A stretch of 51,963 nt of DNA from Thermodesulfovibrionales bacterium (GTDB taxonomy: Bacteria; Nitrospirota; Thermodesulfovibrionia; Thermodesulfovibrionales; Dissulfurispiraceae). Below the pieces are notes generated by a model, which had not been told where the DNA came from, searched no databases, and worked only from the letters and a program-made list of their open reading frames with translations. The DNA lies in assembly GCA_030017995.1 (NCBI GenBank), contig JASEGS010000010.1, positions 1-51,963 of the forward strand, given 5' to 3'. How positions within the stretch are numbered: the first letter of the stretch is position 1; each line of letters begins with the position of its first letter. Below are positions 1-51,963 of the stretch, one piece after another. The position numbers were made by a program, and so were the translations under genes.

Positions 1-162
1 AGGCTATAGAAGACATCACAGAATATATAGAAATATTTTACAATCGGCAGAGGAAACAGAAGCGGCTGGGGTATCTATCCCCTGCTGTTTATGAGAAACA
101 GTTCTACGGAAAGAGGATTGCGGCATGAGTCAATTGGTGTCCACTATTGACGGCAGGGGTCA
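1..162 (+). mobile_element. Right end of an IS3-family insertion sequence
   Basis: The transposase tail is followed within 10 bp by GGTGTCCACTATTGACGG and then CAGGGGTCA ending near 162. IS3-family elements typically end TGA...TCA with a terminal repeat carrying a GTGTCC-type block, so this is a plausible right inverted repeat. The left end and target duplication are outside the window, so the exact boundary is inferred. A second GGTGTCC at about 182-188 could mean a nested or decayed end. Confidence 0.5.
3..128 (+). CDS. IS3-family transposase (OrfB), C-terminal end only
   Basis: The reading frame is open from the window edge and ends in TGA; the 41 visible codons contain NRQRKQKRLGYLSPAVYEKQ, which matches the conserved C-terminus of IS3-family OrfB integrases (known: basic NxxRxHxxLGxxSPxxFE tail after the DDE core). 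The catalytic DDE residues lie outside the window, so it cannot be said whether the copy is intact. It is followed directly by a likely IS right end. It marks the left edge of the window as a mobile-element boundary. Confidence 0.85.
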   Translation, partial: AIEDITEYIEIFYNRQRKQKRLGYLSPAVYEKQFYGKRIAA

Positions 163-245
163 ATTTTTGAAAGGCCATTATGGTGTCCGTCAATTAAAAA
201 AACAATTTTAATGTTGTTCGCTCCGAGCTTTCTTTTTGCTTATAT

Positions 246-782
246 TTGCTTAATGTTACCACCTCCACAATCGCCAGTTTTTTTGAAGGCGTATCTTTTT
301 TTGAAGAAGTGTCTGCTGTTGGACAACTCTTCTCAATCTCTGAAGGATCTGAGCAGTATTGGACTTTGGTGGCAATATTAGCTTTACTGGGTGTCTTGAC
401 AACTAATTATGTACGACTTATCAATCGCTTGAAAGAACGCTATTATAAACATATGGAAGAGGAGGATTGGGATTTTAAATTAGAAAAAAGGCTTCGAAAT
501 ATCTCGTGGACATCTGTATTACTCTCTTATACAGCCTTTTTTATGTTCATAGCAATTATAGCGATCGGTTTAAGGATTTTCTACTTATATACAGGTACTT
601 ATCTTTGCATATGGCCTTGTCATCAACAATTCTTTTTATATATCGATAGCGTCATTTTGTATTTCATCATTGTAAGTATAACAATGCGTTTCTTTGCTTT
701 TTTTGACTCCTATTGGACCGAACTCTTCAAATATCCGTTCTTTTTTGACCACTTTTACCCACGCAGGAAAAAGGGTAAATAA
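246..782 (+). CDS. Unknown integral membrane protein
   Basis: I do not recognise this 178-aa protein. It begins at TTG (the first in-frame ATG is far inside, near codon 70) and no clear ribosome binding site precedes it, so the start is uncertain. Three hydrophobic spans are visible at about residues 38-58, 88-110 and 128-150. They are separated by a charged segment (LKERYYKHMEEEDWDF, about 62-77). The C-terminus is basic (RRKKGK). It lies directly downstream of an IS end and shows no functional link to the genes that follow, so it may be cargo or a decayed accessory gene. The arrangement of hydrophobic segments argues that it is or recently was coding. Confidence 0.45.
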   Translation: MLNVTTSTIASFFEGVSFFEEVSAVGQLFSISEGSEQYWTLVAILALLGVLTTNYVRLINRLKERYYKHMEEEDWDFKLEKRLRNISWTSVLLSYTAFFMFIAIIAIGLRIFYLYTGTYLCIWPCHQQFFLYIDSVILYFIIVSITMRFFAFFDSYWTELFKYPFFFDHFYPRRKKGK

Positions 783-804
783 AAAAGTTGAATGGTGCCC
801 GTTT

Positions 805-945
805 TCACACCTGCACCTTCGGCAATACCTCCATTATCTCCTTTATCCTCCCCTCCTTCAGGCCCTCAAAATAAGACACGCTCTCCCCGAAGGCCTCGGC
901 GTTGAACGGGGTGTAATAAAAGCCGTGTTCCTTGCCGTCTTCATG
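805..945 (-). pseudogene. C-terminal remnant of an unknown protein
   Basis: A short open frame of 46 codons ends in TGA at 805-807 and has no start codon. It reads DGKEHGFYYTPFNAEAFGES and then SVSYFEGLKEGRIKEIMEVL with good coding character. An in-frame stop lies directly upstream at 946-948. It therefore looks like the tail of a larger gene whose 5' part was lost, probably through the same mobile-element activity seen at the left edge. I cannot name the family. Confidence 0.4.
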
Positions 946-1063
946 TCATATTGTACTCGGAATCATTATGGTTCTTCCTAATCCTAAGCCTTTGTTTGTG
1001 GCTGAAATCCGCATTTGCTGAGAGAGCCTCAGCACGTTTAGTACAAGAAGGAGTCAAGTCTCT
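946..1063. other. Spacer with nothing recognisable
   Basis: I see no coding frame, RNA gene or strong hairpin between the remnant and the small minus-strand gene. Confidence 0.4.
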
Positions 1064-1372
1064 TTATTCGTCTTGCTTATTTTTCGAAATATATTCCATC
1101 AATAAAAATATGCCTTTTGCTCTTTTGTAAATCACATCAAGAAGGTCTTCAAGTTTTTCCAATCTATCTGCAAGTGAACTATTCACAAAATCTTCTTCAG
1201 CCTCTTTGATGACCTGAAGGACTTCAATTCCTGCTGGTTTTTGCTCTAAATAATCCTTCCATGTGCCTTCTGCTAATAGAAGTGTCCCTAACAATAATTT
1301 CCTTATTTCTGTCGCCTTTTTTTTAAATCCTATTAATCTATCTTCATAAGGCGTGTCCTCAAACCATGCCAT
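1064..1372 (-). CDS. Small helical protein of unknown function
   Basis: This 102-aa protein starts at ATG after a clear AAGGGGG Shine-Dalgarno, which supports it as a real gene. It is rich in Leu, Lys and Glu, predicted almost wholly alpha-helical and soluble (for example ADRLEKLEDLLDVIYKRAKG), with no Cys and no signal peptide. It follows the DUF401 permease by 25 bp on the same strand, so the two are probably co-transcribed. A role as a partner or regulator of that permease is inference only. I do not recognise a named family. Confidence 0.6.
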   Translation of the reverse strand: MAWFEDTPYEDRLIGFKKKATEIRKLLLGTLLLAEGTWKDYLEQKPAGIEVLQVIKEAEEDFVNSSLADRLEKLEDLLDVIYKRAKGIFLLMEYISKNKQDE

Positions 1373-1397
1373 ATTTAACCCCCTTGACAGGCTATAT

Positions 1398-2585
1398 TTA
1401 TAAAATAAAATATACTCCCAGCGCTCCTGCCATGATTATTGCGCAGCCGGGGATGGTCTTTCTGTAAATGCCTACGATATCTGCCTTGAAATATTCTCTT
1501 GTGAGGACAAAACATAGATGCACAGGAGAGAGAAGCACTCCGACAAAGCCTGATGCAAAGGCAAAGGTTATCTCATTGAGATGAGCGCCTCCGGCAAGGC
1601 TTATCAGTAGCGGGAATGTGCCTCCGACAAATCCTACTGTCAATCCTGTAAGGAGACCGCTTACGAATGGCAGCAGAAAGAGGATTGGAAGCAGGGGCAC
1701 GCCTCTTTCTGTGAAATATCTGCTTAGATGCGTCACTGCGCCTGAATTCTCCATAGTGAATTTAAAAAACATTGTCCCGATTATAAGGATAATAACCTCG
1801 AATGCAAATCCATGCCTTAATGTCCTGAATATATCGTTTAGGCTAAGCTTATAAAACATGAACAAAAACAATATAGTTATTCCGAGCGCATAATGTAGCT
1901 CTATACCAAAAGCCATGACCATTATCAAGATCAACGAGACAGGAGAAAAACTCCATAATTCCTTTTTTTCTATTTTTATATCTTTGACAAACTTCCCCTT
2001 TACTTCCCTCATGCTGAACATAAAACCTGTGATTAGAATAATGGCGGCATAAGTCATATTTGCTAATATCAAGCTCCTGAGTTCGATATTTGTTATTGCA
2101 GATGCGAGGAGGATTCCCGGATAAAGAGGCAGGATGTATTCCCACGGATGCCTGAACCAGTAGTTTATAAAACCCTTTTCTTCAGAGGACATCCTGATCC
2201 CTTTTGTTGATTCATCAACCATCGGAGCTGAAAAATAAGCGCCTCCGAGTGAAGGAAGCATTCCTATAAGCATTGGCATAGAGATGATGACAGCTTTTTT
2301 TCTTTTTAAGAGATTTCTTGATACCTCCATCATCTTAGAGAGCACCTGCTTTTCCCTTAATATCAATTCAAGCATCCTTATTAGGGTAAGGGCGAAAAAG
2401 AGTTTTATTGTTACTGTATCTGTGACAGTGGACTGCATCGTTGAACGCATTGCAGGAACAGGCATCATATAAAGGACTGCCAATAATCCTGATGCGATAA
2501 GCAGGACGTATCCTATATTCCATTTGAGCCGTAAAAGAATGAGGATTGTTATAAATACAGCGGCTATTTTAAACACATCAAACAT
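1398..2585 (-). CDS. DUF401 family permease-like membrane protein
   Basis: This 395-aa protein has about ten hydrophobic segments and no signal peptide. It matches the DUF401 (TIGR00529, AF0261-like) family of prokaryotic inner-membrane proteins, related to gluconate and dicarboxylate-type permeases. Recognisable stretches are MLIGMLPSLGGAYFSAPMV (about residues 103-121), a polar loop with NYWFRHPWEY, and the Gly-rich GLLTGLTVGFVGGTFPLL near residue 320, repeated-domain features of this superfamily. The substrate is unknown. ATG is preceded by TATAAT only 5 nt upstream and no Shine-Dalgarno, suggesting a leaderless transcript. The small gene downstream probably shares the mRNA. Confidence 0.8.
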   Translation of the reverse strand: MFDVFKIAAVFITILILLRLKWNIGYVLLIASGLLAVLYMMPVPAMRSTMQSTVTDTVTIKLFFALTLIRMLELILREKQVLSKMMEVSRNLLKRKKAVIISMPMLIGMLPSLGGAYFSAPMVDESTKGIRMSSEEKGFINYWFRHPWEYILPLYPGILLASAITNIELRSLILANMTYAAIILITGFMFSMREVKGKFVKDIKIEKKELWSFSPVSLILIMVMAFGIELHYALGITILFLFMFYKLSLNDIFRTLRHGFAFEVIILIIGTMFFKFTMENSGAVTHLSRYFTERGVPLLPILFLLPFVSGLLTGLTVGFVGGTFPLLISLAGGAHLNEITFAFASGFVGVLLSPVHLCFVLTREYFKADIVGIYRKTIPGCAIIMAGALGVYFIL

Positions 2586-2590
2586 TGAAA

Positions 2591-2596
2591 ATTATA
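2591..2596 (-). promoter_or_regulatory. -10 box of the DUF401 gene, 5 nt from its start
   Basis: A perfect TATAAT on the minus strand lies 5 nt before the ATG. No good -35 box is seen; the position falls in the inverted-repeat element. The spacing implies transcription starts at or very near the start codon. Confidence 0.5.
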
Positions 2597-2606
2597 ACAC
2601 ACGATA

Positions 2607-2736
2607 CAGGCAGGACACGGTATCTGCGCTCATTCTCGGCAGGCATCCAAGCCTGCCTCCGAGGCTTTCGCTTGCTCGGACATCCTTGTCCTCACTTACC
2701 ACCGAAAGAAACCGCTCAAATACCGTGTCCTGCCTG
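2607..2736. repeat. Structured intergenic element with 17-bp perfect inverted repeat
   Basis: CAGGCAGGACACGGTAT at 2607-2623 is the exact reverse complement of 2720-2736. The interior holds further hairpins: GGCAGGC/GCCTGCC around 2639-2658, TCCGAG/CTCGGA, and GGAC/GTCC. The whole is GC-richer than the flanks and lies between two divergent promoters. It resembles a dispersed REP/MITE-like element; no open frame of note is inside. Confidence 0.7.
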
Positions 2737-2740
2737 ACCT

Positions 2741-2770
2741 TTGTCTTTTAATGCATCTTTTGGGTATACT
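2741..2770 (+). promoter_or_regulatory. Promoter of DUF3842-cooT-lipM operon
   Basis: TTGTCT (2741-2746) and TATACT (2765-2770) are 18 bp apart, a fair sigma-70-type match. The -10 box ends 7 nt before the ATG at 2778, so the mRNA probably begins at the start codon. Confidence 0.5.
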
Positions 2771-2777
2771 TATTTTC

Positions 2778-3194
2778 ATGAGGAAAATAGCAGTAATAGA
2801 CGGTCAAGGCGGCGGGATCGGAAGTCTTATTACAAAGAGGCTGCGGGAAGAGTTCGGCGACAAAATTGAGATAATAGCACTCGGAACGAACTCTACAGCA
2901 ACCATCTCGATGATGAAGGCGCGAGCGAATAAAGGCGCTACAGGCGAAAACGCAATAGTACGGAATACAAACAGGGTTGATATTATCATCGGCCCTTTGA
3001 GCATTGTGCTTGCAAACGGCATGTTGGGGGAGCTTACGCCAAAGATAGCAGAGGCAGTTGCATCTTCTTCAGCAAAGAAATTTCTGATTCCGTTGAATCA
3101 AGAAGGGGTAGAGGTAATAGGCGCGATAAAAGAGCCGCTGCCGCACCTTATAGAGAAATTAATCAATCAGATAAAGGAGGCGCTCGATGTGTGA
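2778..3194 (+). CDS. DUF3842 family protein
   Basis: This 138-aa protein matches the DUF3842 family: N-terminal KIAVIDGQGGGIGSLI (residues 3-18, a Gly-rich loop after a beta strand, nucleotide-binding-like), then an alternating alpha/beta fold and the conserved IIGPLSIVLANGMLGELTP (about 77-95). Function is unknown. I chose ATG 2778 over the upstream ATG at 2751 because the conserved family N-terminus begins there and a -10 box lies just upstream; neither start has a good Shine-Dalgarno. The stop overlaps the start of cooT by 8 bp, so the two are translationally coupled. The adjacency suggests a metal or CO-dehydrogenase-related job, which is inference. Confidence 0.8.
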   Translation: MRKIAVIDGQGGGIGSLITKRLREEFGDKIEIIALGTNSTATISMMKARANKGATGENAIVRNTNRVDIIIGPLSIVLANGMLGELTPKIAEAVASSSAKKFLIPLNQEGVEVIGAIKEPLPHLIEKLINQIKEALDV

Positions 3195-3378
3195 GGCAAA
3201 CGCATATATCTTAAAAGAAGGCAAGGAAGAGCTTTATCTCGAGAATGTAGATGTGCTTGTGCCTGAAGGCAGTAAGATTTATCTCAAGAATCTTTTTGGG
3301 GAGCAGAAGACTTTTGAGGGATATGTAAAAGAGATATCTTTGCTCAGGCATAAGATATTGCTTGAAGAGGCAAAATGA
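3187..3378 (+). CDS. CooT family nickel-binding protein
   Basis: This 63-aa protein has the CooT hallmark MCEANAY at the N-terminus; in Rhodospirillum rubrum and Carboxydothermus the Cys at position 2 binds Ni(II), and CooT helps nickel delivery to CO dehydrogenase. The remainder (GKEELYLENVDVLVPEGSKI, then NLFGEQKTFEGYVKEISLL) matches the family's small beta-barrel. A strong AAGGAGG lies 6-7 nt before ATG, inside the end of DUF3842. No cooS or cooC is in this window, so the client enzyme is elsewhere or different. The next gene starts within its stop codon. Confidence 0.85.
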   Translation: MCEANAYILKEGKEELYLENVDVLVPEGSKIYLKNLFGEQKTFEGYVKEISLLRHKILLEEAK

Positions 3379-4253
3379 CTATAGAGGCGGACAGGGCACA
3401 GTATTGGAGACTTATAGATTCGGACCCTTGCGATGCCGCATACAACATGGCGCTCGATGAAGCCATTGCAATTTCTACAAGAAAAGGTTTTTCGCCCCCG
3501 ACACTGAGATTATATGGATGGAAAGTTCTTTCTGTCAGTCTCGGCTCATTTCAGAAGATATCGGACATAGATTTTCAATATTGCATAAACAATAAAATCC
3601 CTGTTGTCAGAAGGCCTACCGGCGGCAGGGCTATTCTTCACGGAGATGAGCTTACGTACAGCTTTTCTGCAAAGAATAAAGGTGACTTTTCAGGGGGGCT
3701 TCTCGATACCTACAGGAAATTGAGCACAGCATTTTACACAGCTCTTCACTGTCTCGGTCTGGCAGTAAGCATAAAGATGCAGCGGGAATCTGGCGGAAAC
3801 CTGACCAAAAATCCTTTGTGTTTTAAATCCACATCGTATGGAGAAATAAGTTTTAGCGGCAACAAACTCATCGGCTCTGCTCAGAAGAGATGGAGCCATG
3901 GATTCTTGCAGCAGGGCTCAATACCTTTTTCTATAAAGCACTGCGAATTAGAAAAGGTCTTCAGAACATACAAACCCGATGAATGTGGAAATATGTTAGG
4001 ACTGAGGGAATTAGTTATTAATCTGGACATCAAAAAATTCAAGAACCATATCAAATCTTCCTTTGAGGAGACCTTTAAGGTTGTCCTTGCTGATTCTCAG
4101 CCGGCTCCCCATGAACTTGAGCTTGTTCAGATCCTTTCTGCACAGAAGTATCAGAATCACCTCTGGACAATGGGAGAGGCAAAGAGTATCCGGTCTCATA
4201 ATAATAATGGAATAACGTTGAAAGCATCACAAGGCTTATATATCCCTGAATGA
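3375..4253 (+). CDS. Lipoate/octanoate protein transferase, LipM-like
   Basis: This 292-aa cytoplasmic enzyme belongs to the biotin/lipoate A/B protein ligase (BPL_LplA_LipB) family. RRPTGGR lies at 79-85 with ILHGDELTYS after it. A candidate acyl-carrying Cys149 (PLCFKSTSYGEIS) corresponds to the Cys150 region of Bacillus LipM. The invariant Lys164 is in GNKLIGSAQKR. These favour octanoyl transfer from ACP to lipoyl domains over ATP-dependent LplA ligation; lipoate ligase remains possible. The C-terminal LSAQKYQNHLWT is also family-typical, so the frame is real close to its end even though the last 179 bp overlap the opposite-strand membrane protein gene. It overlaps cooT by 4 bp. Confidence 0.85.
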   Translation: MTIEADRAQYWRLIDSDPCDAAYNMALDEAIAISTRKGFSPPTLRLYGWKVLSVSLGSFQKISDIDFQYCINNKIPVVRRPTGGRAILHGDELTYSFSAKNKGDFSGGLLDTYRKLSTAFYTALHCLGLAVSIKMQRESGGNLTKNPLCFKSTSYGEISFSGNKLIGSAQKRWSHGFLQQGSIPFSIKHCELEKVFRTYKPDECGNMLGLRELVINLDIKKFKNHIKSSFEETFKVVLADSQPAPHELELVQILSAQKYQNHLWTMGEAKSIRSHNNNGITLKASQGLYIPE

Positions 4254-5088
4254 TGTATGTAGTGAGCTGAAATGGCAGGGATAAAAACGGACCAATTATG
4301 GGTATCAATGTAAACGGAAATCCTATCAAAATAGCCATAAAACCCAATAACATATACCCCATAATAAGGATAATATAAAGGCCTATGGAAGATGGCGTAG
4401 CATAGAGATATTTTACGGTTCCCTGCAAGGCATTAAAGGGTTTTGTTTTATTAAACGTAATATACGCAATGCCATATACAGCTATTGATATTGTGATAAG
4501 AATTAACAGGATGCCGGAAGCCAGAAGCACCAGAGAAAAAAAGACACCGAGGAAGACGGCAAGGGTTATCTCCTGCGTTTTTGCCATCTCTATTATAGCT
4601 GCCGCTCCCCCGCCTAAGATGCCTAATAAAAATGCGAGCGCTATAAATATGCCCCCGATTATTAATGAAAACACAAAAATTGGCAAGAACATCCTTCTGG
4701 CCTCTGCAAAAAATGCACTCCATGTGAATTTGTAATTTTTATCTGAAATGGTATTGGCAAGTATTCCTGCTGTGCCGCCAATTGCAAAAATCCATAGAAA
4801 GACTATAAATACGAGGTGAAGGATTAAGCTCAGGATAATAATTATAGCCATCGCAAAATATCTGCTGAGCAGTTCTGCCGACCCTTTGAAAATGCTCATC
4901 ACACCCTTGAGTCTCAGGATTTCTGTCACATCAAGTCCAAACATTATGAATGCGATGGCAACAGGAATGCCCACTATGACAAAAAAGCTTATACAGCTAA
5001 AAACCATAGCTGATAACTGTATCAAGACAAGCTGCCAGTTTTTATGGACGGTATGTATTCCCCGTTTTATTGTTTCGATATATGACAT
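4075..5088 (-). CDS. Polytopic membrane protein of unknown function
   Basis: This 337-aa protein has about six to seven hydrophobic segments, an N-terminal cytoplasmic-like stretch (SYIETIKRGIHTVHKNWQ) and a Gly/Ala-rich region (FLLGILGGGAAA near 155-166). The composition resembles the DUF975/glycerophosphodiester phosphodiesterase membrane-domain type of proteins, but I cannot assign a family. The last ~40 residues are hydrophilic (LSRGDSDTSVQKGSEQ) and lie opposite the 3' end of the lipM-like gene. It begins 3 bp after the lpxI stop on the same strand and is the last gene of the envelope block, so an envelope role is plausible by context only. Confidence 0.7.
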   Translation of the reverse strand: MSYIETIKRGIHTVHKNWQLVLIQLSAMVFSCISFFVIVGIPVAIAFIMFGLDVTEILRLKGVMSIFKGSAELLSRYFAMAIIIILSLILHLVFIVFLWIFAIGGTAGILANTISDKNYKFTWSAFFAEARRMFLPIFVFSLIIGGIFIALAFLLGILGGGAAAIIEMAKTQEITLAVFLGVFFSLVLLASGILLILITISIAVYGIAYITFNKTKPFNALQGTVKYLYATPSSIGLYIILIMGYMLLGFMAILIGFPFTLIPIIGPFLSLPFQLTTYIIQGYISLVMLSTLFHYYYETGYSLPLPLSRGDSDTSVQKGSEQAQVHGEPAENQQGQP

Positions 5089-5091
5089 TCT

Positions 5092-5964
5092 TTATAATGG
5101 AGCGCCGGGGTATCCAACTATTGAGATTCCAGCTTCTTCTGCTTCCTTTATCAATCTTTCCTTGTTAATTATTATGCTTCGGTTCGCTTCTATGGCAAGG
5201 GCACTTGCTTTTACTTTTATCATGGATTTGAGAGTGTCAATGCCTACTGCAGGGACATCAAGCCTCATATCTTGCTGGGGTTTAGACACCTTGACAACAA
5301 CTGAACCCTCGCCTGCCAAATTGCCCCCCCTAATTATGGTCTCATCTGTTCCTTCAATTGCTTCCACTGCCATTACAGCTTGACCCTTTACAACTACTGT
5401 TTGACCAATATCCAGTTTGCCGATTTCCTTTGCTATCTTATAGCCAAATTCGATGTCATTCCATTCATCTTGTGTGAGAGGAATTTTCGTTAAAAGTCCC
5501 TCTGGCGTAAGAAGATGGGGACTGAAGACAACGGTATCTATCACGCTGATTCCTTCCTCCTTCAGTTCTTTTGTTATCGCATTTAATATGGAATCGTCAT
5601 TTTTATCTTTGAGGGAAAAAAACAGTTTAATCGCCCTGAGATCCGGTATTACTTTTGACTTGTAAATGATGGTCTTGGGAACCTTCCCTGCCATTATGGT
5701 CTCTTTTACGCCATAGGATTTCAGGGTATTTATCAACTCACCCAGTTTGCCAACGTTAATCCACTTTATCTCATCTGAAATTTCGGCCAGTTCAAAAGAT
5801 GCAAGATTTTCAATGGCTGCTGTAATAACCTTAAAACCCCGCTCCTTTGCATCCCTGGCTATTATTACAGGAAGCTCTCCCATCCCCGCTATTATCCCGA
5901 TAATATCTTGACATCTGTCCTCTGTCCTCTGTCCTCTGTCCTCTGTCATTTGACTTACCTGCAT
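5092..5964 (-). CDS. lpxI: UDP-2,3-diacylglucosamine diphosphatase LpxI
   Basis: LpxI hydrolyses UDP-2,3-diacylglucosamine to lipid X, the step done by LpxH in E. coli; it is the form used by many non-gamma-proteobacterial diderms. Family features seen: IIGIIAGMGELPVIIARDA (about residues 21-39), the AGKVPK motif, SPHLLTPEGLLT in the middle, and the C-terminal DMRLDVPAVGIDTLKSM that includes the conserved Asp/Gly/Thr region. ATG at 5964 has AAGGGGA upstream and overlaps lpxA by 10 bp. Residues 6-17 (TEDRGQRTEDR) are encoded by a 7-bp tandem repeat and are not part of the family fold; see the repeat entry. Length is otherwise normal. No lpxH-like gene is in the window. Confidence 0.95.
   Translation of the reverse strand: MQVSQMTEDRGQRTEDRCQDIIGIIAGMGELPVIIARDAKERGFKVITAAIENLASFELAEISDEIKWINVGKLGELINTLKSYGVKETIMAGKVPKTIIYKSKVIPDLRAIKLFFSLKDKNDDSILNAITKELKEEGISVIDTVVFSPHLLTPEGLLTKIPLTQDEWNDIEFGYKIAKEIGKLDIGQTVVVKGQAVMAVEAIEGTDETIIRGGNLAGEGSVVVKVSKPQQDMRLDVPAVGIDTLKSMIKVKASALAIEANRSIIINKERLIKEAEEAGISIVGYPGAPL
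5915..5947. repeat. 7-bp tandem repeat inside the lpxI 5' end
   Basis: CTGTCCT (plus strand) is repeated 4.7 times without error. Because 7 is not a multiple of 3 the peptide repeats every 7 residues (TEDRGQR TEDR). It is translated as the N-terminal extension of LpxI. Confidence 0.95.
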
Positions 5965-6737
5965 ATTCCCCTTTTGTTTTTCTCTATGAATTTTACGAGA
6001 CGCGTTATTTCTGCCGTCTCGGGAAAATCTGTCTTTATCTTTTTCAATGCATCCTTCAATGTCCTTTTTTCCCTGAAGAGGATTTTATATGCCCTTTTCA
6101 GATTGTTTATTGCTTCATTTGAAAACCCGTGCCTTTTGAGACCGACGGCATTGAGCCCATAGAGTTTTGCACGTGCCCCTGATGCCATAGTGTATGGAGG
6201 AATGTCCTGTACGATGCCGCTGAAACCACCCACCATGGCATATGCGCCTATCCGTGTGTGCTGGTGGATAGCAACCACACCTCCTATTACTGCAAAATCC
6301 TCAACTACTACGTGCCCTGCCAGTGTTGCTGCATTTGCCATGATGGTGGAATTCCCGATTTTGCAGTCATGGGCTATATGCACATAGGCCATGAGGAAGT
6401 TTGAATCCCCTAACTCTGTGAGTCCATCTCCGCCAACAGATGCCCTGTGGATAGTAATATACTCCCTTATGATATTTTTCTTTCCAATCTTCACTCCTGT
6501 CTTTTCATTTTTATACTTTAAATCCTGTGGTGGAAGACCAATGGATGTAAATGGATATATTATGCAATCCTCTCGTATCTCTGTAATTCCTTCAATAACT
6601 ATATTGGATACAAGCCTTGTGCCGCTTCTTATTACGACACCATCGCCAATAATGCAAAAAGGGCCTATGCGAACATTGTCATCGATCTCAGCCTTCGGGC
6701 TTATTATCGCTGTTTTATGTATCTCCTTTGCCACCAA
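5955..6737 (-). CDS. lpxA: Acyl-ACP--UDP-N-acetylglucosamine O-acyltransferase LpxA
   Basis: LpxA transfers the 3-hydroxyacyl chain from ACP to UDP-GlcNAc, the first step of lipid A synthesis. The 260-aa protein shows the left-handed beta-helix hexapeptide pattern (AEIDDNVRIGPFCIIGDGVV and onward), the catalytic His in MAYVHIAHDC, and the C-terminal helical domain with AIGL-type NAVGLKRHGFSNEAINNLK. Starts TTG (6737) and GTG (6734) are adjacent; an AGGAGG just upstream suits GTG 6734 better, so residue 1 may be Val-coded. It sits between fabZ (5 bp gap) and lpxI (10 bp overlap), the usual lipid A order. Confidence 0.97.
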   Translation of the reverse strand: MVAKEIHKTAIISPKAEIDDNVRIGPFCIIGDGVVIRSGTRLVSNIVIEGITEIREDCIIYPFTSIGLPPQDLKYKNEKTGVKIGKKNIIREYITIHRASVGGDGLTELGDSNFLMAYVHIAHDCKIGNSTIMANAATLAGHVVVEDFAVIGGVVAIHQHTRIGAYAMVGGFSGIVQDIPPYTMASGARAKLYGLNAVGLKRHGFSNEAINNLKRAYKILFREKRTLKDALKKIKTDFPETAEITRLVKFIEKNKRGICR

Positions 6738-6742
6738 TCCTC

Positions 6743-7174
6743 CTAAAGTTCCCTGTCATAAACCATAGCTGTAAACTCTGCCTCTGATGTCAGCTTATCA
6801 TCGACATAGGCATTACCTGAAAACTTCAAGACATTGCCTCTTGCATGTGTAATCTTTACCTCAAATCTCAGCTGGTCTCCGGGCAGAACCGGCTTCCTGA
6901 ACTTTACCTTTTCGATGCTCATAAAATATACGGACTTCCCGCGTATCCCTGATTTAAATGCCAGTATGCCAGCCACCTGCGCCATTGCCTCAACAATTAA
7001 TACGCCCGGCATTATTGGATTATCCGGGAAATGACCCGGGAAAAACGGCTCGTTGATTGTTACATTTTTTATGCCCACTGCCCTGACATTCGGCTCCAGC
7101 TCTGCAATCTTGTCAACAAGCAGAAATGGGTATCTGTGCGGCAATATTGACAGTATTTCTTTGATTTCGACCAT
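6743..7174 (-). CDS. fabZ: 3-hydroxyacyl-ACP dehydratase FabZ
   Basis: FabZ dehydrates 3-hydroxyacyl-ACP in fatty acid elongation and competes with LpxA/LpxD for hydroxyacyl-ACP, which is why it is so often found between lpxD and lpxA. The 143-aa hotdog-fold protein begins with [20 protein letters not shown] and contains the active-site helix with His and Glu in [20 protein letters not shown] (about 49-68). GGAGGGG precedes ATG by 5 nt. Two bp separate it from fabF upstream. Confidence 0.97.
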
Positions 7175-7176
7175 GT

Positions 7177-8406
7177 TTACCCCTCCTTGTCAAATCTCTT
7201 TAAAATTAAAACGCCGTTATTTCCCCCAAAGCCAAAAGAATTTGACATGACAACATTTAGTTCAACCTTTCTCGCATTGTTCGGAACATAATCAAGATCG
7301 CATTCTGGATCCGGCTCTGTATAATTAATTGTAGGAGGCACGATATTGTCCTGCATTGCAAGACAACATGTCACAAGACCAATTGCCCCAGCAGCGCCGA
7401 GGGTATGACCAATCATAGCCTTTATAGAGCTGACAGCGATTGAATATGCCTTTTCACCGAAAACTGTTTTTATGGTTTCTGTTTCAACCTTGTCATTCAA
7501 GGCAGTTCCAGTCCCGTGACTGTTTATATAATTGACTTCATCAAGATGAATGCCTGCGTTTTTTAATGCAATGCCCATAGCCTTAGCCTGTCCCTTCGCA
7601 TTTGGCGCAGTAATATGGCTCGCGTCATAAGAGGTTCCGTAACCAATCACTTCTGCATAGATTGGCACAGACCTCCTCAGGGCATTATTTAGTTCTTCCA
7701 GCACAACAAACCCTGCTCCCTCGCCTAAAACCATGCCGTCTCTGTCTTTGCTAAATGGTCTGCAAGAAGTTTCCGGCATATCGTTCCTTTTAGACAGCAC
7801 TCTCAGGGCACACCATCCTGAAAATATCCCTTCACTGATTGTCGCATCTGTCCCGCCTGATAAAACAACGTCAGTGTATCCATCTTTTATAAGTCTGTAT
7901 GCCTCGCCTATAGCATGTGTGCCAGAGGTACATGCTGTAGCAATAGTAAACCCCGGACCCATGAGTCCGTATCTCATAGAGATATGGGATGCACTGGCAT
8001 TATACATAGCCATTGGCACTGCAAGAGGGTGGACAAACCGGGGACCTTTTGTATGAAATATTTTGTGTTGCGCATCGTCTGTTGTAATGCCGCCGAGCCC
8101 TGTCCCAACTACAACACCAGCATCCTCATTCAGTATTATATTGGCATCCTTAACAGCCATTTCAGCGGCTGCAATGGAAAAATGACAGGCCCTGTCCATC
8201 TCTCTCGCCTCTTTCACGTCTATATAGTCTGAGGCAATGAAATCAGTAATTTCGCCTGCTATCTGGGAACGCAAATTAGAGGCATCAAAAAGAGATATCC
8301 TCTTGATGCCCGATTTCCCATTGGCAAGGGACTCCCAGTATGCCTTTTTACCAATGCCAATGGAAGAGAGCACTCCAACACCCGTTATAACAACTCTTTT
8401 TTTCAT
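7177..8406 (-). CDS. fabF: Beta-ketoacyl-ACP synthase II (FabF type)
   Basis: This thiolase-fold condensing enzyme extends acyl-ACP with malonyl-ACP. The 409-aa sequence carries a complete Cys-His-His triad: Cys159 in [14 protein letters not shown], His297 in NSHGTGTAL, and His334 in [10 protein letters not shown]. The N-terminal [15 protein letters not shown] and C-terminal [17 protein letters not shown] match the family. Its start overlaps the acpP stop by 4 bp (ATGA), showing coupled translation with its carrier protein. Presence within a lipid A operon is unusual and suggests a dedicated or second KAS for the LPS acyl supply; whether another fabF exists elsewhere cannot be seen. Confidence 0.93.
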
Positions 8407-8648
8407 TTGCCGGTTAATCTCCTAACAACCTCTATTATGGACGGGAAAGATTTTATTTTTACAGCATCTTCATCAGATATATTTATATCAAACCTTGCCT
8501 CCAGCGCCGATATAATCATCAGCGCTTTAAGTGAGTCTCCGCCGAGGTCTTCAATTGTTGAACTCTTATGTATATTTTGTTCATCAATCTGCAGCTCTTC
8601 TGCAATAATACTTCTTACTTGCTGCTCTATTTCGTCAAATGTCTCCAA
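8403..8648 (-). CDS. acpP: Acyl carrier protein
   Basis: This 81-aa acidic four-helix protein carries the phosphopantetheine attachment Ser39 in LGGDSLKAL. The motif differs from the usual GADSLDxVEL of housekeeping AcpP in having Gly for Ala and Lys-Ala-Leu after DSL, which hints at a specialised ACP paralogue. The C-terminus ([14 protein letters not shown]) is typical of the ACP fold. Translation is coupled to fabF (4-bp overlap). Placed between lpxD and fabF-fabZ-lpxA, it is likely to carry the hydroxyacyl chains used by LpxA and LpxD (inference). Confidence 0.9.
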   Translation of the reverse strand: METFDEIEQQVRSIIAEELQIDEQNIHKSSTIEDLGGDSLKALMIISALEARFDINISDEDAVKIKSFPSIIEVVRRLTGK

Positions 8649-8697
8649 TTTAATTCCCTTTTCTATATATAGTTATTCACATGCCGCTTTTAGGTTA

Positions 8698-9708
8698 TCA
8701 TTTAACTAATTCTTCGAGTTTCTTCTGCAATCCTTTTATCTGTTTTTCCATCTCCGGAAGACGGAGAAATAATTCATAACACTTGAGGAACTGCTTGTAT
8801 GGTTTTGCTGGAGAACCAAAATAGATACCCTTTGAAATTTTTCCCATCGCGCCTGCCTGTGCGCCAACAATAGCGCCGGCAGCAATGTCCGCATGATCTG
8901 AAACACCAACCTGTCCTGCCAGCATGACACTGTCCCCAATCATGGAGCTTCCTCCTATCCCTACCTGGGCTACCAGTATGACATTTTTACCCACATTAAC
9001 ATTATGGCCTATTTGAACGAGATTATCTATTTTTGTCCCTCTGCCTACCAAAGTGCATCCTGTTGTTGCCCTGTCAATTGTTACATTAGCTCCGATTTCG
9101 ACGTCGTCTTCTATTATGACATTGCCAATTTGCGGGATTTTATAATGCATATTTCCTTCAAACACATATCCGAAGCCGTCAGAACCTATAACCGCACCAG
9201 CATGTATTATAATCCTGTTTTTTATCATTGTGCCTTCCCTAATAGTCACATTTGGATATATTATGCAATTATCCCCCACTTCTGTATTCTCACCAATGAA
9301 TACGCCGGGATAAACAATGGTCTTTGAACCAATTTTTACACCGGCAGATATATATGCAAAAGGATATATTGTGGCATCCGGTGCAACTTGGGCATTATCT
9401 GAAACAAATGCCCTTTCACTGACTCCCTGACACGGATGGGGTTTCACATAAAAGCTGTTGAGAAGCTGCGCAAAGGCATACTGAGGATTGCTTGTAACAA
9501 CCTGTGTCTTTTTTATCCCTTCAAAAGGTTCTTTAACTATTACAGCCGAAGCCTTGCTTTCTTCAAGTCCTTTCAGCCATTTCGTGCTTACGATATATGT
9601 TATGTCTCCTTCCTTTGCATCCGATATGCTGGAAACACCTGTTATTTCTATTTCACTATCACCAATTACTTCTCCATTTATTAAGGCTGCAATATCTTTT
9701 AACTTCAT
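8698..9708 (-). CDS. lpxD: UDP-3-O-acylglucosamine N-acyltransferase LpxD
   Basis: LpxD adds the N-linked hydroxyacyl chain to UDP-3-O-acyl-glucosamine. The 336-aa protein has the N-terminal uridine-binding domain (VSSISDAKEGDITYIVS), a hexapeptide beta-helix with the catalytic His region KIDNLVQIGHNVNVG (about 230-244), and a C-terminal helix (LPEMEKQIKGLQKKLEELVK) for trimer and ACP contacts. Only a weak ribosome binding site precedes ATG. It is followed by acpP (49 bp) and preceded by the ompH/skp gene (9 bp). Confidence 0.97.
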   Translation of the reverse strand: MKLKDIAALINGEVIGDSEIEITGVSSISDAKEGDITYIVSTKWLKGLEESKASAVIVKEPFEGIKKTQVVTSNPQYAFAQLLNSFYVKPHPCQGVSERAFVSDNAQVAPDATIYPFAYISAGVKIGSKTIVYPGVFIGENTEVGDNCIIYPNVTIREGTMIKNRIIIHAGAVIGSDGFGYVFEGNMHYKIPQIGNVIIEDDVEIGANVTIDRATTGCTLVGRGTKIDNLVQIGHNVNVGKNVILVAQVGIGGSSMIGDSVMLAGQVGVSDHADIAAGAIVGAQAGAMGKISKGIYFGSPAKPYKQFLKCYELFLRLPEMEKQIKGLQKKLEELVK

Positions 9709-9717
9709 AAATTCCGG

Positions 9718-10239
9718 TTACTTCTTTTTTGATTCGTTATATTTCTTTATAACCTTGTCAGTAATATCAAGCGCCTGATTGAAGTAAGGGATATCCCTAC
9801 GTTCAAGTATCATAGAATATCCTTCTTCTTTGCCTGTTTTATTGACCGTTTCTACTAATTCTTTTAAAATTTCACTTTCAAGTTCTCTAAGTTTTTTTTG
9901 CAACTCTGCATTAGCATCAGTTACTATCCTCTGGAAATCCCTTTCTACCCGTTCAAGCTCCTCCTGTTTTGTTTTTCTTGCCTCTGAAGACATTATAGAT
10001 GCCTGCTTCTCAATTTCCGCCCTGAGTTTCTCAATGTTTTTCTTTTTTTCATCAATAACAACTTCTTTTGATTTCTGCAATGATTCCAAATCAGCTTTTG
10101 CCCTTTTGCCTGCATCAGACTCGTTGAGCGCCTTGAACAGATCAATAATGCCGATTTTTAATGTTTCAGCAGATAATGCTGCCGAAGATGATGCGAACAT
10201 AAACAACCCTAAAAGAGTAACTACCAGAATTTTCTTCAT
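9718..10239 (-). CDS. OmpH/Skp family periplasmic chaperone
   Basis: Skp holds unfolded outer-membrane proteins between the Sec translocon and the Bam complex. The 173-aa protein starts with a signal peptide (KKILVVTLLGLFMFASSSAA, cleavage near residue 23) and continues with IGIIDLFKALNESDAGKRA, then a long coiled-coil of Lys/Glu-rich heptads (about 50-130), the tentacle region of the OmpH/Skp family. GGAGG precedes ATG. Its place between bamA and lpxD is the classic arrangement. Confidence 0.93.
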   Translation of the reverse strand: MKKILVVTLLGLFMFASSSAALSAETLKIGIIDLFKALNESDAGKRAKADLESLQKSKEVVIDEKKKNIEKLRAEIEKQASIMSSEARKTKQEELERVERDFQRIVTDANAELQKKLRELESEILKELVETVNKTGKEEGYSMILERRDIPYFNQALDITDKVIKKYNESKKK

Positions 10240-10314
10240 TTTTATCCTCCAAGTTTTATTAGTTAATGAGTTGATAAGCTAACAAGCAAATGCTCATCAG
10301 TTAATTTGCGCCTT

Positions 10315-12570
10315 TTAAAAGAATGTTCCAAAAGTAAATTCCACTTTATTGGATGACTCTCCTGCCTTCCGATTAAGGTTATATCCCCACTCAACCCTTA
10401 TCGGCCCCATGGGTGAAACCCACCTTATACCAGCGCCTGTAGTATACTTAATATCACTTCCAAAAGCCTCTCCAGAGGAGTAAGCCTTCCCTGCATCAAA
10501 AAATACAATGCCCTTAAATTTTAGTTCAGCCACTATTGGGAAGATATATTCAGCATTGAATATAAGCTCCCTTTCCCCGCCTATGGGCTCTCCGTTGATA
10601 TCCCTTGGGCCTGCTTCTCCATATCCGAGGCCGCGTAATGTATAAATGCCTCCTACATAAAATCTTTCATAAAGTGGGAGATCCTTGCCAAATAGTCCTG
10701 TTGCATATCCTGCCCTGCCGCGAAGATGAATTGTAGTTACATCAAACACAGGGAAATACCACGCTGAATCAAAAACGACCTTATAGAAGGCATTGGTACC
10801 GCCCAGCCCTGCAAAGGTCATATATACTGCATTCTTTGATCCCTTTGAAGGATCAAGATAGTTGTCCCTTGTATCCCTTGCCACAGAAAGGCTGATGCTG
10901 CTTGTTGTCCCGGTGCCTGCCTGATCCTTAATTGCCTGAGACGCATCTTCAGCCACATTGAAAATTGTTGCTTTCTCAAAATTATATGCTATGGATGCAC
11001 CCCAGTATTCCCAGAAATTTTTTCCGAATGAAATTTCGAACCCTGCGGATTTTCTGTCAAAATCGCCATAGTCCCTTGTCGTTTTATACACACTGGCGCC
11101 AAAAGATATTGGTTTATCCATAAACCACGGGTCCCTGAAGGATAACTCATAAAAGGAGCTTGTTCCGCCAAGCTCGCCTTTAATTTTTATATATTGCCCC
11201 TTGCCAAAAAGATTGCCCTGTGTTAAATCTACCATCCCCATAAGCTTGTTCACTGAACTATACCCGCCGCCAATACTTAAAAGTCCCGTGGATCTTTCTT
11301 TCACCTTGATATCAAAATCAACAAGCTTTTCTTCAGGTCTTGGTTTTGGAGACATCTCTATAGTTTCGAAATACTGCAGATTGTTGAGCCTTTCATAACT
11401 CCTTTTAAGCAGAGAGGCATTAAAGACATCACCTTCATCAAGTCTGATCTCTCTTCTTATAACTTTATCAAGGGTCTTTGTATTGCCTGAAATGTCTGTT
11501 CGCCCAATTCTGTATTTATCCCCTTCTTCTATTGTGTAGATTACCTTTGCCTCCTTTTTATCTTCATCAAGGATAAGGTCTGGAACAACTGAGGCAAGAG
11601 TATAACCATTGTTTTGGTATTGTTCATTAATTGCATTGATGTCTTTTTTAAGGACATCTTTGCTGAAGATCATGTTGGGAGAAAGTTTTATTAGCTTACG
11701 AATATCCTCTTCTGAAAAGGCATTATTCCCCTTCACCTCCACTGATACGACCTTATACTGCTCGCCCTCAGAAACTTGAATGGTGATTATCATCGCCTTT
11801 CTGTCATCAGTCAACTGAATTGAAGGCTCTCCAACAGTAACCTTTAGATAGCCGTTGTTATAATATAGATCTTTTATTATTTCGACATCGCCTCTTATTT
11901 CTTCCTTTTTATAATATCCGCCGCCAAAGATAAAGGAGAACATCCCTTTTTCAGCCGTCTTCATGGCCTTTTTTATCTTTCCGGCAGATATGGCTTTGTT
12001 GCCTTCTATCTTTATTTCTTTTATCTTTACTTTTTCTCCTTCGTTTATCTGATAGGTGAGATAAACCTCGTCTTCCCCCGCCCTTTTTACTACAGGCACT
12101 ATGCTGGCGAGATAATAACCCTCATCTCCGTAGAATTTTTTTAGCTTTGCGGCATTATCATTAATAAGCGTAATGTCTGATATTGCGCCGGCAGTTATAG
12201 TAATCTTTTCTTTCAGATCTGCGTCTTCAAACTCCTTATTCCCCTGAATATCTACTTTTGCTATAATCGGTTTTTCTTTGACAATATATAAAACCTTTAT
12301 CCCTCCCTCAAAAGGCTCTATTTCGACTCTGACATCCTCAAAATAACCCATTTTATAAATAGCTTTTATGTCTTCTGTTGTCTTTTCCTGGCTCAGAGAT
12401 TCGTTAATCTTCTGGGATAATTTTACCCTTATGGCTCCTTCTTCTATGCGCTTTAACCCTTTAACTGCTATCGCTGTAACAAGAGGGAGTTCTTCTGCGA
12501 AAGCTATATTCATCATTAAAATAGCGAGCAAAGAAGATATGAACGCAACAATGAATCTTTTATTTTTCAC
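10315..12570 (-). CDS. bamA: Outer membrane protein assembly factor BamA
   Basis: BamA inserts beta-barrel proteins into the outer membrane. I place the start at GTG 12570 (751 aa), after a GGAGGAA Shine-Dalgarno, because a signal peptide follows at once (KNKRFIVAFISSLLAIL...AFA); the open frame continues 40 codons upstream without family similarity. Five POTRA domains span roughly residues 25-385 (repeated motifs such as ITLINDNAAKLKKFYGDEGY and KDINAINEQYQNNGYTLASV). The C-terminal 16-strand barrel contains the lid-lock loop motif ERFYVGGIYTLRGLGYGEAG and ends in an aromatic residue (TFGTFF), as expected for Bam recognition. First gene of the envelope operon. Confidence 0.97.
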   Translation of the reverse strand: MKNKRFIVAFISSLLAILMMNIAFAEELPLVTAIAVKGLKRIEEGAIRVKLSQKINESLSQEKTTEDIKAIYKMGYFEDVRVEIEPFEGGIKVLYIVKEKPIIAKVDIQGNKEFEDADLKEKITITAGAISDITLINDNAAKLKKFYGDEGYYLASIVPVVKRAGEDEVYLTYQINEGEKVKIKEIKIEGNKAISAGKIKKAMKTAEKGMFSFIFGGGYYKKEEIRGDVEIIKDLYYNNGYLKVTVGEPSIQLTDDRKAMIITIQVSEGEQYKVVSVEVKGNNAFSEEDIRKLIKLSPNMIFSKDVLKKDINAINEQYQNNGYTLASVVPDLILDEDKKEAKVIYTIEEGDKYRIGRTDISGNTKTLDKVIRREIRLDEGDVFNASLLKRSYERLNNLQYFETIEMSPKPRPEEKLVDFDIKVKERSTGLLSIGGGYSSVNKLMGMVDLTQGNLFGKGQYIKIKGELGGTSSFYELSFRDPWFMDKPISFGASVYKTTRDYGDFDRKSAGFEISFGKNFWEYWGASIAYNFEKATIFNVAEDASQAIKDQAGTGTTSSISLSVARDTRDNYLDPSKGSKNAVYMTFAGLGGTNAFYKVVFDSAWYFPVFDVTTIHLRGRAGYATGLFGKDLPLYERFYVGGIYTLRGLGYGEAGPRDINGEPIGGERELIFNAEYIFPIVAELKFKGIVFFDAGKAYSSGEAFGSDIKYTTGAGIRWVSPMGPIRVEWGYNLNRKAGESSNKVEFTFGTFF

Positions 12571-12781
12571 ACTTCCTCCATGCTGCTGCTGATATTTAGC
12601 AGGAAATAAAATAATAACATATTTAAAATTGATGGTTAGTATACCACAATTCATGCGCAATTTATAGCAAAACCTGAGGAGGCATGGCAAACCGAATTAT
12701 AGAGCTTAAGCCTTCAACATGTTATACAAACCGTCGTTCTGTTATAATAAAAAACTAAATTAAACCGACAGGAGACAAGAG
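12571..12781. promoter_or_regulatory. Divergent promoter region between bamA and the ROK kinase
   Basis: This 211-bp spacer holds no gene. TATAAT at 12743-12748 (+) lies 34 bp before the kinase ATG and is a good -10 candidate, though only a poor -35 (ATGTTA, about 12719) is seen. An AT-rich stretch at 12600-12640 probably holds the bamA promoter on the minus strand. Confidence 0.45.
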
Positions 12782-13714
12782 ATGACGCTAAGACACGCCA
12801 TCGGCATAGACATTGGTGGCACAAATATCAGAGCTGCAATCATTGACAGCGACGGAAATGTGGCATTTAAATTGAAAGAAGCTACAGGAGACACCCCTGT
12901 GGAGACGCTCCATAACATATTAAATATACTGCTTTCTCAAAGATCATGGGATGTCTGCGGCATAGGAATAGCAATAGCCGGCCTTATTGACACTTCAAAA
13001 GGAGTTGTTATGCGATCCCCGAATATCCCTAAGCTTACAGGCATAAACATTAAATCTGAAGTTGAAAAAAGCTATAAAGGTTTAGTCCTTACAGAGAATG
13101 ATGCAAATGCCGCGGCATTTGGAGAAAGATTCACAGGCGCTGGAAAGAATCTCGAAAACTTTGTTCTCATTACCCTCGGCACAGGCATCGGGGGGGGCAT
13201 AATAACAGGAAATAATCTGTTGCACGTAGCAGCAGAAATCGGCCATATGAGCATAAACGCAAATGGCAAACCATGTGCATGCGGAAATGTGGGGTGTCTT
13301 GAGTCGTATGCCTCAGCCACTGCTGTTATTGGAAATGTAATTTCAGAGATAGAGAATGAAACAGACAGCATCTTAAAGGATCTATACAACGGAAATTTTT
13401 ATAAGATAACTGCAGAAGATATTTATAAAACAGCTCTTGAAGGCGATCCCCTCGCGAGGTCTGTTTTAAGAGAGGCCGGCAGAAATCTTGGGATAGGTAT
13501 CGCAAATGTTGTAAACATATTAAGTCCTGATGCTGTTATCCTCGCTGGAGGGCTGACAGGGGCATGGCATATATATGTTGATGCCGCAATAAAAGAGGCT
13601 TCAAAAAGAGCTTTAAAAGAGCTTTACAATAAAGTAAATATAATGCCTTCCTCTTTAGGCGATGATGCCGGAATTATTGGCGCTGCAAAATTGGTGTTTG
13701 AGGAATGTGAATAA
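12782..13714 (+). CDS. ROK family sugar kinase (glucokinase-like)
   Basis: ROK kinases phosphorylate glucose, N-acetylglucosamine or related sugars with ATP. The 310-aa protein has the phosphate-1 motif HAIGIDIGGTNIRAAIID (about 5-22), TENDANAAAFGE with the catalytic Asp (about 102-113), LGTGIGGGII, and the ROK zinc-binding signature with His and three Cys (EIGHMSINANGKPCACGNVGC spread over 157-177). The following LESYASATAV is typical of bacterial glucokinase GlcK-like members. AGGAGA lies 8 nt before ATG. Substrate cannot be fixed from sequence. Confidence 0.88.
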   Translation: MTLRHAIGIDIGGTNIRAAIIDSDGNVAFKLKEATGDTPVETLHNILNILLSQRSWDVCGIGIAIAGLIDTSKGVVMRSPNIPKLTGINIKSEVEKSYKGLVLTENDANAAAFGERFTGAGKNLENFVLITLGTGIGGGIITGNNLLHVAAEIGHMSINANGKPCACGNVGCLESYASATAVIGNVISEIENETDSILKDLYNGNFYKITAEDIYKTALEGDPLARSVLREAGRNLGIGIANVVNILSPDAVILAGGLTGAWHIYVDAAIKEASKRALKELYNKVNIMPSSLGDDAGIIGAAKLVFEECE

Positions 13715-13732
13715 GGATTAGGAGTTAGAGGT

Positions 13733-15523
13733 TTGGAGAAAAATATAAGAAACTTTTCAATAATTGCACACATAGATCACGGGAAATCCACTCTCGCAGA
13801 CAGGCTTCTGGAATTTACAGGCGCCCTAAGCGACAGGGAGATGAGCGAGCAGGTCCTTGATTCTATGGACCTCGAAAAAGAACGGGGCATTACTATCAAG
13901 GCCCATGCTGTAAGGCTTAAATATGCTGCTGATGACGGCAAAGACTATATACTAAATCTCATAGACACTCCTGGCCATGTAGACTTCTCATATGAGGTCT
14001 CAAGGAGCCTTGCTTCATGTGAAGGGAGTTTACTCGTGGTTGACGCCACTCAGGGGGTTGAAGCTCAAACCCTTGCAAATACATACCTTGCAGTAGAGCA
14101 TGACCATGAGATAATACCTGTTATCAACAAAATAGACTTGCCCGGAGCAGAACCAGAAAGAGTTAAAGAACAAATAGAAGAGGCAATCGGCATAGACTGT
14201 TCCGAAGCCATACCTGCAAGCGCAAAGGAAGGGATAGGAACAAAGGAGATACTGGAGGCTATTGTCAAAAAAATCCCTTCTCCCTCAGGGCACAACGACA
14301 GCCCGTTAAAAGCTTTAATATTCGATTCATGGTTTGACAACTATCAAGGCGTCATAGTCCTTGTAAGGGTCTTCGACGGAATAATAAAATCCGGCATGAG
14401 GATAAGGCTGATGTCAGCAAATAAAGATTACGAAATTTCAAAAGTGGGGGTTTTTACTCCCAAGATGCAGGATGTGGATCAGCTTGCTTCCGGAGAGGTC
14501 GGGTATGTTATTGCAGGCATAAAGAACGTCAGTGATACAAAAATAGGCGACACTATAACTGATGCAAATAAACCTGCTGACAGGCCTCTCGCCGGTTACA
14601 AGGAGATAAAGCCAATGGTATTCTGCGGTCTCTATCCTGTTGAGACTCATCAGTACGAAGATCTGAAAACCTCTTTGGAAAAATTGAGATTAAATGATTC
14701 CTCATTCAGCTTTGAGCCAGAGACATCCACTGCCCTCGGTTTTGGCTTTAGATGCGGATTTTTAGGACTCCTTCATATGGAGATAATCAAAGAGAGACTG
14801 GAAAGGGAGTTTGCGCTTTCCCTTATAAGCACAGCTCCCACTGTTATATACAGGTTGACAGGCATGGGAGGAAAGGAGATTTATGTAGATAACCCGAGCA
14901 GTCTTCCCGAAAGATTTTTAAAGATAGAAGAGCCTTTTGTAAAGGTTGCAATATTTGTCCCTCAAACATATGTCGGACAGATATTTGAGCTCTGCCAGGA
15001 AAAACGCGGAGTGCAGAAGGATTTTTCATATATCAGCAAAGACAGGATGCTCATTGTATATGAACTGCCGCTGAATGAGATACTCTGGGACTTCTACGAC
15101 AGGCTTAAATCGGTTACACGGGGTTATGCATCAATGGATTATGAATTTATAGGATATAAGGAATCAGATCTTGTAAAGCTGGATATACTGCTTAACGGCG
15201 AGCCGGTGGATGCCCTTTCCTTGATTGTTCACAAGGACAATGCTTATTATAAAGGCAGGCAGATCGCGGAAAAACTCAGAGGAATCATCCCGAGACAGTT
15301 ATTTGAGATAGCCATACAAGCTGCTATAGGCGGAAAGGTAATAGCGAGAGAGAGCGTCAAGGCATTGAGAAAGAATGTCCTTGCAAAATGTTATGGTGGA
15401 GACATAACCAGAAAAAGGAAGCTGCTCGAAAAACAGAAAGAAGGCAAAAAGAAGATGAAGCAGATCGGAAAGATAGAAATTCCGCAGGAGGCCTTCTTAT
15501 CGGTCCTGCAGGTTAAAGAATAA
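13733..15523 (+). CDS. lepA: Elongation factor 4 (LepA)
   Basis: LepA is a ribosome-associated GTPase affecting initiation and back-translocation. The 596-aa sequence shows the G1 motif [14 protein letters not shown] (about 12-25), G2 with [10 protein letters not shown]3 DTPGHVDF, G4 NKIDLP and G5 SAKEG, then the LepA-specific C-terminus with [16 protein letters not shown] (about 563-578). The start is TTG with GGAG in the 18-bp gap after the ROK kinase; no better start exists because the family N-terminus ([14 protein letters not shown]) follows immediately. lepB follows within 25 bp, the common lepA-lepB pairing. Confidence 0.97.
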
Positions 15524-15548
15524 AAAAATAAAAGAGAGGCATTTTCAG

Positions 15549-16172
15549 GTGAGACAACAAAATAAAATATGGGAGTATACCAAAGCAATCGGCACTGCAT
15601 TAATACTGGCGCTTGTCATCAGAACATTTGTGATACAGGCATTTAAGATACCATCAGGGTCAATGCTTCAGACCCTGCTCATAGGGGACCACATCCTTGT
15701 TAACAAATTCATATACGGCACCCCTGTGGATATACCATTTACCAATATAACTCTTTTCAGAATGCCGGGCTTTAAAAAACCTGAACGTGGTGATATCGTG
15801 GTCTTTAAGTATCCTGAGGACCGTAACAGAGACTTTATAAAAAGGGTTATCGCTGTTGAGGGAGACATAATAGAGGCCCGTGATAAAAAGATATTTGTGA
15901 ATGAAAAACCTATAACTGAGTCGTATGTGTTGCACCCCGACAACCCGAGGGGGGGAGCAGCAATAGAGCCGAGGGATAATTTCGGCCCCTACCTTATTCC
16001 TAAGGACAGTCTTTTTGTAATGGGAGACAACCGGGACCACAGTTATGACAGCAGATATTGGGGATATGTGAATATGAAAGATCTTAAAGGCAAAGCCTTT
16101 ATTATATACTGGTCGTGGGACAATAACAGAAAATTACCGAGATTCGGAAGAATAGGAAATCTGACACATTAA
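15549..16172 (+). CDS. lepB: Signal peptidase I
   Basis: LepB removes signal peptides from exported proteins at the outer face of the inner membrane. The 207-aa protein has a single N-terminal membrane anchor (AIGTALILALVIRTFVIQAF), the nucleophile Ser in KIPSGSMLQTLL (about residue 37), the general-base Lys in RDFIKRVIAVEGD (about 98), and the family box GDNRDHSYDSRYWG near 160-173. GTG start, with GAGAGG about 10 nt upstream. It follows lepA as in many bacteria. Confidence 0.96.
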   Translation: MRQQNKIWEYTKAIGTALILALVIRTFVIQAFKIPSGSMLQTLLIGDHILVNKFIYGTPVDIPFTNITLFRMPGFKKPERGDIVVFKYPEDRNRDFIKRVIAVEGDIIEARDKKIFVNEKPITESYVLHPDNPRGGAAIEPRDNFGPYLIPKDSLFVMGDNRDHSYDSRYWGYVNMKDLKGKAFIIYWSWDNNRKLPRFGRIGNLTH

Positions 16173-16175
16173 CCC

Positions 16176-16814
16176 ATGTTCACAGGACTGATAATAGAGC
16201 TCGGCGAGATTATATCTATTGGGAAAATGCCGGACAGAGCGCGCCTTTCAGTAAGAGGAACGGAGATTATTAAAGATGCTGCCATCGGGGACAGCATAGC
16301 TATAAACGGCGTATGCCTTACAGTTGTAGCTATAGACAATGCCACCCTCTCCTTTGATGTCTCTTACGAGACACTAAAAAGCACAAACCTTGGGGCGCTT
16401 AAGCGTGGAGACAGGATAAACCTTGAACCCTCATTGAAACCAAATTCAAAATTAGGAGGGCACTTTGTTACAGGCCATGTGGATGGTGTTGGCAAAATAA
16501 AATCGAAGCAGCAAAAAGGCGATGCAGTTACAATTACGATAGAATCACCTGAAAATGTAATGAAATACCTTGTAGAAAAAGGCTCAGTGGCAGTGGATGG
16601 CATCAGTCTGACAGTAGTTGATGTTTTCAAGGACGCCTTTACTGTTGTTATCATCCCTCACACCGCCAGAATGACAACAATAGGTTTTAAAAATATTGGA
16701 GACACTGTAAACCTTGAACCTGACATCCTCGGGAAATATGTGGCGAAATTTCTTAAGACTAATAAAGATTCCTCTCTCTTGTCTGCGCTAAAGCAGTCTG
16801 GTTTCACTTCTTAA
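16176..16814 (+). CDS. ribE: Riboflavin synthase, alpha subunit
   Basis: It dismutates two 6,7-dimethyl-8-ribityllumazines to riboflavin. The 212-aa protein begins with the diagnostic MFTGLI and contains two tandem lumazine-binding domains (about 1-97 and 98-195), each with the INGVCLTV / VDGISLTVV type motif, and the catalytic GGHFVTGHVDGVG between them. It starts 3 bp after the lepB stop. ribBA follows; ribD and ribH are not in the window. No FMN riboswitch is visible upstream. Confidence 0.97.
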   Translation: MFTGLIIELGEIISIGKMPDRARLSVRGTEIIKDAAIGDSIAINGVCLTVVAIDNATLSFDVSYETLKSTNLGALKRGDRINLEPSLKPNSKLGGHFVTGHVDGVGKIKSKQQKGDAVTITIESPENVMKYLVEKGSVAVDGISLTVVDVFKDAFTVVIIPHTARMTTIGFKNIGDTVNLEPDILGKYVAKFLKTNKDSSLLSALKQSGFTS

Positions 16815-16902
16815 ACAATTGTTGAATGGAAAGACAGAAACTGACTTTGATATACTTAATATAATTATAATTAATTACAGCGATTCATAAGTGGAGGCTT
16901 GA

Positions 16903-18117
16903 ATGGAAAAACATAAATTCAATTCAATAGAAGAAGCCATTAAGGATATAACAAAGGGCAAAATGGTCATTCTGGTGGATGATGAAGACAGAGAAAATGA
17001 AGGCGATCTTTGCATGGCTGCGGAAAAAATCACCCCGGAGGCCATAAACTTTATGGCAAAACATGGCAGGGGGCTTATCTGTCTGTCCCTTACTCCTCAA
17101 AGAGTTGAAGAATTAAAACTCCCTATGATGACAGATGAAAACACGTCTTCTTTTGGGACGGCCTTCACCGTATCCATTGAGGCTAAAAGAGGCGTTACTA
17201 CAGGCATATCCGCCCATGACAGGGCAATTACAATACTAACTGCCATAAACCCTCAGACGAAATCAGAGGATATTGCGCGGCCAGGACATGTTTTCCCACT
17301 CAGGGCAAAGCCAGGAGGCGTATTACAAAGAGCAGGACAAACCGAGGGATCTGTTGATCTTTCAAGACTTGCAGGATTGTATCCAGCCGGGGTCATTTGC
17401 GAGATAATGAATGACGACGGCTCTATGGCGAGGGTGCCCCAGCTCGTTGAGTTTGCTAAAAAACATAATATGAAAATAATTACCATTAAAGACCTCATTC
17501 AGTACAGGATGAGGACAGAGAGCTTTGTAAAAAGAGCTGCAACAGTACAGATGCCAACAGTGCATGGCGGCGATTTTACAGCCATAGCATATGCTAATGA
17601 TGTTGACCTCAATGTTCATGTAGCGCTCGTTAAAGGAGATATAAAACCTCAGGACGAGGTTCTTGTCCGTGTGCACTCAGAATGCCTTACAGGGGATGTA
17701 TTTGGCTCAAAAAGGTGTGACTGCGGGGAGCAGCTTCACAGGGCAATGGAGATGATAAGGAAGGAAGGCAAAGGGGTCATTCTTTATATGCGGCAGGAAG
17801 GACGGGGCATTGGACTTGCCAATAAACTAAAGGCATACGAGCTTCAGGATAAAGGGCTTGACACAGTAGAGGCAAACATAAAACTCGGGTTTAAACCAGA
17901 CCTTAGAGACTATGGCATAGGCGCCCAAATGCTTGTTGACCTCGGAGTAAGAAAAATGAAACTTATGACAAATAACCCCAAAAAGATCATCGGACTGGAA
18001 GGTTACGGACTTAAGGTAGTCGAAAGGGTTTCGATGGAAATAAAACCTCACGACAAAAATATCATCTACTTAAAGACAAAGAAAAAGAAACTGGGACATA
18101 TGCTCGAAAATGTGTAG
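16903..18117 (+). CDS. ribBA: Bifunctional DHBP synthase / GTP cyclohydrolase II (RibBA)
   Basis: It makes both starting blocks of riboflavin: dihydroxybutanone phosphate from ribulose 5-phosphate, and the pyrimidine from GTP. In 404 aa, the RibB domain (about 1-200) has [17 protein letters not shown] (25-41) and HDRAITI, while the RibA domain (about 205-400) has the zinc ligands in [20 protein letters not shown] and the [10 protein letters not shown] loop. GGAGG precedes ATG. It lies 88 bp after ribE, in an AT-rich spacer that could hold a second promoter. Confidence 0.97.
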
Positions 18118-18128
18118 CGATTAATCTT

Positions 18129-18205
18129 TGGCGCGCCTGAGAGGATTCGAACCTCCGACCCTCGGCTCCGGAGGCCGATGCTCTAATCCGCTGAGCTACA
18201 GGCGC
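18129..18205 (-). tRNA. tRNA-Arg (anticodon CCG)
   Basis: Full cloverleaf: acceptor stem GCGCCTG/CAGGCGC, D-arm with AGCTCAGCGG, anticodon loop CTCCGGA, T-arm GGTTCGAATCC. The 3' CCA is encoded (18131-18129). Reads CGG codons. Confidence 0.97.
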
Positions 18206-18321
18206 ATCAAGGTTCCATAATATTTTAACACATCACTATTACCATAATCCGTAAATTAATCAAAGCAAGCACGGCTTCTCATACGAGCCATTGGCAAAGC
18301 CTTTATCAATGCGATGTGGTT

Positions 18322-18396
18322 TAGAGCAGAAGAGCAGTAGAGCGGAAGATCAGAAGTAGAAAGACAAAAGCCTTTAACTTCTGCGCTTCTGCTCTA
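18322..18396. repeat. Palindromic GAGCAGAAG repeat element
   Basis: TAGAGCAGAAG (18322-18332) is the reverse complement of 18386-18396. Between them the left arm continues with degenerate 7-8 bp units (AGAGCAG, TAGAGCGG, AAGATCAG). Same style as the repeats inside lpxI and kdsB. Confidence 0.75.
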
Positions 18397-18429
18397 ATAT
18401 GGGTTCAGTAAGCAGGGCAAGTGGGATAA

Positions 18430-18558
18430 AGGCTATATAGCGCCTCTGCTCTTAAGAACAGGCGCATATTGTTGATCCATTCCGACTATGGTAGCGAAGA
18501 TATTTGCCTGAATGCATTCAGGCTCGGAGCAAGAGATTATATCAAAAAAACCTTTTAA
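18430..18558 (+). pseudogene. Degenerate response-regulator receiver-domain fragment
   Basis: The frame has no start codon and encodes about 42 residues ending in a stop. The last 24 (YGSEDICLNAFRLGARDYIK plus KTF) match the beta4-alpha4-beta5 end of REC domains, where AF.LGA.DY..KPF with the conserved Lys is typical; here Pro is replaced by Thr. The phospho-acceptor Asp part is absent. It looks like a leftover of a response regulator within the tRNA spacer. Confidence 0.45.
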
Positions 18559-18567
18559 TATTATATT

Positions 18568-18643
18568 TGGGGTGGGCGACGGGGCTCGAACCCGCAACAC
18601 CTGGAGCCACAGTCCAGTGCTCTGCCATTGAGCTACGCCCACC
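18568..18643 (-). tRNA. tRNA-His (anticodon GTG)
   Basis: Acceptor stem GTGGGCG/CGCCCAC with the extra G-1 opposite C73 that identifies tRNA-His, anticodon loop CTGTGGC, T-arm GGGTTCGAGCCC. CCA encoded at 18570-18568. Confidence 0.97.
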
Positions 18644-18724
18644 ATATTAACTCATAGCTATTAGCCGATGGCTTTTTAATATTATATCTTTTGCTATGAG
18701 CAATCAACTAAGAGCTATATAACG

Positions 18725-18798
<74 letters not shown>

Positions 18799-18811
18799 AA
18801 TAACGATAGTT

Positions 18812-18888
18812 TGGTCGGGGCGAGAGGATTCGAACCTCCGGCATCCTGCTCCCAAAGCAGGCGCGCTACCGGGCTGCGCTACGCCCCG
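18812..18888 (-). tRNA. tRNA-Pro (anticodon TGG)
   Basis: Acceptor stem CGGGGCG/CGCCCCG, D-arm with AGCGCAGCCCGGTAGCGCG, anticodon loop TTTGGGA, T-arm GGTTCGAATCC. CCA encoded at 18814-18812. Confidence 0.97.
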
Positions 18889-18990
18889 TAAATAATTAAG
18901 ATACTAAAATGTCTTAAATAATGTCAATTTAGATAGCCCTTTTAGCGCCTGAAGTGTTAAAATAAACAAATGCTTTTTGGAGGAAAAACT

Positions 18991-19758
18991 ATGTTAAGCA
19001 TGAAGTCTGTTGAGCCTGTAAGACTTACACTTAATTCAAAATTTAAATTCAGATGCCATAAAGGAATAACCTGTTTTACGAAGTGTTGCAGCAACATTGA
19101 TATTATGCTCACCCCGTATGACATTGTAAGGCTAAAAAACAGGCTTGGCATTACATCTGATGATTTTCTTGAGAGATACATCTATGTCCATATTGACGAA
19201 AAGACCTCACACCCGTTTGTTTTCCTCAAGATGAATAATGACAAAGACCGAAAATGCCCCTTTGTTACAGAAGATGGCTGCACTGTTTACTCTGACAGGC
19301 CTGCTAACTGCCGTTATTATCCAGTTGGACAGGCATCCCTTAGAAAAATGGATGAAAAGATCAATGCGCCTGTTACAGAGGAATTTTATTTCCTGATAAA
19401 AGAACCTCACTGTCTTGGTTTTCAGGAGGATGAGGAGTGGACCGTCAAGAGCTGGAGGGATGATCAGGGGGTAGACATATATGACGATATGAACAGGGGC
19501 TGGAAGGAAATACTCTTCAGGAGAAACCTCCCCGGTAATCAACTGGATGCAAGAAAACAAAAGGCCTTTTATATGGCATGTTACGATATGGACGCCTTCA
19601 GGCAATTTGTCTTTGAGAGCAAATTCCTTGAAATGTTTGATGTGCCTCAGGAAAGACTCGATAGGATTAAAAACGATGAAGTGGAACTCATGAAATTCGG
19701 ATTTGATTATACAAAATATATCCTGATGCTAAAAGAGACGTTAAAAAGGAAGGAGTAA
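18991..19758 (+). CDS. YkgJ family cysteine-cluster protein
   Basis: This 255-aa soluble protein matches the YkgJ (CxxCxxCC, putative zinc/iron-chelating) family. Visible Cys pattern: FRCHKGITCFTKCCSNIDI near residues 21-39, then KCPFVTEDGCTVYSDRPANC with C-R-Y-Y-P directly after (about 89-111). Function is unknown; metal binding is the family's suggested role. I place the start at ATG 18991, which has GGAGG 8 nt upstream, instead of the ATG at 18970. Its stop lies in the GAGTAACGGAG word also found at the end of another gene. It converges on rlmN. Confidence 0.88.
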   Translation: MLSMKSVEPVRLTLNSKFKFRCHKGITCFTKCCSNIDIMLTPYDIVRLKNRLGITSDDFLERYIYVHIDEKTSHPFVFLKMNNDKDRKCPFVTEDGCTVYSDRPANCRYYPVGQASLRKMDEKINAPVTEEFYFLIKEPHCLGFQEDEEWTVKSWRDDQGVDIYDDMNRGWKEILFRRNLPGNQLDARKQKAFYMACYDMDAFRQFVFESKFLEMFDVPQERLDRIKNDEVELMKFGFDYTKYILMLKETLKRKE

Positions 19759-19781
19759 CGGAGCAATTACTCAGTCACTCC
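19752..19781. repeat. Short imperfect palindrome at the ykgJ-like 3' end
   Basis: GGAGTAACGGAG and ACTCAGTCACTCC form an imperfect inverted repeat between the convergent ykgJ-like and rlmN genes. No T-run follows on either strand, so it is a weak terminator candidate. The 11-mer GAGTAACGGAG recurs at 29514-29524 (opposite strand). Confidence 0.5.
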
Positions 19782-20803
19782 AGCTTGTATTTTGCCTTCA
19801 ATTGTCCGCAGGCAGCTAAAATGTCCTGCCCCTTGCTCTTTCTTATAAGGGCAGTTATGTTCCCTTTGATGAGTATATCTTGAAACTTTAGAATCCTTTT
19901 GTCGTCCGGCGTTTTAAATTCTGAACCCTCGTATGGATTGAAAGGAATGAGATTCACCTTTGACGGTATTCCTTTCAGGAGACTTATAAGTCTTTTTGCA
20001 TCCTCATCTGAATCATTGAAGCCTTTCAGCATCACATATTCAAAGGTAATCCGCCTTCTTGGAGGCAGCGGAAATCTATGGCATGCATCAAGCAAAGCCT
20101 TGATGGGATAGGCCTTATTTACAGGCATTATGTAATCTCTTGCTTCATCTGTGGTAGCGTTTAGAGATATTGCCAGATTCACCATAGGAGCCTTTTTAGG
20201 AAGCTCCAGCATCTTCGGTACAATGCCTGAGGTGGAAAGCGTAATCCTGCGGGGAGAGATTTTCATGAATCTGACAATTCGCCATAAAGCCTCGATAACA
20301 TTGTCAAAATTAGCAAGCGGCTCTCCCATTCCCATAAGAACAATATTGGTAAGCTGTCTCGGTTTTATACTCCTAATTACGGAGATTATCTGGTCAATGA
20401 TCTCGTGAGCCTGCAGGTTTCTTTTAAGCCCCATCTTCCCTGTAAGGCAGAACTTGCAGCACATGGCGCATCCGACCTGAGATGAAATGCAAAGCGTCAA
20501 ACGGTCTTCGTCAGGGATAAGAACGCTCTCTATGGTTTCTCCATCTTCAAGGCCGAAGAGAAACTTCTCTGTTCCGTCTTTTGAGATCTGCCTGTCTAAA
20601 AGCTTGAGACTGCTTATATATGCTGTTTCGGATAACCTTTCCCTAAGGTCTTTAGATAGTTCGGTAATTTCGTTAATTGACAGGGCATGCCTCTCATATA
20701 TCCAGTGCATGATTTGTTTCGCCCTGAACACAGGCAGACCGGCGTTTGTGATAAAGGCTTCTATTTCTTTTTTGGATAAGGACTTGAGATTTGTTCTTTG
20801 CAA
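19775..20803 (-). CDS. rlmN: 23S rRNA (adenine2503-C2)-methyltransferase RlmN
   Basis: RlmN is a radical SAM enzyme that methylates C2 of A2503 in 23S rRNA and of A37 in some tRNAs. The 342-aa protein has the iron-sulfur motif QVGCAMCCKFCLTG (CxxxCxxC), GMGEPLANFDNV, and LIPFNPYEGSEF near the C-terminus; the methyl-carrying Cys is expected in the C-terminal DILAACGQL. Cfr-type resistance enzymes are similar, but the context and sequence fit RlmN. The start is TTG without a Shine-Dalgarno, 16 nt after a strong hairpin. It follows metK and ahcY, which make SAM and clear SAH. Confidence 0.95.
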   Translation of the reverse strand: MQRTNLKSLSKKEIEAFITNAGLPVFRAKQIMHWIYERHALSINEITELSKDLRERLSETAYISSLKLLDRQISKDGTEKFLFGLEDGETIESVLIPDEDRLTLCISSQVGCAMCCKFCLTGKMGLKRNLQAHEIIDQIISVIRSIKPRQLTNIVLMGMGEPLANFDNVIEALWRIVRFMKISPRRITLSTSGIVPKMLELPKKAPMVNLAISLNATTDEARDYIMPVNKAYPIKALLDACHRFPLPPRRRITFEYVMLKGFNDSDEDAKRLISLLKGIPSKVNLIPFNPYEGSEFKTPDDKRILKFQDILIKGNITALIRKSKGQDILAACGQLKAKYKLE

Positions 20804-20819
20804 TGTATTAAGCGAATCT

Positions 20820-20849
20820 AAGAAGGGGGACTTTGCGTCCCCCCTTCTT
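20820..20849. terminator. Strong hairpin between ahcY and rlmN
   Basis: AAGAAGGGGGAC (20820-20831) pairs with GTCCCCCCTTCTT (20837-20849) over a 5-nt loop with one bulged base. On the minus strand, where ahcY and rlmN are read, no T-run follows, so it may attenuate or protect mRNA instead of terminating fully; on the plus strand it is followed by TTAAGATTTT. Confidence 0.6.
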
Positions 20850-20861
20850 TTAAGATTTTAA

Positions 20862-23299
<2,438 letters not shown>

Positions 23300-23348
23300 G
23301 ATTCACCTCCATTTTTATTTCATAATGCTTAATCAGCGCTCACACTCA

Positions 23349-24365
23349 TTACGCTTTTATCAGTTCTTCTGCTATCTGAACTGCATTAAGGGCAGCGCCT
23401 TTTCTCAGGTTGTCAGAGACAACCCACATATTTATCCCATTGTCAATGGACTCGTCTTCTCTAATCCTTCCCACATATACTTCGTCCTTCCCTGCAGCCT
23501 CAACAGGAAGCGGATATACATTCTTTTCAGGCACATCAACGACTATTATGCCTGGAGATTTGGACAGAATTGCCCGCACATCATCCGCAGTCAACTTCTT
23601 CTCTGTCTCTATATTCACCGACTCTGAATGTCCTCTGAATACCGGGACCCTGACTGTAGTTGCTGTAACCTTTATGGAGTCGTCACCCATTATCTTTTTG
23701 GTCTCATAAACCATCTTCATTTCTTCCTTTGTGTAACTATTTTCAAGGAACTTATCAATGTGCGGCAGGACATTGAATGCTATCTGGTGCGGATATACAT
23801 TGCATTTTATTTCTTTAAAGCTACGCAAATCCGTGGTCTGTTGCAAAAGTTCATCCATCGCCTTCTTGCCCGTGCCTGAAACAGCCTGAAATGTTGTAAC
23901 CACCACCCTCTTAATCCTTGCGGCGTCATGTATAGGTTTAAGCGCTACCACCATTTGGATAGTTGAACAGTTGGGGTTAGCAATAATTCCTTTGTGCCAT
24001 TTTAAATCATTAGCATTGACCTCAGGCACAACAAGAGGGACACCCGGATCCATTCTCCATTGGCTTGAATTATCAATTACAATACACCCTGATTTCGCTG
24101 CCACAGGCGCCCATGTCTTTGACCTCTCAGCGCCAGCAGAAAAGAGCGCAATATCAACCCCTTTGAATGAATTTTCATCGATTGTCTCAACAGGAATATC
24201 ACTGCCTTCAAATTGCAAGGTCTTGCCTTCTGACCTTTCAGAAGCAAAAAGTCTCAGTCTTTCAACAGGAAAATTTCTTTGTTCAAGAGTGGCAATCATC
24301 TCATCGCCAACTGCGCCTGTAGCGCCGACAACAGCAACAACATATTTTTCTTTTTTCTTCAACAT
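23349..24365 (-). CDS. asd: Aspartate-semialdehyde dehydrogenase
   Basis: Asd reduces aspartyl phosphate to the semialdehyde, the branch point to lysine/diaminopimelate, threonine and methionine. The 338-aa protein has the NADP-binding AVVGATGAVGDEM (11-23), catalytic Cys133 in IIANPNCSTIQMV, QAVSGTGKKAMDEL and VPVFRGHSESVN with the second active-site His. An AAAGGGA lies 8 nt before ATG, inside the end of leuB, whose stop is 5 bp away. It probably forms one mRNA with leuD-leuB upstream. Confidence 0.97.
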   Translation of the reverse strand: MLKKKEKYVVAVVGATGAVGDEMIATLEQRNFPVERLRLFASERSEGKTLQFEGSDIPVETIDENSFKGVDIALFSAGAERSKTWAPVAAKSGCIVIDNSSQWRMDPGVPLVVPEVNANDLKWHKGIIANPNCSTIQMVVALKPIHDAARIKRVVVTTFQAVSGTGKKAMDELLQQTTDLRSFKEIKCNVYPHQIAFNVLPHIDKFLENSYTKEEMKMVYETKKIMGDDSIKVTATTVRVPVFRGHSESVNIETEKKLTADDVRAILSKSPGIIVVDVPEKNVYPLPVEAAGKDEVYVGRIREDESIDNGINMWVVSDNLRKGAALNAVQIAEELIKA

Positions 24366-24370
24366 CTCCC

Positions 24371-25444
24371 TTATCCCTTTATCTCATTAACATACTTTGC
24401 AACCAAATCTCCGACCTCTGTGGTCGTATATCCCATCTTTCCCGCTGCAAGGCTTTTTATATGTTTTCCTGTTACTTCCATCGCAGCCATTTCAACAATC
24501 TTTCCGGCCTTTTCCTCCCCAATGTGCTCCAGCATCATGGCGCCAGCACAAATAGCAGCCAGCGGATTGATAATGTTTTTGCCTTTATATTTTGGAGCAG
24601 AACCGCCAATAGGCTCAAACATCGAGACGCCCTGAGGGTTAATATTCCCTCCTGCAGCAATGCCCATTCCACCCTGTATCATAGCGCCGAGGTCAGTGAT
24701 AATGTCGCCAAACATATTATCCGTCACTATTACATCAAACCATTCCGGATTTTTCACAAACCACATGGTTATGGCATCCACATGAGCATAGTCTCCCTCT
24801 ATTTGCGGATACTCCTTTGCAACTTCATAAAAAACCCTTTCCCACAAATCAAAGGCGTATGTCAGGACATTGGTCTTGCCACAGAGGGTAAGTTTATTCA
24901 TCTTATGCCTTTTTTTGCAGTATTCAAAGGCATATCTTATGCACCTTTCAACACCCTTTCTCGTGTTTATAGATTCCTGAACAGCAACTTCATCCGCTGT
25001 CCCTTTTTTAAGAACACCGCCTGCACCAGCATAAAGTCCTTCTGTATTTTCCCTTATAACCACAAAATCAATATGCTCAGGGCCTTTGTCTTTCAACGGG
25101 CAATCAACTCCCGGATAAAGCTTCACAGGTCTCAGGTTTATATACTGATCGAGTTCGAATCTCAGCCTTAATAAAATTCCCTTCTCTAAAATCCCCGGCT
25201 TGACATCAGGATGTCCTATAGCTCCTAAAAAAATAGCGTCATGCCTTTTCAGTTCTTCAATGGTTCCATCCGGAAGAATCTCACCTGTCCGTAAATACCT
25301 GTTTCCGCCAAAATCGTAATAATTGAAATTTAGTTTAAAGCCAAACCTCTGTGAGACAGCATTCAAAACCTTTACTCCTTCAGTTATTACCTCAGGCCCT
25401 GTGCCGTCCCCTGGTATTACAGCTATGTCATACATCTTGCTCAT
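24371..25444 (-). CDS. leuB: 3-isopropylmalate dehydrogenase family protein
   Basis: This oxidatively decarboxylates 3-isopropylmalate in leucine synthesis. I take the start at ATG 25444, which overlaps the leuD stop as ATGA, giving 357 aa; the open frame extends 11 codons further into leuD. Seen: [15 protein letters not shown] (7-21), [20 protein letters not shown] with the substrate Arg residues, [12 protein letters not shown], and [20 protein letters not shown] with metal-binding Asp residues. The type ([12 protein letters not shown]) is the archaeal/deltaproteobacterial form, where isocitrate and isopropylmalate enzymes are close; adjacent leuD supports leucine. Confidence 0.9.
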
Positions 25445-25944
25445 TTCGCCGCTCCCTTTATCTTCTTCTTTGTCCACTTAATCAATCCTCCCGCAATTAT
25501 TAATTCCTGCATAAACGAGGGGATTGGTTTGGCATCGTATTGTTCCTCTGCAGAGAGATTTTTGATAACGCCTTTATCAGCATCAATTTCTATGATATCG
25601 CCTTCTTTAATCCTTTCTGAGGCATCAGGAGATTCAAATATGGGAAGGCCTATATTGAATGAATTGCGATAGAAAATCCTCGCAAAACTTTTGGCAATAA
25701 CTGCCTGTATTCCGGCTGCCTTTATAGCGATAGGTGCATGCTCTCTGGATGAACCGCAGCCAAAGTTCTTCCCTGCAACAATTATGTCTCCGGCCTGAAT
25801 TTTATTAGGGAAGTCTTTATCAGCATCTTCCATTACATGCCTTGCAAGTTCTTTGGGGTCAGATGTATTCAGGTATCTCGCGGGTATAATTGCGTCTGTA
25901 TCTATATCATCTCCAAATCTCCAAACCTTACCTTTGAGTAGCAT
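25441..25944 (-). CDS. leuD: 3-isopropylmalate dehydratase small subunit
   Basis: With the iron-sulfur LeuC subunit it isomerises 2- to 3-isopropylmalate. The 167-aa swivel domain begins [20 protein letters not shown] (6-25) and has [19 protein letters not shown] (about 60-78), where the Arg contacts the substrate carboxylate; this is the short archaeal-like HacB/LeuD type. AAGGAGG precedes ATG. leuC is not adjacent: the next gene upstream is divergent miaA. Homoaconitase or methylmalate specificity is possible for this type, but leuB next door favours leucine. Confidence 0.92.
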
Positions 25945-26062
25945 GGAAGAACCTCCTTGTCATAAAGAGGGCTTTACTCCCCTCTATGGGATTCCCTTTA
26001 TTTTAAAGGGATAATTTGAGCGTATACGTTAAATATTATAAATATTTATTATAATAATTTCC
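25945..26062. promoter_or_regulatory. Divergent leuD/miaA promoter region
   Basis: The spacer contains two inverted repeats, AGAGGG/CCCTCT (about 25965-25985) and TCCCTTTA/TTAAAGGGA (about 25991-26010), then a very AT-rich tract. TATAAT at 26050-26055 lies 7 nt before the miaA ATG, with no Shine-Dalgarno, implying a leaderless miaA mRNA. The repeats could serve as operator or processing hairpins on the leuD side. Confidence 0.5.
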
Positions 26063-27046
26063 ATGGAAAAAGTTATTATTCTCCTCGGCCCCACTGGGGT
26101 CGGCAAAACAGTCGTTTCCATCCTCCTTGCAAGACATTTAAATACAGAGATTATAAGTTCTGACTCCATGCAGATCTATAAACACATGGATATCGGCACA
26201 GCAAAACCTTCTCAAAAAGAGAGACAGGCCGCGAAGCATCACATGATTGATATTGTTGAACCGTGGGAGTCATACAGCACTGGCCGGTATATTGAAGATG
26301 TCCAGCCCATAATCGCCAATCTGCATAATTCAAACAAGATACCGATAATTGTCGGAGGAACAGGGCTTTATATAAAGGCAATGACGAGAGGTATTTTTAA
26401 AGGCCCGTCTGCTGACTGGGATTTAAGAAATGACTTGCTTGAAAAAGAGAACGGGTCTCCCGGATATTTATACGAACACCTCAAATCGCTCGATCCCGCA
26501 GCAGCATCGAAGATAATGCCTTCGGACACGAGAAGGATTGTAAGGGCGCTGGAGGTATGCTTAAAAAGCAGCAAGGCGATGTCTGAAATGCGTGAATCTC
26601 TTACGCATCCCCTGCCCTATAAGTTCGTCAAAATAGGAATTATACGGGATAGAAAAGAGCTTTACAGGATGATTGAGCAAAGGGTTGATAAGATGATTGA
26701 AGACGGACTGGTTGATGAGGTTAAAAAGGTGATAACCTTGATAGCTGACACAGAGACACGGAGACACGGGGACACGGAGAAAATCTCCCATTCACCGGGT
26801 CATCGACTCACCGTATCATGCTATTCCTCCATGCAGGCAATCGGATACAAAGAAATAGCGATGCACATAAATGGAGAGATCAGTCTTGATGATGCAGTAG
26901 CCCTCATAAAAAAAAGGTCGAGGAATTACGCAAAGAGGCAATTCACATGGTTTAAGAAAGAGGATGGTATTCACTGGATAGATGTGACAGGAATACATGA
27001 GCCTTCTGATATATTCCAGAAGGTGCTACAATTTATACATGCCTGA
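26063..27046 (+). CDS. miaA: tRNA dimethylallyltransferase MiaA
   Basis: MiaA adds a dimethylallyl group to A37 of tRNAs reading U-initial codons. The 327-aa protein has the P-loop LLGPTGVGKTVV (6-17), DSMQIYKHMDIGTAKPS (35-51), VGGTGLYIKAM (92-102) and the C-terminal KKRSRNYAKRQFTWF. After GLVDEVKK, where the family goes on almost directly to SMQAIGYKEI, there is an extra stretch of about 25 residues (about 228-252) encoded by an 8-bp tandem repeat and flanking hairpin. The frame is kept, so the enzyme may still work. The next gene overlaps by 8 bp. Confidence 0.95.
   Translation: MEKVIILLGPTGVGKTVVSILLARHLNTEIISSDSMQIYKHMDIGTAKPSQKERQAAKHHMIDIVEPWESYSTGRYIEDVQPIIANLHNSNKIPIIVGGTGLYIKAMTRGIFKGPSADWDLRNDLLEKENGSPGYLYEHLKSLDPAAASKIMPSDTRRIVRALEVCLKSSKAMSEMRESLTHPLPYKFVKIGIIRDRKELYRMIEQRVDKMIEDGLVDEVKKVITLIADTETRRHGDTEKISHSPGHRLTVSCYSSMQAIGYKEIAMHINGEISLDDAVALIKKRSRNYAKRQFTWFKKEDGIHWIDVTGIHEPSDIFQKVLQFIHA
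26746..26819. repeat. In-frame repeat insertion inside miaA
   Basis: GAGACACG is repeated from 26753 (three units plus GAGA to 26780), followed by the hairpin GGAGA/TCTCC and an ACTCACC-like right arm. The peptide is of the TETRRHGDTEK type. The segment is placed between conserved MiaA motifs and is absent from the family core. Confidence 0.8.
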
Positions 27047-27764
27047 ATTAAGAATCGGCTGCAGCGGATTTAATTACTGGGATTGGAAGGATAACTTCTA
27101 TCCTGCTGATTTACCCCAGAGGAAGTGGTTTGAATACTATTGCACAATCTTTAATACAGTCGAGTTGAATGTAACATTTTACAGGCTGCCCCTCGCAAAG
27201 ACCTTTGACAAATGGTATAAAGAAACGCCAGATGGCTTTGCGTTTTCATTGAAAGGCAGCAGGTTTATCACGCATATAAAAAGGCTTTTAACTGTTGAGG
27301 AATCGGTGCGGTTATTTTTCGAACGCGCATCGGGACTAAAAGAAAAGCTCAGGGTTGTTCTCTGGCAGTTCTCTCCCGGATTAAAGATTGATATCGAGAG
27401 ATTGAAAAAATTTCTTGCGCTTCTCAAAAAATATCCTGTCAGAAACACCCTTGAATTCAGACATAAAAGCTGGACAACTAATGAGGTGGTTAATCTTTGC
27501 AAAGAATATAATGCAAGCCTCTGCATGGCTGACTGGCCTGAGTTTCTTGATGATCTTCCTGTAACCTCGGACTTTGTTTATATAAGAAGACATGGCGAGA
27601 GAGGAAGCTATGCCACATGCTATTCAAAGACTGCTCTCAAGAAAGACGCGAAACGGATAAAGAACTATTTAGAAAATGGAAGGGATGTTTTCATTTACTT
27701 CAATAACGATTATCAAGGCTACGCGCCGAGGAATGCGAGGGAGTTGATGGAGATGGTGAAATGA
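27039..27764 (+). CDS. DUF72 family protein
   Basis: The 241-aa protein belongs to DUF72 (YecE-like), a TIM-barrel family of unknown function. Seen: LRIGCSGFNYWDWKDNFYP (4-22, the family hallmark W and Y residues), FNTVELNVTFYRLP (about 43-56), FSLKGSRFITH and LEFRHKSW (about 136-143). I start it at ATG 27039, overlapping the miaA stop by 8 bp, since the conserved N-terminus begins there; the frame is open upstream. It overlaps polX by 4 bp. Association with polX suggests a DNA-metabolism context, but nothing specific can be claimed. Confidence 0.9.
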   Translation: MPELRIGCSGFNYWDWKDNFYPADLPQRKWFEYYCTIFNTVELNVTFYRLPLAKTFDKWYKETPDGFAFSLKGSRFITHIKRLLTVEESVRLFFERASGLKEKLRVVLWQFSPGLKIDIERLKKFLALLKKYPVRNTLEFRHKSWTTNEVVNLCKEYNASLCMADWPEFLDDLPVTSDFVYIRRHGERGSYATCYSKTALKKDAKRIKNYLENGRDVFIYFNNDYQGYAPRNARELMEMVK

Positions 27765-29479
27765 AGAACCAGGAGATCGCAAACCTATTCAATGAAATAG
27801 CCGATATTCTTGAGATAAAGGGCGAGAACCCATTCCGCATCCGCGCATACCGCAGGGCTGCTCAGAATATAGAGGGCCTTTCAAAAAATATAGAAGATGT
27901 TTCTCACGAAGAGCTTTTGCAGATTCCGGGAATCGGACAGGATCTGGCCGGAAAGATAGAGGAATACATAAAGACCGGAAAGATTCATGCTCATGATGAA
28001 TTGAAAAAGGAGATACCTGATGGAGTATTAACCCTCCTCTCAGTGCCAGGTCTCGGGCCGAAAACATCGAAAATGCTTTTTGAAAAACTAAGCATTAAAA
28101 ACATCGATGATCTCGAAAGGCTCGCCTCAGAGCATAAACTGTCTGGCCTGCCCGGCATAAAAGAAAAAACAGAAGAGAATATCCTGAAGGGCATAGAGAT
28201 GCTTAAAAGGGGCAAAGAACGACAGCCTCTCGGAAAGGTTCTTCCTATTGCAAATGACATTATTGCGCATTTGACAAATAAGGCTCCTATAGACAGGATC
28301 GACCTTGCAGGCAGTCTCAGAAGATGGAAGGATACTATAAAGGATATTGATATACTTGCAACATCAAACAATCCAAAAGAGGTAATGAAGGTCTTTGTAC
28401 ACCTTCCGCATGTCAGAGAAGTATTGATGCAGGGACATACGAAATCCAGTGTGATACTCCATGAAGACCTTCAGGTAGACTTAAGGGTAGTAGAAAAAGA
28501 ATCCTATGGCGCAGCGCTTGCATATTTCACAGGCAGCAAGGCGCACAATATAAGGCTCAGAGAAATGGCTATGAAGAAGGGGCTCAAGGTTAATGAATAC
28601 GGCATATTCAGGGAAAAAGACGATAAAAAAATCGGCGGAGAAAAAGAAGCAGATGTTTACAAGATCTTAGGGCTTCCATATATACCGCCGGAATTAAGGG
28701 AAGACCAGGGGGAGATAGAGTCCGCACTTGAAGGCAATCTTCCAGAACTCATAAAATTGGATGACATCAAGGGAGACCTCCATGTTCATTCAAAATGGAG
28801 CGATGGCAGCCACACTTTTGAGCAGCTTGTCGAGGCTGCCCGACAAAAGGGCTATGTTTATTTCGCTCTAACAGACCACTCAAAAGGACTGGGAGTAGCA
28901 CACGGACTAACAGTGGAACGGTTAACAGAACAGCGCAAAGAAATAGCCGCATTAAACCAAAAACTCAGGGGCTTCCGAATTCTGCATGGAACCGAGGTGG
29001 ACATCAGGAGCGATGGCAGCCTCGATTTTCCTGACGATGTCCTGAAAGGGCTCGATCTGGTAGTAGCATCTATCCATTCTGGATTCAGGCAATCCAGAAA
29101 ACAACTCACCTATAGATTGGTCTCTGCAATGAAAAAGCCCTATGTAAGCATCATAGCCCATCCTACAGGAAGGCTCATAGGCGAAAGGGATGCGTATGAT
29201 GTGGACATGGATGAGATATTAAAGGTCGCAAAACAGACAGGTACTGCCATCGAGATAAATGCCTATCCTTTAAGGCTTGATATTAACGATACTTATGCCA
29301 AAAGGGCAAAGGAGATGGGGATACCAATTGTTATAGCAACAGATACCCATGTGACCAATCAATTCGATTACATGCGCTACGGAGTCTCTATTGCAAGACG
29401 CGGCTGGCTTGAAAAGGGTGATGTATTGAATACGCTGGAAGTGGAAAGGCTTTTAAAGCAATTGAAACCACATAAATAA
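27761..29479 (+). CDS. polX: DNA polymerase/3'-5' exonuclease PolX
   Basis: PolX is a family X repair polymerase fused to a PHP phosphoesterase. In 572 aa: N-terminal IADILEIKGENPFRIRAYR (11-29) and two helix-hairpin-helix elements (LLQIPGIGQDLAGKI, LLSVPGLGPKTSKML); the nucleotidyltransferase core with AGSLRRWKDTIKDIDILA (about 184-201) carrying the catalytic Asp pair; and the C-terminal PHP domain from about 335 with GDLHVHSKWSDGSHTFEQL, ALTDHSKGLGVAHGL, HGTEVDI, IAHPTGR and ATDTHVTNQF metal ligands. A long hairpin follows its stop codon. Confidence 0.96.
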   Translation: MKNQEIANLFNEIADILEIKGENPFRIRAYRRAAQNIEGLSKNIEDVSHEELLQIPGIGQDLAGKIEEYIKTGKIHAHDELKKEIPDGVLTLLSVPGLGPKTSKMLFEKLSIKNIDDLERLASEHKLSGLPGIKEKTEENILKGIEMLKRGKERQPLGKVLPIANDIIAHLTNKAPIDRIDLAGSLRRWKDTIKDIDILATSNNPKEVMKVFVHLPHVREVLMQGHTKSSVILHEDLQVDLRVVEKESYGAALAYFTGSKAHNIRLREMAMKKGLKVNEYGIFREKDDKKIGGEKEADVYKILGLPYIPPELREDQGEIESALEGNLPELIKLDDIKGDLHVHSKWSDGSHTFEQLVEAARQKGYVYFALTDHSKGLGVAHGLTVERLTEQRKEIAALNQKLRGFRILHGTEVDIRSDGSLDFPDDVLKGLDLVVASIHSGFRQSRKQLTYRLVSAMKKPYVSIIAHPTGRLIGERDAYDVDMDEILKVAKQTGTAIEINAYPLRLDINDTYAKRAKEMGIPIVIATDTHVTNQFDYMRYGVSIARRGWLEKGDVLNTLEVERLLKQLKPHK

Positions 29480-29534
29480 TGGAGTATTAGGGTAATGCAG
29501 CCTAAACCCGATACTCCGTTACTCTAATTTTTTT
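29477..29534. terminator. Bidirectional hairpin between polX and the small Cys gene
   Basis: TAATGGAGTATTAGGGT (29477-29493) pairs imperfectly with AACCCGATACTCCGTTA (29505-29521), a 17-bp stem over an 11-nt loop, followed on the plus strand by CTCTAA and a run of eight T. Both the polX stop and the stop of the opposing gene are inside the stem arms. Confidence 0.65.
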
Positions 29535-29680
29535 TCACCTTCTTCTTTTCCCTCGGAAGTCTCTTTTATCGTTACATCCTTTACAAACTCAGGACATTTC
29601 TGTCCTGCCTTCATCGAAAACTGCTTCTGACAGGTTGCCCTCCATGCGCACACAACACATAAGACTTTATTTTTATCCAT
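29519..29680 (-). CDS. Small cysteine-rich protein (53 aa)
   Basis: This gene has an excellent AGGAGG 5 nt before ATG and coding-like sequence. The protein reads CVVCAWRATCQKQFSMKAGQ followed by KCPEFVKDVTIK, giving four Cys in a CxxCx5C...C arrangement suited to metal binding; I recall similar CAWRATCQKKF-type small proteins in Nitrospirota and deltaproteobacteria, but no named function. The C-terminus is acidic and Lys-rich. It lies about 65 bp downstream of the interrupted nuclease-like gene on the same strand. Its stop codon is in the shared GAGTAACGGAG word. Confidence 0.75.
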   Translation of the reverse strand: MDKNKVLCVVCAWRATCQKQFSMKAGQKCPEFVKDVTIKETSEGKEEGEKKLE

Positions 29681-29744
29681 TGTCCCTCCTAACCCAGATT
29701 ATTCTTATAACAAGGCACAATATAGTATTTGCGCGGGTTGTGTC

Positions 29745-30581
29745 TTAAAACCCTTTGAAATACTTTGCTAACACCCTTTCTATATTATTTATGATACTGT
29801 CTTTTGCATTTATTATAAAAATCTTCGGCCTTTCTGTGCTAACCTCAAAAAGCTCCTTTTCCATTCTCTTTACCTCAGGCGGCTCTGCAAACCGCTGTTT
29901 TAGCTCTTCCTAAAACATGGGCACTATCTTGTCCTTCATTCGCAGCTCGGTATCCATAAAAAATATCGCAACCTCTGGCATGAGGTCATAAATCCTGTTG
30001 AAGAATGCCCTGATCTCATTCTGGTATATCTGTTTCGGAGGCGATGACTTTATCTCCATGTAAAGAATAGAGGCGTCAACCTTTGCCAGCAAGTCATAAT
30101 CGCCGCCAACCATAGGTCTTTTTATCTTAACACCCCATACGGCTTCTGCAAGAAATTCCCTCTTGCATATCTCTGCAACAAACCACTCAAGAGTCTCGCC
30201 GAAGCTTTTTACTGGCGCCTTTGTCAGTTTGTAAGCCATGTTTTCAGGAACTGCAAGCCCTGTTTTTACAAGATGCTTTATGTATTCATCAGTGACCTCT
30301 TTCGTAGAATATCTTGTCACCTGCGCAAGCGTGAATAAAGGCTGATGCTTGATTACGTCTCTTAAAAAAAGGCGGAAAGAGTACTTCTTAAGCATCTCGT
30401 AATATCCACTGATGAATTCCCTATCTGGAATTAAAAGGTCTTCAGAAGGTTCTTTTTTATATATTTTAAAACCCCGCCTCTTTAATAAACCGGAAAGAGG
30501 AGGGGTTAAGTTATTTAAGGCCCTTCTTAACCTCTTTATTTCAGACCTCAAAAAATCTATTTCCTGAAACTCGTCACCCAT
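29745..30581 (-). pseudogene. PD-(D/E)XK nuclease-like gene interrupted by one amber codon
   Basis: The frame 29910-30581 (223 aa, ATG with AAGGA 8 nt upstream) ends at TAG, but the same frame continues for 54 well-coded residues (EELKQRFAEPPEVKRMEKEL and onward to YFKGF) and stops at TAA 29745-29747. The full product would be 278 residues. N-terminal coiled-coil (FLRSEIKRLRRALNNL), a middle helical region resembling a winged helix (about 70-120), then a PD-(D/E)XK-like core: Glu137, GGDYDLL with Asp161/Asp163, and Glu176-x-Lys178 in LYMEIKSSPP. The catalytic pattern is intact before the stop. GAG to TAG is the simplest cause. Could also be readthrough or a sequencing error. Confidence 0.75.
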
Positions 30582-30679
30582 TTAATTAATCCTTCATGTA
30601 TTATTAAGATTATACTCCATGAAACCCGATTTGAACTCATTGATGCCTTATATTTATAATTCTATCCGGCGGCATTTTG

Positions 30680-30701
30680 ATATGGCTTGCCATATTTTTT
30701 T
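30680..30701 (+). terminator. Hairpin with T-run upstream of cutA
   Basis: ATATGG-CTTG-CCATAT followed by six more T. The stem is AU-rich and weak. No plus-strand gene ends nearby, so if it works it would act as an attenuator in the cutA leader. Confidence 0.35.
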
Positions 30702-30717
30702 CTGAATGGAGGTTTTA

Positions 30718-31038
30718 ATGGAGGCAATTGTAGTTTATATTACTGCATCCGGCGAAGCGGAGGCTGCAAAGATATCAAAAGCTATCGTGCAAGAGAGACT
30801 TGCAGGATGTGTTAATATCGTCAGAGGAATTCGCTCCATATACTCATGGCAAGGGAAAATAGAGGATGATGCCGAAGTCTTAATGATTACAAAGACCCAG
30901 AGACATTTATTTGAGCCGTTGAAAAAGCGTGTAAAAGAACTACACAGTTATACGGTGCCTGAGATAATAGCTCTTCCGATAATTGAAGGTTCGGAGGATT
31001 ATTTGAACTGGCTTAAAGAGGTGACAGGTAAGGCATGA
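30718..31038 (+). CDS. cutA: Divalent-cation tolerance protein CutA
   Basis: CutA1 proteins are small ferredoxin-like trimers linked to copper tolerance in E. coli, with an uncertain molecular role. I start at the second ATG (106 aa), which has GGAGG 5 nt upstream that overlaps the first ATG. Conserved features: VVYITASGEAEAAKISKAIV, ERLAGCVNIV (with the conserved Cys), SIYSWQGKIEDDAEVLMITK, and HSYTVPEIIALPI before the C-terminal YLNWL. It overlaps the next gene by 4 bp. Confidence 0.95.
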   Translation: MEAIVVYITASGEAEAAKISKAIVQERLAGCVNIVRGIRSIYSWQGKIEDDAEVLMITKTQRHLFEPLKKRVKELHSYTVPEIIALPIIEGSEDYLNWLKEVTGKA

Positions 31039-31394
31039 AAGATAAGGTTTACACTGATATTATCTGCAAAGAATTCTGCAAATATTACAAAGGAGGCAAG
31101 GAAACGCTTTTTTGCAAAGGATACGAGCTTTTACGAAATAACCTGACACCATCTGAATTAAAGATGCTTGCTGCATCATTGAAAGCTTGCGGCGACATAA
31201 AAAACTCCATCCCTGCAAAAAGTAACGAGCTGACTAAACTTGTATGCAGGAGATGTGACTTCTTCATTGACGGCTGTGATTTCGCTGAAAGCCGTTCAGG
31301 AGCGCCATGCGGAGGCTATCTGATTATCAAGCGCCTTTCTTTCTTATCCTTATGGTATTTGCATGTGCCTCAAGTCCTTCTGCATCTGCAATAG
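31035..31394 (+). CDS. Cysteine-rich small protein coupled to cutA
   Basis: The 119-aa protein begins inside the cutA stop. It contains ICKEFCKYYKGGKETLFCKG (10-29), CGD in the middle, and CRRCDFFIDGCDFAESRSGA followed by PCGGY (about 71-94), eight or nine Cys that could form two metal sites. I cannot name the family, but the Cys spacing looks deliberate and CutA is a metal-related neighbour. The last 22 codons (after about residue 97) lie opposite the end of hisD and are hydrophobic without clear pattern, so the native protein probably has a short tail that ran on after loss of an earlier stop. Confidence 0.7.
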   Translation: MKDKVYTDIICKEFCKYYKGGKETLFCKGYELLRNNLTPSELKMLAASLKACGDIKNSIPAKSNELTKLVCRRCDFFIDGCDFAESRSGAPCGGYLIIKRLSFLSLWYLHVPQVLLHLQ

Positions 31395-32604
31395 CTTCTA
31401 CAGTTTCTGCAAGACGCATAAAACCCTTTTTATCGAAACGCAACAGGCTCGTCCTTTTAATAAAATCATAAACGCCAAGTGGTGATGAAAACCTTGCAGT
31501 GCCGCCTGTGGGCAGCGTATGATTTGGTCCTGCTGAATAATCTCCAAGGGGTTCCGGCGTCCATTGCCCTAAAAATACAGCCCCTGCATTTTTAATAAGC
31601 TCCACATCTTTTTCGAGATTCTCTGTCATTATCTCAAGATGCTCCGGAGCAATCTCATTAGCTATATCAATTGCCTCGCTGATATCCTTTGTTTTTATTA
31701 TTGCTCCGAATCTCTTTAATGACTTTCTTGCTATATCCTTCCTTTTGAGACTTTTAAGTTGCCTGTCTATTTCATGAATAACCCTGTTTATAAAACCCTC
31801 TGAATTTGTTATAAGTATGCTTGATGCCATTTCGTCATGCTCTGCCTGGCTCAGCATATCTGCTGCCACAAAAGCAGGATTAGCAGTCTCATCAGCGATT
31901 ATCAGTATCTCACTTGGTCCGGCAATCATATCAATATCCACCTCTCCAAAGACCATTTTTTTTGCCAAGGCCACATAGATGTTTCCAGGGCCGACCACTT
32001 TATCCACTCTTTTAATTGTCTCTGTTCCATAAGCCATTGCGCCTATTGCCTGTGCTCCGCCGATTCTGTAGACCTCTTTTATTCCGAATAAATCTATGGC
32101 TGCCATAACATTCGGGTTTATTTTACCCATAGGCGCCGGGACGCATACGGCTATCTCCTTTACTCCGGCAACCTGTGCTGGAATAACATTCATCAAAACA
32201 GTTGAGGGATAGGAGGCCTTTCCACCAGGGACATAAACACCTGCACGCTCTATCGGCCTGATTATCTGCCCAAGCAATGCCCCGTCCTTCCTGAATGACC
32301 ATGATTTCTCTCTCTGTTTTTCGTGAAAAATCCATATTCTCTTAGTAGATAATTCCAGCGCCTTTATTGCCTGCTTGTCAGCCTTTTTTGCATACCGTTT
32401 AATCTCTGTTTGGCTTATTCTCAAAGGAAGCTCGTGTCTGTCAAACTTGCTGGTATATTTTATTACTGCCTTGTCGCCGTTTTTTCGCACACCGGCAAGT
32501 ATATCTTTCACTGCCTTTTCTGTCTCAGGATTGGCACCCATTGCTCTTTTCCTTAAAAGCTTCAAGAATGCGGTTATTTCTTTCTTGCTTTTTACTATTT
32601 TCAT
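31327..32604 (-). CDS. hisD: Histidinol dehydrogenase
   Basis: HisD carries out the last two oxidations of histidine synthesis using zinc and NAD. The 425-aa protein shows KSWSFRKDGALLGQIIRPIE, ERAGVYVPGGKASYPSTVLM (about 113-132), VGPGNIYVALAKK, MIAGPSEILIIADETANP, LSQAEHDEMAS with the zinc/base residues, and HTLPTGGTARFSSPLGVYDF (about 358-377). ATG lies 6 nt after a TGCTATAAT extended -10 with no Shine-Dalgarno, suggesting a leaderless mRNA. No other his gene is in the window. Its 3' end overlaps the opposing Cys-rich gene by 68 bp. Confidence 0.97.
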   Translation of the reverse strand: MKIVKSKKEITAFLKLLRKRAMGANPETEKAVKDILAGVRKNGDKAVIKYTSKFDRHELPLRISQTEIKRYAKKADKQAIKALELSTKRIWIFHEKQREKSWSFRKDGALLGQIIRPIERAGVYVPGGKASYPSTVLMNVIPAQVAGVKEIAVCVPAPMGKINPNVMAAIDLFGIKEVYRIGGAQAIGAMAYGTETIKRVDKVVGPGNIYVALAKKMVFGEVDIDMIAGPSEILIIADETANPAFVAADMLSQAEHDEMASSILITNSEGFINRVIHEIDRQLKSLKRKDIARKSLKRFGAIIKTKDISEAIDIANEIAPEHLEIMTENLEKDVELIKNAGAVFLGQWTPEPLGDYSAGPNHTLPTGGTARFSSPLGVYDFIKRTSLLRFDKKGFMRLAETVEAIADAEGLEAHANTIRIRKKGA

Positions 32605-32610
32605 TGAGTC

Positions 32611-32619
32611 ATTATAGCA
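32611..32619 (-). promoter_or_regulatory. Extended -10 promoter directly before hisD
   Basis: TGCTATAAT on the minus strand ends 6 nt before the hisD ATG. The extended TG-N motif can replace a good -35 box, which is not visible. Transcription would start at or within a base or two of the A of ATG. Confidence 0.6.
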
Positions 32620-32688
32620 CAGGCAGTGGAAAGGTGGTGGCGCAATATGCCTCGGTTCTGCAAATTAGCTATAAGTGTCATTGGGAAG

Positions 32689-32694
32689 TATAAT
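32689..32694 (+). promoter_or_regulatory. -10 box of the exported protein-moxR-DUF58-tgase operon
   Basis: TATAAT lies 41 bp before the ATG of the exported protein; the -35 candidate TTAGCT (32665-32670, 18 bp spacer) is poor. Confidence 0.4.
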
Positions 32695-32735
32695 TGAATA
32701 TAGACACTATTAACCACCACATGGAGGGAAATACC

Positions 32736-33266
32736 ATGAAGCGCGCCTTTCAATTCATTTTCATCAGTATAGCCGTTTCAGTATTATTGCAAAGTGATTC
32801 CCTTGCTGCTGAAAAATATTTAAAAACAGAAGAGGCAACTACTGCGGAAGTGCAGGGAGTTTATACCCTTATACTTTACGAGAGCAGACATTTAAATGTT
32901 GTAGAGACCGTTGCCATTCTTGACAGAGAAGGAGATCCTTATATATTTGAGCTGTATGCGCCGGAATTTAACTATACAGTAAAAAATGGGCTTTTAGCTA
33001 AAGAGGCTTTGCAAGAGGCTGAGAAGTTCGTGAGCTGGCACAGTTCATTCTGGAAGACTCAGTTAAGCAGGGTGCTGGATTATAAAGGCAATGCAATCGG
33101 TTATGAATTGAAACCTCTTTATCATCTTCTTACCTTTGGCGTTTCTGATGTGCTCGATATTTATTACCTCATAAGGGATAACAAGGTGGTAACAAGGATA
33201 CGGCTGATACCTTCTGTTGAAAAAAGGCTTTTTGATTTAGACAGAATGAAAGGCATAGGAAAGTGA
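32736..33266 (+). CDS. Exported protein of unknown function
   Basis: I start this 176-aa protein at ATG 32736, which follows GGAGGG by 8 nt and begins a signal peptide (KRAFQFIFISIAVSVLLQ, cleavage after about SLAA, residue 24); an ATG 42 bp upstream lacks these. The mature part is a mixed alpha/beta domain without Cys (for example VYTLILYESRHLNVVETVAI and ELKPLYHLLTFGVSDVLDIY). I do not recognise a family. It overlaps moxR by 4 bp, so it is the first gene of the MoxR-DUF58-transglutaminase unit, acting presumably in the periplasm. Confidence 0.75.
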   Translation: MKRAFQFIFISIAVSVLLQSDSLAAEKYLKTEEATTAEVQGVYTLILYESRHLNVVETVAILDREGDPYIFELYAPEFNYTVKNGLLAKEALQEAEKFVSWHSSFWKTQLSRVLDYKGNAIGYELKPLYHLLTFGVSDVLDIYYLIRDNKVVTRIRLIPSVEKRLFDLDRMKGIGK

Positions 33267-34198
33267 ATAATATCCAAAACGACAGAATTGACCACATAAT
33301 AGGATCCCTTACCAGATTTCTGCATGGTAAGGCACGGGCGCTGCGTCTTTCTTTGATCGCTTTTTTTTCCAAAGGGCATTTGTTGATTGAAGACTTACCC
33401 GGCCTTGGAAAGACAACCCTCGCCATAGGGCTTTCCAGAGCGCTTGGCCTCAACTTTGGAAGGATTCAATGCACAAGCGACCTGCTGCCATCAGATATTA
33501 CTGGTCTTTCAATTTACAATCAGGCTACTGGAGAGTTTGAATTCCATCCAGGGCCTATTTTCAATAATATTGTCCTTGTGGATGAAATAAACAGGGCGAC
33601 TCCAAAGACTCAAAGCGCTCTTCTCGAGGCAATGGGAGAGGAACAGGTTACTATAGAAGGGAGAACGTATAAACTGCCATTGCCTTTCTTTGTTATAGCA
33701 ACTCAGAATCCTGCGGAGCATTTTGGGACATTCCCCCTGCCAGAGTCCCAGCTTGACAGGTTTATCATGAAGATAAGCATAGGCTATCCTTCAAGAGAAT
33801 CTGAAAAGGAAATACTCAGAGGTGGCAGCACACGAGAAAGAATTAATTCTATCAAGCCTCTGATGGATAAAGAAGATGTCCTCCGAATACAGAGGGAAAT
33901 AAGCGAAGGCGTATATGTATCAGATAAGATCCTTAACTACATGCTGGATATATTTGAAGCTATAAGGAGCAGCAGGTATGTGTACACAGGACTATCCACA
34001 AGGGGCGCCCTTGCTCTTGCATATACTGCAAAGACAAATGCCTATATCCATGGCCGGGATTTTGTCATTCCTGAAGACATAAGAGAATTGGCAGATTACA
34101 CTATCACACACCGTGTAATGTTCAGAGAAGAATATGAAAATATGGATAAAAAGGAGGTTATAAGATCTTTAATGCAGGAAATAGCAGTCCCAGCGTAA
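33263..34198 (+). CDS. MoxR family AAA+ ATPase
   Basis: MoxR ATPases act as chaperones that activate or assemble metal- or envelope-related complexes, usually with DUF58 and VWA partners. The 311-aa protein has Walker A in LIEDLPGLGKTTLAIGL (about 36-52), Walker B in IVLVDEINRATPKTQSALLE (about 102-121), sensor 1 ATQNP, and the MoxR lid. GTG start, overlapping the exported protein by 4 bp (GTGA). Its downstream partners are DUF58 and a TgpA-like transglutaminase, the common three-gene set. Confidence 0.95.
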   Translation: MNNIQNDRIDHIIGSLTRFLHGKARALRLSLIAFFSKGHLLIEDLPGLGKTTLAIGLSRALGLNFGRIQCTSDLLPSDITGLSIYNQATGEFEFHPGPIFNNIVLVDEINRATPKTQSALLEAMGEEQVTIEGRTYKLPLPFFVIATQNPAEHFGTFPLPESQLDRFIMKISIGYPSRESEKEILRGGSTRERINSIKPLMDKEDVLRIQREISEGVYVSDKILNYMLDIFEAIRSSRYVYTGLSTRGALALAYTAKTNAYIHGRDFVIPEDIRELADYTITHRVMFREEYENMDKKEVIRSLMQEIAVPA

Positions 34199-34233
34199 TT
34201 AAGATAACAAAAGCGGGCTGGATATATATATTT

Positions 34234-35070
34234 GTGACACTATTTTTAGGCTTTTCAGCAGTAAACACTGGAAACAATCTCGTCTACCTTGTAGTATCCG
34301 CTCTGCTCAGCTTCATGGGCATTTCTGGTTTTTTCGGAAAAAGGAATTTATCAGGTATTGACATTGATATAGAACTCCCGCAGGAAATTTATGCTGGCAG
34401 GGATTTTCCCCTGAAAATAAGGCTTAAGAACAACAGAGCCTTTTTACAGGCATTCCTAATAAAGATAACAATAGGGAAATACGAAACATTCTTTCCCTTT
34501 ATTGACAAGAAAAAAGAGATTATTAATTACATAAATATCTCTTTTGAAGCCAGGGGAAGATATAAAATGGACAATCTACATATCTGCTCAGTCTTTCCTT
34601 TTAACTTTTTCATAAGATGCAAAAAGATAAATAAGTCCTTTGAGTTTATAGTTTTCCCGAAGCCTGAAAAATGTGTCTTGAAAAGTTATTTTGAAAAGGA
34701 GAGGATTCAAAAAGGCGAACAACCTTTGGATAAGATAGGATATGAAGCAGATATAATCTCTATAAGAGAATACATCCATGGGGATCCCTTTAAGCACATA
34801 AGCTGGAAGGCAACAGCAAAGACAGGAGAACTTAAGACAAAAGATTTATCAGCGCTGTCGTATCAGCCTATTGTAATTGATTTTGATACCGTCAACATCA
34901 GAAATACAGAGGAAAAACTCTCTTGCATAACTTATACAGTTTCCCATCTGTTCAAACTGGGCATACCCGTGGGACTTAAGATAAGGAATAAATTATATAA
35001 ACCCGGCATTTCAATTTCCCATAAAACCAACATCCTGAAAGAGCTCGCGCTTTATGACACTGAAAAATGA
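34234..35070 (+). CDS. DUF58 domain-containing membrane protein
   Basis: The frame from GTG 34234 gives 278 aa, but the family N-terminus (KITKAGWIYIF...) is encoded further upstream in the same frame, where no ATG, GTG or TTG exists back to the in-frame stop at 34147-34149. An ideal AAGGAGG (34151-34157) stands 7 nt before ATC at 34165; ATT at 34198 is another candidate. True start is therefore probably non-canonical. The protein has two close N-terminal membrane segments (LFLGFSAVNTGNNLVYLVVS, then ALLSFMGISGFFG) and the DUF58 signature DIISIREYIHGDPFKHISWK (about 172-191). Works with MoxR by family precedent. Confidence 0.88.
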   Translation: MTLFLGFSAVNTGNNLVYLVVSALLSFMGISGFFGKRNLSGIDIDIELPQEIYAGRDFPLKIRLKNNRAFLQAFLIKITIGKYETFFPFIDKKKEIINYINISFEARGRYKMDNLHICSVFPFNFFIRCKKINKSFEFIVFPKPEKCVLKSYFEKERIQKGEQPLDKIGYEADIISIREYIHGDPFKHISWKATAKTGELKTKDLSALSYQPIVIDFDTVNIRNTEEKLSCITYTVSHLFKLGIPVGLKIRNKLYKPGISISHKTNILKELALYDTEK

Positions 35071-36979
35071 CCCTGTATTCACTGTAAAAGTAAAAGATCT
35101 TGTAAAGATAATAACCTATTTTATAGGCATGACTGGTTTCCTGTCTGTTTATCGGCATATCAGCATGGTTTATTCCCTGTTTTTTGTTATCTTGGGCATT
35201 GCCTCCATCTATCTCGAGCACAGAAAATCGTTCTACCTGCCGAGATGGGTCCTAAATGTGACAGCCCTAACAGTGATATTATTCTCTATATACAGACTGA
35301 ACCCTGAAGATCTCGTCACGCCGGTTGCAGAGGGGCTTCTTATCCTCCTCGGTATTAAATTCCTTGAGGATAAGAAATTCAGGGACTATATGCAAATTTA
35401 TGCTATTTCTCTTTTTCTGCTCTCCAGCGCAGCTCTGTTGTCCGTAGATATCATATTTTCTGTTTACCTTGTAATCTTAATCTTTTTGCTGGCGATCTCC
35501 ATGGTAATGCTCGCATATTATTCTCAAAAGCCAGACCTGCAATTAACAAAGGATATAGCATTAAAAATTGTCTTTAAATCCCTGCTAATACCTTTGATAT
35601 CCATTCCCATGACCTTGTTTCTATTTATTGTAATGCCCCGCACAAGCAATCCTCTTCTTGATTTTCTCAACAAACCAGGCAAAGCACGGACTGGCTTTTC
35701 TGACAATTTCAGTCTGGGAGATGTTACAGGTATTCAGGAAGACAACTCTGTTATTTTCAGAGCAAATATGGAAAAAACAGATGAGAACCTTCTTTACTGG
35801 AGGGGGATTGTGCTTGATCGCTTTGATGGTACATCGTGGAGACAATCAGGGCAAGCTTCAAAAGATACTGTTCGCTTGGCAGGAAAGAAAATAAAGCAGA
35901 CCATTTTCCTTGAGCCATATGAAAACAAGTATATCTTTGCATTAGATAAGCCCGAAACAATATTCCTAAAAGATGCAAAGGTGCTTAATTCCATAATATT
36001 TTATCTGCCAAAAGATATCGACAGAAGGATACGGTATGAAGCAATATCAGTGCTCAGCAATTTAATATATGAGGAAAAAATAGATGAGGATAGATATCTT
36101 CATCTGCCGGATAATATATCCGATGAGATCAAGAAACTAACAAAAAACTTAGTCACAGGAAAAGAAAAGGAAACAGGCGCTAAAGTAATTCTAACCTACT
36201 TAAATAGCGGGCAATATAAATACTCTCTAAAAAATCTTCCCCTGACAAAAAAACCTTTAGATGACTTTCTCTTTAAATATAACTACGGAAACTGTGAATA
36301 CTTTGCCTCAGCCATGACTGTGATGCTGCGGATTGCAGAGATTCCTTCGAGAATTGTAGGGGGCTATAAAGGTGGATACTATAATGAAATCGGCAATTAC
36401 TACTTAGTGCTCCAGAAAAATGCCCATGTATGGGTTGAGGCATATCTGAACAAAAAATGGACAAGGTTCGATCCTACTCCAACATCCACAGAGGGCTTTG
36501 CGTCATCGCCTAAAAGAAATACCCTTTTTAAGTTGAAACTCTTAATGGATGCAATAAATTACCATTGGAATGCCTTTGTAATAAACTACGACTTTGAAAA
36601 ACAGATAGCCCTTTTCAGCAAGATAAAGCTTGGGCTAAAAAGACCTGATATCAATCTCTCCGGAGTTAGGAAATACTCTTTCATTATTGTTATTGGCGCT
36701 GTAACGGCATTTATAGGCTATTTCCTTTTCTTCAATAAAAACCCTGTGGAAAAACGATTAATTTCATCCCTTCTAAGAAAAATGGCGAGACTGGGCTACA
36801 AGAGACATAGAGCCCAAGGACTTGAGGAGTTTTTATTATCCATAAGCGATAAAAGACTGAAGCAACGGGCAGAGGAGTTTGTACAAAAGTTTGAGAAGCG
36901 ATATTACAGGGACGAAAGCTTTACAAAAGAAGAAATAAAGAGGCTGAAAGATATGTTAAAATACCTGACTAAAAAGTAA
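35054..36979 (+). CDS. TgpA-like transglutaminase membrane protein
   Basis: The 641-aa protein combines about six N-terminal membrane helices (DUF3488/TgpA-N domain, residues 1-200), a periplasmic transglutaminase core with complete triad Cys414 ([13 protein letters not shown]), His458 (NAHVWVEAY) and Asp473 (WTRFDPTPT), another membrane helix near 555-575, and a C-terminal cytoplasmic DUF4129-like tail. TgpA of Pseudomonas is essential; its substrate is unknown. It overlaps DUF58 by 17 bp, and gyrA follows after 16 bp. Confidence 0.92.
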
Positions 36980-36995
36980 CTTCAGGGAGAGCATA

Positions 36996-39404
36996 ATGTC
37001 CAATATAACTATCAGCATAGAAGAAGAAATGAAGGAGAGCTACCTTGATTATGCTATGAGCGTAATCATCGGCAGGGCATTGCCAGAGGTACGAGACGGG
37101 CTAAAGCCTGTCCAGAGAAGGATTCTCTATGCAATGTTCAGAGAAGGACTCCTGCCCGGCAAAAAATATTCAAAGTGCGCCGGTGTTGTAGGAGAGGTGC
37201 TCAAGAAATATCACCCGCATGGCGATACAGCAGTATACGATGCCCTTGTAAGACTTGCCCAGGACTTCAATATGAGATACCCCCTTGTTGACGGTCAGGG
37301 GAATTTTGGCTCTATTGATGGCGACCCTGCTGCGGCATACAGGTATACAGAGGCCCGGCTTGCAAAAATAGCAGAAGAACTCCTGATGGATATAGACAAA
37401 GAAACCGTTGACTTTGTCCCCAATTTTGATGAGACAACATCAGAGCCTGCAGTCCTGCCAACAAGGATACCAAATCTTTTAATCAATGGCTCTGCTGGCA
37501 TAGCTGTAGGAATGGCTACAAACATACCGCCCCACAACCTCTCTGAGGTGGTAACCGGGTTAATACTGTTGCTCGAAAACCCCGATATTTCAATAAGCGA
37601 TTTAATGACTGTTATCAAAGGCCCTGATTTCCCTACAGGTGCTGTAATACACGGAACATCCGGAATAGTCGATGCATACAACCATGGCAGGGGCTTGATA
37701 AAGGTCAGGGCAAAAGCAAGGATAGAGAGAGAAGCGAGGGGCGGAGATAGCATAATTATCACAGAACTTCCATATCAGGTGAATAAAGCGCGATTGATGG
37801 AGAAGATAGCAGAGCTCGTCAGAGAAAAGCGCATTGAAGGCATCTCTGAGATTAGAGATGAATCAGACAGGGACGGAATAAGGGTTGTCATTGAACTGAA
37901 GAGAGGAGAAGTGCCGCAGGTAATTCTTAATAACCTCTACAAACATACACAAATGGAATCTACTTTCGGGATCATTATGCTCGCCCTTGTGAACGGACAG
38001 CCGCGCATACTTAACCTTAAAAGGATGCTTAGCTACTTCCTTCAGCACAGGCGGGATGTGATTCTCAGAAGAACGCGATTTGATCTGCGAAAAGCAGAAG
38101 AAAAAGCCCATATCCTTGAAGGTCTGAAGACAGCCCTTGACCATATTGATGAAATTATAAGCCTCATAAGGAGATCAAAAACCCCTGAAGAGGCAAAGAC
38201 AGGGTTAATGGCCAATTACCCCCTGTCAGAAATTCAGGCTCAGGCTATACTGGATATGAAACTCCAGAGGTTGACAGGACTTGAGAGAGAAAAGATTATA
38301 AAGGATCTCGAAGATACACTTAAAGAGATAGAAAGATTAAAAGCCATCCTTGGAAGCGAAGCGCTCGTATCACAAATTATAAAGGAAGAGCTCTTAGAGG
38401 TTAAGAACAAATACGGTGATGACAGGAAGACCGAAATAGTTACAGAGACCTCGGAACTAACTATAGAAGACCTCATCACAGAAGAGGAGATGGTAATCAC
38501 CATATCTCATAACGGATACATTAAAAGGAACCCTCTTTCAACTTACAGAAGCCAGCGCCGGGGGGGGAAAGGACTGGTAGGAATGGAGACGCGGGAAGAG
38601 GATTATGTAGAACAGTTATTCATAGGTTCAACCCACGACCATATGCTCTTTTTCAGCAACATGGGAAGGCTTTACTGGCAGAAAATATACCAAATACCCG
38701 AGGCAGGCAGAACAGCAAAAGGCAAGGCGCTTGTTAATCTGCTGCCACTGTCAGAAGGAGAGAGAATAACCACTGCCATAAATGTTAAGGACTTCAAGGA
38801 AGGATACCTTGTGATGTTTACAAAAAGCGGTGTTGTCAAAAAGACAGCGCTTGAGGAATACAGCAATCCACGGGCGAAAGGTATTATAGCTGTAACCCTT
38901 GATGAAAGGGATGAACTCATTTCTGTCAGAAAAACCACAGGCAATAATGACCTTATAATAGGCACAAAGAGCGGCCTTGCTGCGCGATTCAAAGAGGAAG
39001 GGGTCAGGGATATGGGGCGGACAGCAAGAGGCGTTATAGGCATACGGCTTTCAGAGGGGGATGAGGTGGTCTCTGCTGATGTGGTTGAAGAGAAGATGAG
39101 CCTTCTCACTGTAACAGAAAAGGGTCTTGGCAAGAGAACAATGATAGAGGAATATCCTGTTCACGGCAGGGGAGGGAAAGGGGTCATTTCCATTAAGATT
39201 ACAGAAAAAGGCGGCAGCGCAGTGGGCATGCTCAAGGTAAGGGATGAAGACGGGATAGTCCTGATAACAAATTCAGGGAAATTGATAAGGACAAAGTCTG
39301 GCGATATTTCTGTTCTGGGAAGAAATACCCAGGGGGTAAAGCTCATGGACTTAGAGGCGGATGATAGAATAGTAAGTATCAGCAGGGTTGTGGAAGAGGA
39401 GTGA
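36996..39404 (+). CDS. gyrA: DNA gyrase subunit A
   Basis: GyrA cuts and reseals DNA in the gyrase tetramer. In 802 aa: [20 protein letters not shown] (26-45), active-site Tyr117 in [11 protein letters not shown], and the quinolone-pocket positions Thr78 and Asp82 (Ser83 and Asp87 of E. coli). The GyrA box QRRGGKG at about 527 proves gyrase, not topoisomerase IV, followed by the six-blade C-terminal wrapping domain. AGGGAGA lies 7 nt before ATG. It is placed after the transglutaminase gene instead of beside gyrB, which lies convergently 2 kb away. Confidence 0.98.
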
Positions 39405-39464
39405 GAAACCCATGCAGCTTGTTGCAAGGAAGTTTCAATTTATTCAGAGAGGGGGACTTTAGGA

Positions 39465-41441
39465 ATGCCTACTAAAGAGAGTATTGATGTTTTGATGGCG
39501 GAAAAAAGGACATTCCCACCGTCAAAAAAGTTCAGCGAAAGAGCGCTCATCAAAAGCATGGCGGACTACGAAGCGATGTATAAGCGATCCGTGGAAGATC
39601 CTGAAGGCTTCTGGGCAGAAATGGCAGAAAAGAATATCACATGGTTTAAAAAATGGGATAGGGTTCTTGAGTGGAACTTTGAAAACCCTGAAATAAAATG
39701 GTTTATTGGCGGCAAGCTCAATGCAGCATATAACTGTCTTGACAGGTTTGTGAACACCCCTGTGAGGAACAAGGCAGCTATTATATGGGAGGCGGATGAC
39801 GGCAGTTATAAAACATATACATACCAACAGCTTTTCTATGAAGTTAACAGGTTTGCCAATGTGCTGAAGAAACACAGGGTTACGAAAGGTGACAGGGTAA
39901 CCATATATCTGCCCATGATACCAGAACTTGCAATAGCCATGCTTGCATGTGCAAGGATTGGCGCTATTCACAGCGTTGTATTTGGCGGGTTCAGTGCACA
40001 GGCATTGAGGGACAGAATACAGGATTGCAAGGCAAGACTTCTAATCACCTCTGATAAGAGCGTCAGGGGTGGAAGGAATATTCCTCTCAAAGCCAATGCA
40101 GATACCGCTCTCCAAGAATGCCCCACTGTGGAAAAGGTAATCGTAGTGAAAAGGACCGACGGTGCAGTGGACATGGAGCCTAACAGAGATTTATGGTGGC
40201 AGGAAGAAATATCAGCCGTGGACATTGCCAACTATTGCGAGCCTGAATGGATGGATGCAGAAGACCCTCTTTTCATTCTTTATACCTCTGGCTCAACCGG
40301 AAAACCAAAGGGCGTTCTCCACACTACAGGAGGGTATGTGCTTTTCACAAACCTCACATTCAAATGGATATTTGACTATCACGACGAAGACATACACTTT
40401 TGCACAGCAGACATAGGATGGGTAACAGGACACAGTTATATAGTCTACGGCCCTCTTTCCAGCGGAGCCACAAGTCTCATGTTCGAAGGGATCCCGACAT
40501 ATCCAAATCCCGGAAGGTTCTGGGATATTTGCGACAAGCATAAGGTAAACATATTCTACACAGCGCCTACAGCAATAAGAGCGCTCATGAGAGAAGGAGA
40601 GCAGTGGATAACAAAACATGACCTCTCATCCCTCAGGCTTTTAGGGAGTGTGGGGGAACCGATAAATCCAGAGGCGTGGATGTGGTATCACACACATGTT
40701 GGCAAAAGCAAGCTCCCCATAGTAGACACATGGTGGCAAACAGAGACAGGAGGCATACTCATAACACCGCTGCCTGGCGCTATGACTTTAAAGCCCGGTT
40801 CAGCCAACAGACCGTTTCCAGGAGTGGTGCCTTCGGTTTTAAATGAAAAGGGTGAAAAAACAGGCGTCAATGAGGGCGGCTATCTTGTGATCGAAAAACC
40901 ATGGCCGGGAATGATAAGGGGAACATATGGAGACATCGAGAATAAACGGTTCAAAGAAGTCTATTTTTCCAGATTCCCCGGGAAATACTTCACAGGGGAT
41001 GGTGCAAGGATTGACGAAGGCGGTGATTACTGGCTCATGGGAAGAATAGACGATGTCATAAATGTATCAGGCCACAGGCTTGGCACCGCAGAGGTGGAGT
41101 CAGCGCTGGTGAGTCATGAGGCTGTCGCAGAAGCAGCTGTGGTAGGTTATCCACATGATATCAAAGGTGAAGGCATCTATGTCTATGTCACCTTAAAAGA
41201 AGGCCAAGAGCCGTCTGATGAACTGAAAAAAATACTTCTGGGGCATGTAAGAACAATAATAGGCCCGATTGCTACCCCTGACAAACTACAGTTCGCACCG
41301 GGGCTGCCAAAAACAAGAAGCGGAAAGATAATGAGGAGAATCTTGAGAAAAATTGCTAAGGGAGATGTGGAAGATTTAGGAGATACCTCCACTCTCGCAG
41401 ACCCATCAGTGGTGGATGAACTCTTGAAGGGAAGGCTGTAA
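39465..41441 (+). CDS. acs: Acetyl-CoA synthetase (AMP-forming)
   Basis: Acs activates acetate to acetyl-CoA through acetyl-AMP. The 658-aa enzyme has the acetate-family N-terminus ([20 protein letters not shown]), the A3 P-loop [20 protein letters not shown] (about 266-285), [10 protein letters not shown] (A5), [20 protein letters not shown] (A8 hinge) and the acetylation-controlled Lys621 in [12 protein letters not shown]. The motif set indicates acetate over propionate, though specificity needs assay. GAGGGGG precedes ATG. It converges on gyrB with only 14 bp between the stops. Confidence 0.96.
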
Positions 41442-41455
41442 CGCCTCTCGGTTTT

Positions 41456-43870
<2,415 letters not shown>

Positions 43871-43886
43871 TTATCTCCCTTCTTGT

Positions 43887-44987
43887 CTATAGTCTCATTG
43901 GCATAATTACACATTTATAATCTTCTCTTCCTTCCTCCATTATCAGAGCCGGGCTGAGGGCTTCATTAAGCTTGAATATCACATTGTCAGAGGTCATTAC
44001 ATTCAGAGAATCCAATATGTATTTTGCATTAAAGGCTACGGCCATCTCTTCTCCTGAATAATTTATATTGATCTCATCTTTTGCCTCTCCAATGTCAGGG
44101 TTAGATGCTGAAATAACCATGTTATTAGGGGCTATTTCCATCTTCACAGCACTGCTTCTTTCCTTGCTCATTATGGAGACCCTTCTCAATGCCTTTGTCA
44201 GCAGCTCTCTGTCCACCACCATTGTCTTTTCATTTGCGGTAGGGATTACCTGCTCATAGTTAGGGTATGTGCCTTCTATCAATCTTGTTAAAAATTGCAC
44301 TTCGCCTGCTTTAAACAGGATGTGGTTCTTTCCTATCGTTATATCCACATTATTAGATTCTTCATGCAGGAATCTTCTCAGTTCTGAAATGGATTTCCTC
44401 GAAATGATCAGTTTTTTTTCTTCCTTCAACCCCATACCCATTTTTTTCTGCAAAATGCTCAGTCTGTGCCCGTCTGTGCCAACTGAAACAAAATCGCCCC
44501 CTTCTCTAATATGAAACAAGAGTCCATTTAATACATACCGCGTGTCAGCTTCCCCTGCTGCGTAAAGAGTCTTCTCTATCATTTCAAGAAGGGCATCCGG
44601 CGGTATGGCAATATTTTCGGTGTTTTCCAGGGATGGCCATACAGGAAACTCGTCAGCAGACAGGCAGGCAAGGCGAAAATGGCTTTTTCTAGATTTAACC
44701 TTGACCCATTGTGAATCCATAGATTCCAGCGCTATATCATCTTCCATTTCACGAACTATCTCCAGTAGTTTTCTCGCAGGGATACACATTTTGCCTTCTT
44801 CTGTAGCCGTAAGTTTAATTGGCTCTTTAAAAGCTGTTTCCAAATCCGTGGCTGTAATGTATGATTTGCCTTTTTCAATAGTAAGAAGGAAATGGTTTAA
44901 AATCGGCATTGTATTCTTTTTTTCTACAATATTCTGTATGTCTGAAAGCCTCTTTTGTAATTCCTCTTTTTCTACTGTAACTTTCAT
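43887..44987 (-). CDS. dnaN: DNA polymerase III beta subunit (sliding clamp)
   Basis: DnaN clamps polymerase III to DNA. The 366-aa protein has three repeated clamp domains: EELQKRLSDIQNIVEKKNTM at the start, NGLLFHIREGGDFVSVGTDG with HRL in the second, and the C-terminal SPALIMEEGREDYKCVIMPM plus RL that forms the client-binding pocket. GGAGGT precedes ATG by 4 nt. It sits 27 bp after dnaA and before gyrB, the ancestral origin-region order (recF is missing here). Confidence 0.98.
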   Translation of the reverse strand: MKVTVEKEELQKRLSDIQNIVEKKNTMPILNHFLLTIEKGKSYITATDLETAFKEPIKLTATEEGKMCIPARKLLEIVREMEDDIALESMDSQWVKVKSRKSHFRLACLSADEFPVWPSLENTENIAIPPDALLEMIEKTLYAAGEADTRYVLNGLLFHIREGGDFVSVGTDGHRLSILQKKMGMGLKEEKKLIISRKSISELRRFLHEESNNVDITIGKNHILFKAGEVQFLTRLIEGTYPNYEQVIPTANEKTMVVDRELLTKALRRVSIMSKERSSAVKMEIAPNNMVISASNPDIGEAKDEININYSGEEMAVAFNAKYILDSLNVMTSDNVIFKLNEALSPALIMEEGREDYKCVIMPMRL

Positions 44988-45014
44988 AGCTACCTCCGCC
45001 TTTTTATATAAAAA

Positions 45015-46355
45015 TTACTTAATCCTTCTCACTAAGTTCTCTATGCTTTTATTCAGATTCTCGTCCGCTCTTCTCCTGTCTTCAACTTGTTTGCATGCAT
45101 AGATAACTGTGGCGTGGTCTTTTCCGCCAAAATTCCTGCCGATTTCACTTAAAGACAGGTGTGTGTATTGTTTTGAAAGATACATGGCTATTTGTCTCGC
45201 ATTTGCTATTTCTTTTGTCCTCTTCCTTGCCTTTATGTCCTGCGTTTTTATTCCAAAGTATTCACAAACAACCTTTTGTATCAACTCCACTGTTACAGGT
45301 CTGTCTTCCCTCGATATAAGATCTTTTAATACATTTTTTGCCATCTCAATATTTATTGGCATACCTGTTAGAGAGGCATGCGCCCCAAGCTTTATCAAAC
45401 AACCTTCCAGTTCCCTTATATTGGATTTTATTTTCGTAGCAATGAAGTAAGCTACATCATCATCGATAGCTATCCTGTCCATCTCGGCTTTTTTGTAAAT
45501 AATTGCTACCTTTGTCTCGATCTCCGGAGGCTGGATGTCAGCAATAAGCCCCATACTAAACCTTGACCTCAACCTGTCTGTTATATCGGATATTTCCAGA
45601 GGAGCTCTGTCGCTTGAAACAACTATTTGGTGCTGTTTCTCGTATAGAGAGTTAAAGGTATGAAAAAACTCTTCTTGTGTTGTTGCTTTGCCAGATATGA
45701 ACTGAATGTCATCAATTAACAGCACATCCACATTTCTGTACTTATCCTTGAATTCTCCCATTTTCTGGTGTCTAATGGCAGAGACCACTTCGTTTGTGAA
45801 CTGTTCTGTTGACATATAACAAACAACTGTTGACGTATTTTTATCTACTATAGCGTTGCCTATGGCATTCATTAAATGCGTCTTTCCAAGACCCACTCCA
45901 CCATATATGAACAATGGATTATAGGCATATCCTGGATTCTCCCCTACTCTTGAAGCAGCAGCATGAGCAAATTGGTTTGATGGTCCTGCTATAAAAGTAC
46001 TAAAGGTATATTTAGGATTAAGATAAATTCCCCTGCTTGCCAGTTTACTCCTTCTATTTTCAAGTTTCGAATCAAGTCTTTTTAACGAAGCATCTTCTTT
46101 TTCAGCGGTTTTAAATTTTATTGCTATTGGATACCTGAGAAGCCCCTCCATGCTTTCTGAAATGATAACAGGGTAATAGTCCTCTATCCAATCTTTAAAA
46201 AATCTGTTCGGGATCTCTATTATAGCTGTCTTATCTTTCAACTGGATAAGTTTTGTCGGCTTAAACCATAATTCATATGTGCTGTCACCAACTTTTTCCG
46301 CTATCTTTAGAAGACATTTCTCCCAGATATCTTCAAGATTTAAACTCTTTGTCAT
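45015..46355 (-). CDS. dnaA: Chromosomal replication initiator DnaA
   Basis: DnaA binds and opens oriC. In 446 aa: domain I (LEDIWEKCLLKIAEKVGDST), a short linker, the AAA+ domain III with Walker A GGVGLGKTHLMNAIGN (about 150-165), Walker B VDVLLIDDIQFISG (about 209-222) and arginine-finger region DRLRSRFSMGLI, and domain IV with the DNA-binding signature GGKDHATVIYACKQV (about 412-426). AAGGA lies 6 nt before ATG. The 316-bp AT-rich gap upstream is the likely origin. Confidence 0.98.
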   Translation of the reverse strand: MTKSLNLEDIWEKCLLKIAEKVGDSTYELWFKPTKLIQLKDKTAIIEIPNRFFKDWIEDYYPVIISESMEGLLRYPIAIKFKTAEKEDASLKRLDSKLENRRSKLASRGIYLNPKYTFSTFIAGPSNQFAHAAASRVGENPGYAYNPLFIYGGVGLGKTHLMNAIGNAIVDKNTSTVVCYMSTEQFTNEVVSAIRHQKMGEFKDKYRNVDVLLIDDIQFISGKATTQEEFFHTFNSLYEKQHQIVVSSDRAPLEISDITDRLRSRFSMGLIADIQPPEIETKVAIIYKKAEMDRIAIDDDVAYFIATKIKSNIRELEGCLIKLGAHASLTGMPINIEMAKNVLKDLISREDRPVTVELIQKVVCEYFGIKTQDIKARKRTKEIANARQIAMYLSKQYTHLSLSEIGRNFGGKDHATVIYACKQVEDRRRADENLNKSIENLVRRIK

Positions 46356-46671
46356 TAAAAATCCTTTGATTCCTTATTAAACAGAGTGGTTCATTTACGG
46401 CGTTACTAACAATTTATTAACAGTTGTTAAAAGGTTCAGCTTTTTTCATTTGTCATTATAGCCCACGAAGCAAATCAATAGCAATAATTTGTTCAGCATT
46501 TGTTAGTTTAAAAATTGTCTTTTTTTAATGTTATTAAATATTAAAAACATATGACCTTTTCTATTAATATAATATCCTGATAATCAATATTTTTTAATGA
46601 TTATTAACATTTTAACCATCTCTACTAATACAACTATAAAATATTAATAATATAATAGTAGATAAAGACGT
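46356..46671. other. Candidate replication origin (oriC) between prfB and dnaA
   Basis: This 316-bp gene-free spacer is by far the most AT-rich part of the window. It has DnaA-box-like 9-mers: TTACTAACA at 46403-46411, TTATTAACA at 46414-46422 and again at 46601-46609, plus the inverted core TTAACA/TGTTAA at 46417-46430. No perfect TTATCCACA is present, so the boxes may be lineage-specific. Long A/T-only tracts at 46515-46600 and 46625-46665 suit an unwinding element. The dnaA promoter must also be here. Origin function is inference from position and composition. Confidence 0.6.
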
Positions 46672-47782
46672 TTATTTTTTTTGTGCCAATGTTTTGAGAT
46701 ACCCAGTGATAAAAACATCAATATCACCTTCGAGAATTGCATCTACATTTCCAATCTCTATATTAGTCCTATGATCTTTTACAAGTCTGTATGGCTGAAG
46801 GATATAAGACCTTATTTGATTTCCCCATGATATATCTTTCTTATCTCCAACAATATCATCTAATTTCTTTTCTCTTTCTTTAATGGAGATATCATAAAGC
46901 CGTGATCTCAATATTTTCATAGCGACTTCTCTATTTCTGTACTGGGACCTTTCGCTTTGACAGGACACTATTATACCTGTAGGTATATGTGTAATCCTTA
47001 CAGCGGATGAAACTTTATTTACATGCTGTCCACCAGCACCCGATGCTCTAAAAGTATCTATTTTAATGTCATCGTCTTTGATGTCAATTTTTATATCATC
47101 TTGTATTTCAGGATAAACAAGCACGGCAGAAAAAGAAGTATGTCTTCGTTTATTTGCATCAAAAGGAGAGATTCTCACCAATCTATGAATACCAGCCTCG
47201 GCTTTCAGATAGCCGTAAGCATACGGTCCTTTAACAGTTAAAGTAACACTCTTTATTCCTGCTTCATCCCCTGCTTGTAAATCAACAATCTCTGTCTCAA
47301 AATTATGGTATTCTGCCCAACGTAGATACATTCGCATCAACATCTGTGCCCAGTCCTGACTTTCCGTCCCACCAGCGCCCGGGTGTATAGTTAAAATGGC
47401 ATTGTTCCTATCTACATCTCCTGAGAGAAGCAACCTTAATTCTAATTCCTCTATGCTTTTCTTTAAATTATCAACTTCTCTTTTGAGTTCGTCGAAGAAG
47501 ATTTCTCCCTCGTCTTCGCTCAAAATGTTTACTGATTCTTCAAGATAGAGTATTTTGCTTAAAGCCGTCTCTAATGGTAGGATTGTCTCTTCTATCCGGG
47601 ATTTTTCTTTTTGAAGCTCTTTTATTTTTTCAGGAGATGACCACACATCTTCTGAAAAAAGATCTTTTTCTATGTATGACAGTTCAATCTTAAGCCTGTC
47701 AACATCAAAGATAACCTCTTAAAGAGATTATTTTTTCTTTGAGGGTATCCACATAGTCTTTAAGCTCGGCTTGTAAAACCAT
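46672..47782 (-). CDS. prfB: Peptide chain release factor 2, with programmed +1 frameshift
   Basis: RF2 ends translation at UGA and UAA. Translation starts at ATG 47782 (GGAGGAG 4 nt upstream), reads 25 codons to RGYL (CTT 47710-47708), meets TGA 47707-47705, and continues in the +1 frame from GAT 47706 to the stop at 46672, giving 369 aa. The site RGYL-CTT-TGA and an upstream AGAGG match the known RF2 autoregulatory shift. The main part has the anticodon-like SPF ([19 protein letters not shown]) and GGQ in [20 protein letters not shown] second in-frame TGA follows one codon later in the unshifted frame. Confidence 0.96.
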
Positions 47783-47812
47783 TTTCTCCTCCATATCTTT
47801 TGTATAACATGA

Positions 47813-49339
47813 TTACTTCTTTTTTATTGATAATAGTATTGCAGTTACAATGCAAAAATACGAAAAAATGTCTCCAAATTTTGTATAAAAAGACAGGGTT
47901 TTATCTGTCTTTACCTCTTTAACCAGAAAAGTCCTTTCAAATAGATTTGTTCTTCCCATTATCCTTCCATTACTGTCAATAAACCCCGATATTCCAGTGT
48001 TTGCAGCCCTTATAACAGGCTTTCTGTTCTCAACTGCCCTGAACACAGACATGCTGAAATGCTGGTAAGGACCATGTGTCTTGCCAAACCACGCGTCGTT
48101 TGTTATTGTTACAATAAAATCACCGCCGCGAGTATAAAACTTTCTCACAAGGCCCGGGAATATTATTTCGTAGCAAATAAGGGTACCGAAACTTCCAAAA
48201 GGAGTTACTGCCCTGATGTAATCTTTTCCGGGGACATAATCTCCAACTCCCACAACTAATTTATCAACAAAGAATAAAATTCCTTTTAAAGGGACATATT
48301 CTCCGAAGGGGACTAAATGTATTTTATCATGCAGGTAAGAAATATTGCCATCTTTATTAAGGAAAACAGCGCTGTTGGTAAAAAGATTCCCTTCTTTAAA
48401 AAGAACGCTTCCAAACAGAAGGTAAGAGTTCAACCCTCTCTGAAAAGAAATGACTTCATTAGAGCGGGCATTATCTGCTCCAAAATAAAAAGGCACGGCT
48501 GTTTCCGGCCATACAATAATATTCGGCTTTTGCAGGGAGGCACTTATTGATAACTCTTTGTATATTTTGACAACTTCATCCTGATAGGATGGCACCCATT
48601 TTTTGTCCTGCTCTATATTTCCCTGAACAACAGCAGCTTTGATATGTGTCCCTTCCCGTATCTCGTTCAGTCTGTAAAAGCCATAGGAGAATGTGGCGAT
48701 AAGTAAAATAAAAAGAATTACAAAACCGCTGACCGTGGGAATAAGGGGAAACAAGGGACGCTTCTCCTTTCTTCGGCTGAGCAAAAACATATCAGCAAAT
48801 GCGCCGTTTACAGCCACTAAAATAAAAGAGATGCCATAAATGCCGGTTATATCAGCGCCCTGAATGAAAGGCAAAAACTTGTACTGGCTGTAACCCAGAC
48901 TCGACCATGGAAATCCTGTAAGGGCATATGAGCGGACAAACTCTAAAGTTGTCCACAGAACAGGAGCGACAAACATGGCAGGCAGGGTGCTTCTTTTTAA
49001 GATGGAAGAATAAAGGCTTGAAAAAAGAGCTGGGTACAGACTTAGATACAGACTCAGCAATAAAACTAAGAAAAGACTCGGGATAAAAGGTATCGAGCCG
49101 TACTTATTGATAGAGTGATAGATCCAGTATGTGGTACTGAAAAAATATACGCAGCCAAAGAAAAAGCCTGCTTTAAAGGAAGTCTTTGTATCTTTATCAT
49201 AAAGAAATATGAGCAAAGGTATCAAAGCTATCCATGCCAGTGGAAATATATCCATCTCCGGGAAAGAGAAAAACAAGAGAAGTCCTGAAATAGTTGCAGG
49301 GCTATAATAGAAAAGGAGTTTTATAAAGGAAGTTTTCAT
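47813..49339 (-). CDS. lnt: Apolipoprotein N-acyltransferase
   Basis: Lnt adds the third acyl chain to the N-terminus of lipoproteins. The 508-aa protein has about six N-terminal and one C-terminal membrane segments around a periplasmic nitrilase domain with the triad Glu (IVWPETAVPF), Lys (HDKIHLVPFGEYVP) and Cys (LICYEIIFP); TNDAWFG and RAANTGISGFID also match. It ends 30 bp before prfB on the same strand, so the two may share a transcript. It diverges from kdsB. Confidence 0.96.
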   Translation of the reverse strand: MKTSFIKLLFYYSPATISGLLLFFSFPEMDIFPLAWIALIPLLIFLYDKDTKTSFKAGFFFGCVYFFSTTYWIYHSINKYGSIPFIPSLFLVLLLSLYLSLYPALFSSLYSSILKRSTLPAMFVAPVLWTTLEFVRSYALTGFPWSSLGYSQYKFLPFIQGADITGIYGISFILVAVNGAFADMFLLSRRKEKRPLFPLIPTVSGFVILFILLIATFSYGFYRLNEIREGTHIKAAVVQGNIEQDKKWVPSYQDEVVKIYKELSISASLQKPNIIVWPETAVPFYFGADNARSNEVISFQRGLNSYLLFGSVLFKEGNLFTNSAVFLNKDGNISYLHDKIHLVPFGEYVPLKGILFFVDKLVVGVGDYVPGKDYIRAVTPFGSFGTLICYEIIFPGLVRKFYTRGGDFIVTITNDAWFGKTHGPYQHFSMSVFRAVENRKPVIRAANTGISGFIDSNGRIMGRTNLFERTFLVKEVKTDKTLSFYTKFGDIFSYFCIVTAILLSIKKK

Positions 49340-49395
49340 AATGTAAATTAGTCTTGTAAAATATTAATACCTTTTATGTTATCATAAAAAAAGGT

Positions 49396-51809
<2,414 letters not shown>

Positions 51810-51949
51810 ATGGCACCGATAAAGAATAATTTATACATAAAATTGACTCTCTATCCCTTCTCCTTCAAATCCATCTATAAACTGGTTAATATGTCTATAC
51901 CCATCTGGTTCACCCAGTTGACTCATAGTAAAATGTTACCGGAGGTTTG
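51810..51949. other. Spacer after pyrG
   Basis: No gene is supported. TGACTCA occurs at 51919-51925 and at 51950-51957 (with one shift), flanking a GGAGG ribosome binding site. The end of the window lies too close to judge. Confidence 0.3.
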
Positions 51950-51963
51950 ATGACTCAACGTAT
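51950..51963 (+). CDS. Start of a further gene, cut by the window edge
   Basis: GGAGG (51941-51945) stands 4 nt before ATG; only MTQR is visible. The product cannot be told. Confidence 0.4.

Follow-up and report, generated by a model that had tools for sequence, protein, structure and literature searches.

A frame-neutral octamer array in a probably permissive loop of MiaA and the 7- and 8-bp repeat arrays of a Thermodesulfovibrionales genome

The miaA locus and its insert

The window, that is the whole stretch of 51,963 nucleotides analysed here, contains an intact miaA gene that carries a repeat-bearing insert, together with three further arrays of short repeats (Table 1). The MiaA protein is matched by TIGR00174 (E 1.2e-90, score 303.6 against a cut-off of 148.65 bits) and by PF01715 (E 4.6e-84). 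The full reading frame is retained, the TIGR00174 match runs across the insert, and all residues invariant among 33 MiaA homologues are kept. In structural comparison the fold is most similar to 2zm5, the complex of E. coli MiaA with tRNA (Z 34.9, rmsd 2.4, 303 aligned). A match of TIGR02928 to residues 196-238 is weak and far below its cut-off, and was set aside.

The insert lies in a surface loop between helix 216-235 and the QAIGYKE motif. The loop from GLVDE to QAIGYKE has 38 aa in the window. In 26 homologues from other phyla it measures 13-18 aa, and in 75 Nitrospirota homologues its length ranges from 14 to 47 aa. The surplus is about 22-24 aa and the reading frame is kept, in agreement with a preliminary description, made from the sequence alone, of an in-frame octamer insertion of about 25 residues. 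A conserved functional domain of MiaA was considered as the identity of the insert and rejected, because distant homologues lack the segment. In an AlphaFold2 model built from a 33-sequence alignment (mean pLDDT 92.3), the sole run below 50 consists of residues 242-247, and ten-residue blocks at the insert average 71, 48 and 81. The insert loop, for which the preliminary description had suggested checking a surface position on a MiaA structure, is the part of the model with the lowest confidence. As modelled, the insert is a poorly ordered loop extension and the remainder is an ordinary MiaA.

At the DNA level the insert consists of two arms. Tandem Repeats Finder reports a period of 8 for the 5' arm, with the unit GACACGGA. 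The 3' arm reads directly as CATTCACC GGGTCATC GACTCACC GTATCATG. The RNA of positions 26735-26830 has a predicted folding energy well below the mean of its shuffled versions (-20.6 kcal/mol), a value equalled by 4 of 200 shuffles, and the predicted hairpin has its apex at 26781-26783. The array and the hairpin first noticed in the letters are thus both recovered. The 3' arm, which base-pairs with the 5' arm in this predicted fold, consists of diverged CACC-rich octamers and only approximates its inverse. When 352 kb of the own genome were shuffled, no array scoring like that in MiaA arose, and the MiaA array is therefore no chance repeat.

Table 1. Coordinates of the miaA gene, its insert and the other repeat arrays in the window
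Feature	Position	Strand	Description	Basis
miaA	26063..27046	+	tRNA (adenosine(37)-N6)-dimethylallyltransferase, 327 aa, intact	TIGR00174, PF01715, fold
5' arm of insert	26747..26780	+	4.2 tandem copies of the octamer GACACGGA, translated as DTETRRHGDTE	Tandem Repeats Finder, direct reading
3' arm of insert	26784..26822	+	Diverged CACC-rich octamers, encodes ISHSPGHRLTVSC	Direct reading; pairing with 5' arm in the fold
Predicted hairpin	26740..26825	+	Spans the whole insert	RNA fold -28.8 kcal/mol, z -2.6
QAIGYKE motif	26834..26854	+	3' of the insert	(Nearly) invariant in 15 relatives, conserved in 33 homologues
KdsB array	49915..49977	+	CAGAAAA heptamers and inverse TCTTCTG arm, in frame in KdsB (ORF 49360-50190)	
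LpxI array	5914..5947	-	CTCTGTC heptamers, read as TEDRGQRTEDRG near the LpxI N-terminus (gene 5095-6084)	
Intergenic array	18323..18399	.	Octamer-type array AGAGCAGA and inverse arm	No spanning ORF >=60 aa

A BLAST search of the own genome with 86 bp of the MiaA region finds three other places, each matching over 21-28 bp. One is in frame in a 430 aa BPL_N-like (biotin-ligase-like) protein named by eye (C8:11364), one is in frame within the NAD synthetase gene (NadE, C13:1089), and one is intergenic (C22:76468). Related octamer arms are thus present elsewhere in the genome. A mobile palindrome that recurs as one unit of about 74 bp, as had been proposed, is not supported, since the matches are partial and the octamer arm alone recurs.

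The MiaA loop in relatives

Alignment of MiaA sequences from the family and the order shows that the same site is occupied by many different repeats. ACTCATC heptamers are found in five relatives, GATTCACC/CATTCACC octamers in nine, CAAACTC units in two, TTGCCCC units in two, CTTCCGG units in two and the CCCATCGCCTAT unit in one, and units of the window type, GACACGGA, are found in three. Some relatives have an unrelated peptide or none. Copies of MiaA without the segment, which the preliminary description had suggested looking for, exist, and other relatives carry different repeat units there. A single genus (g13) has three different units in this loop, and the loops of two related genera are short (L141) and filled (L128). 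The nearest relatives of the window share 77-79% of MiaA, and among them no near-identical strains were seen that form a clean pair of empty and filled sites for its own insert. On a tree of 47 MiaA rows from which the loop was left out, the unit label requires at least 16 state changes, part of them forced by the starred branches, and GACACGGA appears at four separate places. The units in the MiaA loop turn over.

Two comparisons show how the loops change in length. The MiaA genes of L007 and L009 are 21 bp apart, corresponding to three heptamers. The array of L136 has an additional 33 bp relative to its near-twin L142; this is a different palindrome, which is single-copy in a search of eight genomes at up to 3 mismatches. 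Nested in-frame palindromes occur within the octamer arrays of MiaA loops in three members of family f2 (L131, L133 and L136). The nested sequences in this family are CTCCTCGGCGAGTCGCCCGAGGCGA, CCCGAACTGATTTGGCGGG and TCCGCCGTAGCTGAACCAGCGAAGGCGG, the last being single-copy in its genome.

A genome-wide class of arrays

The own genome was sampled without bias over 352 kb, made up of the window and, for each of 15 contigs, its initial 20 kb; this is about a fifth of the genome. An autocorrelation scan of this sample finds 17 arrays of period 7, three of period 8 and one of period 6, so that 20 of the 21 arrays with periods up to 13 have units of 7 or 8 bp. The remaining rows have periods of 14, 16 or 18 bp and mostly resemble doubled heptamers or octamers. 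The same scan finds no arrays in shuffled sequence of this sample. The density is 56.8 arrays per Mb, compared with 3.6 per Mb in a 277 kb control from other phyla. Extrapolated from 57 per Mb, the genome would hold about a hundred such arrays, of which the MiaA insert, a frame-neutral array in a probably permissive loop, is one.

The restriction to 7 and 8 bp is also seen in G005, where 400 kb contain 22 arrays of period 7 and 4 of period 8 versus 11 of all other periods from 2 to 20. The genome of G005 is complete and in a single contig, and assembly artefact was rejected as a source of the arrays on this basis. Within the order, 32 of 176 genomes contain the heptamer CTCATCA, compared with 2 of about 90 genomes sampled from other parts of the phylum. 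Hairpin potential (z < -2) is found in 22 of 69 arrays and 5 of 60 controls; it is enriched, though not universal. A near-perfect array of period 12 (TCCCCTTTCTCC, nine copies) was also observed at a contig end in G001 (L015:3381-3488).

Among the other arrays in the window, that of KdsB lies inside the profile match (E 2.4e-91) and has a fold z of -4.5. The profile match of LpxI (E 7.4e-39) begins just past the CTCTGTC array, which may for this reason be located upstream of the true start of the protein.

Placement in genes

The arrays are dispersed and largely intragenic. About 11 of the 21 in the sample lie deep in conserved genes and two between genes; about 8 others occur close to an N-terminus or within weak ORFs. 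The conserved genes are those of MiaA, KdsB, Tgt, Alr, HemH, AlaS, PheT and NnrD, together with an AddB-like protein, a lytic transglycosylase and a copper ATPase. Elsewhere in the own genome arrays occur in NadE, PurL (two) and MurJ (two). Those in KdsB, Tgt, Alr, HemH, AlaS, PheT, NnrD and NadE are inside the profile-matched region. Some names used for array-bearing genes of the own genome and the order (CarB, CobB, KdtA, CobJ, HypF, PurL and MurJ) are by-eye readings of the sequence. A LeuS-like gene of 878 aa, likewise named from sequence, has three arrays, two octamer and one heptamer (L268:10479-11057, contig C52).

Orientation is biased. In loci chosen by pattern from 176 genomes, 15 of 15 interior copies of GACACGGA arrays are coding and share one orientation, and about 32 of 36 CATTCACC arrays are in frame, always on the coding strand. 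The CTCATCA arrays of the order behave in the same way.

The sites within proteins also recur. In a comparison of 131 array-bearing proteins, the sites coincide between homologues of different genomes in 106 of 130 cases, versus 23.8 at random (maximum 37), a count that includes vertical inheritance and does not represent independent insertions. These sites form 23 clusters, most of them with mixed units, and one site in a precorrin-methyltransferase-like protein has six array kinds across six genomes. The same loops are reused by different units, and because the units differ between genomes, the units at shared sites turn over. At one site in cobyrinate synthase-like proteins (L196, L204, L207 and L208), a second repeat encoding approximately LVGNxSSSEGLRTSRND adjoins a CATTCACC array.

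Frame neutrality

Neither 7 nor 8 is divisible by 3, so that an array yields a single cyclic peptide whichever frame is read: GACACGGA gives DTETRRHG, CATTCACC gives HSPIHPFT and ACTCATC gives THHSSLI. Elements of the GACACGGA type have a mean of 2.67 open frames out of 3 in the sense direction versus 1.13 in antisense, and CATTCACC and ACTCATC arrays have antisense stops. As stop content differs by strand, selection can explain the strand bias. An array that is stop-free on one strand would be harmless to translation whenever its total length is divisible by three, and selection would then retain the copies inserted in the readable orientation in loops and linkers that tolerate extra hydrophilic residues. 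The MiaA loop may be one such permissive site, and we infer that the insert is neutral for the enzyme.

Arrays read in the opposite sense were found at L251:9224-9255 and L264:17594-17676, where FSVFCLL-like repeats form the hydrophobic core of apparent signal peptides, the first of them with a lipobox. Such reverse-read arrays are also consistent with filtering at the level of the peptide.

Origin and spread

Based on these observations, it seems likely, with a probability of about two in three, that the MiaA insert is a member of a genome-wide class of hairpin-prone 7- and 8-bp arrays that has been copied to many places, including housekeeping genes. Copies could arise at the DNA level, by template switching or by insertion of a single-strand hairpin, with slippage afterwards altering the number of units. 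Evidence for copying comes from variant units. Two arrays of the own genome, that in KdsB (W:49915, in the window) and that at L251:9224-9255 (contig C4), share 32 identical bp that include a variant unit, and three genes of G041 share one variant-bearing array. In a set of 48 own arrays, identical variant units connect about four pairs of loci. Because few pairs share such units, wide copying between loci is only partly demonstrated.

An unlikely alternative is that the arrays have a purely local origin, slippage growing short seeds in place within permissive loops and nothing moving between loci. This would account for the different unit sequences found at one site in different genomes, for changes by whole units such as that between L007 and L009, and for the imperfection of the arrays, as expected of old slippage products. 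Against it stand the shared 32 bp and variant unit at two loci of the own genome and the presence of CATTCACC at more than 10 unrelated loci in G141 and G026, where a reversed-pattern control gives 0. Slippage alone also leaves unexplained the restriction to 7 and 8 bp and the paired complementary arms.

The arrays are short, hairpin-prone, dispersed and in frame in genes, features that they share with transposable elements of the RPE or REP type. An enzyme dedicated to moving them, such as a RAYT-like Y1 transposase, could in principle be available, as Y1 profile matches number five in the own genome and are present in 20 of 31 family genomes. Yet G002 and G022 (96-98% complete) have arrays and no Y1 match, there is no full-length conserved element in the own genome, no target-site duplication was seen between L136 and L142 or between L128 and L141, and direct reading of 26740-26825 finds neither the GTAG nor the CGTC tetranucleotide. 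Mobilization of this kind appears improbable. A reverse transcriptase was also considered as the maker of the arrays and set aside, the own genome having no RVT_1 match.

It is very improbable that the insert is adaptive, the longer loop altering tRNA recognition or stability of MiaA with the repeats as raw material. Many members of the order have a long, fast-varying loop, and the fold matches a MiaA-tRNA complex, but the same site in relatives holds unrelated peptides or nothing, unrelated enzymes carry identical peptides, and model confidence for the loop is very low. Phase variation, a known outcome of tandem repeats in other bacteria in which adding or losing a single 8-bp unit would break the frame (as a 7-bp change would) and turn MiaA off, can practically be dismissed, given that no complete MiaA copy matched has an internal stop, that the arrays are short and imperfect, and that the off state would presumably be lethal for the array-bearing AlaS, PheT and LeuS-like genes.

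Relation to known repeats

Copying of a dispersed array class, the reading favored here, can be compared with three known systems. Rickettsia palindromic elements are short in-frame repeats in unrelated metabolic and housekeeping genes that are tolerated by the protein (PMC10969869, PMC3733652). The likeness to these elements drawn in the preliminary description holds in that the MiaA array is in frame in an ORF that still encodes the full enzyme and can fold as a hairpin (z -2.6). It does not extend to the unit of repetition: Rickettsia palindromic elements are sequence families of about 100-150 bp, whereas the arrays described here have many sequences in steps of 7 or 8 bp and no long conserved element. 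They also occur in Nitrospirota, and reuse the same loops with different units. Taken as a whole, the earlier interpretation is partly supported.

Heptameric repeats of cyanobacteria, Xanthomonas and Beggiatoaceae (STRR, GGGAATC and TAACTGA) are tandem 7-bp repeats that are dispersed and sometimes form facing inverted pairs (PMC4692102, PMC4679880). The MiaA array is of the same tandem 7-8 bp type, with its period of 8 and 4.2 copies. However, the known heptameric repeats are reported mainly from intergenic positions, with one or few units per genome, while those described here are mostly intragenic and in frame in conserved enzymes, with many 7- and 8-bp units. REP/RAYT palindromes are short and dispersed, and some are intragenic (PMC3733652), but they are fixed sequences of 20-40 bp with GTAG/CGTC tags and a mostly extragenic location, unlike the tagless array in MiaA. 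In its mode of action the MiaA array resembles a Rickettsia palindromic element and in its construction the heptameric repeats, and by the features compared here it belongs to neither group. No prior description of the array class or its encoded peptides was found in the open-licence literature, an absence that is weak evidence.

Significance

Protein-coding palindromic repeats were previously known mainly from Rickettsia and Wolbachia. The arrays of this order suggest a simple reason for safe entry into genes, in that a unit whose length is not a multiple of three gives one peptide in every frame and is open on one strand. The near-exclusive period of 7 or 8 bp places a direct constraint on the machinery behind the arrays. 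Inserts of this kind can also be a source of error in annotating these genomes and aligning their proteins. The reuse of loops across genera marks positions that tolerate insertion in MiaA, PheT, HemH and NadE and, by eye, in CarB and PurL.

A more tentative possibility is that a process not yet described, present in members of the order, generates or copies DNA in steps of 7 or 8 bp, by which arrays would keep invading and replacing one another at the same enzyme loops. If this is true, the arrays would constitute a natural genome-wide map of insertion-tolerant sites in dozens of essential enzymes.
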